This document shows, one piece after another, positions 1-40,920 of a stretch of 40,920 nucleotides of DNA. The stretch's first letter is position 1. Each line of letters opens with the position of its first letter. The translations under genes and the position numbers were made by a program. This stretch comes from Rhizobacter sp. Root1221 (lineage in GTDB: Bacteria; Pseudomonadota; Gammaproteobacteria; Burkholderiales; Burkholderiaceae_C), in contig NZ_LMDI01000039.1 of the NCBI RefSeq assembly GCF_001425785.1, positions 1-40,920 on the forward strand. Direction: 5' to 3'. The notes under the pieces were generated by a model. It did no database searches and was not told the origin of the DNA. It saw only the letters and a program-made list of their open reading frames with translations.

Positions 1-168
1 CCGGGCTATGAGTTGGACTGGGGTTTTGGCGAATGCCAGTCTCTCAAAACCTCTCCGGGTGAACACCCGCAACAACCTATTGAACCTTCACAGCTAGCGG
101 TGTTGTCCGGTGCCGACTTCGACTTCTACAGCACAGGCCCGGCGCTCATCTGCACAGCAAAGCAATAG
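1..168 (+). CDS. Possible 3' end of a protein gene cut by the window edge
   Basis: Frame 1 is open from the first base to a TAG at 166-168 and would give 55 C-terminal residues, beginning PGYELDWGFGEC and ending ALICTAKQ. The composition looks protein-like (aromatic and acidic residues, no Arg/Ala/Pro excess typical of antisense frames here). GC is lower than in the rest of the window, as in the next gene. It would overlap the convergent gene at 126-704 by about 40 bases, which is unusual, so one of the two ends may be wrong. I recognise no family. The call rests only on the open frame and its composition. Confidence 0.35.
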   Translation, partial: PGYELDWGFGECQSLKTSPGEHPQQPIEPSQLAVLSGADFDFYSTGPALICTAKQ

Positions 169-704
169 CTGATATCTACCCCTGAGGCATCTACCGGCAG
201 GTCTGCTTTCTTCAACACAAACTCGAACGCGGGCTCGAACGACCCGTTTCGATGCACCTCACCGCCCAGGATTTCCACCTCGTACCAGCCGTTCTCGACT
301 TCGACCATCGGCCGTCGCGCTTCCCGATAGCGTGCAAGTAGTTGATCGAGCGCGTAGGGCGTGAAGTTTTGCAGGATGCGCCAGGTATAAAGCTGTACGC
401 AGCCATGCTCGACTTGCAGCGCATAGCCGCCGCGCCGATGCTGCAGGCGGCTGCCCGGAGCAAGCAGCTCCGGAGTGGCATCGTCGAGAGTGAAGATGAT
501 GGTGTAGGGATGGTTCTCGACGCCTTTGAGTGGAATCAGGATGCCATCGAGCACGGCTCTATCGCCGCTGTCGTTGGTCACGAGTTCGTTGGCCAGGTCG
601 TCGGCGAGTCGGTGGTCGTCCTTGAAGCGTTTCAGCAGCAGCAGGTCGCCGAGGAGGAAGTAGTCCATCAGATCGTTCAGGACTTCAGAAAACTCGTAGC
701 GCAT
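126..704 (-). CDS. Hypothetical protein, 192 aa, lower-GC orphan
   Basis: I do not recognise this protein. It is 192 residues with an ATG start, no signal peptide and no membrane segment, so it is probably cytosolic. The N-terminus (MRYEFSEVLNDLMDYFLLGD) is acidic and amphipathic. The rest alternates short beta-like stretches (YTIIFTLDD, GWYEVEILGGEV, FEFVLKK) with charged loops. The base composition is clearly less GC-rich than the flanking core genes, which hints at horizontal acquisition. Small acidic cytosolic proteins with this look are often immunity proteins of polymorphic toxins, but no toxin is visible here and I do not assert that role. It may overlap the end of an opposite-strand frame at 1-168. 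Confidence 0.7.
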   Translation of the reverse strand: MRYEFSEVLNDLMDYFLLGDLLLLKRFKDDHRLADDLANELVTNDSGDRAVLDGILIPLKGVENHPYTIIFTLDDATPELLAPGSRLQHRRGGYALQVEHGCVQLYTWRILQNFTPYALDQLLARYREARRPMVEVENGWYEVEILGGEVHRNGSFEPAFEFVLKKADLPVDASGVDISYCFAVQMSAGPVL

Positions 705-916
705 CGGGGCGTCCGTGGGAATGGGCTAAGCAGCGAACAGCATAGCCGCGGGATCGTCATCTTCTCGGGCACTTCGGGAGTGGCTCTACCGATTCATGTT
801 TCTCACTGAGGCGGCGGCCACTTCCGCTACGCAGCGGGGGATCGTTTCAGGGAAGGGTGAACGCACGGGCCGATCGATCACGTGGCAGCCCTGTTGACAA
901 CTGCGCGCTGCACCAC

Positions 917-1321
917 TCATTCGGGCTCACTCTGGCTGGCAAAGCTCAGCCTCAGCGGATTCCAGAATGCGAACCGCGCTCCGTTGCGATCAATCTCCAG
1001 CGCGGTCGCGCCTCCGAACGCGCCCATCGCAAGGGTGATGGCGTCGGCATCCTGCAGGTCCGGCAGATCGATCTGGAACGCATCGGCGATCACGTCCTCG
1101 TAGTTGCGCTGCGTGGTCTCGCGCAGGACATCCACCTCCACGGGGGCCTGGACGTGATGCAGGTGCACATCATTGTCGGCCGCAAAGGTTCGGATGCGCC
1201 AGGCACCGTCGGTGGTGACCCACCACTGAACCGTGTCGAAGTGCTCGGGATCGGCGGCCTCTTCAGTGTTGTTGGTGTAGGAACTCTGGATCGCGAGCTT
1301 GTAGACGTGCAGCGTGTTCAT
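917..1321 (-). CDS. Hypothetical protein, 134 aa
   Basis: The gene encodes 134 residues from an ATG at 1319-1321. No signal peptide, transmembrane segment or familiar motif is visible. The sequence is acidic, with aromatic beta-like segments (DTVQWWVTTDGAWRIRTF) and a central stretch with several His and Val residues. Like 126-704 it is a short soluble orphan of somewhat reduced GC on the same strand, 212 bases upstream. The two may belong to one small accessory insertion at the left edge. The spacing is too long to claim an operon. Function unknown. Confidence 0.65.
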   Translation of the reverse strand: MNTLHVYKLAIQSSYTNNTEEAADPEHFDTVQWWVTTDGAWRIRTFAADNDVHLHHVQAPVEVDVLRETTQRNYEDVIADAFQIDLPDLQDADAITLAMGAFGGATALEIDRNGARFAFWNPLRLSFASQSEPE

Positions 1322-1436
1322 CGGGGACGGTGCAGGAAAAGTTTGTGCATCGTGCCACGTCGCTGCGTCCCGTCTTGTCTGACAGCAGTGGGCGGGCGGG
1401 CACGGCCCTGGCCTGGTGCATTCCTGGGTGTCGCCA

Positions 1437-1442
1437 TATAAT
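1437..1442 (+). promoter_or_regulatory. Consensus -10 box for the hipA-like gene
   Basis: A perfect TATAAT lies here, rare in such GC-rich DNA. The hexamer 17 bp upstream (TGGTGC) is a poor -35. A transcript would start near 1449, so the upstream ATG at 1416 could not be the start codon of this transcript. This supports the start at 1464. The 10-mer CGAACTATTC directly after the box (1447-1456) recurs inside the gene at 1596-1605. Confidence 0.45.
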
Positions 1443-1463
1443 GCATCGAACTATTCACAAAAA

Positions 1464-2831
1464 ATGCAAATGGCCTCAGCGCCCCGCCGATCCAGCGTCG
1501 ATCTCTCCCAAGAGATCGAGCGCGCATTGCACCTGGGCGCAAGGACTTCCATGGCGCTCCAGGACACCCTGGGCGTGAGTCAGCCGACGCTGTCACGAAC
1601 TATTCGCCAACTGGCAACGACGGTGACGATGTTCAGGGTGTCGGGCGACCGCACCCCTAGGTACGCGCTGCTGCGCTCGCTGCCGCTGGGCCTCAACCCC
1701 CGGCAGAAGATCTACCGCCACCTGCGCACAGGCCACATCGCACCCTTCGCCGATGTCGAATTCCTGGTCGGCGGCGCCACGCTGGAGCGCATCGACGGGA
1801 TCGCGCGCATGTACGACGGGCTGCCGCCGTACCTGCTCTTCGCGGCGCCATCCGGTTTCATGGGCCGCCAGCTGGCCCACGAGGCGGCCAAGATCCACGG
1901 GTTTCCGACCAGCCTCAGGGACTGGGGCGACGATCACCGCGTCGCCTACCTCTTCACACAGGGCCTGAACCTGCCCGGCAACCTGGTGTTCGGCGACATG
2001 CCGTTGCAGCGGGAGATGGAGTTCCTGGGCCTCAACCGGACGCCTGACGACGAGAGGCTGGCCCACTACGTTGGCATGGCCACGGCGCTGCGGAGCACTG
2101 CGTACGGCTCCAGCGCCGGCGGCGAGCAGCCAAAGTTCCTGTGGTTGACCGAAGGCATGGGGCACGTCATCGTGAAGTTCGCGAAGGTCGGCAGCCGCAT
2201 GGCCGAGTTGCTCCCGCTCGAGCACCTGGCGCTGAAGGCCTTGGGCGAAGTCGGCGTGCCCGCGAGCAAGACCCGGTTGCTCGCTGCCGGCGACTTCGTC
2301 TTCCTGGAGGTCCAACGCTTCGATCGCGTCGGGCTCACCGGGCGGATCGGCATGCTCTCGGCCGGCGCCGTGGACGATGAGTTTTTCGGCGCGCGCGATT
2401 CATGGCCCGAGTTCGCCGCGCGGTGCGAGCACGCCCGGTATCTCTCCGCCGAGGATGCTCGCCGCGTGGACGTCATGGCCGCCTTCAGCGAGCTCATCGG
2501 CAATAGCGACCGGCACTTCGAGAACATCTCCGTGCTCGTCAGGGAGGACGGCGAGTACGCCGGCATCGCGCCCGCCTACGACATCCTGCCCATGCGCTAC
2601 GCGTCGATCGGCGGCGGCGTGGACCCGGACCTGACGCCCATCCAGCCCAACGTGGGCACGATCGGCGCCAAGCCCGAGGTGTGGAGCCAGGCAGCCAAGG
2701 CCGCGGAGCAGTTCTGGAAGGCGGCGATGACCGAAGCGCTGGAGGCGCCGCTGTCCCGCGAGATGCGCGAACTGGCGCAGACCAATCTGCTGAAGGCTCG
2801 GGCGTTCGTGGCGCCGCTGCTTCCCGGCTGA
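1464..2831 (+). CDS. yjjJ: HipA-family serine/threonine kinase with fused N-terminal HTH (YjjJ type)
   Basis: This is a protein kinase of the HipA toxin family, about 455 aa, close to the usual length of the YjjJ branch. Residues about 15-60 form a winged-helix/HTH-like segment (ALQDTLGVSQPTLSRTIRQL) in place of a separate HipB antitoxin. The kinase core shows the HipA glycine-rich segment SAGGEQPK (about 217-224), the catalytic-loop motif GNSDRHFEN with the likely catalytic Asp349 and metal-binding Asn354, and a DFG-like Asp373 in APAYDILPM. All key residues are present, so it looks intact. Known HipA proteins phosphorylate aminoacyl-tRNA synthetases and cause growth arrest; the target here is unknown. 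I chose the ATG at 1464 because a TATAAT lies between it and the ATG at 1416. No clear ribosome-binding site precedes either. No separate hipB gene is adjacent. Confidence 0.85.
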   Translation: MQMASAPRRSSVDLSQEIERALHLGARTSMALQDTLGVSQPTLSRTIRQLATTVTMFRVSGDRTPRYALLRSLPLGLNPRQKIYRHLRTGHIAPFADVEFLVGGATLERIDGIARMYDGLPPYLLFAAPSGFMGRQLAHEAAKIHGFPTSLRDWGDDHRVAYLFTQGLNLPGNLVFGDMPLQREMEFLGLNRTPDDERLAHYVGMATALRSTAYGSSAGGEQPKFLWLTEGMGHVIVKFAKVGSRMAELLPLEHLALKALGEVGVPASKTRLLAAGDFVFLEVQRFDRVGLTGRIGMLSAGAVDDEFFGARDSWPEFAARCEHARYLSAEDARRVDVMAAFSELIGNSDRHFENISVLVREDGEYAGIAPAYDILPMRYASIGGGVDPDLTPIQPNVGTIGAKPEVWSQAAKAAEQFWKAAMTEALEAPLSREMRELAQTNLLKARAFVAPLLPG

Positions 2832-2880
2832 GCGCGCGTCATGAGGCGGGTCGCCCGTGAGCAATTTCGCTCGCTGGCGT

Positions 2881-3264
2881 TCAGTCGCTGTCGCTGCTGC
2901 TGGACGACGAGGAGTCCGAATCGCTGGATGACGACGAGTCGCTGTCCCCGCCATCGTCCGAGCTGTGGTCGGTCTCGGGCAGCAACGCGTCGCCCACGGC
3001 CACCGCCGCGGCGCCAAGGAAGGCGGGCACGAAACTGCCACCGCTCGCGCTGCTGCCCGACGACGGAATGGTGTCGGAGAACGACGCGCGGCGCACCGTC
3101 GGCTCGCTGTCGGTGGTGGCAAACCGCGGCCGGCCGGCGGGGCGGGGCGGGCGTTTGCGCTTCGGCAGCGCCCGCACCACGACCACCACCACGGCGACGA
3201 TGGCGCCCACCACCACCAGGCCGGTGCCGGCGATGAACAGCGTGACGAAGGTTTCGGGTCGCAT
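2881..3264 (-). CDS. Single-pass membrane protein with Ser/Asp-rich C-terminal tail
   Basis: The gene encodes 127 residues. Residues about 7-32 form one strong transmembrane helix rich in Val (LVVVGAIVAVVVVVVRAL), followed at once by a basic patch KRKRPPRP, which suggests the C-terminal part stays in the cytoplasm. A Ser/Thr-rich linker and a short Ala/Gly/Val hydrophobic stretch (about 80-92) follow. The last 29 residues contain only Ser, Asp, Gly and one His. Ser is encoded by AGC, TCG, TCA and TCC in mixture, so the tail is not a simple triplet expansion and is probably selected as protein. I recognise no family. It is divergent from recC, and 126 bases separate the two starts. It converges with the hipA-like gene. 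Confidence 0.6.
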   Translation of the reverse strand: MRPETFVTLFIAGTGLVVVGAIVAVVVVVVRALPKRKRPPRPAGRPRFATTDSEPTVRRASFSDTIPSSGSSASGGSFVPAFLGAAAVAVGDALLPETDHSSDDGGDSDSSSSSDSDSSSSSSSDSD

Positions 3265-3390
3265 GCGCGGAGCATAGCCCCGTCGCCTGGCTCACCTGGC
3301 GACCCAGGGTGCATGGATACTCGGACCGCCCACATCGCCGAGAATGCGCGTTGCCCCGTCCACCCCCATGCCGTCTCCCGTAACCCGCCC

Positions 3391-6300
3391 ATGACCTCCG
3401 ACGTCCAGCCCGGCCTGCTGGTCCTGCACGGTAACCGCGCCGAACTGCTGCGCGACGCCCTGTTCGAGTGGATCCAGCGCCAGCCGCTGGCGCCGCTCGA
3501 GGAAGAGGTGTTCCTCGTGCAGAGCAACGGGGTGGCGGAATGGCTCAAGATGGCGCTCGCCCAGCGCCTGGGGGTGTGTGCGGCCACGCGGGTGGAACTG
3601 CCGGCGCGCTTCATGTGGCGCACGTTCCGCCAGGCCCTGGGCCGCGACGCGGTGCCGCCCGTCTCCCCATTCGACAAGACGGCACTCACGTGGCGCCTGA
3701 TGGCCCAGGTGCCGGCGCTGCTCGGGCGCGAGGGGTTCGAGCCGCTCGCCCGTTTCCTCCACGGTGACGACGTGGTGCGCCGGCTGCAGCTGTGCCAGCG
3801 GCTCGCCGACTTGTTCGACCAGTACCAGGTCTACCGCAGCGACTGGCTCGACGCCTGGGCGAACGGCCGCGACGTGCTGCCCAACGGGCAGGCACTGGCG
3901 CTGCCCGTGCCGGCCGACCAGGCGTGGCAGCCCGCGCTGTGGCGCGAGCTGCTGGGCACGCTGACCGCCGGTGAACTGGCGGGCATCCGGCCCCAGTTGC
4001 ACCGCCGGTTCGTCGCGGCCATGGCGGGTGACACCCCCACCGCGGCACCGCTTGCGCGCCGGGTGGTGCTGTTCGGCATGTCGCACGTGCCCACGCAGAC
4101 CATGGAGGTACTCGCGGCGCTGTCGCAGCGTGCCCAGGTGCTGCTGGCGGTGCCCAACCCGTGCCGCTTCCACTGGGCCGACATCCTCCAGAACCGCGCC
4201 GCGTTGCGCGTGCCGCAGCGCCGGCACCCGCTGAAGCTCGGGCGCGACCTGGCCGAAGTGCCGCTGGAAGACATGCACCTGCACGGCCACCCGCTGCTGG
4301 CCGCGTGGGGGCGTCAGGGAGGGGATTTCATCCGCCAGCTCGACGCGTTCGACGACGAAGCGGCACGCCGCCGGTTCGCCATCCCCCGCATCGACCTGTT
4401 CGACGAAACCGATGGCGACACGCTGCTGTCCCAGGTGCAGGCCCGCGTGCGCGACCTGGTGCCGCTCGCCGAACACCCGCCGTTGGCGGCGTTGCCGGCC
4501 GACCGCTCCATCGTCTTCCACGTGGCCCACGGCGGCCAGCGCGAGGTGGAGGTGTTGCACGACCAGCTGCTGGCACTGCTCGCCGCGCCGGGCGACACGC
4601 CGCTGCACCCGCGCGACATCGTCGTGATGGTGCCCGACGTGGAGACCCTCGCACCGGCCATCCGCGCGGTGTTCGGCCAGTACAGCCGGGGGGACGCGCG
4701 TTTCATCCCGTTCGACATCGCCGACGTGAACGACCGCGGCACCAACCCGCTGGTGGTGGCGGTGGACTGGCTGATGCGCCTGCCTCAGGAACGCTGCCGC
4801 CTGAACGACGTGCGCGACCTGCTGGACGTGCCGGCCATCGCGAACCGTTTCCGGCTGACCGACACCGACCTGCCGCAGCTCACCGCGTGGATGTCGGGCG
4901 CGGGTGTGCGGTGGGGGCTTCACGAGGCGCAGCGCGCCGACCTGGGCCTCGAAGCCTGCGGCGAGCAGAACACCTGGCTCTTCGGCCTGCGGCGCATGTT
5001 GCTCGGGTACGCGAGCGGCCTCGTGGCCGCGGGCACGCCGTTCGACGGCATCGAACCCTACCCGGAAGTGGGCGGCCTGGAAGCGGCGCTGGCGGGCTCG
5101 CTGGCCGCGCTGGTGGACGCGCTGACGGGCTGGTGGCAATCGGCCGTGATGCCGGTGACCCCCACCGAATGGGCCGAACGCCTGCGTGCGCTGATGACCG
5201 GGCTGATCGATGCGGACGACGAACGCGACCGGGTCACCGTGGCCGCGCTCGACGACGCGCTGCGCCGCTGGCTGGAAGCGTGCGACACCGCGGGCTTCCA
5301 CGAACGCGTGCCGCTGGCCGCGGTGCGCGAGGCGTGGCTGTCGGGGCTCGACGAGCCGGGCCTCGGCCGCCGTTTCCTGGGCGGCGGGGTCACGTTCTGC
5401 ACGCTGATGCCCATGCGGTCCATCCCTTTCGAGGTGGTGTGCCTGCTGGGCATGAACGACGGCGACTACCCCCGCGCCAGCCCGCGCAGCGACTTCGACC
5501 TCATGGGCCTGCCGGGCCAGACGCGGCCCGGCGACCGGTCGCGCCGCGACGACGACCGCCAGCTGATGCTCGAGGCCGTGCTGTCCGCACGCCGCGTGCT
5601 CTACATCAGCTGGACGGGCCGCAACGTGCGCGACAACAGCGAGCTGCCGCCGTCGGTGCTGGTGTCCCAGTTCCGCGACTACCTGGCCGCGGGCTGGACC
5701 GGCGACGTGCTGGGCGCCCGCACCACGGAACACCCGCTGCAGCCGTTCAGCCGCCGCTACTTCGAGGGGGGCGACCTCTTCACCCACGCCCGCGAATGGC
5801 GGGCCGCCCACGACGCCCAGGCCGGTGGCACCGCGGCGTTCGTGCCGGTGGCGTTCGAACGCGGCGCGGCGCTCACGCTCGACACCCTCGTGGCGTTCCT
5901 GCGCCACCCGGTGCGCGAGTTTTTCCGGCGCAGGCTGGGGGTGGTGTTTTCCGACCGCGATGCCGCGGCGGATGACGAAGAGGCCTTTGCCATCGGGGGC
6001 CTCGAGGAATACCAGCTGGTGCGTGAACTGATCGCCGACGCGGGTGACGCCGATCCCGGCGAGGCCCTGACGCGCCGGGTGGATGCGTTGCGGCGCGCCG
6101 GCCGCCTGCCCATCGGCGCATTGGGCGTGCGCCGCCAGGCCCAGCTGGTGGACGACGTGGCCCCCATGCTGGTGCGCTGGCGCGACGTGATGGCCGACCA
6201 CCCGCTGCCCGCGCCGAAGGTGCCGCTGCGCCATGAACACCAGGGGGTGGTGCTGGAAGACTGGCTCGATGGCCTGCGCACCAACGGCACGCACACGGTC

Positions 6301-6798
6301 TGGAGCGAGCTGCTGCCCAACCGCGTGTTGCAGGGCAAGTCGTTCCGCGCGCCCGCGCCGCGGCCCGACCAGCTGATGCGGGCGTGGGTCCGGTCGCTGG
6401 CGGCCGGCGCCTGTGGTGCGCCGGTGGGCGGGGTGATCGTGGCGCGCGATGCGTCCGTGGTGGTGCAGCCGGTGGGGCAGGCCGAGGCGCAGGCCTTGCT
6501 GGGTGAGTTGATCGACGTGTGGCGTGCCGGCATGGCCGAGCCGCTGCCGGTGGCGGCCCGCACGGCGCTGGCGTTCGTGGCCGACGCCTCCCAGGCCGCC
6601 GCGGTGTACGACGGCGGGTTTGCGCCCGGCGAAGCCGCCGACACCTGCCTCGCCCGCACCTACCCCGATTTCGAAACCCTCGTGGCCGATGGCCGCTTCG
6701 AACGGCTCGCCGAACAGCTGTACGGCCCCATGGCCCGGTGGATCGGCCACTCGGTGGCGGTGACCCGCCACGACACGGCAGGAGACGGTGATGAGTGA
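3391..6798 (+). CDS. recC: RecC subunit of exodeoxyribonuclease V
   Basis: RecC is the Chi-recognising subunit of the RecBCD helicase-nuclease, which resects double-strand ends and loads RecA. The protein is about 1135 aa, normal for the family. The start is the ATG at 3391, giving MTSDVQPGLLVLHGNRAELL, where RecC homologues begin. Other family stretches are VQSNGVAEWLKMALA near the N-terminus, the central HVAHGGQREVEVLHDQLL, and SIPFEVVCLLGMNDGDYPR. RecC folds like a helicase plus nuclease but lacks the catalytic residues, and no Walker A motif is seen here. It is the first gene of the recCBD operon. Its stop (TGA at 6796-6798) overlaps the recB start, indicating translational coupling. The frame is open far upstream, but that part is antisense to the membrane-protein gene. 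Confidence 0.95.
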   Translation: MTSDVQPGLLVLHGNRAELLRDALFEWIQRQPLAPLEEEVFLVQSNGVAEWLKMALAQRLGVCAATRVELPARFMWRTFRQALGRDAVPPVSPFDKTALTWRLMAQVPALLGREGFEPLARFLHGDDVVRRLQLCQRLADLFDQYQVYRSDWLDAWANGRDVLPNGQALALPVPADQAWQPALWRELLGTLTAGELAGIRPQLHRRFVAAMAGDTPTAAPLARRVVLFGMSHVPTQTMEVLAALSQRAQVLLAVPNPCRFHWADILQNRAALRVPQRRHPLKLGRDLAEVPLEDMHLHGHPLLAAWGRQGGDFIRQLDAFDDEAARRRFAIPRIDLFDETDGDTLLSQVQARVRDLVPLAEHPPLAALPADRSIVFHVAHGGQREVEVLHDQLLALLAAPGDTPLHPRDIVVMVPDVETLAPAIRAVFGQYSRGDARFIPFDIADVNDRGTNPLVVAVDWLMRLPQERCRLNDVRDLLDVPAIANRFRLTDTDLPQLTAWMSGAGVRWGLHEAQRADLGLEACGEQNTWLFGLRRMLLGYASGLVAAGTPFDGIEPYPEVGGLEAALAGSLAALVDALTGWWQSAVMPVTPTEWAERLRALMTGLIDADDERDRVTVAALDDALRRWLEACDTAGFHERVPLAAVREAWLSGLDEPGLGRRFLGGGVTFCTLMPMRSIPFEVVCLLGMNDGDYPRASPRSDFDLMGLPGQTRPGDRSRRDDDRQLMLEAVLSARRVLYISWTGRNVRDNSELPPSVLVSQFRDYLAAGWTGDVLGARTTEHPLQPFSRRYFEGGDLFTHAREWRAAHDAQAGGTAAFVPVAFERGAALTLDTLVAFLRHPVREFFRRRLGVVFSDRDAAADDEEAFAIGGLEEYQLVRELIADAGDADPGEALTRRVDALRRAGRLPIGALGVRRQAQLVDDVAPMLVRWRDVMADHPLPAPKVPLRHEHQGVVLEDWLDGLRTNGTHTVWSELLPNRVLQGKSFRAPAPRPDQLMRAWVRSLAAGACGAPVGGVIVARDASVVVQPVGQAEAQALLGELIDVWRAGMAEPLPVAARTALAFVADASQAAAVYDGGFAPGEAADTCLARTYPDFETLVADGRFERLAEQLYGPMARWIGHSVAVTRHDTAGDGDE

Positions 6799-9700
6799 GC
6801 CGCTCGCCGCGCTGTCCCTCCCGCTGTGGGGCAGCCGCCTGATCGAGGCCAGTGCCGGCACCGGCAAGACCTGGACCATCGCGGCGTTGTACCTGCGGCT
6901 GGTGCTGGGCCATGGCGCCGACGGCGCGGCGTTCCAGCGGCCGCTGGCGCCGTCCGAGGTGCTCGTGCTGACGTTCACCCGCGCCGCCACCCGAGAACTG
7001 TCGGACCGCATCCGGTCGCGCCTGCTGGAGGCGGCCCGCTGCTTCCGCGGCGACGCGCCGCCGGGCGACCCGCTGCTGGCCGACCTGCTCGCCGAATACC
7101 CCGAGGGGCCGGCGCGTGCCGCCGCGGCCTGGCGGCTGGGTGCCGCGGCCGAGGGCATGGACGATGCCGCCGTGTTCACCATCGACGCGTGGTGCCAGCG
7201 CATGTTGCGCGAACACGCGTTCGACAGCGGCAGCCTCTTCGACGAGGAACTGGTGCCCGACGACAGCACGCTGCGCGACGAGGCGGTGCGCGACTACTGG
7301 CGCCAGCACCTGTACCCGCTGTCGGCCGCCCAGCTGGAGGTGGTGCTGTCGGTGTGGAAGGACGTGGACGCCCTGGGCGCCGACGTGCGCAACCTGCTGC
7401 GCCACCCGCAGGGCGCCCCGGCCGCCGAACCGCTCGGGGCCCTGGTGGATCGCCTGTCGGCGGCCTTCGTGGCCCAGAAGGGCGACTGGCCCGCGCGCGT
7501 GGCGGTCATGCGCCACTGGCTGCAGGCCCAGTGCGACCTCAAGCACGTGGACGGCAAGCGGCTGCGGCCCAGCTGGTTCAATCCGTGGCTCGACGCGCTG
7601 GCCCAGTGGGCCGGCACGCCGGACGCGCTGCGCGCGGCAGTCAAGAAGGGCGCCGAACGCCTCACGCCGGACGGCCTGCGCGAGGTCTGGAAGGGGGCGG
7701 AGCCCCTTGACCTGCCCGCCGAGTTCGAGGCCTTCGGCGAACTGATGGCGCTGCCCGGCTGGTCTCCCGCCATCCGGCTGCACGCGGCGGCGCACGTGGG
7801 GCAACGGCTGCAGTGGCTCAAGCGCCAGTCCGGCCGGTTCGGGTTCGACGACATGCTGGACCGCCTGGACGTGGCGCTGGCCGGACCCAACGGCGAGCGC
7901 CTGCGAGAGCGCATCGCCACGCAGTACCCGGTGGCGCTGATCGACGAGTTCCAGGACACGTCACCGGTGCAGTACCGCCTGTTCGACCGCCTGTACCGCA
8001 CGGCGGCCAACGACCCGGCCACCGCGCTGCTGCTGATCGGCGACCCCAAGCAGTCCATCTACGGGTTCCGTGGCGCCGACATCCACAGCTACCTGCTGGC
8101 GCGCCGTGCCACCGAGGGGCGGCACTACGTGCTCGACACCAACCACCGTTCCACCGGCGGGCTGGTGGCCGCGGTGAACCACCTGTTCGAGCTGGCGGAA
8201 GGGCGCGACGGCCCGGGGGCGTTCCTGCTGCGCGCGCGCGGCGATCACCCGCTGCCGTTCCTGCCCGTCAAGGCCCGCGGGCGCGAAGAACACCTGCGCA
8301 CGTCGGATGGGCCGGTGCCGGCGGTCACGCTGTGCCTCGACGGTGAACTGCTCGACGGCAAGACCAGCCAGCGCCGGTTCGCGGCGGCCAGCGCCGAACG
8401 CATCGTCACGTGGCTCAACGACCCGGAGGCCGGTTTCGAAGGTGGCAGCGAGGGGTTCGTGCGCCTGCGCCCGGCCGACATCGCGGTGCTCGTGCGCACC
8501 GGCCAGGAGGCCGAGGCGGTGCGCCGCGAACTGCGCCGCCGCGGGGTGTCGTCGGTGTTCCTGTCCGACCGCCACTCGGTGTTCGCGAGCCCCGAGGCCG
8601 CCGACCTGCTGCGCTGGCTGCGCGCCGTGGCCGAACCGCTCGACGCCCACCTGGTGCGCGCCGCACTCGCCACCGTCACCATGGCCCGGTCGCTCGATGA
8701 ACTGGCCACGCTGGCCGACGACGACACCGTGTTCGACCAGCGCACCGAAGACCTGCGCGAACTGCACCGCACGTGGCTGGGGCAGGGCGTGCTGACCATG
8801 CTGCGCCAGACGCTGCACGTGCTGTCGCTGCCGTCGCGCTGGCTCGCGATGCCCGACGGCGAACGGCGCCTCACCAACTACCTGCACCTCGCCGAGCTGC
8901 TGCAGGCGGCCAGCACCCACCTCGACAACGAACACGCGCTGGTGCGCTGGCTCGCCGAACGCATCGCGGACGGGGCCGACGGGGCCGACGAACAGATCGT
9001 GCGCCTCGAAAGCGATGCGGACCTGGTCAAGGTCATCACCGTGCACAAGTCCAAGGGCCTCGAGTATCCGGTGGTGCTGCTGCCGTTTGCCACCGCGGTG
9101 CGGTCGGCGCGGCCGCGCGGCCCGGCCGCGGTGAGCGTGATGGGCGCGAACGGCGAGCGCGAGCTGCACCTGGAGCCGTCCGGCGAGGTGGTCGCCCTCG
9201 CCGAACGCGAGCGGCTGCAGGAAGACCTGCGGCTGCTCTACGTGGCGCTCACCCGCGCGCGCCATGCGCTGTGGGTGGGGGTGGCGGCGCTGCAGCAGGA
9301 CAAGGTGTGCGTGGCCCACCGCAGCGCGTTCGGTTACCTCGCCGCCGGCGGCAGCCCCGTCACCGAAGATGGCCTCGTGGCCGCGGTGGATGCGCTGGCG
9401 TCGGGCCATGGCGAGGTGCTGGCCGAGCCGGTGAACGCCGCGCCGGCCCGCACCCCGCTGCGCCGCCACGACCAGGACGTGCCCCTCGTGACCCCGGTGC
9501 CCTATGCCGCGCGCTTCGAGCGCCGCTGGTCGGTGGGCAGCTTCTCGTCGATGGTGCGGCACATTGCGCACGCGCCCATGCCGCCGCTGGCCGGCGTGGT
9601 GCGCGAGGACGAGGTGCTCGCGTCCGCCGACCGCAACACCGCGGTGCCCGCCGCCGCCACGCAGCCCTGGCACACGTTCCCGCGGGGCGCGTTGCCGGGC

Positions 9701-10390
9701 AACTTCCTGCACGACCAGCTCGAGTGGCTGGCCGAGGAACAGTTCGGCCTGGCCGCGTCCGAGCGGCTGCAGGACCGCCTGCGCAAGCGCTGCGACCGGC
9801 AGGGCTGGGGCCACCGCGCCGACGACGTGGTGGCGTGGCTCGGCGACGTGGTGTCGCGTCCGCTGCCGCCGGTGGGCGCCGCGCTCGACGCGCTGGCCGG
9901 ACGCCTGCCCGAAATGGAATTCTGGTTCCCGAGCGACGCCTTGGCCACCGGCGAGGTGGACCGCCTCTGCCGCGAGCACCTGCTGGGTGGCATCGCCCGG
10001 CCCGCGCTGCCCGAGCGCGAGTTGCGCGGCATGCTGATGGGTTTCGCCGACCTCGTGTTTTTCCACGGCGGGAAGTACTGGGTGCTCGACTACAAGTCCA
10101 ACGCCCTCGGCACCCGCGACGCCGACTACACCCGCGGCGCGCTGGAGGCCTCGATGGCCGAACACCGGTATGACGTGCAGGCCGCGCTGTACCTGCTGGC
10201 GCTGCACCGGCTGCTGAAGATCCGCCTCGGCGCGGCCTACGATCCGGCCGAACACCTCGGTGGCGCCGTCTACCTGTTCCTGCGGGGAATCCACGGGCCG
10301 GCGTCGGGTTGCTGCCACGTGCCGGCGCACCCGGAATTCCTCGACGCGCTCGACGATGCGTTCGGCAGCCTGGCGGAGGGCGTGCGATGA
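6791..10390 (+). CDS. recB: RecB helicase-nuclease subunit of exodeoxyribonuclease V
   Basis: RecB is the 3'-5' helicase and the only nuclease of RecBCD. The protein is about 1199 aa. Walker A is at residues 19-27 (EASAGTGKT, Lys26). UvrD-like motifs follow: LIDEFQDTSPVQYRLFD (Walker B), GDPKQSIYGFRGAD, VITVHKSKGLEYPVVLLPF and LLYVALTRAR. The C-terminal RecB nuclease domain is intact, with Asp1087 in GFADLVFF and Asp1100/Lys1102 in LDYKSN. I chose the ATG at 6791 because AGGAG at 6780-6784 sits 6 bases before it; a GTG at 6788 is possible but too close to that site. It overlaps recC by 8 bases, and its stop overlaps the recD start as ATGA. Confidence 0.96.
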   Translation: MSEPLAALSLPLWGSRLIEASAGTGKTWTIAALYLRLVLGHGADGAAFQRPLAPSEVLVLTFTRAATRELSDRIRSRLLEAARCFRGDAPPGDPLLADLLAEYPEGPARAAAAWRLGAAAEGMDDAAVFTIDAWCQRMLREHAFDSGSLFDEELVPDDSTLRDEAVRDYWRQHLYPLSAAQLEVVLSVWKDVDALGADVRNLLRHPQGAPAAEPLGALVDRLSAAFVAQKGDWPARVAVMRHWLQAQCDLKHVDGKRLRPSWFNPWLDALAQWAGTPDALRAAVKKGAERLTPDGLREVWKGAEPLDLPAEFEAFGELMALPGWSPAIRLHAAAHVGQRLQWLKRQSGRFGFDDMLDRLDVALAGPNGERLRERIATQYPVALIDEFQDTSPVQYRLFDRLYRTAANDPATALLLIGDPKQSIYGFRGADIHSYLLARRATEGRHYVLDTNHRSTGGLVAAVNHLFELAEGRDGPGAFLLRARGDHPLPFLPVKARGREEHLRTSDGPVPAVTLCLDGELLDGKTSQRRFAAASAERIVTWLNDPEAGFEGGSEGFVRLRPADIAVLVRTGQEAEAVRRELRRRGVSSVFLSDRHSVFASPEAADLLRWLRAVAEPLDAHLVRAALATVTMARSLDELATLADDDTVFDQRTEDLRELHRTWLGQGVLTMLRQTLHVLSLPSRWLAMPDGERRLTNYLHLAELLQAASTHLDNEHALVRWLAERIADGADGADEQIVRLESDADLVKVITVHKSKGLEYPVVLLPFATAVRSARPRGPAAVSVMGANGERELHLEPSGEVVALAERERLQEDLRLLYVALTRARHALWVGVAALQQDKVCVAHRSAFGYLAAGGSPVTEDGLVAAVDALASGHGEVLAEPVNAAPARTPLRRHDQDVPLVTPVPYAARFERRWSVGSFSSMVRHIAHAPMPPLAGVVREDEVLASADRNTAVPAAATQPWHTFPRGALPGNFLHDQLEWLAEEQFGLAASERLQDRLRKRCDRQGWGHRADDVVAWLGDVVSRPLPPVGAALDALAGRLPEMEFWFPSDALATGEVDRLCREHLLGGIARPALPERELRGMLMGFADLVFFHGGKYWVLDYKSNALGTRDADYTRGALEASMAEHRYDVQAALYLLALHRLLKIRLGAAYDPAEHLGGAVYLFLRGIHGPASGCCHVPAHPEFLDALDDAFGSLAEGVR

Positions 10391-12363
10391 CCCCGGGCAT
10401 CCAGATGGACGCGTTCGACGACCTGCTGCCGCCGGAGAAGCGCCCGCCGCTGTCGGGCGCCGAGGCGCTGGCCGCGCTGAAGGCGTGGGCGGACGCCGGA
10501 TCCGTGCGCCACCTCGACCACATGTTCGCCCGCTTCATGGCCGAACGGGCGCCCCACGACCCCGCGCCGGTGCTGATGGCCGCCGCGATGCTCGTGCACA
10601 TGGAAGGGCGCGGGCACACGTGCCTCGTGGTCGACGAACTGGTGTCGCGCGCGCACGAGTTGCTGGGCTGGACCGACCTGGCGCTGGAAGCCTGGGACAC
10701 CGTGGCGGCGCGCCTGCCGCGGCAGACGGCCCACTGGTTGGCTGCACTGCGCAGCAGCCCGGTGGTGGGCCACGAGGCCGCCGGCAGCGAACCGCTCGTG
10801 CTGTCGGGCGAGCGGCTGTACTTGCGGCGCTACTGGCTCGACGAGCAGCGGGTGGGCCGCCAGGTGGCCCGCCGCGTGGCCGCGCACGACACGGTGGACG
10901 AAGCCGTGGCCCGCCGCTGGCTCGACGCGTTGTTCCCGCCCGCGCCGGCCTTCGACTGGCAGAAGTTTGCCTGCGCGGTGGCGCTGCGTGCGCGGCTGTC
11001 GGTGATCACCGGAGGCCCCGGCACCGGCAAGACCTACACCGCGGCCCGCCTGCTCGCGCTGCTGTGGGCCGTGGACCCGGCCCCGGCGCGGTTGCGCATC
11101 GCGCTGGCCGCACCCACCGGCAAGGCCGCGGCGAGGCTCAAGCAGTCCATCTCCACCGCCCTGGCCGACCTGCAGGCGAAGGTGGGTGACACCTTGCCGC
11201 TCACCGACTGGGTCTCCCACCTGGAAAGCGCCCGCACGCTGCATTCGCTGCTGGGCGCCCGGCCCGACACGCGCCGGCTGCAGCACGACGCCGCACACCC
11301 GCTCGACGTGGACGTGCTGCTCGTGGACGAGGCGTCGATGGTGCACCTGGAGATGATGGCGTCGCTGCTCGACGCGTTGCCGCCGAACGCCCGCATCGTG
11401 CTGCTGGGCGACAAGGACCAGCTCGCGTCCGTCGAGGCCGGGGCGGTGCTGGGCGACCTGTGCCGCGGCGCCGAAGAGGGCCGCTACGACACCGAGACAC
11501 GGCGCTATGCCGAGGCCGTGTCGGGCCAGCGCCTGCCCGATGCGTACGCGGGCGGTGGTCCCGCGCTGGCGCAGCAGACCGTGATGCTGCGCGAAAGCCG
11601 GCGCTTCGAAGGCGCCATCGGCCAGCTCGCGCTGGCGGTGAACGAAGGCGCCACGGCGCGGGCCACGGTGCTGCTGCGCGACGCGCGCCATGCCGGCGAA
11701 CTGGCGTGGGTGTCCGACACCTCGGCCCACGGCGCGGTGCGGCTCGCGGTGGCGGGCTACCGCCCGTGCCTCGACCTGCTGCGCGACCGGCCTGCTGCCG
11801 ACGAACAGCACGCGGCCTGGGCGCACGCCGTGCTGACGGCCTTCGACCGCTTCCGCCTGCTGTGCGCCGTGCGCGAAGGCGAGTGGGGCGTGGCCGGCCT
11901 GAACGAGGCCGTGCTCGCGGCGCTGGCACAGCAGAAGCTGCTGTCGCCGCGCGGCGAGTGGTACGAGGGCCGGCCGGTCATGGTCACCCGCAACATCGCG
12001 AGCGCGGGGGTCTTCAACGGGGACATCGGCATCGCGCTGCGGGCGCCGGGGGAGGGTGCGCCGCTGCGGGTGTACTTCCTCGAAGGGGACGCGGTGCGGT
12101 CGGTGGGCGTGAGCCGGCTGCCCGACGTGGAGACGGCCTTCGCCATGACGGTGCACAAGTCCCAGGGGTCCGAGTTCGAGCACACCGTGCTGGTGCTGCC
12201 CGAAACACCGAGCCGGGTGCTCACGCGCGAGCTGGTGTACACGGGCATCACCCGGGCGCGCAAGCGCTTCACGCTGGTGACCGGGCGCGAACGGGCATTT
12301 GCCGAGGCGCTGGCCCAGCAGACCCGCCGCTACAGCGGGCTGCTCGACGTCCTGGCGGGCTGA
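10387..12363 (+). CDS. recD: RecD helicase subunit of exodeoxyribonuclease V
   Basis: RecD is the 5'-3' superfamily 1B helicase of RecBCD. The protein is about 658 aa. The N-terminal roughly 190 residues are the RecD-specific region that contacts RecBC. Walker A is VITGGPGTGKTYTAARLL with Lys215. LLVDEASMVHLEMMASLLDAL is Walker B, VLLGDKDQLASVEAGAVLGDL is motif III, and the C-terminal TVHKSQGSEFEHTVLVLP plus YTGITRARKRFTLV are motifs V and VI. The start ATG at 10387 overlaps the recB stop (ATGA), the usual coupling in this operon. A second in-frame ATG at 10405 is possible. The gene order recC-recB-recD, without an intervening ptrA, is common in betaproteobacteria. Confidence 0.95.
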   Translation: MTPGIQMDAFDDLLPPEKRPPLSGAEALAALKAWADAGSVRHLDHMFARFMAERAPHDPAPVLMAAAMLVHMEGRGHTCLVVDELVSRAHELLGWTDLALEAWDTVAARLPRQTAHWLAALRSSPVVGHEAAGSEPLVLSGERLYLRRYWLDEQRVGRQVARRVAAHDTVDEAVARRWLDALFPPAPAFDWQKFACAVALRARLSVITGGPGTGKTYTAARLLALLWAVDPAPARLRIALAAPTGKAAARLKQSISTALADLQAKVGDTLPLTDWVSHLESARTLHSLLGARPDTRRLQHDAAHPLDVDVLLVDEASMVHLEMMASLLDALPPNARIVLLGDKDQLASVEAGAVLGDLCRGAEEGRYDTETRRYAEAVSGQRLPDAYAGGGPALAQQTVMLRESRRFEGAIGQLALAVNEGATARATVLLRDARHAGELAWVSDTSAHGAVRLAVAGYRPCLDLLRDRPAADEQHAAWAHAVLTAFDRFRLLCAVREGEWGVAGLNEAVLAALAQQKLLSPRGEWYEGRPVMVTRNIASAGVFNGDIGIALRAPGEGAPLRVYFLEGDAVRSVGVSRLPDVETAFAMTVHKSQGSEFEHTVLVLPETPSRVLTRELVYTGITRARKRFTLVTGRERAFAEALAQQTRRYSGLLDVLAG

Positions 12364-12468
12364 CCAACGGTTTTCATATATCGACCGGCGCATCGGTTCG
12401 TTCCTGCGCGGGGGGCATGTCCCTAACCTGTCGTTTGTGTCCAGCACAGACGAAAGGCCCGTGGCGCC

Positions 12469-12936
12469 ATGTCCATCGCAGCAGAAGCCCTGTCCCTCCA
12501 CCCCGCGCTCAAGCGGGCCCGCGCCGCGGCGCGTGACATCGGCCAGCCATACGCCGGCAGCCTTCCGCCCGCGGACGCGTGGGCCCTGTTCCAGGCCGGC
12601 GAGGCCGTCATCGTCGACGTGCGCAGCGGCGAGGAGCGCAAGTTCGTGGGCCAGGTGCCCGGCGCCGTGCACGTGGCCTGGGCCAGCGGCACCGCGTTGA
12701 CGCGCAACCCGCGTTTCGTGCGCGAGCTCGAGGCCAAGGTGGGCCACGACCAGGTGGTGCTGCTGTTGTGCCGCAGCGGCAAGCGTTCGGCGCTGGCGGC
12801 GGAAGCGGCCACCAAGGCGGGCTTTGCCAACGCGTTCAACGTGCTCGAAGGATTCGAAGGGGAGCTCGACGCCGACAACCACCGCGGCACGGCAGACGGC
12901 TGGCGCTTCCGGGGCCTGCCGTGGGTGCAGGAGTGA
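12469..12936 (+). CDS. Rhodanese-domain sulfurtransferase of the encapsulin locus
   Basis: This is a single rhodanese domain of 155 aa without signal peptide, so cytosolic. EAVIVDVRSGEERKFVGQVPGAVHV is the N-terminal rhodanese signature. The active-site loop is CRSGKRS with Cys101 as the persulfide-carrying nucleophile, and VLEGFEGELD follows at the typical distance. Single-domain rhodaneses shuttle sulfane sulfur to acceptors. It is the first gene of the sulfur locus, and its stop overlaps the GTG start of the serine acetyltransferase gene by 3 bases. With an encapsulin and a cysteine desulfurase downstream, it probably carries sulfur to or from the compartment. That role is inferred from context. 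Confidence 0.9.
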   Translation: MSIAAEALSLHPALKRARAAARDIGQPYAGSLPPADAWALFQAGEAVIVDVRSGEERKFVGQVPGAVHVAWASGTALTRNPRFVRELEAKVGHDQVVLLLCRSGKRSALAAEAATKAGFANAFNVLEGFEGELDADNHRGTADGWRFRGLPWVQE

Positions 12937-13874
12937 GCGCCGCGGTCACCCCGGGGCTGGCCGACATCGTCGCGCAGCTGCGGTCCGCGCGGGAACGCTG
13001 GCGCGATGGGCAACACCGCCCGCGCGAGGCCACCGGCCGCGAGCTGCCGTCGCGCGAAGCGCTGTCGGCCATCGTGTCCGCGCTGCGCGGGGCCCTGTTC
13101 CCGATGCGGCTGGGCCCGCCCGACCTGCGCCAGGAAAACGAGGACTACTACGTCGGCCACACGCTCGACGTCACGCTCGGCGCGCTGCTCACGCAGGTGC
13201 AGCTCGAGCTGCGGTACCACGCCCGCCAGGGCAGCGAACCCGGTGCCACCACCGAGGCGCGTGCAGTCGACGTGGTGCGGTCGTTTGGCGCCGCGCTGCC
13301 GTCCATCCGCGAGCTGCTCGACAGCGACGTGCTGGCCGCCTACCGCGGTGACCCGGCCGCGCACAGCGTCGACGAGGTGCTGCTCTGCTATCCCGGCATC
13401 CATGCGGTCATCCACCACCGATTGGCGCACCAGTTGCATGTGCTCGGCGTGCCGCTGCTCGCACGCATCGTGGCCGAACTGGCCCACGGCGAGACGGGCA
13501 TCGACATCCACCCCGGTGCACGCATTGGGCCCGGATTCTTCATCGACCACGGCACCGGCGTCGTGATCGGCGAGACGGCGGAGATCGGCAGCAATGTGCG
13601 CCTGTACCAGGCGGTGACGCTGGGCGCCAAGCGGTTCGTGACGGACGACGACGGCCATCTGCAGAAGGGGGGCGCACGCCACCCGATCGTGGAGGACGAG
13701 GTGGTGATCTACGCCGGCGCCACGATCCTCGGGCGCGTGACGATCGGCCGCGGGTCGGCCATCGGCGGCAACGTGTGGCTCACGCGCAGCGTGCCTCCGG
13801 GCAGCCGCATCACGCAGGCGCAATCGCGGGAGGGCTCGCGGGACGACCCGGACGCCGGGCGCACGGTGCTCTGA
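12933..13874 (+). CDS. epsC: Serine O-acetyltransferase (EpsC type)
   Basis: The enzyme acetylates L-serine with acetyl-CoA to O-acetylserine, the precursor of cysteine. The protein is about 313 aa. The N-terminal half is helical (SAT domain, up to about residue 180). The C-terminal part is a left-handed beta-helix of hexapeptide repeats: TGIDIHPGARIGPGFFIDHG, GVVIGETAEIGSNVRLYQAV, then IVEDEVVIYAGATILGRVTI. The catalytic His is His206 in FIDHGTG. The length and N-terminal extension match the EpsC-type enzymes of Burkholderiales rather than enterobacterial CysE. I chose the GTG at 12933, overlapping the rhodanese stop; a GTG at 12921 is also in frame. The setting suggests it feeds cysteine to the encapsulated desulfurase. 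Confidence 0.92.
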   Translation: MSAAVTPGLADIVAQLRSARERWRDGQHRPREATGRELPSREALSAIVSALRGALFPMRLGPPDLRQENEDYYVGHTLDVTLGALLTQVQLELRYHARQGSEPGATTEARAVDVVRSFGAALPSIRELLDSDVLAAYRGDPAAHSVDEVLLCYPGIHAVIHHRLAHQLHVLGVPLLARIVAELAHGETGIDIHPGARIGPGFFIDHGTGVVIGETAEIGSNVRLYQAVTLGAKRFVTDDDGHLQKGGARHPIVEDEVVIYAGATILGRVTIGRGSAIGGNVWLTRSVPPGSRITQAQSREGSRDDPDAGRTVL

Positions 13875-13890
13875 CAAGGTGGAGGACACG

Positions 13891-14121
13891 GTGGAATCGA
13901 TGGGGGAGCGTTTCGGCGCGGCCGTGCGGCGGTTGCGTGAATCGAAGGGCTGGTCGCAGGAGCGGCTGGCCGGGCACGCGGCGCTGAACCGGTCGTACAT
14001 GGGCGAAATCGAGCGCGCCACCGCGATGCCGTCGCTCGCCACCGCGGCGAAGCTGGCCCAGGCCCTCGAGGTCTCGTTGTCCGAACTCATCTCCCATTGC
14101 GAAGCGCCCGTCACGGGCTGA
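13891..14121 (+). CDS. XRE-family helix-turn-helix regulator of the sulfur/encapsulin locus
   Basis: This small regulator of about 76 aa consists almost only of a Cro/CI-type HTH. FGAAVRRLRESKGWSQERLA gives helices 1-2, HAALNRSYMGEIERATAMPS covers the recognition helix, and the rest is the LATAAKLAQALEVSLSELI helix pair. I chose the GTG at 13891 because GGAGG at 13881-13885 lies 5 bases before it; an upstream GTG at 13879 and the ATG at 13900 are alternatives. It lies 16 bases after the acetyltransferase gene and 109 bases before the encapsulin gene, so it is likely co-transcribed with the first part of the locus and may control the promoter in front of the shell gene. No ligand domain is present. 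Confidence 0.88.
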   Translation: MESMGERFGAAVRRLRESKGWSQERLAGHAALNRSYMGEIERATAMPSLATAAKLAQALEVSLSELISHCEAPVTG

Positions 14122-14230
14122 ATTCATGGCTTGGTGGCTATAGCCGGTTGATGGGCCGGCGCCGGAACTCGACACTTGCCTTAGTTGTTTTTCGTCCATC
14201 GACATTCGTTTTTCTTCTACTGGAGATCCC
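14122..14230 (+). promoter_or_regulatory. Encapsulin-gene leader with a short palindrome
   Basis: This 109-base gap precedes the shell gene. It holds a perfect 10-bp palindrome GGCTATAGCC at 14136-14145, a possible operator for the XRE protein encoded just upstream. It also holds a T-rich stretch in which a TCGACA...GTTTTTC pattern occurs twice (about 14169-14215), and a good ribosome-binding site (TGGAG, about 14220-14224) before the ATG at 14231. I cannot pick a confident -35/-10 pair. Confidence 0.4.
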
Positions 14231-15172
14231 ATGGCAGACCATCAGCCCGTGTCCGCGCCGGACCAACGCGCCCTCGGCGACAACGCCGCCCGCCAGCTTG
14301 CCAACGCGACCAAGACCGCGCCGATCCTGTCCGTCATCAGCCCGCGCTGGCTGACACACCTGCTGCAGTGGCTGCCGGTCGAGGCGGGCATCTACCGCCT
14401 GAACCAGGTGCGCAACCCGCAGGACGTGCAGGTGCTGTGCGCCAAGCGCGACGAGGCCGAGCTGCCCACCACGTTCGTCGACTACGAGGAACAGCCGCGC
14501 GAGTACTTCCTGAACTCGGTGAGCACCGTGCTCGACGTGCACACCCGCGTGTCGGACCTGTACAGCAGCCCGCACGACCAGATCAAGGAACAGCTGCGCC
14601 TCACGATCGAGACGATCAAGGAAAAGCAGGAGAGCGAGCTGATCAACAACGCCGACTACGGCCTGCTCGCCAGCGTCCACCCCGACCAGATCGTGTACCC
14701 GCTCACCGGTGCCCCCACGCCCGACGACTTCGACGAGCTGCTGACGAAGGTGTGGAAGGAGCCCGCGTTTTTCCTGACCCACCCGCTGGCCATCGCCGCC
14801 TTCGGCCGCGAGTGCACGCGCCGCGGCGTGCCGCCGCCCACCGTGAGCCTCTTCGGTTCGCAGTTCCTGACGTGGCGCGGTATTCCGCTGATCCCGTCCG
14901 ACAAGGTGCCGGTGGCCGACGGCAAGACCAAGGTGCTGCTGCTGCGTGTCGGCGAGAAGCGCCAGGGTGTGGTGGGCCTGTACCAGCCGGGCCTCGCGGG
15001 TGAGCAGAGCCCGGGCCTGTCGGTGCGTTTCATGGGCATCAACCGCAGCGCCATCTCGTCGTACCTGATCTCGCTGTACTGCTCCCTGGCCGTGCAGACG
15101 CCGGATGCGCTGGCCGTGCTCGAGGACGTCGAGGTGGGCAAGTACCACGAGTACCCGGACACCTACAAGTGA
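14231..15172 (+). CDS. Family 2A encapsulin nanocompartment shell protein (SrpI-like)
   Basis: The protein is 313 aa and matches the SrpI/family 2A encapsulin shell, an HK97-fold protein that self-assembles into a closed icosahedral compartment. Family-typical stretches are ATKTAPILSVISPRWLTHLL near the N-terminus, the extended N-arm, SVSTVLDVHTRVSDLYSSPH, ESELINNADYGLLASV, GRECTRRGVPPPTVSLFGSQ and the C-terminal RFMGINRSAISSYLISLYCS. No cyclic-nucleotide-binding insertion is present, which separates 2A from 2B. The next gene, 8 bases downstream, is a cysteine desulfurase with a disordered N-terminal extension, the standard 2A cargo. Published work on cyanobacterial SrpI and Acinetobacter homologues links this pair to sulfur starvation and storage of elemental sulfur. 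The same role here is inferred. GGAG precedes the ATG by 6 bases. Confidence 0.95.
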   Translation: MADHQPVSAPDQRALGDNAARQLANATKTAPILSVISPRWLTHLLQWLPVEAGIYRLNQVRNPQDVQVLCAKRDEAELPTTFVDYEEQPREYFLNSVSTVLDVHTRVSDLYSSPHDQIKEQLRLTIETIKEKQESELINNADYGLLASVHPDQIVYPLTGAPTPDDFDELLTKVWKEPAFFLTHPLAIAAFGRECTRRGVPPPTVSLFGSQFLTWRGIPLIPSDKVPVADGKTKVLLLRVGEKRQGVVGLYQPGLAGEQSPGLSVRFMGINRSAISSYLISLYCSLAVQTPDALAVLEDVEVGKYHEYPDTYK

Positions 15173-15180
15173 TCTGACCC

Positions 15181-17058
15181 ATGTCGACCTCCGACGTGCT
15201 GAGCCCGGGCTTGCCGCCGGGCCTGCCGGACCCGGCCGCCATTGCGCGGCTGGCCGGTGAACTCTTCTCTGCCTTGCCCGGTCTGTCGGCCGCGGGTGGG
15301 GTGCCCGTGCCGGCGAACCCGCACCCGGCCGGCCTGTCGTTGCCCCCGGGCGTGACCGGGCCGGCCACGCCGGCGGCGGTGCCGTTCGGTGCCGTGCCGC
15401 CTGGGGCGAACCTGGTGCCCACCTCGCCCCAGGCGCCCGCGAACATGTTGGCTTCGGCGCCCGCATTGCGGCCCCACGCGCAGGCGCCCAACGCCGTGCC
15501 CGATCACCTGCTGAGCGCCGCTCCGGCCTACGACGGGCGCGCCGGCACCCATGCGATCGGTGTGCCACCGGTGCCGGCGGCCGCCGCCCCGTACTACTTC
15601 CTCGATGGCGGTGGCATCCCCGGCCGCGACGCGGTGGACGTGCCCGTGGACGACCGTGTCACCACGCAGTCCTTCGGGCTGCCGGGCAACGACGTGTTGC
15701 GCGGTCTGCTGTCGGAAGAACCGCGCCGCGCCACGCTGCCGGCGGAACCGGCCGGCGCGCCGTTCTACTTCATCGACACCTCGGCGGAGCGAACGCACAA
15801 CGGGCGCGAAATCCCGCAGGCGTCGTCGTCGGCTCACCCGCCGTTCGACGTGCATGCGGTGCGGCGTGACTTCCCGATCCTGCAGGAGCGGGTCAACGGC
15901 CGGCAGCTGGTGTGGTTCGACAACGCGGCCACCACGCACAAGCCGCAGTCGGTGATCGACCGCATCGCGTACTTCTACGCCCACGAGAACTCGAACATCC
16001 ACCGCGCCGCGCACGAGCTGGCCGCGCGGGCCACCGATGCCTACGAGAAGGCCCGCGAGACGGTGCGCCGGTTCATCGGCGCGTCGTCCACCGAGGAGAT
16101 CATCTTCGTGCGGGGCACCACCGAGGCCATCAACCTCGTGGCCAAGAGCTGGGGCGCGAAGCACATCGGGCCGGGCGACGAGATCATCGTGTCGCACCTC
16201 GAGCACCACGCGAACATCGTGCCGTGGCAGCAGCTCGCGTCCGAGAAGGGCGCGAAGATCCGTGTCATCCCGGTGGACGACTCGGGGCAGGTGCTGCTGG
16301 ACGAGTACCAGAAGCTGCTGAACGACCGCACGAAGATCGTGTCGGTGACCCAGGTGTCGAACGCGCTGGGCACCGTGGTGCCGGTGCGGGAAATCGTCGA
16401 GATGGCCCACCGGGCCGGCGCCCGCGCGCTGGTGGATGGCGCGCAGTCGGTGTCGCACATGAAAGTGGATGTGCGCGCGCTCGACGCCGACTTCTTCGTG
16501 CTCTCGGGCCACAAGATCTTCGGCCCCACCGGCATTGGCGTGGTGTACGGCAAGCGTGACGTGCTCGCCGACATGCCGCCGTGGCAGGGCGGTGGCAACA
16601 TGATCGCCGACGTGACCTTCGAGCGCACCGTGTACCACGCACCGCCCACGCGGTTCGAGGCCGGCACGGGCAACATCGCCGACGCGGTGGGGCTGGGCGC
16701 GGCGCTGGAGTACGTGGAACGCATCGGCATCGAGAACATCGGCCGCTACGAACATGCGTTGCTCGACTACGCCACCCACCACGTCAAGCCCATCCCGGGC
16801 GTGCGGCTGGTGGGCACGGCGAAGGACAAGGCCAGCGTGCTGTCGTTCGTGCTCGACGGCTACACCACCGAGGAGGTGGGCAAGGCGCTGAACCAGGAGG
16901 GCATCGCGGTGCGCACCGGGCACCACTGCGCCCAGCCCATCCTGCGGCGCTTCGGCCTGGAGACCACGGTGCGTCCGTCGCTCGCGTTCTACAACACGTG
17001 CGAAGAGGTGGACCGGCTGGTGACGGTGGTGCGGCGCTTGTCGGCGGCGCGGCGGTAG
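15181..17058 (+). CDS. Encapsulin cargo cysteine desulfurase (SufS type) with disordered N-terminal targeting domain
   Basis: The protein is 625 aa in two parts. Residues 1 to about 220 are Pro/Ala/Gly-rich and presumably disordered. They contain a conserved-looking amphipathic motif (LPDPAAIARLAGELFSALPG, about 15-34) and two related motifs, APYYFLD at 136-142 and APFYFID at 193-199. Residues about 221-625 are a type II (SufS/CsdA) PLP-dependent cysteine desulfurase: VWFDNAATTHKPQSVID, ENSNIHRAAHELA, the PLP lysine Lys445 in SGHKIFGPTG, and the persulfide cysteine Cys583 in RTGHHCAQP. It converts cysteine to alanine and sulfane sulfur. In family 2A systems the disordered domain directs loading into the shell. 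That this one does so is inferred from the adjacent shell gene. No sufBCD or sufE is adjacent, which argues against a housekeeping Fe-S role. Confidence 0.95.
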   Translation: MSTSDVLSPGLPPGLPDPAAIARLAGELFSALPGLSAAGGVPVPANPHPAGLSLPPGVTGPATPAAVPFGAVPPGANLVPTSPQAPANMLASAPALRPHAQAPNAVPDHLLSAAPAYDGRAGTHAIGVPPVPAAAAPYYFLDGGGIPGRDAVDVPVDDRVTTQSFGLPGNDVLRGLLSEEPRRATLPAEPAGAPFYFIDTSAERTHNGREIPQASSSAHPPFDVHAVRRDFPILQERVNGRQLVWFDNAATTHKPQSVIDRIAYFYAHENSNIHRAAHELAARATDAYEKARETVRRFIGASSTEEIIFVRGTTEAINLVAKSWGAKHIGPGDEIIVSHLEHHANIVPWQQLASEKGAKIRVIPVDDSGQVLLDEYQKLLNDRTKIVSVTQVSNALGTVVPVREIVEMAHRAGARALVDGAQSVSHMKVDVRALDADFFVLSGHKIFGPTGIGVVYGKRDVLADMPPWQGGGNMIADVTFERTVYHAPPTRFEAGTGNIADAVGLGAALEYVERIGIENIGRYEHALLDYATHHVKPIPGVRLVGTAKDKASVLSFVLDGYTTEEVGKALNQEGIAVRTGHHCAQPILRRFGLETTVRPSLAFYNTCEEVDRLVTVVRRLSAARR

Positions 17059-17482
17059 ATCGCGGGCCTGCGGGCACTGCTGTCTGGGGAAGATCTCGGG
17101 TCATCCCGGCGAACGCCCACTGCTGTCCGGGGAAAATCTCGGGTCATCCCGGCGAACGCCGGGACCCACTGCGGCCAGGCGCGGCGACGTTCCGGTCACA
17201 TCTGGCCTGATACCCCCGCCTCAACGCTTCTCTCGACAGCGTGGAACGTTTGGGCCCGCTGCAGGCAACACCTGCTCTGCATCACACGCTCGAGCCCATG
17301 CGTCCAGTGGGTCCCGGTTTTCACCGGGATGACCCGAGATTTTCCCCGGACAGCAGTGGGCGAACACCGGCCCACTGGTGGCCAAGAGTTGAGTCCCGGC
17401 AGCCGACCGCCGGCGTGGTGCAATAGGCGAGTCGTCGGCCGCGAGCGTTTGCCACTCGCCCGACTCACCTACAAGGAACACC
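17059..17482. repeat. Gene-free stretch with a 43-bp tandem repeat and an inverted copy
   Basis: No convincing gene lies between the desulfurase stop and 17483. A 43-bp unit (starting CACTGCTGTC, containing CTCGGGTCATCCCGGCGAAC) occurs twice head to tail at 17075-17117 and 17118-17160 with about two mismatches. An inverted copy is at 17322-17358. The inversion also includes CCGGGACCCACTG (17159-17171) against its complement (17305-17315 and the base before). The whole is therefore a stem of about 54 bases per arm around a loop of about 133 bases. A 14-bp match to its end (GACAGCAGTGGGCG) is at 1381-1394. The structure resembles dispersed REP/MITE-like intergenic elements of high-GC betaproteobacteria. 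A further 7-bp hairpin is at 17426-17460. Confidence 0.8.
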
Positions 17483-18643
17483 TTGATCCATCGCATCCGC
17501 TCTGTCCTCGTGACCTGCGCCTTGGGCGCCACGGTACTGGCCGCTTCCGCACAGGTAAAGATCGGATTCGTCGGCACGTTGTCCGGGCCGGGGGCAGCGC
17601 TCGGGCAGGAACAGTACGACGGCTTCATGCTGGCGGTCGAGCAACGGCAAGGAATGCTCGGCGGCGTCCCCGTGACGGTCATCAAGGAAGACGACCAACA
17701 CAACCCTGACCTCGGGGCGCAGCTGGCGCAGCGCCTGATCGAGAAAGACAAGGTAACCTTCATCACCGGCGTGACCTTCTCCGACGTGATGATGGCCATG
17801 GCCAAGCCGATGGTCAGATCGCGCATTCTGTTCGTCGGCTCGAATGCCGGCCCCGCGCCGATTGCCGGCAAGCAGTGCAACATCAAGTTCGTCTTCACCT
17901 CGTATCAGGACGAGTACCAGGCCCAGATTGTGGGACGGTACGCGGTCGACAAGCGCTACTGGAAGACGCTGTTCCTGGCGCCCGACAGCCCATGGGGCAA
18001 GGACCAGCTGCGGGGCTTCAAGCGCTACTACTCGGGCGAGGTGGTCAGCGAGATCCACGTCCAGCCCCACCAGACCGACTACGCGGCAGCGCTGGCGCAA
18101 ATCCAGCGCGTCGCGCCCGATGCGGTGGTGGCCTTCTTGCCGGGCGACATGGGCGTCAACTTCATCCAGCAGATGAATCGCTCGGGCCTCCTGAACAAGG
18201 TGCCCCTGCTGACGGGGGGCACGGTCGACGGCACGACACTGCCGCTGCTCAAGGATGCCGCGCTCAATGTGCTGGCCGGCGCGGTCTGGGGCCCCGACCT
18301 GCCGAGCCCGACTAGCAAGGCTTTCGTTGAGGCCTTCGAAAAGAAGCACGGGCGGATCCCATCGCAATACGCCGCGCAAAGTTTCGATGCGGCGCTGTTG
18401 ATCGACAGCGCGTTGAAGGAGACCAAGGGCTCTGTCGCCGATTTCGATACCCTGCGCAACGCACTCAACGACGCCCGCTTTCCGTCGGTGCGCAGTGGCT
18501 TCAGGCTTCTGCGCAACGGTTTCCCGATTCAGGACGGGCACGTCTTCGTTGTTGCGAAGGACGCGAAGGGCCGCCCGTCGCTCAAGCGGATCGCCACGCC
18601 GCTGCTGGGGAATCCTGATTGGTACTGGGACGAGTGCCGGTAG
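17483..18643 (+). CDS. Periplasmic substrate-binding protein, branched-chain amino acid (LivJ) type
   Basis: The protein is 386 aa with a signal peptide (about residues 1-23, cleavage near LAASA-Q), so it is periplasmic. The mature part begins VKIGFVGTLSGPGAALGQEQ, the classic opening of Leu/Ile/Val-type (type 1 fold) binding proteins of ABC transporters. FVFTSYQDEYQAQIVGRYAV and VAFLPGDMGVNFIQQMN are further family-like stretches. The start is a TTG at 17483, supported by AAGGA at 17472-17476; no in-frame ATG fits the signal peptide. No permease or ATPase gene is adjacent, so it is an orphan. The ligand may be an amino acid or an aromatic acid and cannot be told from sequence. Confidence 0.88.
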   Translation: MIHRIRSVLVTCALGATVLAASAQVKIGFVGTLSGPGAALGQEQYDGFMLAVEQRQGMLGGVPVTVIKEDDQHNPDLGAQLAQRLIEKDKVTFITGVTFSDVMMAMAKPMVRSRILFVGSNAGPAPIAGKQCNIKFVFTSYQDEYQAQIVGRYAVDKRYWKTLFLAPDSPWGKDQLRGFKRYYSGEVVSEIHVQPHQTDYAAALAQIQRVAPDAVVAFLPGDMGVNFIQQMNRSGLLNKVPLLTGGTVDGTTLPLLKDAALNVLAGAVWGPDLPSPTSKAFVEAFEKKHGRIPSQYAAQSFDAALLIDSALKETKGSVADFDTLRNALNDARFPSVRSGFRLLRNGFPIQDGHVFVVAKDAKGRPSLKRIATPLLGNPDWYWDECR

Positions 18644-18719
18644 GCGACGCTGCGGGCGGGTTCCAGCGAGCAGCTGCGACAATCTCCGCCACCGGTCTTC
18701 TCCGGGATGGAGCCCATGA

Positions 18720-19115
18720 ATGTTGTTGCAAGGAAGCTGCCTGTGCAGGCGTGTCACTTACCAGATTGACGGCCCGTTGACCGACCTGCTCAACTGCCAC
18801 TGCTCGATGTGCCGCAAGCTGCACGCCGCGGCGTTCCGCACGCGCGCCCGGGTGGCCACGAAAGACTGGACCACGCTGTCGGGTGCGGACGAGATCCGGT
18901 TGTACGAATCATCACCCGGCGAACACAAGGCCTTCTGCGGCCACTGCGGGTCGAGCCTCTTCACGAAGTTCGACGCGCATCCGGCCGTGCTGGGTTTCCC
19001 GCTCGGCACGCTCGATACCGATCCTGGTGTCAAGGCCACCCGCCACGTCCACGTGGCCAGCAAGGCGCCGTGGTTCGACATCACCGACGACCTGCCTCAG
19101 TTCGACGAGACCTGA
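18720..19115 (+). CDS. GFA-family zinc-binding protein
   Basis: The protein is 131 aa of the GFA (glutathione-dependent formaldehyde-activating enzyme-like, Mss4-fold) family. It shows the zinc cysteines in order: GSCLCRRVTY (CxC), NCHCSMCRK (CxxC) and FCGHCGSSLF (CxxC). Most such proteins have no proven formaldehyde activity, so a specific reaction should not be assumed. The start is the ATG at 18720 with GGAG at 18709-18712. It converges with the small membrane-peptide gene, with 3 bases between stops, and stands alone otherwise. Confidence 0.9.
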   Translation: MLLQGSCLCRRVTYQIDGPLTDLLNCHCSMCRKLHAAAFRTRARVATKDWTTLSGADEIRLYESSPGEHKAFCGHCGSSLFTKFDAHPAVLGFPLGTLDTDPGVKATRHVHVASKAPWFDITDDLPQFDET

Positions 19116-19118
19116 CGG

Positions 19119-19214
19119 TCAGATGATGCCCGGCGTGGCGACAAGCAGGTAGGCGCTGGCCACCGCGAGGGCCACGGTGGCGGCAACGAGCTGGTTGCGA
19201 TGGAGCAGGTTCAT
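19119..19214 (-). CDS. Putative 31-aa single-helix membrane peptide
   Basis: An ATG at 19214 opens a 31-codon frame beginning MNLLHRNQ and continuing through LVAATVALAVASAYLLVA to TPGII. This is a short basic N-terminus, one transmembrane helix and a tiny tail. It has GGAA about 5 bases before the start. It lies downstream of, and on the same strand as, the histidine kinase gene, and a perfect 17-bp palindrome sits 26 bases upstream of its start. Small one-helix peptides next to sensor kinases can act as kinase modulators (for example MgrB on PhoQ). That role is only a suggestion here. A chance frame is possible, although the alternation of hydrophobic residues and third-position GC looks coding. 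Confidence 0.5.
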   Translation of the reverse strand: MNLLHRNQLVAATVALAVASAYLLVATPGII

Positions 19215-19239
19215 GGCGGTTCCATTCGGTGGGCGTGGG

Positions 19240-19256
19240 CAGGTCGAGTCGACCTG
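19240..19256. promoter_or_regulatory. Perfect 17-bp palindrome upstream of the small peptide gene
   Basis: CAGGTCGAGTCGACCTG is an 8+1+8 perfect inverted repeat between the end of the histidine kinase gene and the small peptide gene. On the minus strand it is preceded by an AT-rich stretch (CTAAAGTAAATA) that could hold a -10 box, so the palindrome would overlap the transcription start like a repressor site. No T-run follows, so a terminator is less likely. Confidence 0.45.
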
Positions 19257-19359
19257 TATTTACTTTAGGCGGGGACCGGCGCGAAAAAAATAGCGCGCGA
19301 CCCAACACCTTGTTGCGGGTGGCGGAACAAAAGCGGGTAGCCACCCATGAGCACCTGGC

Positions 19360-20739
19360 TCACCCGGGCAGGTGGACCCGCGCCACCAGCCCCGGGACGC
19401 CGTCGTCCCGGGCGCGCAACTCCACGCTCAGCCCCTGGCGCAGTGCGGCCGCGCGGGTGATGGCAAGGCCCAGGCCACTGCCACCGGACGGCGCCCCCGG
19501 CATGCGGAAGAAGCGGTCGAAGACCCGCTCGAGCATGTGATGGGGCAGCCCCGGACCGCTGTCCACCACGTCTACCACCGCGCGGCCGTCCGCGGTGTGC
19601 ACCCGGACCTCGATCTCGCCACCTTCGGGGGTGTAGCGCAAGGCGTTGTCGAGGAGGTTGTCGAAGACGCTTCGCAGGTCGCTCACCGAGGCCCGGAACA
19701 CCGGTGCCACCTGCCCGTCGAACCCCACCTCGATGCGGCGCCGGTCGGCGAGTGCCATGCACTGCCCGACGCTCTCGCGCAGCAGGGCCGTGAGGTCGAC
19801 CGGGTCGGTGGGCGGTGGCGTGGCCGGGACGTCCTGGCGCGACAGGCGCAGCAGCTGCTCCACCAGGTGATGGGCCCGGTGCATGCCGGCCTCCAACTGA
19901 GCCAGCTGGTCGCGGGCCTGGCCGTCGGGGACGCACGCCCGGAGGTTCTCCATCTGGAGCGCCACCGCGGTCATCGGGGTGCGCAACTCGTGCGCCGCAT
20001 CCTGCACGAAGCGGCACTGGGCCACGAACGCCCGTTGCAACCGCGCGAGCAGCGTGTTGAACGCACCCACCAGCGGCGCGAGTTCCTCCGGTACCTGTGA
20101 CGCGGGGATCTCGTCGAGGTTGCCGTCGTCCCGGCGCGCGACGTCGTCTGCCACGGTGCGCAACGATCGCGAGGTGCGGGCCACCACCAGCCAGAGCACC
20201 AGCAGCGTCACCGGCACCAGCAAGGCGACGGGCGCCGCCGCGAAAAAAGCCCGCCTCGCCACTTCTTTTTTCGTGAACCGCTCGCTCTGCAGCACCTGGA
20301 CGCGGGGTTGGGAGGCACGGATGCCCGGCGGGGCCGTGAAGACACGCCAGACCTGGTCCTTGTCCTGCTCGTCGGCCACGACGTGGTGACCGGGCGTGGC
20401 CTGCAGCGACACGGCCGCGTCGAAACGGGATGAAGTGATGAGTCGGCCATCCTGCGTCCAGAGTTGCACGATGACGGCTCCGTTTTCGTGCGCGCTGCGC
20501 CAGCTGACCACGGGCAACGGCGCGATGTCCTCGATGCGGCCCGCCGCATGGGAGTACGCGAGCGTTTCCATCAGCTCGTCCATGAATCGATGGATGAGGG
20601 CTTCGTAGCGGAAGCAGCTTGCAACGCCCGACAACAGGGCCATGACCAGGTACAGCGGCACCAGCCAGATCAGCAGCTTGCCGCGCAGCGAGCGGGGCCG
20701 GTACCAGCGCGGTGGCCCGGATTTCACCGGCGCCGTCAT
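19360..20739 (-). CDS. Sensor histidine kinase, QseC-like
   Basis: This is an inner-membrane sensor kinase of 459 aa. Transmembrane helix 1 is at about 22-42 (LLIWLVPLYLVMALLSGVAS) and helix 2 at about 168-188 (AAPVALLVPVTLLVLWLVVA), with a periplasmic sensor domain of about 120 residues between them. A HAMP-like linker follows. The H-box is FVQDAAHELRTPMTAVALQM with the phospho-accepting His250. The ATPase boxes are NLLDNALRYTPEGGEIEV (N), DSGPGLP (G1), FDRFFR (F) and GSGLGLAI (G2). All are intact. Its start overlaps the stop of the response regulator gene by 4 bases, so the two are translationally coupled. The signal is unknown. Confidence 0.93.
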   Translation of the reverse strand: MTAPVKSGPPRWYRPRSLRGKLLIWLVPLYLVMALLSGVASCFRYEALIHRFMDELMETLAYSHAAGRIEDIAPLPVVSWRSAHENGAVIVQLWTQDGRLITSSRFDAAVSLQATPGHHVVADEQDKDQVWRVFTAPPGIRASQPRVQVLQSERFTKKEVARRAFFAAAPVALLVPVTLLVLWLVVARTSRSLRTVADDVARRDDGNLDEIPASQVPEELAPLVGAFNTLLARLQRAFVAQCRFVQDAAHELRTPMTAVALQMENLRACVPDGQARDQLAQLEAGMHRAHHLVEQLLRLSRQDVPATPPPTDPVDLTALLRESVGQCMALADRRRIEVGFDGQVAPVFRASVSDLRSVFDNLLDNALRYTPEGGEIEVRVHTADGRAVVDVVDSGPGLPHHMLERVFDRFFRMPGAPSGGSGLGLAITRAAALRQGLSVELRARDDGVPGLVARVHLPG

Positions 20740-21395
20740 GCCGCGGCCACCCGCCAGCCCAGGCCGCGCACGTTGCGGATGGCGTCCGCCCCGAGCTTGC
20801 GGCGCATGCCGTGGATCAGCACGTCGACCGCGTTGCTGGTGACTTCTTCGCCCCAGCCATAGATGCGCTTCTCCAGCTGCTCGCGCGACAGGATGGCGCC
20901 GGGACGCTCCAGCAGCGCGTGCAGCAGCGCGAACTCCCGGGCCGTCAGCGCATCACGCGCGCCGTCGCGCAGCACCTCTCGCGTGGCCATGTCGAGCTGC
21001 AGCCCCGGTGCGCCGAGCACCGATTGAGCGGCCCCGCTGCGGCGGCGCACCACGGCACGCATGCGGGCCAGCAGTTCGCTGACCTGGAACGGCTTGGGCA
21101 GGTAGTCGTCGGCGCCGATGTCGAGGCCTTGCACACGGTCGTCGAGGGCGTCACGGGCGGTCAGCACCACCACCGGGGTCAGGTCGCCCCGGGCGCGGGC
21201 GCGGCGCAGCACTTCCAGGCCGTCGAGCGTGGGCAGGCCCAGGTCGAGCAGCACGCACGCGTAGCCGCCGTCGGTCATCGCGGCATGGGCCTGGCCACCG
21301 TCGCGCACCCAGTCCACCGACCAGCCGGCGGCGGCCAGCGCATGGCGCAGGCTCTGCCCGATCATGTCGTCGTCTTCCACCAGCAGCGCGCGCAC
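20736..21395 (-). CDS. OmpR/QseB-family response regulator
   Basis: This is a response regulator of 219 aa. The receiver domain (1 to about 120) has the acidic pocket EDDD, the phospho-acceptor Asp51 in VLLDLGLPTLDG, Thr79 in VLTARDA and Lys101 in YLPKPF. The winged-helix DNA-binding domain of the OmpR type follows (LTAREFALLHALLERPGAIL, SNAVDVLIHGMRRKLGADAI, RGLGWRVAA). The start is a GTG at 21395 with GGGAG close before it. It is the first gene of the pair with the kinase. An 11-mer 32 bases upstream of the start (AACGCTACGCT on the minus strand, 21427-21437) resembles one at the mipA promoter and may be its autoregulatory site. Confidence 0.93.
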   Translation of the reverse strand: MRALLVEDDDMIGQSLRHALAAAGWSVDWVRDGGQAHAAMTDGGYACVLLDLGLPTLDGLEVLRRARARGDLTPVVVLTARDALDDRVQGLDIGADDYLPKPFQVSELLARMRAVVRRRSGAAQSVLGAPGLQLDMATREVLRDGARDALTAREFALLHALLERPGAILSREQLEKRIYGWGEEVTSNAVDVLIHGMRRKLGADAIRNVRGLGWRVAAA

Positions 21396-21426
21396 CCCGT
21401 CTCCCGAAAAAACCCCTCAGGCCGCG

Positions 21427-21437
21427 AGCGTAGCGTT
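21427..21437 (-). promoter_or_regulatory. Candidate response-regulator site in front of the two-component operon
   Basis: AACGCTACGCT on the minus strand differs by one base from AACGCTGCGCT at 22513-22523 in the mipA promoter. It is placed 32 bases before the regulator start codon. The second half-site (CTCGC) is degenerate compared with mipA. Weak evidence alone, but the match between two promoters of one locus is suggestive. Confidence 0.35.
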
Positions 21438-21590
21438 CTTTTCTGAGGTGAGCATGAGCGAGAGGGCAGGGCAGGGCAGGGTGCGGTGCATGTGACCAAC
21501 CTCACTTTCGACGCGCTACCTCGTCGCTTGCGGTGATCGCCCGCGGTTCCGCCCGTGTCGGGCACGACGCCGGGATCAGCTAGGGCCAAC

Positions 21591-21757
21591 ATGGGAAATC
21601 CGGTATTCGCCAATGGCATTGCGCGCCCTTCCACGATCTTTGTTTCGTCGCAAAGCAGGCGGACGAACTGTCCGGCCAGCGAGTCGGCAACTCGACCATC
21701 CTCGGGCTCGATGCCGGTGCCTGGTCGAAGTTCCCGACGTCGGTTGGCTGGCCGGCG
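21591..21757 (+). pseudogene. Likely displaced 5' end of the beta-propeller gene (frameshift)
   Basis: The ATG at 21591 reads MGNPVFANGIARPSTIFV and then degenerates into an Arg/Ser/Pro-rich frame. One frame over, from about 21644, the sequence reads FVAKQADELSGQRVGNSTIL and runs without stop into the protein at 21758. Joining the two at the T-rich ATCTTTGTTTCG (about 21636-21647) gives one continuous protein-like N-terminus. The second frame has a TAG at 21581-21583 and no ATG of its own. This suggests a one-base loss, a sequencing error, or less likely programmed slippage. Confidence 0.5.
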
Positions 21758-22480
21758 GTGGCATCGGCCACCATCAAGCCCGCCGGCCAGAACCGCACGC
21801 TCGTCTTCATTGGCGCCGACAAGGACGTGTGGGAAGCCGACACGCAGACGGTCACCGAAACGGTCGGAGAAATCCGCGAGGCGCAGTTCCCGCTGGCGTC
21901 GCTGGCCGCCATCGGCGACGTCATCTTCGCCTGCGGCATGGGGCGCGAGGTGCTGCGGCGCGATGGTCCCGGTGTCTGGCAACCCATCGGGCCGCCACTC
22001 GGCGCGGACGAGACGGGCATCATCGGCTTCGAAGACATGGCCGGCTACTCGACGGACGAGATGTACGCCGTCGGCTGGGGAGGCGAGATCTGGGTGTGCG
22101 AGCAGGGCGCGTGGCGGCGCATCGACAGCCCGGTATCGGCGAACCTGAACGCCGTATGCTGCGCGCCCGACGGATGGGTCTACGTGGTGGGCGATGGCGG
22201 CACCCTGGTGCGCGGCCGGGGCGATGTCTGGGCGGTGTTCGACGCCGGCCGGCAGGAGAGCCTGCAGGATGTCTGCGCGTTCGACGGCAACGTGTTCGTG
22301 GTCAGCGACTTTCGCATCCTGTGCCTCGACGGCGAAACCCTCGTGCCGGACACACGCTTCAAGACCACCGACCGTCCCACCAGTTGCCTGCGGCTGATGC
22401 CCGGCGATGGGGGCGTGGTCTCGATGGGGCCGAAGGACCTCTACCTGTTTCACGGTGGGCAGTGGGCATCACTGATCTGA
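21758..22480 (+). CDS. Beta-propeller-like hypothetical protein, probably missing its true start
   Basis: As an intact frame from a GTG at 21758 the protein has 240 residues. It is made of about five repeats of roughly 40 residues with hydrophobic beta-strand pairs and Gly turns: DVIFACGMGREVLRRDGPGV, MYAVGWGGEIWVCEQGAW, VYVVGDGGTLVRGRGDVW, VFVVSDFRILCLDGETLV and LYLFHGGQWASL. This is the look of a beta-propeller. No catalytic motif and no signal peptide are seen. Protein-like sequence continues upstream in the same frame to about 21644 without a start codon, then appears to switch frame to an ATG at 21591, so the gene may be frameshifted. It lies between the two-component operon and mipA; no functional link is evident. 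Confidence 0.65.
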   Translation: MASATIKPAGQNRTLVFIGADKDVWEADTQTVTETVGEIREAQFPLASLAAIGDVIFACGMGREVLRRDGPGVWQPIGPPLGADETGIIGFEDMAGYSTDEMYAVGWGGEIWVCEQGAWRRIDSPVSANLNAVCCAPDGWVYVVGDGGTLVRGRGDVWAVFDAGRQESLQDVCAFDGNVFVVSDFRILCLDGETLVPDTRFKTTDRPTSCLRLMPGDGGVVSMGPKDLYLFHGGQWASLI

Positions 22481-22510
22481 TCCCGGCCTGGTCAAACGTG
22501 GCGGCGGTTC

Positions 22511-22542
22511 CTAACGCTGCGCTAAGTCAGGGTTTCTACAGT
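22511..22542 (+). promoter_or_regulatory. mipA promoter with 11-bp-spaced direct repeat (OmpR/QseB-type site)
   Basis: CTAAC at 22511-22515 and CTAAG at 22522-22526 form a direct repeat with 11-bp periodicity, the arrangement bound by QseB/PmrA-like regulators. A -10-like TACAGT at 22537-22542 follows 10 bp later. The repeat therefore covers the -35 position, as in activator-dependent promoters. The 11-mer AACGCTGCGCT inside it nearly matches one before the nearby response-regulator gene. Confidence 0.5.
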
Positions 22543-22604
22543 CCTCCCCGGTGGGTTGCGCAACACTGCCGTGCGACCCTTTCATTCTCATGAGGACATT
22601 GACG

Positions 22605-23384
22605 ATGACGCTCACCGCCGTTAAACGGTTCCCCCGTTCCCGCTGGCTCCGGCCGGCCCTCGTGGCTGCCGCCGCCACGCTGTGCCTGCCGGCGGTGCAG
22701 GCGCAGGAAGCGCCCCCGGGGTGGGGCCTTGGCCTGATCACCGGCTTTGGCAAGAAGGCCTACCGCGACTTCGACAACAAGGCGATGGTGTTCCCGCTGA
22801 TCAGCTACGAGAGTTCGTGGTTGAGCCTGATGGGCCCCCGCCTCGACTTCAAGCTGCCCCCGGTGGGCGACCTGTCGTTCCGCGTGCGCTTGCAGTACGC
22901 GGGCGAAGGCTACGAGGCCGACGACTCCCCGTACCTGGCCGGCATGGACAAGCGCAAGGGCAGCGTCTGGCTCGGCGGTGCCGCGATGTGGCGCAACCCC
23001 ATCGCCAACCTGTCGGCCGAACTGCTGGGTGACGTGTCGGACCACAGCAAGGGCGCGATGTTCAAGCTGCAGGCCGATCACCGCTTCCAGTTCGGCGCCA
23101 CTGACATCACGCCGCGCGTGGCCGCCATCGGCCTCAACGGCAAGTACGTCGACTACTACTACGGGGTGAAGGGCAGCGAGGTCCTCGCCGACCGGCCGGC
23201 CTACGGCGGCGAAGGCACCGTGAACCTGGAGGCGGGGCTGCGTGTGGGACATGTGCTCGCCCAGCGGCACATCATGTTCGTGGACATGAGTGTCACGCGC
23301 CTGGGCAGCGGCATCACCGACAGCCCGCTCGTCGATCGTTCCACCGAGGGTGGCGTGCGGTTGGGGTACATGTACCGCTTCTGA
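22605..23384 (+). CDS. MipA/OmpV family outer-membrane protein
   Basis: The protein is about 259 aa with a signal peptide (basic PRSRW, then ALVAAAATLCLPA, cleavage near VQA-Q). The mature part matches MipA/OmpV: GWGLGLITGFGKKAYRDFDN, VFPLISYESSWLSLMGPRLD, alternating amphipathic strands, and a C-terminal GGVRLGYMYRF ending in Phe, the outer-membrane beta-barrel signature. Family members interact with murein-synthesising complexes or act as porin-like proteins under stress. I chose the ATG at 22605 because AGGA at 22593-22596 precedes it by 8 bases; the ATG at 22590 has no such site. It probably belongs to the regulon of the nearby two-component system, since mipA-like genes often neighbour such systems. 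Confidence 0.88.
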   Translation: MTLTAVKRFPRSRWLRPALVAAAATLCLPAVQAQEAPPGWGLGLITGFGKKAYRDFDNKAMVFPLISYESSWLSLMGPRLDFKLPPVGDLSFRVRLQYAGEGYEADDSPYLAGMDKRKGSVWLGGAAMWRNPIANLSAELLGDVSDHSKGAMFKLQADHRFQFGATDITPRVAAIGLNGKYVDYYYGVKGSEVLADRPAYGGEGTVNLEAGLRVGHVLAQRHIMFVDMSVTRLGSGITDSPLVDRSTEGGVRLGYMYRF

Positions 23385-23401
23385 CTCATGCGATAGTCCC
23401 G

Positions 23402-23423
23402 GGTGCGCCAAGGGTGGCGCACC
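23402..23423. other. Hairpin between mipA and the Sel1 gene
   Basis: GGTGCGCC (23402-23409) pairs perfectly with GGCGCACC (23416-23423) around a 6-base loop. No T-run follows, so it is at most a weak terminator or an mRNA-stabilising hairpin. It sits just before the AGGAG of the next gene. Confidence 0.45.
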
Positions 23424-23443
23424 TCCAGGAGACGACCATTCGC

Positions 23444-24799
23444 ATGACGTTCCGGCGCCGTTGGGCCGCCTTGGTGCTGTGGGGCCTGGCCGGCATGGCC
23501 GGGGCCTCGCCGCTCGAAGATGCCTTCAACGGCCCTGACAAACCCCGGTTCTTCGCTGAAGCAGAGGCGGCCGCGGCACGTGGCGACACCGAGGCGCTGT
23601 TCCTTCTGGGCAAGGCCTATCACCTGGGCGTGGGTGTGGAAGCCGACCCGGCACGCGCCCGCGCGTTGTACGGCGAGGCCCGGGCCAAGGGCTCGGCCCG
23701 CGCCAGCCACAACCTCGGCCTGATGGCGCTCGCCGCTGGCCAGCGTGGCGAGGCCATCACCTTGCTCGACGAAGCGCTGGCGCGCGGGCTGCAGATGCCC
23801 ACGCTGCACAACCTCGGACGGGCCCATTCGCCCGAGATCCCGGGCACGCGGTTCTTCCTGCGCGAGCCGGTGGCCGCCGCAGGCCGGGCCGGCGACTACT
23901 ACGCGCGGGCCTTCGCCCAGTCTTCCGACGTGGCCGAAGCGTTCGAGGCATCGCGGCAGTACCTGCAGGCGTGGCAGTTCGCGCGCAACGCGGTGCCGCC
24001 GGAGGACAAGGCCTTCGACCTGCCCGCGCTGCGCCAACGCGCCGCCCAGTGGCTGCAGGTGGGGATGGACCAGGGCCACGCGCCGTCGTGGACCAACCAT
24101 GGCGTGCTGCTGCACGAGGAGGGCGATCGTGACGGCGCGCGTGCGGCGTTCGAACGCGCCGCCGCACAAGGCGTGGCCGTGGCGCACTACCACCTGGCGC
24201 GGATGGACGAGCGCGAGCACCGGGACCGCGCGCTGGTGCACTACGAACAGGCCGCGTTGCTGGGCCTGCCGGACGCGCGGAGCCCGGCCATCCGCCTGCT
24301 GGAGGACCGCCTGCGCTACACGCCGGACATGGCCGAGCTGACGCAGGGCGTGGACCGCATGGCGAAGCTGCGCGCACTGGACGAGGGCGACACCTACGTG
24401 TTGCACCCGCCCGAACATCGGCTGGCCTGGGCCCGCTACCTCGCCGAAGCGCGCACGGCCGCCGCACCGCTGCCGAAGCGCCCATTGCAGCTGCGTGCGT
24501 GCGGGCTCGACCTGGGCGGTGTTTACGGCCGGGCCTTCAACACCGCCTACAACACGCCGTGGACGCTCGTGGCGTACCCGTCACTGGGTGACGTGGAACT
24601 GCTGCCGGTCAAGGGGTTCGTCGACGACCGGGGATGTGCCAAGGCGCAGCTGCCACCCCGTGCCGCCAGACTGCTGGGCGAAGGGGTGGTGCTGGGCCTG
24701 ATGTTCCCGCAGGTGGACCTGCCGCTGCAGGTGGTGCGCTCGGGGGCCGGGCTGCACCTCGTGCTGCTGCCCGTGGGGCACCCGATCCACCCCCGCTGA
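23444..24799 (+). CDS. Secreted Sel1/TPR-like repeat protein
   Basis: The protein is about 451 aa. Residues 1 to about 21 are a signal peptide (MTFRRRWAALVLWGLAGMAG-A), so it is probably periplasmic. The N-terminal half has Sel1/TPR-type helical repeats: EALFLLGKAYHLGVGVEADP, ARASHNLGLMALAAGQRGEA, APSWTNHGVLLHEEGDRDGA and VAVAHYHLARMDEREHRDRA. The last roughly 120 residues look different (LRACGLDLGGVYGRAFNTAY, DVELLPVKGFVDDRGCAKAQ), beta-rich with two Cys that could pair. I chose the ATG at 23444; an AGGAG lies rather far (about 12 bases) upstream. Such proteins are usually scaffolds. No partner can be named. Confidence 0.8.
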   Translation: MTFRRRWAALVLWGLAGMAGASPLEDAFNGPDKPRFFAEAEAAAARGDTEALFLLGKAYHLGVGVEADPARARALYGEARAKGSARASHNLGLMALAAGQRGEAITLLDEALARGLQMPTLHNLGRAHSPEIPGTRFFLREPVAAAGRAGDYYARAFAQSSDVAEAFEASRQYLQAWQFARNAVPPEDKAFDLPALRQRAAQWLQVGMDQGHAPSWTNHGVLLHEEGDRDGARAAFERAAAQGVAVAHYHLARMDEREHRDRALVHYEQAALLGLPDARSPAIRLLEDRLRYTPDMAELTQGVDRMAKLRALDEGDTYVLHPPEHRLAWARYLAEARTAAAPLPKRPLQLRACGLDLGGVYGRAFNTAYNTPWTLVAYPSLGDVELLPVKGFVDDRGCAKAQLPPRAARLLGEGVVLGLMFPQVDLPLQVVRSGAGLHLVLLPVGHPIHPR

Positions 24800-24805
24800 T
24801 TCACC

Positions 24806-25501
24806 TCAGCGCAGCACCTCGAGCAGCCGGTCGAGCCCGCCGCTGTTGATGGCCACCATGGCCTGCTCGCGCACCTTCGGCTTGGCGTGAAAGGCCACCG
24901 ACAGGCCGGCCGCGCCCATCATGGGCAGGTCGTTGGCACCGTCGCCCACGGCGATGGACTCGGCCGGTGCGCAGCCCGCTTCTTCACAGGCCCGCAGCAG
25001 TTGGCGCTGCTTCTCGGCGCCGTCGACGATGCCGCCGATCACCTCGCCGGTCAGCAGCCCGTCCTCGATGCCCAGCACGTTCGACTGCGCGCGGTGGATC
25101 TTCAGCCGGTCGCGCACGCGGTCCGCAAAAAACGTGAACCCGCCGGAGACCAGCAGGCTGCGCAGGCCCGCGGCATGCACCGCGTCCAGCAGCACCTCGG
25201 CCCCCGGGTTCAGGCGCAGGCGCTCGGTGTAGACCTGGTCGAGGAAGGTGGCGGGCACCCCCTTCAGCAGCGCCACGCGGCGGCGCAGGCTGTCCTTGAA
25301 GTCGGTGACCTCGCCGCGCATCGCGGCCTCGGTGATGGCCGACACCTCGGCCTTCTTGCCGGCAGCGTCGGCGATCTCGTCGATGCACTCGATGTTGATG
25401 AGTGTCGAGTCCATGTCGAACGCGATCACCTTGAAGCGGTTCAGCGGGAGGGGCGCGGTGAACCGCTGGATCACGAGGCCGGGGCTCAGTTCGGTGGTCA
25501 T
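24806..25501 (-). CDS. serB: Phosphoserine phosphatase
   Basis: SerB hydrolyses L-3-phosphoserine to L-serine, the last step of serine synthesis. The protein is about 231 aa of the HAD superfamily. The nucleophile motif is FDMDSTLINIECIDE with Asp29 and Asp31. Motif II is LLVSGGFTFFADRVRDRL, with Lys in AEKQRQLL and motif III AVGDGANDLPMMGAAGLSVA. The length corresponds to the catalytic core without the ACT-like N-terminus of some SerB proteins. It starts at the ATG at 25501, 19 bases after the mfd stop on the same strand, so it is probably read through from mfd. It supplies serine, the substrate of the acetyltransferase elsewhere in the window, but there is no evidence of co-regulation. Confidence 0.94.
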   Translation of the reverse strand: MTTELSPGLVIQRFTAPLPLNRFKVIAFDMDSTLINIECIDEIADAAGKKAEVSAITEAAMRGEVTDFKDSLRRRVALLKGVPATFLDQVYTERLRLNPGAEVLLDAVHAAGLRSLLVSGGFTFFADRVRDRLKIHRAQSNVLGIEDGLLTGEVIGGIVDGAEKQRQLLRACEEAGCAPAESIAVGDGANDLPMMGAAGLSVAFHAKPKVREQAMVAINSGGLDRLLEVLR

Positions 25502-25520
25502 GGGGGATAGGGCAGGGGGG

Positions 25521-28500
25521 TCAGGATTCGGCCTTGGGCGTGCCGAGCTGGCGCAACACGTCGCGCACGAGCTGGGCCCGGTCCTTCGGGTCGGTGGTGG
25601 CGCGTTCGATGCGCAGCTTGTCGTTGCCGGCGAGCTTGATGTGGCGGTTCTTCTGCACCAGCTCGATGATGCGGATGGCATCGATGGGCGGGTTGGGGCG
25701 GAAGTTCAACACCATCAGCGCGGGGGCGGCGTCGATCTTGACCACCCCGTACGGCTTGGCCAGCACACGCAGGCGGTGCACGTCGAAGAGCGTCTGGCCC
25801 TGCGGCGGCAGCTTGCCGAAGCGGTCGGTGATCTCCTCCAGCATCGCGTCGATTTGGTCGGCCTTTTCGGCCGACGCGAGGCGCTTGTAGAGGCTCAGGC
25901 GCGTGTGCACGTCGCCGCAGTAGTCGTTCGGCAGCAGGGCTGGTGCGTGCAGGTTGATCTCGGTGGTGACCGACAGCGGCGACAGCAGGTCGGGTTCTCG
26001 CCCCGCCTTCAGCGACCGCACGGCCTCGGACAGCATCTCGTTGTAGAGCTGGAAGCCCACCTCCATCATGTTGCCGCTCTGGTTGTCGCCGAGCACCTCG
26101 CCGGCGCCGCGGATCTCCAGGTCGTGCATCGCAAGGTAGAAGCCGGAGCCCAGCTCCTCCATGTTCTGGATGGCTTCGAGCCGCTGCGACGCCTGTTTCG
26201 TGAGGCCTTCGACGTCGGGTACGAGCAGGTAGGCGTAGGCCTGGTGGTGGGACCGGCCCACGCGGCCGCGCAGCTGGTGCAGCTGCGCCAGGCCGAACTT
26301 GTCGGCCCGGGCGATCACGATGGTGTTCGCGCTCGGCACGTCGATGCCGGTCTCGATGATGGTGGAGCACAGCAGCACGTTGTGACGCTGGGCCACGAAG
26401 TCGCGCATCACGTGTTCCAGCTCGCGCTCGGGCATCTGGCCGTGCGCGATGGCGATGCGTGCCTCGGGAACCAGCTCCTGCAGCTTCTGCAGCCGGTTGC
26501 CGATGGTCTCCACCTCGTTGTGCAGGAAGTACACCTGGCCACCACGCTTGAGCTCGCGCAACACGGCTTCACGGATGGTGCCGCTGCTCTCGGAGCGCAC
26601 GAAGGTCTTGATGGCCAGGCGCCGCTGTGGCGCGGTGGCGATCACGCTCAGGTCGCGCAGGCCCTCGAGGGCCATGCCCAGCGTGCGCGGGATCGGGGTG
26701 GCGGTGAGGGTCAGCACGTCCACCTCGGCGCGCATGGCCTTGACCGCTTCCTTGTGGCGCACGCCGAAACGGTGTTCCTCGTCGATGATGAGCAGCCCGA
26801 GGCGCATGAACTTCACGCTCTGGCTGATGAGCTTGTGCGTGCCCACCACGATGTCGATGGTGCCGTCCTCGATGCCTTCGAGGGCCAGCTTGATTTCCTT
26901 GGCCGAGCGGAACCGCGAGAGCTCGGCCACCTTGACCGGCCACTTGCCGAAGCGGTCCGAGATGTTCTGGAAGTGCTGCTCGGCCAGCAGCGTGGTGGGC
27001 GCGAGGATGGCCACCTGCTTGCCCGCGTTGACCGCCACGAAGGCGGCGCGCAGCGCCACCTCGGTCTTGCCGAAGCCCACGTCGCCGCACACGAGGCGGT
27101 CCATCGGTTTCGGCGAGATCATGTCCTGGATCACGGCGTGGATGGCCGCCTTCTGGTCCGGCGTTTCCTCGAAACCGAAGCTCGATGCAAAGGCCTCGTA
27201 GTCGTGGGGCGTGAACCGGAAGGCGTACCCCTCGCGCGCGGCGCGGCGGGCATACAGGTTCAGCAGCTCGGCGGCGGTGTCGCGCACCTGCTCGGCGGCC
27301 TTGCGGCGGGCCTTGTCCCACTGGCCCGACCCCAGCCGGTGCAGCGGCGCTTCCTCGGCGCTCACGCCGGTGTAGCGGCTGATCAGGTGCAGCTGCGCCA
27401 CCGGCACGTACAGCGTGGCCTTGTCGGCGTACTCGAGGTGCAGGAACTCGCTCGGGCCGTCGCCGAGGTCGATGTTCATCAGCCCCACGTAGCGGCCGAT
27501 GCCGTGGTTCGAGTGGACCACCGGGTCACCCACCTTCAGCTCGGACAGGTCCTTGATCAGCGCGTTGACGTCGCTGACCTGCTCCTGCTTGCGCCGCCGG
27601 CGTGTGGTGGGCGTGGTGGCGAACAGCTCGGTCTCGGTGACGAACTGGATGCCCGGTTCTGTCCAGAAGAACCCTTCGGCAAGGGGTGCGACGGCGATCG
27701 CGAACTTCTCGGTGCCGCTTTCGAAGGAGACCAGCCCCTCGACGCTGGGCGGCTCGATGCGGCTGTCACGCAGCAGTTCCAGCAGGCTCTCGCGGCGCCC
27801 CGAGCTTTCGGCCACGATCAGCACGCGGTGTTTCGTGTCGGCCAGGTGCTGCTGCAGGCGCTTGAGGGGTTCGGGTGCGCCGCGGTCCACGCTCAGGTCG
27901 GGCAGCGGGCGGGCCCAGTCGACGGGTTCCAGTCCGCGCACGGCCAGCACGGGGTGTGCGTTGGCCAGCGTGAAGAATTCCTCCGTGCGCAGGAACAGGT
28001 CTTCCGGCGGCAGGAGGGGGCGTTCCTTGTCGTGCTGCAGGAAGCGGTGGCGCTCGCGGGTGTCGGTCCAGAAGCGCTTGAGCGATTCGTCGATCTCGCC
28101 GTGCAGCACCAAGGCCGCGGCCTCGCCCAGGAACTCGAAGATGGAGGCCGTGGCATCGAAGAACAGCGGCAGGTAGTACTCGATGCCGGCGGTGGCGATG
28201 CCGGTGCCGATGTCCTTGTACAGCCGCACCTTCGTGGGGTCGCCTTCCATGCGCTCGCGCCAGCGGGCGCGGAAGGCCGTGCGGGCGTCGTCGTCCATCG
28301 GGAACTCGCGGCCCGGCAGCAGCCGCACCTCGGGCACCGGGTACAGGCTGCGCTGGCTGTCGGGGTCGAACGTGCGGATGCTGTCCACCTCGTCGCCGAA
28401 CAGGTCCACGCGGTACGGCACCAGCGAGCCCATCGGGAACAGGTCGATCAACCCGCCGCGCACCGCGTACTCGCCGGGGGACACCACCTGGCTCACATGC

Positions 28501-28949
28501 GTGTAGCCGGCCAGCGTGAGCTGCGCCTTCAACGCGGCCTCGTCGAGTTTTTCCTTCTGCTTGAAGTGGAAGGTGTACGCGGCGAGGAAGCTGGGCGGAG
28601 CCAGGCGCACGAGCGCGGTGGATGCCGGCATCAGCACCAGGTCCACCTCGCGCTGCTGGATGCGCCACAGCGTGGCGAGGCGCTCGGAGATCAGGTCCTG
28701 GTGGGGCGAGAACGTGTCGTACGGCAGCGTTTCCCAGTCGGGGAACACGGCCACGCGCAGTTCGGGCGCAAAAAAGGCGAGTTCGTCCTCCAGGCGCTGC
28801 GTGTCCGCAGGTTCGGCCGTGAAGACGGCCGTGAGCCGCCCGGCGGCCAGTTGCGATTGGGCGAAGCGTGCCAGCAGCAGTGCGTCGGACGAGCCGACGG
28901 AGCGGGGCAGCGTGAACCGTTTACCTGGGGCGAGTGTGGGCAGGAGCAT
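25521..28949 (-). CDS. mfd: Transcription-repair coupling factor Mfd
   Basis: Mfd is a DNA translocase that removes stalled RNA polymerase from lesions and recruits UvrA. The protein is about 1142 aa, normal length. Domains in order: a UvrB-like N-terminal module (about 1-450; LPYDTFSPHQDLISERLATL, VVSPGEYAVRGGLIDLFPMG), the CarD-like polymerase-interaction domain (SELKVGDPVVHSNHGIGRYV, about 470-540), a RecG-like superfamily 2 motor with Walker A GDVGFGKTEVALRAAF, DEEH box LLIIDEEHRFGVRHKE and motif VI QLRGRVGRS, and the C-terminal TRCF domain. The ATG at 28949 gives MLLPTLAPGKRF; a TTG at 28961 is an alternative, and neither has a strong ribosome-binding site. It diverges from ispD. Confidence 0.96.
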   Translation of the reverse strand: MLLPTLAPGKRFTLPRSVGSSDALLLARFAQSQLAAGRLTAVFTAEPADTQRLEDELAFFAPELRVAVFPDWETLPYDTFSPHQDLISERLATLWRIQQREVDLVLMPASTALVRLAPPSFLAAYTFHFKQKEKLDEAALKAQLTLAGYTHVSQVVSPGEYAVRGGLIDLFPMGSLVPYRVDLFGDEVDSIRTFDPDSQRSLYPVPEVRLLPGREFPMDDDARTAFRARWRERMEGDPTKVRLYKDIGTGIATAGIEYYLPLFFDATASIFEFLGEAAALVLHGEIDESLKRFWTDTRERHRFLQHDKERPLLPPEDLFLRTEEFFTLANAHPVLAVRGLEPVDWARPLPDLSVDRGAPEPLKRLQQHLADTKHRVLIVAESSGRRESLLELLRDSRIEPPSVEGLVSFESGTEKFAIAVAPLAEGFFWTEPGIQFVTETELFATTPTTRRRRKQEQVSDVNALIKDLSELKVGDPVVHSNHGIGRYVGLMNIDLGDGPSEFLHLEYADKATLYVPVAQLHLISRYTGVSAEEAPLHRLGSGQWDKARRKAAEQVRDTAAELLNLYARRAAREGYAFRFTPHDYEAFASSFGFEETPDQKAAIHAVIQDMISPKPMDRLVCGDVGFGKTEVALRAAFVAVNAGKQVAILAPTTLLAEQHFQNISDRFGKWPVKVAELSRFRSAKEIKLALEGIEDGTIDIVVGTHKLISQSVKFMRLGLLIIDEEHRFGVRHKEAVKAMRAEVDVLTLTATPIPRTLGMALEGLRDLSVIATAPQRRLAIKTFVRSESSGTIREAVLRELKRGGQVYFLHNEVETIGNRLQKLQELVPEARIAIAHGQMPERELEHVMRDFVAQRHNVLLCSTIIETGIDVPSANTIVIARADKFGLAQLHQLRGRVGRSHHQAYAYLLVPDVEGLTKQASQRLEAIQNMEELGSGFYLAMHDLEIRGAGEVLGDNQSGNMMEVGFQLYNEMLSEAVRSLKAGREPDLLSPLSVTTEINLHAPALLPNDYCGDVHTRLSLYKRLASAEKADQIDAMLEEITDRFGKLPPQGQTLFDVHRLRVLAKPYGVVKIDAAPALMVLNFRPNPPIDAIRIIELVQKNRHIKLAGNDKLRIERATTDPKDRAQLVRDVLRQLGTPKAES

Positions 28950-29039
28950 GCGCGTCGACAAGGCAGAACGCCCCGGTGGGCCGTGAGCCCCGGGGCGCGA
29001 AACCGCGAATTATAGAATTCCGGCATCAAAGACGTTCCG

Positions 29040-29735
29040 ATGACCAAACACATTCCCCCTGATTTGTATGCCGTGGTGCCGTGCGCCGGTGTGGGCCAGC
29101 GTGCGGGCGCCGGTGGGCCGAAGCAGTACGCACCGGTGGCCGGCCGCAGCCTCGTGGCCCACACGCTCGACGCGCTGGGGCAGGTTGCCCGCCTGAAGGC
29201 CGTGCTCGTGGTGCTGAGCCCCGACGACACCTCGTTCGAGGCCCAGGCGCCGGGTTTTGCCGGGTGGGTGTCGCGTGGGGGGGGTGCCACGCGGGCCGAT
29301 ACCGTGACGCAGGGCCTGCGCGACCTGCTCGCGCGGGGCGCCCGCGCCGACGACTGGGTGCTCGTGCACGACGCGGCACGCTGCCTGGTGCGGCCCGAAT
29401 GGATCGACGCGCTGATCGACGCCTGCCTGCCCGACGACGTGGGCGGCCTGCTCGCGCTGCCCGTGCCCGACACCCTCAAGCGCGAAGGTGACGGCCGCGT
29501 GGGCGAGACGGTGGACCGCGCCGGCATGTGGCAGGCGCAGACACCGCAGATGTTCCGGCTCGGGCTGCTGCTGTCGGCACTGGAGGGCGCCACGGGCCAC
29601 ATCACCGACGAGGCCAGCGCCATCGAGGCGACCGGCCGGCGCCCGCTGCTCGTGCCCGGTTCGCTCGAGAATTTCAAGATCACCTGGCCCGCCGACTTCG
29701 CGCTGGCCGAACGACTGCTGAGGACCCGACCATGA
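29040..29735 (+). CDS. ispD: 2-C-methyl-D-erythritol 4-phosphate cytidylyltransferase
   Basis: IspD couples CTP to methylerythritol phosphate in the non-mevalonate isoprenoid pathway. The protein is 231 aa. The N-terminal nucleotide-binding motif is [20 protein letters not shown], and [15 protein letters not shown] and the C-terminal TDEASAIE with [14 protein letters not shown] are family signatures. It starts at the ATG at 29040, 90 bases from the divergent mfd start. That gap contains AT-rich GAATTATAGAATTC (about 29010-29023), which could hold the -10 box. Its stop overlaps the ispF start as ATGA, so both are translated together. Confidence 0.95.
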
Positions 29736-30229
29736 TCAAGCCCCCCGTTCCCAAATTCCGCGTGGGAGAAGGATGGGACACCCACGCGCTCGTCGAGGGG
29801 CGCAAGCTGATCCTCGGTGGCATCGAGATCCCGCACACCCACGGCCTGCTGGGGCATTCCGACGCCGACGCGCTGTGCCACGCCATCACCGACGCGCTGC
29901 TGGGCGGCGCGGCGCTGGGCGACATCGGCCGCCATTTCCCCGACACCGACCCGCAGTTCCACGGCGCCGACTCCATCGCGCTGCTCACCGAGGCGGCCCG
30001 GCGCGTGCGCACCGCGGGCTGGCACATCGCCAACGTGGACAGCACGATCGTGGCCCAGGCGCCGAAGATGGCGCCTCACATCCAGCCCATGCGCCAGCGC
30101 CTGAGCACCGCGATGGGCATCGCGCTCGACCAGGTCAACGTGAAGGCGAAGACGGCGGAAAAGATGGGGCCGGTGGGGCGCCTCGAGTCCATCGAGACGC
30201 GGGCCGTCTGCCTCCTGTTCAAGCCCTGA
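29732..30229 (+). CDS. ispF: 2-C-methyl-D-erythritol 2,4-cyclodiphosphate synthase
   Basis: IspF cyclises CDP-methylerythritol 2-phosphate to the 2,4-cyclodiphosphate with loss of CMP. The protein is 165 aa. The zinc-binding and substrate motifs are [12 protein letters not shown] (the Asp and His of DxH, with E/G in place of the usual GxGxDVH spacing), [31 protein letters not shown] and the C-terminal [16 protein letters not shown]. The length is typical. It starts at the ATG at 29732, overlapping the ispD stop by 4 bases. Its stop overlaps the convergent MFS gene by 11 bases. Confidence 0.95.
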
Positions 30230-31430
30230 CGGCGGCGCCCATTCCGTTGCTGGCGCGGGGCAGGGCTTTCCAGCACAGCACGATGCCGGCCGCGCACATC
30301 GGCATCAGCAGGATGTTCGTGACGTTCCAGCCCACCCCGCTGAGCAGCGGGGCCGGCAGGAAGGCACCCAGCGTGGCGCAGGCCGCGATCGCCGTGTCGT
30401 TCAGGCCCTGCCAGCGGTGCCGCGAGCTGTCGCTCACGTGCCGGGCCAGCAGCGCGCCGCCGCCCACGTACACGAAGTTCCAGCCGAGGCCCAGCAGCAC
30501 CAGGCCGCCCACGATGGGTTCGTAGGCGACGACCAGCGTGCCCGCGGCTGCCGCGCACAGCAGCAGCACGAACCCGGTCACCAGCGTGGCACGCAGGCCG
30601 ATGCGTGCGATGAGCGGTCCGGTGACGAACGACGGGAGGAACATGGCCAGCACGTGCGCCTGGATGGCCCGGGACGACGCGGAGAAGGAGCAGATGTCCT
30701 TCATGACCAGCGACGACTGCACCATCAGCAGGTTCATCATCAGGTACGCCCCGGCCGAGCAGAAGATGGCGGTGAACACGGGCAGTGTCCAGCCCGAACC
30801 GGCCTGCGAGGCCGGTGCTGCGGCAGCCGACTGCGGCGAGGGGGCCGGCTCACGCCACAGCGCCATCAGGCCGAGGGTGGCCACCCCCATCACGCTCAAC
30901 GTGGCGTAACACAGCGAGAAATCGGCGAAACCCGCGACGCTGCGCAACGTGCTGGCCAGCGCCGGCCCGGCGAGGGCGGCCAGCACACCCCCGGCGACCA
31001 CCAGCGAGATGGCGCGTGCCTTGAGCGCCGCCGCGACATGGTCCACCGCGGCGAAACGGTAGAACCCGGCGCAGGCCATGAACGCGCCCAGCAGCGCATG
31101 GGCTGCGGTCAACGCGCCGAAGCTGCCGTGTTGCGCAGCGAGGTAGCCCGACACGCCGGAGGCGACCAGGAGGAGGGCGCCCAGCGAAAACACCCGCCGC
31201 CGGCCCCACCGGCGCATCAGCATCGAGGCGGGGTACGTGCACAGCATCATCGCGGCGAACTGGATGCCGTAGGGGATGGTGCCCAGCGCCTGCGACGGCG
31301 CCAATGCCGTGCCCACGACGGCGGCCACGGTCACCGAGATCACCGCGCACGTCAGGTGGATGGCCTGCGCCAGCGTCAGCAGGTAGGTGGAGCCGGGCAG
31401 GCGTGGCGGTGCGATCGATCTGGGAGGCAC
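30219..31430 (-). CDS. MFS transporter
   Basis: This is a major facilitator superfamily permease of about 403 aa with about 12 hydrophobic helices, starting [20 protein letters not shown]. The MFS loop between helices 2 and 3 is visible as [20 protein letters not shown], and the matching loop in the second half as [20 protein letters not shown]. The subfamily resembles drug or multi-substrate efflux carriers, but the substrate cannot be told. I chose the GTG at 31430, which gives a normal N-terminus. A longer frame to an ATG at 31562 runs through a strong hairpin and is Pro/Arg-rich, so unlikely. It overlaps the end of the convergent ispF gene by 11 bases. Confidence 0.85.
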
Positions 31431-31551
31431 GAAGGGCTCTTTCGGCGGGGTGGACGCTGGCGCATCGTACCGTTCAGGCCGCGGCGTGTACTGCTTGATC
31501 GATCTGTCGTGTCCACGGCAGGGTGAGGGCGCGCGGGAGCACGCCGCTCGT

Positions 31552-31583
31552 GCCGGCCCCATCCTGGGCAGGATGGGGCCGGC
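31552..31583 (-). terminator. Strong hairpin after the Kelch gene
   Basis: GCCGGCCCCATCC (31552-31564) pairs with GGATGGGGCCGGC (31571-31583) around the loop TGGGCA: 13 perfect GC-rich pairs, 19 bases after the Kelch stop codon. No T-run follows on either strand, so it may end transcription only together with Rho, or protect the mRNA 3' end. Confidence 0.6.
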
Positions 31584-31601
31584 GTGGCACGACGGTGAAC
31601 G

Positions 31602-32762
31602 TCAGTGGGCGTGGGATGTGGGCGCGTAGACGTACACGTCCGGATTCCAGGTCTGGCCTCCCTGCCCATTCGTGCAGGCGAAGGCCCAGCCCGCGAAGAC
31701 GAACATGCGCCCGTTGACCTCGGCGGCACTGGTTCGCTTGATGGCGGGGAAGGTGTCGCCGCCGGCCGTCACCTGCGACCACGTGTGGCGCACCAGGTCG
31801 AACCGCCACAACTCGTTGGTGGGATTCTGCGGGAAGGACGCGCCGCATTCCGAGCTGCCGCCGGGCGCGTCGCCTCCGGCCAGGTAGAGCGAATGGCCGA
31901 TCTTCGCGCTGGCGCCGGAGATGCGCGACGGCGTGATGTTGCCGGTGGCGGGCGTGATGTTGCGCCACTGCCGGGTGTGCAGGTCGTACTGCCACGTGTC
32001 GTTGAGATGGGTAAAGCCGCCCTCCGGCGTCGTGGTATCGCCACCGTACAAGGTCAACTGACCCGCGAACGCCGAGCTCCCGCCAAGGGTGGCCTCGTGC
32101 CGGGTGACCGGCGAACCCGCCTGGTTCTGGCCGCTGAGCTGCTCCCAGCGGTTGGCGCGCAAGTCATACCGCCACAGGTCGTTGAGTGCACCATAGGCCC
32201 CGCTGGCGTTGTTGATGCCGCCGAACACATACAGCTGATCGTTCACCCGCCACACGGCCGGTCCCGAGCGCCCCGACGGACCGGCGTTCACGGGCTGGAG
32301 CTGCAACCACTGGTTCGCGCGGATGTCATAGGCCCACAGGTCGCCGTGGAAGGTCATGTTGGAGAAGTCGGCCCCGTAGCTGGCACCGCCGAACACCACG
32401 ACCCATTGCCGCTGCGGCACGTCAACCCCGGCGGCGAAGGCCCGCGCCGGCGGCGTGGCGCCTGCCGGGGCCAGCGCCGTCCAGCGCGACGTGATGGCGT
32501 CGAAGCGGTACAGGTCCGCATGGAACTCGTTCTGGCCGGTGCTGAAGTCGTCCTTGACCCCGCCGAACACATAGATCGATTGTTGCACCGCGACGGCCAC
32601 GGGCGTCGAACGCACCGACGGGCCGTTGCCTTGCGTGGCGAGGCGTTGCCAGGTTCCCTGGGCGAGCGCCGGGCCGCAGGCGGCGACGGCCACGGCCAGG
32701 GACAGCGAATGGAGGGAGAACCGGATGAACTGACGCAGTGAGGGTGCCTTGTGCTTGTTCAC
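31602..32762 (-). CDS. Secreted Kelch-repeat protein
   Basis: The protein is about 386 aa. The signal peptide (VNKHKAPSLRQF then SLHSLSLAVAVAACGPALA) is cleaved near Ala34-Gln. The mature part is a six-bladed Kelch beta-propeller with repeated hydrophobic-Gly-Gly strands followed by a Trp: SIYVFGGVKDDF, WVVVFGGASYGA, QLYVFGGINNAS, QLTLYGGDTTTP, SLYLAGGDAPGG and RMFVFAGWAF, with LWRYDLRANRWEQL-type blade ends. Two late Cys (in SSECGASF and AFACTNG) could form a disulfide. I chose the GTG at 32762 because it fits the signal peptide; a TTG at 32822 is the only longer option. No enzymatic domain is attached. The role is unknown, probably binding. Confidence 0.85.
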   Translation of the reverse strand: MNKHKAPSLRQFIRFSLHSLSLAVAVAACGPALAQGTWQRLATQGNGPSVRSTPVAVAVQQSIYVFGGVKDDFSTGQNEFHADLYRFDAITSRWTALAPAGATPPARAFAAGVDVPQRQWVVVFGGASYGADFSNMTFHGDLWAYDIRANQWLQLQPVNAGPSGRSGPAVWRVNDQLYVFGGINNASGAYGALNDLWRYDLRANRWEQLSGQNQAGSPVTRHEATLGGSSAFAGQLTLYGGDTTTPEGGFTHLNDTWQYDLHTRQWRNITPATGNITPSRISGASAKIGHSLYLAGGDAPGGSSECGASFPQNPTNELWRFDLVRHTWSQVTAGGDTFPAIKRTSAAEVNGRMFVFAGWAFACTNGQGGQTWNPDVYVYAPTSHAH

Positions 32763-32899
32763 GTGATGGATTCGCAGGGTGAAGGGACCCGGATAGTGGA
32801 AGGCCCAGCCCCCATTCGCCAATCCCTAGAAGGCCCGCCGGGGCTTGACCCGGGCGAAACCCGTGAGCGCAGGCCGTGCGCCGGGCGAGTTTCGTACTG

Positions 32900-32965
32900 T
32901 GAAGATTTTCTTCATACCGCATGCAGCGTTTGGGCATTTTTCTTTTCAGTTCGGCTGCCTACATT
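32900..32965 (+). promoter_or_regulatory. LysR-type operator and promoter of xdhC (module copy A)
   Basis: This site has the dyad TGAAG-ATTTT-CTTCA (32900-32914), conserved CATGCAGCGTT (32920-32930), TTTTTC as -35 (32937-32942) and TACATT as -10 (32960-32965), 17 bp apart. Transcription would start near 32972, placing the dyad centre near -65 as for LysR-type activators, and leaving a leader of about 88 bases before xdhC. The same layout without gaps occurs at iorA and at the cytochrome c gene. Confidence 0.75.
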
Positions 32966-33059
32966 CAGCGCCATCGGGAAGACCTGAAGGCATCTTCTGA
33001 ACATCTTCGCCAATCTGCCCACCCCTGCGAGAACCGACCCTTTCGACCTGACCTGAGCC

Positions 33060-34106
33060 ATGGAAGATCTCGACACCCTGGTCTTGCGCGCTGCGCTGAG
33101 CTGGCACTTGCATGGGCTGCCCGTGGTGCTCGTCACCGTCGCGCGGACCTGGGGTTCCTCGCCGCGGCCGCCGGGTTCGCTGATGGCGATCAACGGGCGG
33201 GGCGAGACGGTCGGCTCCGTCTCCGGCGGCTGCATCGAGGACGACCTCATCCAGCGCATCAAGGAAGGCGGCGTGAAGGAGGTCTGCGCGACGCTCTTGC
33301 CCACGACGCTGCGCTACGGCATCTCCGCCGACCAGGCCCACCGCTTCGGCCTGCCCTGCGGTGGAACGGTGGAACTGGTGCTGGAACCTGTGTCGGCAGA
33401 CAGCCAGCTGGGAGCCTTGCTCGACGCCTGCTTGCAGCGGCGCAGTACCGAGCGAACGCTGGACTTGCGCACCGGCAGGGCGGTGTTGCGCGAAGGCCAG
33501 CGCGACGGCGTCCCGCAACTCACCGAAACGCATCTGACGACCTACCTCGGGCCGCGAGTTCGACTCATCGTGATCGGAGCCGGCGACCTCTCGCGCTACC
33601 TGTGCCAGATGGCCTTGAGCCTGGGGTTCGAGGTGATCGTCTGCGATCCGCGTGAGGAGCACCGCACCGGTTGGAGCCTGGACGGCGTGGTGGTGAGCCG
33701 CGAGATGCCCGACGACCTGATCCTGCGGCTGAAGCCGGACGCTCGTACCGCGGTGGTGGCCTTGACGCATGACCCGAAACTCGATGACCTGGCGCTGATC
33801 GATGCCTTGCAGTCCGATGCCTTCTACGTCGGTGCCATTGGTTCACGCCGCAATTCTGCGCAGCGGCGAGAGCGGCTGCGCGATCACTTCGATCTCTCCG
33901 AACCGGCGCTGCAGGCCCTGCACGGGCCGGCGGGCCTGTTCATCGGGAGCAAGACGCCCGCTGAGATCGCGCTGTCGATCATGGCCGAAGTGGTGGCCAT
34001 GAAGAACGGTGTCGAGCTGGATGCGCCGACGAGGATTGCCGATGGCAAGACGCGGCATCAAGCGCCACACCTCGAAGTCGGGACGATCGCCGGCTGCGCG
34101 ATCTGA
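33060..34106 (+). CDS. XdhC-family molybdoenzyme maturation protein
   Basis: The protein is 348 aa of the XdhC/CoxI family, which binds molybdenum cofactor, promotes its sulfuration and delivers it to xanthine-dehydrogenase-type enzymes. The N-terminal XdhC domain shows ARTWGSSPRPPGSLMAING (29-47) and GSVSGGCIEDDLIQ (52-65). The C-terminal Rossmann domain starts LIVIGAGDLSRYL (Gly173) and ends with AFYVGAIGSRRNSAQRRERL and IGSKTPAEIALSIMAEVVA. All family signatures are present. It stands apart from iorBA, with a lysR gene between, but shares their promoter module, so it is very likely the dedicated chaperone of that enzyme. Confidence 0.93.
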   Translation: MEDLDTLVLRAALSWHLHGLPVVLVTVARTWGSSPRPPGSLMAINGRGETVGSVSGGCIEDDLIQRIKEGGVKEVCATLLPTTLRYGISADQAHRFGLPCGGTVELVLEPVSADSQLGALLDACLQRRSTERTLDLRTGRAVLREGQRDGVPQLTETHLTTYLGPRVRLIVIGAGDLSRYLCQMALSLGFEVIVCDPREEHRTGWSLDGVVVSREMPDDLILRLKPDARTAVVALTHDPKLDDLALIDALQSDAFYVGAIGSRRNSAQRRERLRDHFDLSEPALQALHGPAGLFIGSKTPAEIALSIMAEVVAMKNGVELDAPTRIADGKTRHQAPHLEVGTIAGCAI

Positions 34107-34132
34107 CGCCCAGCGAACGCATCGCGGGTGAA

Positions 34133-34170
34133 GAACCGTGCCGCTCGACGCGCGGTTCGCTTTTCTCTTC
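34133..34170 (+). terminator. Rho-independent terminator after xdhC
   Basis: GAACCG (34133-34138) pairs with CGGTTC (34153-34158), with further GC pairing inside, and is followed by GCTTTTCTCTTCC, a T-rich tract. It lies 27 bases after the xdhC stop and points the right way. Confidence 0.6.
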
Positions 34171-34233
34171 CATCCGCAACCCAACAGAAACTTGTCATGA
34201 AGAGCCTCCTTGGGCGCCTCGCGCGGGCAGGCC

Positions 34234-35199
34234 TCAGCGGGTGAATGAACCGTGGGACGCCGCCACGAACGGCGGCCCCTTCGAATCCCCGATGAGCGCC
34301 GGCAGTTCCTCGCGCAGGAAATCGACCACGACGCGCACGCGCCGTGGCAGATGCTCGCGCGACGGGAACAGCAGCCAGACACCGTTGTCAAAGCTGGTCG
34401 ACGTGGCTTCGTGCTGCGGAAACAGGTCGACAAGGCGACCTGCTGCGATGTCGGGATCGACCAGCCAGTCTGCCAGCAACACCGGCCCGAGTCCGCCCTG
34501 CGCCGCCTCGAGCAGCGACAGGGCCGATGACGCTGCCAGCCAACCGCCGATCGGGACCACCTCGATTGCCGCGTCAGCGATGCCGCCTTCCTTGAACGAC
34601 CAGGCGCTTTGGACGCCAGGCAGCGCGAAGCGCAAGCAGTCGCGATGGGTCAACTCGGCTGGCGCCTTGGGTCGGCCATGCCGTGCGATGTATTCGGGGC
34701 TCGCGCACACGCGAGAGCGAAGCGGACCGAGCCGGACACCGATCAGGGACCCATCAACGGTGTGACTCTGCCGCAGGGCGATGTCCACTTGCTGGCCAAT
34801 CAGGTCGACGACCGTGTCCGTGAAGTGGAGGTCCAGGTGAAGACCGGGATGCCGCGCGTGAAGTTTGCCCAAGAGAGGCAAGACGAGCTTTTGCCCGAGC
34901 GCCATCGAGGCGGTCAGCCGGACCAGCCCGCGAGTTTCACCCGTACTGGCACGCACATCGTCCGATGCTTCGTCGAGCTCATCCATCAGTTCGCTGACAC
35001 GTCGGAAGTAGGCAGCCCCTGACTCGGTCAATGTCAACTTCCGGGTGGTCCGGTGCATGAGGCGCGCGCCGAGTTCGGCTTCCAGGGCTGCCACGGCGCG
35101 GGTTACCTGCGAGCAGGCGAGATCCAGCCGCCGAGCCGCTGCGGCAAAACTACCCTGGCGCACGACCTCGATGAACGTTCGCAGATGCTGTGTGTCCAT
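34234..35199 (-). CDS. LysR-family transcriptional regulator (first)
   Basis: The protein is 321 aa. The N-terminal winged HTH reads LRTFIEVVRQGSFAAAARRL, LACSQVTRAVAALEAELGAR and MHRTTRKLTLTESG; the effector-binding domain of the LysR (periplasmic-binding) fold spans about 90-300. It belongs to the AaeR/DmlR-like branch (ETRGLVRLTASMALGQKLVL, VDIALRQSHTVDGSLIGVRL). It lies directly downstream of iorB on the same strand, converging with xdhC. The hairpin at 35227-35259 separates it from iorB. It could regulate iorBA, but the shared promoter module is physically linked to the other LysR gene. The effector is unknown. Confidence 0.92.
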   Translation of the reverse strand: MDTQHLRTFIEVVRQGSFAAAARRLDLACSQVTRAVAALEAELGARLMHRTTRKLTLTESGAAYFRRVSELMDELDEASDDVRASTGETRGLVRLTASMALGQKLVLPLLGKLHARHPGLHLDLHFTDTVVDLIGQQVDIALRQSHTVDGSLIGVRLGPLRSRVCASPEYIARHGRPKAPAELTHRDCLRFALPGVQSAWSFKEGGIADAAIEVVPIGGWLAASSALSLLEAAQGGLGPVLLADWLVDPDIAAGRLVDLFPQHEATSTSFDNGVWLLFPSREHLPRRVRVVVDFLREELPALIGDSKGPPFVAASHGSFTR

Positions 35200-35226
35200 C
35201 GGGAGTTTCTACCTGCCTGTGTTGTC

Positions 35227-35259
35227 GAAGCCCGCGCGCACGGTCATGGCGCGGGCTTC
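35227..35259 (-). terminator. Hairpin after iorB
   Basis: GAAGCCCGCGC (35227-35237) pairs with GCGCGGGCTTC (35249-35259), 11 perfect pairs around an 11-base loop, between the iorB stop and the lysR start. There is no T-run on the minus strand, so it is a weak or Rho-assisted terminator, or an mRNA end-protecting hairpin. Confidence 0.5.
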
Positions 35260-35272
35260 CATTCACCCAGGT

Positions 35273-37519
35273 TCAGGAGAGCTTGAACGGCATCTCACGC
35301 AACGGTTTTCCGGTCAACGCCGCCACCGCGTTCGCGAACGCGGGCGCCAGCGGCGGCAGGCCCGGCTCGCCCATGCCCGTGGGCGCATCGGCGCTGGGCA
35401 CGACGTGCACGGCGAACTGCGGCATGTCGGTGATGCGCGGCACGGCGAAGTCGCCAAAGTTGCTCTGTTCCACCACGCCGTCCTTCAACGTGATCGCCGC
35501 ACCCGGCAGGCACATCGACAGCCCCATCACGGCTGCGCCTTGCGCCTGGGCCTCGATGGTGCGCGGGTTCACCGCCAGGTTGCAGTGCACACCCGCCGTC
35601 ACCCGGTGCAGCACGGGACTGTTTTCCTTGATCGAAGCCTCGACCACGTAGGCAACGACGGTCGAAAAAGATTCGTGCACCGCCACGCCCCAGGCGCGGC
35701 CGGCGGGGAGCTGCTTCTTGCCGTAGCCGCTCTTGTCCACGGCCAGCTGTAGCGCTGCGCGGTGGCGCGGGTGCTTGTCGCCCCACAGCTTCATGCGGTA
35801 GGCCACCGGGTCCTGCTTCGTGGCGCGGGCAATCTCGTCGATCAATGTCTCCATCACGAACGCGGTATGGGTGGAACCCACGCTGCGCCACCACAGCACC
35901 GGCACGTTGAGCGTGGGATGGTGCACGGTCAGGCGCATCGGCAGCGGGTAGGGCTCCCGCATGCCTTCGACTGCGGACGCGTCGATGCCATTCTTCACCT
36001 GGAACTTCTCGAACACGGAGCCAGCGAGGATCGACTGGCCGACGATGACGTGGTCCCAGGCCAGCACCTTGCCCGTGTCGTCGAACCCGATGCGCGCGCG
36101 ATGCAGGTGCATCGGGCGGTAGTAGCCGCCTTTCATGTCGTCCTCGCGGCTCCACAGCGTTCGTACCGGCACCTTCAGGCCGGCAGCCCCCGCCGCCTTG
36201 GCGATCTCGCAGGCCTCGACCACGAAGTCACTGGTGGCTGAGAAACGCCGGCCAAAACCCCCGCCGCCCATCTGCACGTTCACCTTCACCTGCTCGGGCT
36301 TGAGGCCCAGCACGCGCGCGACCGCGGCACCGTCCATGCCGGGCGACTGCGAGCCCGTCCATATTTCCGCGTGCCCGTCCGTGATCGCGACGGTGCAGTT
36401 GAGCGGTTCCATGGCCGCGTGGGCCAGGTAGGGGAAGACGAACTCGGCTTCCAGTTGCCGTGGCGCGTTGGCCAGTGGGGCCATGTCGGCTTCGAAATGG
36501 TGCGGCCCGGGGCGGCCGGCCAACTCGCGGTACTGTGCGAGCTGCTTGTCGCTGTCGACTTTCTCCAAATTTGCCGTGTCCCATTGCAGCTTCAGCGCGT
36601 CGCGCCCCTGCTTGGCCGGCCAGTAGCCGTCGGCAATCACCGCGATGCCTTCGGCCCCGCGGTCCAGCGGCACGCGCAGCACGGCCTTCACGCCCTTGAT
36701 GGCGCGTGCCGCAGCGTCGTCCACGGAGGTCAGCCTTGCACCGAACACTGGCGGACGGGCCACCACGGCAGTCAGCTGCCCGGGCAGGCGGACGTCGATG
36801 CCGAAGTTCTGCCGTCCGCTGCTCTTGGCCCGGGCGTCCAGGCGGCCGGTGGGCCGCCCGATGATGCGGAAGTCCTTCGGATCCTTCAGCGTGACCTTCT
36901 CGGGCACGGGCAAGGCCATGGCGGCCTCGGCCAGCTCGCCGTAACCCAGCTTGCGGCCGCCCGCGCCCAGCACCGTACCGGCCCGGGTGCGCAAGGTGGA
37001 TGCGTCCACATTCCAGCGCGCCGCCGCCGCGGCCAGCAGCATGGCCCGCGCGCGCGCGCCCAGCTCGCGGTACTGCGTGTAGCTGTTCTTGACCGAGTTG
37101 GAACCGCCGGTCAGGTGCATGCCGAACGCCGGGTCGACATAGGCGGCGTCGCTCGAGCCATGCTGGCTGCGCACCAGCTTCCAGTCCGCATCGAGTTCCT
37201 CGGCCAGGATCATCGGCAATGCGGTCTGCACACCCTGGCCCATCTCCAGCCTGTTGATCGTCACGGTGACCTCGCCGTTGGGTGCGATCTGCACGAAGGC
37301 CGAGGGCTGTTGGGTCGGCTTGAGGCCGCCGGCCGACTCGCCCGCGCCGTTGGCCTGCGCCATTGCCAGGTGGGGAAAGGCGCCGAGCGCGAACCCTCCT
37401 GCGCCGGCCAGTTTCAGGAAACTGCGGCGCGGCAGGGTGGTGGCTTGGCCGGATTGCTCCCGGTCCAGCATGTGCTGCAAGGCGAGCGGCAGTTCCCGGT
37501 ATTCGATGTTGCGCGACAT
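35273..37519 (-). CDS. Molybdopterin-binding large subunit, isoquinoline 1-oxidoreductase-like (IorB)
   Basis: This is the catalytic subunit of a xanthine-dehydrogenase-family enzyme that hydroxylates N-heterocycles or oxidises aldehydes; the substrate is unknown. The protein is 748 aa. A Tat motif RRSFLKLAGAGGFALGAFPH begins at residue 31, preceded by an unusually long hydrophilic n-region, so export to the periplasm is likely. Cofactor-binding stretches include INRLEMGQGVQTALPMILAE, VNVQMGGGGFGRRFSATSDF and the C-terminal PTGMGEPGLPPLAPAFANAV, with the Glu expected to be the catalytic base. AAGGAA precedes the ATG at 37519. It follows iorA by 9 bases. There is no FAD subunit, so electrons probably pass to a cytochrome. 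Confidence 0.93.
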   Translation of the reverse strand: MSRNIEYRELPLALQHMLDREQSGQATTLPRRSFLKLAGAGGFALGAFPHLAMAQANGAGESAGGLKPTQQPSAFVQIAPNGEVTVTINRLEMGQGVQTALPMILAEELDADWKLVRSQHGSSDAAYVDPAFGMHLTGGSNSVKNSYTQYRELGARARAMLLAAAAARWNVDASTLRTRAGTVLGAGGRKLGYGELAEAAMALPVPEKVTLKDPKDFRIIGRPTGRLDARAKSSGRQNFGIDVRLPGQLTAVVARPPVFGARLTSVDDAAARAIKGVKAVLRVPLDRGAEGIAVIADGYWPAKQGRDALKLQWDTANLEKVDSDKQLAQYRELAGRPGPHHFEADMAPLANAPRQLEAEFVFPYLAHAAMEPLNCTVAITDGHAEIWTGSQSPGMDGAAVARVLGLKPEQVKVNVQMGGGGFGRRFSATSDFVVEACEIAKAAGAAGLKVPVRTLWSREDDMKGGYYRPMHLHRARIGFDDTGKVLAWDHVIVGQSILAGSVFEKFQVKNGIDASAVEGMREPYPLPMRLTVHHPTLNVPVLWWRSVGSTHTAFVMETLIDEIARATKQDPVAYRMKLWGDKHPRHRAALQLAVDKSGYGKKQLPAGRAWGVAVHESFSTVVAYVVEASIKENSPVLHRVTAGVHCNLAVNPRTIEAQAQGAAVMGLSMCLPGAAITLKDGVVEQSNFGDFAVPRITDMPQFAVHVVPSADAPTGMGEPGLPPLAPAFANAVAALTGKPLREMPFKLS

Positions 37520-37528
37520 GGTGGTTCC

Positions 37529-38002
37529 TTAGGCGAGGGTTCTGGCGGCATCGGCCACCGCGGCGCGGATGCGGGCGTAGGTGCCGCACCGGCAGATGTT
37601 GCCGGCCATGGCCGCATCGATCTCGGCCTCGGTCGGCAGCTTGCCGCGCGGGACGGACTTCAGGAAGGCAGTGGCCGACATGATCTGGCCGCTCTGGCAG
37701 TAGCCGCACTGCGCGACGTCATGCTTGACCCAGGCTTCGTGCACCGCCTTGCCGACCTTGTCGGTGCCGCCGGTGACGGCTTCGATGGTGGTGATCTTCT
37801 GGCCGGCCGCCGCGGAGATGGGCGTCACGCAGGAGCGGATCGCCTGGCCGTTCATGTGCACCGTGCAGGCGCCGCACAGGGCCGCGCCGCACCCGAACTT
37901 GGTGCCCGTCATGCCCAGCGTGTCGCGCAGCGCCCAGAGGATCGGCGTGGAGGGGTCGGTGTCGACAGTGTGATCGCGGCCGTTGATGTTGAGCTTGCTC
38001 AT
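37529..38002 (-). CDS. [2Fe-2S] small subunit, isoquinoline 1-oxidoreductase-like (IorA)
   Basis: This is the electron-transfer subunit partnering the large subunit, 157 aa. The plant-ferredoxin-type cluster uses Cys38, Cys43, Cys46 and Cys58 (CGAALCGACTVHMNGQAIRS then C). The second cluster uses Cys99, Cys102, Cys137 and Cys139 (QCGYCQSGQIM and NICRCGTYARI). All eight ligands are present. It lacks its own signal peptide, as expected if it is exported by hitch-hiking on the Tat signal of the large subunit. It is the first gene of the iorAB operon, starting at the ATG at 38002. A promoter module shared with xdhC and the cytochrome c gene lies upstream at 38096-38161. Confidence 0.94.
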   Translation of the reverse strand: MSKLNINGRDHTVDTDPSTPILWALRDTLGMTGTKFGCGAALCGACTVHMNGQAIRSCVTPISAAAGQKITTIEAVTGGTDKVGKAVHEAWVKHDVAQCGYCQSGQIMSATAFLKSVPRGKLPTEAEIDAAMAGNICRCGTYARIRAAVADAARTLA

Positions 38003-38095
38003 GGTGGGTCGGTTCTCCGCGAACAGTGGACGGGCGAGGGGTGCCCGATGGATCGGCGTGGGGGTGTCAGGCGTTGTCTTGCGCCAGCGACCGCG

Positions 38096-38161
38096 ACTGT
38101 AGGTACGCTGACGAAGAAGAAAAAGGCATCAATGCTTATGACCGTATGAAGGTCTTCTTCA
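38096..38161 (-). promoter_or_regulatory. LysR-type operator and promoter of iorAB (module copy B)
   Basis: Read on the minus strand from 38161, this holds the dyad TGAAG-AAGAC-CTTCA (38161-38147), conserved AGCATT (38136-38131), TTTTTC as -35 (38124-38119) and TACAGT as -10 (38101-38096), with the same spacings as copies A and C and no gaps. The predicted transcript start near 38089 leaves a leader of about 87 bases, almost the same as for xdhC. Confidence 0.75.
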
Positions 38162-38198
38162 AGATGCGCGCCTCGACTCAACCCGCCGCGCCGTTCGA

Positions 38199-39095
38199 TC
38201 AAGACGCATGCCGGCCGACGTACTCGATCAACGCCTTCAGCTTCGAAGGCTGGTCGTGCCTGCTGGGGTAGTACAAGTAGAACCCGGAGAACGTTGGCGA
38301 GAACTCGGTCAGTACACGCTTCAAGCGCTTGGCCCGGATGTGGGGCTCCGCCAGTTGCTCGAACGTGTATGCCAATCCGACGCCTTCGAGTGCGACGTCC
38401 AGGCTGAACGTCGTGTCGGTGATGATGATGTTGCCGCCGACCTCATAGTCCACCAGCCGGCCGTCTACGTCGAATTCCCACTTGTAGATCGCGCCTGTGG
38501 TGGCGAATCGCAGCCGCACGCAGTTGTGATGCACGAGGTCGTCCGGATGCCGGGGAGCAGGCACGCGCTTCAGGTATTCCGGAGACGCAACCACCGCGAC
38601 CGTCAGGGGGCCTCCGATGGGAACGGCGACCATGTCGCGATGAACGCTCTCGCCAAAGCGGATGCCTGCGTCGAAACCTTTCTCGACGATGTCGACAAAA
38701 CCCTCGTCATTGGTCAGCTCGAGCAGGACATGCGGGTTCTCTCGGAGAAAACCTTCCAGGAAGGGGCGCAGGGCCAGCGCACTGGAGGCCCTTGCCGCAT
38801 TCAAGCGCAAAGTGCCGGAGGGCTTCCCCTGAAGGACATTCAGTTCGTCCCCCGCATCGATGACTTGCCCGAGGGCCGGACCGATGCGTGAGAGGTAGGC
38901 CTGGCCGGCTTCAGTCAGGCTGACGCTTCGCGTGGTGCGGTTCAAGAGCCGCACACCCAGGCGTGCCTCCAGATGCCGGATGGCTTGGCTCAATGCGGAG
39001 GGTGAAACCGCCAGGTCCGCTGCGGCCGCGGTGAATCCACCATGCTCCGCGACCTTCCAGAACGCGATCAATCCGTCCAGTTGATTCAGTTTCAT
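38199..39095 (-). CDS. LysR-family transcriptional regulator (second), candidate master of the module
   Basis: The protein is about 298 aa. The winged HTH reads LDGLIAFWKVAEHGGFTAAA, ADLAVSPSALSQAIRHLEAR and LNRTTRSVSLTEAG; the effector-binding domain follows (SGTLRLNAARASSALALRPF, VDIVEKGFDAGIRFGESVHR). The frame is open further upstream, but the LysR homology begins with MKLNQLDGL at the ATG at 39095. The dyad of promoter module copy C starts 5 bases from this start codon and faces the divergent cytochrome c gene. That is the classic arrangement for a LysR protein that represses itself and activates its divergent target. It is therefore the best candidate to control all three module copies, though not proven. 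Confidence 0.92.
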   Translation of the reverse strand: MKLNQLDGLIAFWKVAEHGGFTAAAADLAVSPSALSQAIRHLEARLGVRLLNRTTRSVSLTEAGQAYLSRIGPALGQVIDAGDELNVLQGKPSGTLRLNAARASSALALRPFLEGFLRENPHVLLELTNDEGFVDIVEKGFDAGIRFGESVHRDMVAVPIGGPLTVAVVASPEYLKRVPAPRHPDDLVHHNCVRLRFATTGAIYKWEFDVDGRLVDYEVGGNIIITDTTFSLDVALEGVGLAYTFEQLAEPHIRAKRLKRVLTEFSPTFSGFYLYYPSRHDQPSKLKALIEYVGRHAS

Positions 39096-39099
39096 ACCT

Positions 39100-39165
39100 T
39101 GAAGCTTACCTTCACAGGTCATGCAGCATTGCCCTATTTTTCTTTCGTTCTCCCCCTCATAGAGT
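39100..39165 (+). promoter_or_regulatory. LysR-type operator and promoter of the cytochrome c/SDR/OYE genes (module copy C)
   Basis: This site has the dyad TGAAG-CTTAC-CTTCA (39100-39114), conserved CATGCAGCATT (39120-39130), TTTTTC as -35 (39137-39142) and TAGAGT as -10 (39160-39165). Over the first 45 positions it matches copy A at 32. It lies in the divergent gap between lysR and the cytochrome gene. The predicted start near 39172 leaves a short leader of about 24 bases. Confidence 0.75.
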
Positions 39166-39195
39166 TCGCACAACGCCCGACCGACGAGGAAGAAA

Positions 39196-39573
39196 ATGAA
39201 CAGAGCAACGAAGACGCAAGCCAGCATCCAACGAGCCGCAACCAGTCGGCGCTCGCTGCGAGCCGTGCTGGCAGCCGCGCTGGTCAGCTGTGGCGGCATT
39301 GCATGGCCGATGAGCGCCGCGGCCAGCCAGGCGCTCGCACAGAAGTACGCGTGCGTCGCATGCCATCAGCCCGCGACAAAGGTCGTAGGCCCCTCGTGGA
39401 AAGACATCCGCGCAAGGTACGGCGAAGGACAAGGCGCGGCCGCACAACTCGCCGCCGGCATCAGGGCGGGCAGTTCGGGGAAATGGGGCGCCATGCCGAT
39501 GCCGCCGCAAATGCAGGTTCCGGAGGCGGACGCACGGGTGCTCGGGCAATGGTTGGTCGACGGTGCCAAGTAG
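39196..39573 (+). CDS. Periplasmic class I cytochrome c
   Basis: The protein is 125 aa. It has an N-terminal signal segment with a long basic n-region, then SLRAVLAAALVSCGGIAWPM, cleaved near SAAA-S. The mature domain of about 80 residues is a c551-like (c8) cytochrome: heme-binding CVACH with Cys53, Cys56 and His57, and the distal Met in GAMPMPPQ (Met100 or Met102). GAGGAAG (39186-39192) precedes the ATG. It leads an operon with the SDR gene 25 bases downstream. Since it shares a promoter module with the molybdenum enzyme, which lacks an FAD subunit, it is a plausible electron acceptor for that enzyme. That is an inference. Confidence 0.92.
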   Translation: MNRATKTQASIQRAATSRRSLRAVLAAALVSCGGIAWPMSAAASQALAQKYACVACHQPATKVVGPSWKDIRARYGEGQGAAAQLAAGIRAGSSGKWGAMPMPPQMQVPEADARVLGQWLVDGAK

Positions 39574-39598
39574 TCAGAGTATTCGCAAGGAACACATC

Positions 39599-40438
39599 AT
39601 GAGCAAAGTTTGGTTCATCACCGGAGCGGGCAGCGGCATTGGCGCCGGCGCCGTGAAGGCCGCGCTGGGCGCCGGTCACCGCGTCGTAGCCACCGGCAGG
39701 AACGTGGAGAAACTGAGAAGCGCGCTTCGCGGCGTGGCGGCCGACAACCTGGAGATCCTCCCCCTGGATGTCTCCGACGAGGCGCAGGCATCAACGGCTG
39801 TGGCGCAGGCGATGACGAGGTTTGGCAGGATCGACGTCGTGCTGAACAATGCCGGCTACAGCCTGGTCGGCAACTTCGAGGAGCTGACGACACACGAGAT
39901 CGAGCGCCAGTTCGCAACCAACTTCTGGGGCGTCAGCCACGTCATGCGGGCAGCGTTGCCCGTCTTGCGCAAGCAGCGCTCCGGCCACATCATCAACATG
40001 AGCTCCGTGGCGGGTGTCGTCGGGATGAAGCACTGCAGTGCCTATGGTGCGAGCAAGTTCGCCGTCGAGGGCCTTTCGCTGGCAGTCGCCGACGAGGTCG
40101 AGCAGTTTGGCATCAAGGTCACCGCCGTCGAGCCGGGCTTCTTCCGCACGGACCTGCTGGACGCCGCCAACGTCAAGTGGCCCAGCCATCGAATCGCGGA
40201 CTATGCGGCAAACGAGGTGAGCGCCCAGGAGATGTGGTCTCCCTACGCAGGCCACCAGCCGGGGGACCCCGACAAGCTCGGCGAAGTGCTCGTGAAGCTC
40301 ACCGGCATGGCGTCACCGCCACGCCTGTTCGTGGCGGGAGGCGACGCGATCGAGATGATTGCCCCGGCCGTGCAAGCCCGACTGAAGGCGGTGCACGCCT
40401 TCGAGGATCTCTCGAAGTCGACCGTCGGCAACTTCTGA
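39599..40438 (+). CDS. Short-chain dehydrogenase/reductase
   Basis: This is a classical SDR of 279 aa. The cofactor motif TGAGSGIG is at 8-15, and the Arg in TGRNVEKL (position 34) favours NADP(H). NNAG is at 83-86, the catalytic Ser in NMSSVAG (about 135-136), Tyr149 and Lys153 in SAYGASKF, and PGFFRTD follows. The C-terminal roughly 70 residues carry a longer tail ([20 protein letters not shown]) typical of the oxidoreductase subgroup found next to old yellow enzymes and LysR regulators. AAGGA precedes the ATG at 39599. The substrate is unknown, probably a carbonyl compound. Confidence 0.92.
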
Positions 40439-40493
40439 CTGCGGCCTGCCGAGCTTCTGCGCCTTCAGCCCCTTACCTCGGAACACGTATTCG

Positions 40494-40841
40494 ATGCCTG
40501 GACTGTTCGACAGCTACACGTTGAAGGGTGTCACCCTTCGCAACCGCATCGCAGCTTCGCCGATGTGCCAGTACATGGCCCGGGAAGGCCTGGTGACCGA
40601 CTGGCATCTTCCGCACTACGCCAGCCTGGCGCGCGGCGGTGCTGGCCTGGTGATGGTCGAGGCTACCGCCGTGTCGCCCGAAGGCCGCATCACACCCGGA
40701 GACCTCGGGCTCTGGAGCGACGCACACGTGCGGGGATTGGCCGCCGTGGCGCGAGCCATCACGGGTGCCGCTGCGGTGCCGGGCATCCAGCTCGGCCATG
40801 CCGGGCGCAAGGCTGGCTGCGCGTGTCGTGGTTCAATCTGA
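40494..40841 (+). pseudogene. Old yellow enzyme (NADH:flavin oxidoreductase), 3'-truncated
   Basis: The first 107 or so residues match YqjM-type old yellow enzymes, FMN-dependent ene-reductases: [26 protein letters not shown] with the flavin-tuning Cys25, [33 protein letters not shown] and [11 protein letters not shown]. Family members continue with a Ser/Ala-containing substrate loop and total about 360 residues. Here the homology stops after GRKA near 40813 and the frame ends with GCACRGSI and a stop at 40839-40841. None of the remaining 250 residues is found in any frame up to the window end. The gene thus appears broken by an insertion or deletion. It lies 55 bases after the SDR gene, probably in the same operon. 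Confidence 0.8.
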
Positions 40842-40920
40842 TCGGACAGGTCGATGAGGGCTTGTATCCCCCGAGACCGAGAAGAGCATGACAGACAAGA
40901 CGCAACGCCGACCACGCCGG
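40813..40920 (+). mobile_element. Possible left end of an inserted element, cut by the window edge
   Basis: From about 40813 the sequence no longer continues the old yellow enzyme gene. A new frame begins at the ATG at 40888, MTDKTQRRPRR, and runs off the window. The short basic N-terminus after an abrupt break would fit a transposase, but no terminal repeat or family can be recognised from 108 bases. A deletion joining an unrelated gene is the alternative. Confidence 0.3.

Follow-up and report, generated by a model that had tools for sequence, protein, structure and literature searches.

A recurring 66-bp LysR-type operator–promoter module that probably places three oxidoreductase units of Rhizobacter sp. 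Root1221 under one regulator

LysR-type regulators whose genes diverge from their targets are represented by GcvA, MetR, OxyR, IlvY, CynR and LysR in the comparison of divergent regulator/target promoters by Oliver et al. 2016 (PMC5002191). The portions of that comparison available to us place an inverted repeat at −64 to −66 for OxyR, IlvY, CynR and LysR, a repressing site, IR3, at −34/−35, and an activating site, IR2, at −43/−44. A second reference point is CrgA of Neisseria meningitidis, the protein of structure 3HHG, whose site is given as T-N11-A in the accessible part of PMC6422896.

Here we analyse a stretch of 40,920 nucleotides of Rhizobacter sp. Root1221 (contig NZ_LMDI01000039.1; hereafter, the window), in which an initial annotation had reported three gap-free copies of a 66-bp module (Table 1). 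Re-reading of the sequence confirmed the coordinates, strands and letters of all three: each copy carries the dyad TGAAG-N5-CTTCA, AGC(A/G)TT at module positions 26–31, TTTTTC at 38–43 and TA(C/G)A(G/T)T at 61–66, with 17 bp between TTTTTC and the −10-like box; 24 of the first 45 positions (29 of 66 overall) are identical throughout; copies A and C share 32 of those 45; and copy C starts at a distance of 5 bp from the lysR1 start (39095). The dyad centre is module position 8, near −65 from a start predicted at about position 73 on the basis of the −10-like box.

Table 1. Modules, their parts and the genes around them in the window
Feature	Coordinates	Strand	Description
Module A	32900–32965	+	before xdhC; sequence and relatives-trained matrix, 81.3 bits
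Module A, dyad	32900–32914	+	
Module A, AGCGTT	32925–32930	+	
Module A, TTTTTC	32937–32942	+	
Module A, TACATT	32960–32965	+	−10-like box
xdhC	33060–34106	+	XdhC-family molybdenum cofactor maturation factor; Pfam XdhC_C, XdhC_CoxI; adjoins iorB in L022, L040 and L146
lysR2	34234–35199	−	second LysR gene, following iorB at 73 bp, same strand; possibly co-transcribed from module B
iorB	35273–37519	−	molybdopterin-binding subunit; Pfam MoCoBD_1, MoCoBD_2
iorA	37529–38002	−	2Fe-2S subunit; Pfam Fer2_2, Fer2
Module B	38096–38161	−	before iorAB; sequence and relatives-trained matrix, 62.1 bits
Module B, dyad	38147–38161	−	
Module B, TTTTTC	38119–38124	−	
Module B, TACAGT	38096–38101	−	−10-like box
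lysR1	38199–39095	−	LysR-type regulator, proposed for all three modules; Pfam HTH_1, LysR_substrate
Module C	39100–39165	+	between lysR1 and cytc; sequence and relatives-trained matrix, 71.1 bits
Module C, dyad	39100–39114	+	
Module C, TTTTTC	39137–39142	+	
Module C, TAGAGT	39160–39165	+	−10-like box
TAAGCT	39103–39108	−	predicted lysR1 −10 box, within the module C dyad, 7 nt before the start codon
cytc	39196–39573	+	small c-type cytochrome (CVACH); Pfam Cytochrom_C
sdr	39599–40438	+	short-chain dehydrogenase; Pfam adh_short; start placed as in relatives
oye	40494–40822	+	first third of an ene-reductase-like gene; Pfam Oxidored_FMN positions 2–107 of 342

As at the promoters covered by the available portions of PMC5002191, the regulator gene is divergent and the repeat overlaps the regulator's own opposite-strand promoter (here a predicted one); a 15-bp inverted repeat near −65 would be shared if the predicted start is right, and a putative further site lies near −35. 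Unlike the promoters described in those portions, the module is reused whole, as a 66-bp promoter, at three units, lysR1 is predicted to be transcribed without a leader from a −10 box that the repeat contains, and there is no strict T-N11-A box: in TGAAG-N5-CTTCA, positions 2 and 14 form G-N11-C, and the outermost pair is T-N13-A. The repeat near −35 is weak (the best of 57 other offsets, 30, gives 5.3 of 10 core matches), and we rejected the idea that the dyad recurs there in strong form; at offset 23, centred at about −43, a still weaker repeat-like arrangement gives 4.5 of 10. Among the modules of relatives, the dyad arms and TTTTTCTT reach about 1.6–2 bits of conservation, against less than 0.5 bit at positions 52–58.

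Searched across the complete 6.87-Mb genome with up to three mismatches allowed, the composite pattern occurs nowhere but at these three places, and the reversed pattern, as control, gives no match. The dyad by itself occurs at 26 places (reversed control, 12) and was rejected as evidence in its own right; because it is so common, we rest the evidential weight on the composite. A weight matrix trained only on modules from other genomes recovered all three copies, the next position on either strand of the window scoring 0.9 bits, and the best of 3000 shuffled sequences (1000 for each of three intergenic regions, by a simple random-path method) scored 5.0. The threefold occurrence is real and non-random. 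Three similar copies inside 6.3 kb might also represent a dispersed mobile or repeat element without regulatory function; we consider this hardly credible, however, as the flanks of the copies are not shared, a start codon follows every one of them, and A and B are no nearer to C than to modules from other species. These distances and the unrelated flanks also led us to reject a recent duplication inside the window.

Searches beyond the genome delimit the distribution of the pattern. It was absent from 10 other genomes of the genus, and a family scan found it in 30 of 399 genomes, at 36 places in total. Six of these were already known from the window, L040 and L054 (the window's three, both in G251 and one in G084); surroundings were read for nine (L137–L145), four (G223, G030, G137 and G089) and three more (one each in G028, G239 and G366); and the remainder, each with three mismatches, are taken for chance or paralogs. 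A scan of region A for consensus σ70 promoters returned none, and an RNA element was rejected, no Rfam family reaching its gathering score in 32800–39300. The open-access literature that we searched held no description of the regulon; the regulon is new, its type already known.

The regulator that accompanies the module is LysR1. Its HTH_1 and LysR_substrate domains score 80.9 bits (cut-off 26.6) and 103.4 bits (cut-off 28), and it lies below the curated NCBIfam cut-offs for YafC (161.2 of 470 bits) and GcvA (133.1 of 288 bits); the nearest solved sequence is 3hhg (E 1.3e-31), a relative in sequence only. In a set of 37 genomes with LysR1 orthologs of 68–87% identity, the module stands gap-free just upstream of lysR1 at every locus, and the composite pattern was recovered in all 37 (reversed control, 0). 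That one regulator serves the three promoters, as proposed initially, is well supported in silico by this association, by the absence at the 37 loci of any lysR2 match of at least 40% identity, and by the recurrence together of the linked genes in relatives. LysR1 is the best candidate regulator on these grounds, and very probably works all three copies. Most LysR1 genomes carry a single module copy, and the proposed three-promoter regulon is for that reason special to this one: among the genomes examined, only here does each of three units have a full module.

Regulation of copies A and B by LysR2 is a far weaker proposition. Its gene stands between the two units, between xdhC and iorB, and encodes a LysR protein. 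However, the module follows LysR1 orthologs; in other clusters lysR2 has only matches of 28–32%, each at a LysR gene also matched by lysR1; and the LysR2 recognition segment, ACSQVTRAVAALE, differs from VSPSALSQAIRHLE, which is closely shared by LysR1 orthologs and module-bearing paralogs. The last comparison is modest evidence, since the VSPSALSQAIRHLE segment is common among LysR proteins. We regard control by LysR2 as very unlikely.

Somewhat less improbable, though still unlikely, is that several LysR paralogs share the operator, the three promoters answering to more than one regulator. In other genomes, the starts of paralogs of 40–47% identity (L142, L145 and L156–L160) are themselves preceded by modules with TGAAG-N5-CTTCA and the same layout; the modules are very similar, and a paralog could therefore also bind. 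Upstream of the nearest paralog in the Root1221 genome (44%) stand one arm and part of the other (TGAAGCATAGCTCGG), whereas the approximately 200 bases read at the second paralog (42%) contain no module, and the genome has no other full module at up to three mismatches.

The association with LysR1 extends to the letters of its own predicted promoter. TANNNT lies 5–7 nt before the start codon in 43 of 43 lysR1 genes, that of the window included (other three-base gap classes, 0–6 of 43), and falls inside the dyad in all except L047, where the dyad is 14 bp further off, yet TATGCT is still 7 nt from the lysR1 start. TA occupies dyad positions 8–9 in all 42 dyads that stand 2–4 nt from a lysR1 start and in none of seven copies away from lysR1; L047 lacks it as well, as do the strong modules of the paralogs in L142 and L145. 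A Fisher test on the TA set 41 distinct modules with it against 9 without (L047 omitted), and its P is no true probability, the sequences being related. The dyad, judged by sequence only, overlaps lysR1's own predicted promoter, and we predict that the lysR1 mRNA is leaderless and the gene self-repressed.

The putative target genes come closest to the IorAB/PaoABC-type periplasmic molybdenum hydroxylases (the name iorAB, for isoquinoline 1-oxidoreductase, is that of the initial annotation; the likeness is one of domains). Likenesses include the Fer2/Fer2_2 and MoCoBD subunits, a twin-arginine-like leader in iorB (RRSFLKLAG, picked out by eye from the translation), an XdhC-type maturation factor and a cytochrome c nearby; in contrast to that type, the window proteins do not reach the cut-offs of the listed NCBIfam models, the xdhC product, which passes for the Pfam XdhC domains, reaching 88.8 of 161.6 bits against TIGR02964 (XdhC of xanthine dehydrogenase). 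The refuting condition proposed initially, absence of the module from the orthologous promoters of relatives, was not borne out: in many of them the module stands in front of a run with cytc, iorA, sdr or oye. In 16 of the 37 LysR1 loci, iorB of at least 75% identity belongs to the divergent cluster, and cytc, sdr, oye or xdhC occur in various runs; L141 has cytc-sdr-iorA-iorB-oye beside an 89% LysR1; L022 and L024 have second modules, in front of cytc-iorAB or iorAB; and in L144 a module precedes cytc-iorAB with no lysR1 within the 10 kb read. In three genomes of another genus, iorAB (~69%) and the gene of a 43% LysR1 paralog diverge from a gap that carries a variant of the module, TTAAG-N5-CTTAA plus TTTTTCTT at unchanged spacing. 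Gene names at L020, L021, L023, L034–L036, L053 and L141 are from tblastn. For xdhC the support is indirect: among the loci examined, only the window has a module immediately in front of it, xdhC elsewhere following iorB (L022, L040 and L146). The gene named oye is, as assembled, cut at 40823 by the end of a repeated element, which lies at the contig end.

The link to iorB is common among genomes chosen for the module or LysR1 and rare in a family sample. In 45 genomes so chosen, iorB of at least 75% identity has a module in its cluster in 18 of 24 cases, about 8 kb upstream in one and none in five. In the family sample, with at most two candidates scored per genome, 5 of 43 such loci are linked to a lysR1-type module (one of the five at 8 kb); given this low count, iorAB appears to be regulated mostly by other means. 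Several relatives have a flavodoxin-fold reductase (Pfam Flavodoxin_2) as a target, which may be likened to the MdaB target of CrgA, whereas the targets in the window are a molybdenum hydroxylase, a cytochrome, an SDR and an OYE; aldo/keto-reductase and flavodoxin-fold names were Pfam-tested for L029, L022, L040 and L139 and given by likeness for the others. An enzyme set that forms a single gene run in relatives is here split in three, yet very probably remains under joint control.

We consider it highly likely, from sequence comparison, that the copies are complete LysR-type operator–promoters under LysR1 and that copy C also autorepresses lysR1. A LysR1 dimer would sit on the dyad near −65 and a second dimer would contact weaker sequence surrounding TTTTTCTT, which is near-invariant and occupies the −35 position; inducer-bound LysR1 would then help RNA polymerase at the −10 box; copy C would cover the opposite-strand lysR1 −10 box, so that bound LysR1 would shut off its own leaderless gene; and at copies A and B the same regulator would drive xdhC and iorAB, genes that in relatives form runs together with cytc, sdr or oye. 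Plausibly, the gene set comprises a periplasmic molybdenum hydroxylase passing electrons to cytochrome c and adds NAD(P)H reductases acting on carbonyls, enones or quinones. That the inducer here is a reactive carbonyl or quinone is our guess. CrgA is induced by an unsaturated lactone.

LysR1 might instead repress these promoters. At crgA/mdaB, CrgA is described in the accessible part of PMC6422896 as a repressor or an activator, and the weak second repeat, centred at about −36, is nearer to the repressing IR3 than to the activating IR2 as placed in the available portions of PMC5002191. Nonetheless, the dyad centre near −65 and the poor −35 (TTTTTC) fit activation, and the arrangement at offset 23 matches the place of IR2 in those portions; we judge repression improbable, and favour activation by LysR1.

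A wider reading is possible, and we put it forward tentatively, as rather less than an even prospect: LysR1 would found a hitherto unrecognised family of regulators that respond to carbonyls or quinones in Burkholderiales (and two Aeromonas), with the 66-bp operator–promoter as a portable cassette of which each fragment of a broken oxidoreductase run keeps or regains a full copy; with a leaderless mRNA and the −10 buried in the operator, operator and autorepressed promoter would evolve as one element, and copies freed from lysR1 would lose exactly that TA.

In conclusion, the locus provides a ready, testable regulon for a widespread, little-characterised periplasmic molybdenum hydroxylase, together with a probable instance of co-regulation surviving the split of a gene run. 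The restriction of TA to lysR1-adjacent copies is a natural experiment that parts operator from promoter letters in a LysR site, and, once the ligand has been identified, the 66-bp cassette could serve as a compact inducible promoter.

The three modules align without a gap, and their identity is as the initial annotation had described: 24 of the first 45 positions are identical in all three copies and 32 of 45 between copies A and C. Over the full length, 29/66 are identical in all three. The observation of three shared modules is confirmed. The window is the entire contig, and the genome searched comprised 6.87 Mb. The TGAAG-N5-CTTCA dyad by itself occurs at 26 places in it (reversed control, 12); a composite pattern of dyad, AGCRTT and TTTTTC at fixed spacing, with at most three mismatches, recovers copies A, B and C only (reversed control, 0). 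The pattern search found the composite in 0/10 congeneric genomes. A weight matrix built from foreign modules only scored copies A, C and B at 81.3, 71.1 and 62.1 (maximum 104.1), the next-best window position at 0.9 and the top of 3000 shuffles at 5.0.

Both LysR proteins of the window contain Pfam HTH_1 and LysR_substrate; the molybdoenzyme genes encode XdhC_C and XdhC_CoxI, Fer2/Fer2_2 and MoCoBD_1/2 domains, and cytc, sdr and oye encode Cytochrom_C, adh_short and Oxidored_FMN. Exact functional names are unwarranted, because the regulators, XdhC, IorA, IorB, SDR and OYE reach no NCBIfam cut-off among the matches listed. IorB carries a twin-arginine-like leader, as read by eye. Downstream of iorB, at 73 bp and in the same orientation, lies lysR2; a transcript from module B may include it, and the second regulator would then be a target of the first. 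The repeat at the contig end (98 bases identical at contig C14, 99% at C8) truncates oye after ~109 codons. It opens a frame resembling a transposase gene, with a weak HTH_Tnp_1 match followed by HTH_21, that by look belongs to the IS3 family.

Modules, genes and loci in the window, the rest of the genome and relatives
Feature	Locus	Position (strand)	Context
Copy A	window	32900-32965 (+)	upstream of xdhC, 33060-34106
Copy B	window	38161-38096 (-)	upstream of iorA, 37529-38002, and iorB, 35273-37519
Copy C	window	39100-39165 (+)	between lysR1 and cytc-sdr-oye (starts 39196, 39599, 40494)
lysR1	window	38199-39095 (-)	
lysR2	window	34234-35199 (-)	
Repeat	window	40823-40920	contig end
Second cluster	L166 (own genome, C29)	5403-9626	iorA-iorB-xdhC-cytc
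Targets	L019-L021, L053		cytc-iorA-iorB
Targets	L023		cytc-sdr-iorA-iorB
Targets	L043-L046, L050		sdr-iorA-iorB
Targets	L041, L051		iorA-iorB directly
Targets	L022, L040		cytc-iorA-iorB-xdhC
First gene	L026, L032-L039, L143		OYE (short in L032, L037)
First gene	L022, L027, L028, L052, L139, L140		flavodoxin-fold reductase
First gene	L029, L030, L031, L042, L048, L055, L138		aldo/keto reductase
First gene	L047, L049, L054		SDR
Extra module	L022		before cytc-iorAB-xdhC
Extra module	L024		before iorAB
Extra module	L040		before Flavodoxin_2 gene
Extra module (strong)	L137		before DUF1330 gene, 5271-5651 (first gene)
Extra module	L144		before cytc-iorAB
Variant module	L175	4951-5016	between iorA and 43% LysR1 paralog; same place in L176, L177

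Among named genomes, a scan for LysR1, the proposed regulator of all three modules, returned 55 loci. We used 37 of these (L019-L055, 68–87% identity to LysR1), among others from Variovorax, Polaromonas, Ramlibacter, Cupriavidus, Paraburkholderia, Caballeronia and two Aeromonas. The remaining 18, some of them partial, are no more than 43% identical and were excluded from the matrix. The module adjoins lysR1 in 37/37 loci, at a distance of 2–4 nt from its start codon in 36 of them and of 18 nt in L047, and the 66-bp pattern matches all 37 LysR1-ortholog genomes (reversed control, 0). The dyad arms and TTTTTCTT, the segment at the predicted −35, are near-invariant over 36 distinct modules; positions 52–58 carry <0.5 bit. 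The upstream regions of excluded loci L056-L072 contain no such module, and L071 and L073 yield no usable upstream region. As the initial annotation would predict, the module stands upstream of orthologous genes in many relatives, before cytc, iorA, sdr or oye runs, with indirect support only for xdhC; iorB at least 75% identical lies within the divergent cluster in 16/37 loci. Adjoining an 89% LysR1, L141 has cytc-sdr-iorA-iorB-oye, the window's gene set minus xdhC. Pfam was applied to seven examples among these relatives' target genes. At the lysR1-adjacent module of L022, the second downstream frame encodes a small protein similar, by look, to DUF1330.

The two Aeromonas loci (L027, L028) combine a LysR1 ortholog (77%) with an intact module ahead of a flavodoxin-fold reductase gene, which suggests transfer between distant bacteria. 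Two metagenome-assembled genomes labelled Rhizobium and Asaia (L041, L051) have LysR1 loci resembling those of Burkholderiales; transfer or wrongly binned contigs would explain them.

The operator also appears to carry the promoter of lysR1 itself. TANNNT stands 5–7 nt before the start codon on the lysR1 strand in 43/43 lysR1 genes (7 nt in 34, 5 nt in 8, 6 nt in 1), compared with 0–6/43 at other three-base gap classes. Its TA coincides with dyad positions 8–9, where TA occurs in 42/42 dyads located 2–4 nt from the lysR1 start. TA is missing there from L047, from 7/7 copies away from lysR1 (A, B, L022b, L024b, L040b, L137, L144) and from the strong modules of the L142 and L145 paralogs; among nine family matches read first, the five with TA adjoin lysR1 and the four without it do not. 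In L047 the dyad is 14 bp further off, yet TATGCT stays 7 nt from the start. The last 16 nt before the 43 starts contain no simple Shine-Dalgarno match but GGAG in L047, and we identified no good −35 for lysR1. The economical reading of these sequences is that lysR1 mRNA would be leaderless, with its −10 box within the operator; LysR1 binding would then drive the divergent genes and at once silence lysR1.

With the start placed, by prediction, ~7 bases past the −10-like box, the dyad centre would fall near −65 and TTTTTCTT over −35. This predicted layout resembles that of divergent LysR promoters, in which, according to PMC5002191, the first repeat overlies the regulator's own promoter; unlike the usual LysR operator, it is not a T-N11-A box. 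At offset 30 (centre ~−36) there is a weak second repeat, nearer the repressing than the activating place described in that paper, and a still weaker one at offset 23 (~−43) matches the activating place. The closest solved sequence to LysR1 is 3hhg, named as CrgA of Neisseria meningitidis and described as acting on crgA/mdaB in PMC6422896. Because the targets are rich in reductases, a reactive carbonyl, enone or quinone is a fair guess for the inducer.

Most iorAB loci are without the module. At E ≤ 1e-290, iorB occurs in 94/399 family genomes (no more than two candidates were scored in each), and loci at least 75% identical number 43 by our count, including a second own-genome locus; a lysR1-type module is linked to 5/43 (the window, G251, G292, G353 and, ~8 kb upstream of iorB, G308). 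Among 45 genomes selected for module or LysR1, 18/24 such iorB genes have it in their cluster, G308 has it at the same distance and 5 are without. Ten more module-less iorAB loci (80–85%) show no LysR1 ortholog within the 12–15 kb read; two have LysR genes 37% and 39% identical to LysR1, and xdhC adjoins iorB in 6/10. The second own-genome cluster (iorB 81% identical) is also without the module and adjoins a 37% LysR paralog. These loci argue that LysR1 is one among several regulators of the iorAB enzyme set. The proposed one-regulator mini-regulon is supported with corrections: the site is no strict T-N11-A box, iorAB is mostly unlinked to the module, and the threefold arrangement belongs to this genome only.

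Related regulators carry comparable sites. In three genomes of another genus (G028, G239, G366), family-scan matches with three mismatches separate iorA (~74%) from a LysR gene that runs divergently and shares 43% identity with LysR1. Their dyad reads TTAAG-N5-CTTAA, and TTTTTCTT follows at unchanged spacing (matrix scores 18–21). The recognition segment of the L175 LysR protein also differs (VTPAALSQTIKKLE), so that regulator and site may have changed as a pair, although this is no more than suggestive. LysR paralogs (40–47%) at L142, L145 and L156-L160 have their own TGAAG-N5-CTTCA modules of similar geometry. A CANNNT box 6–7 nt before the start codon in 6/6 paralog genes checked suggests that leaderless LysR promoters overlapping their own operator form a broader class.

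In conclusion, the three-copy system is of the LysR divergent-promoter type and adds an example of it. Its interest lies in a gene set that is split and very probably still under one switch, and in the TA at dyad positions 8–9, which serves as a natural experiment.
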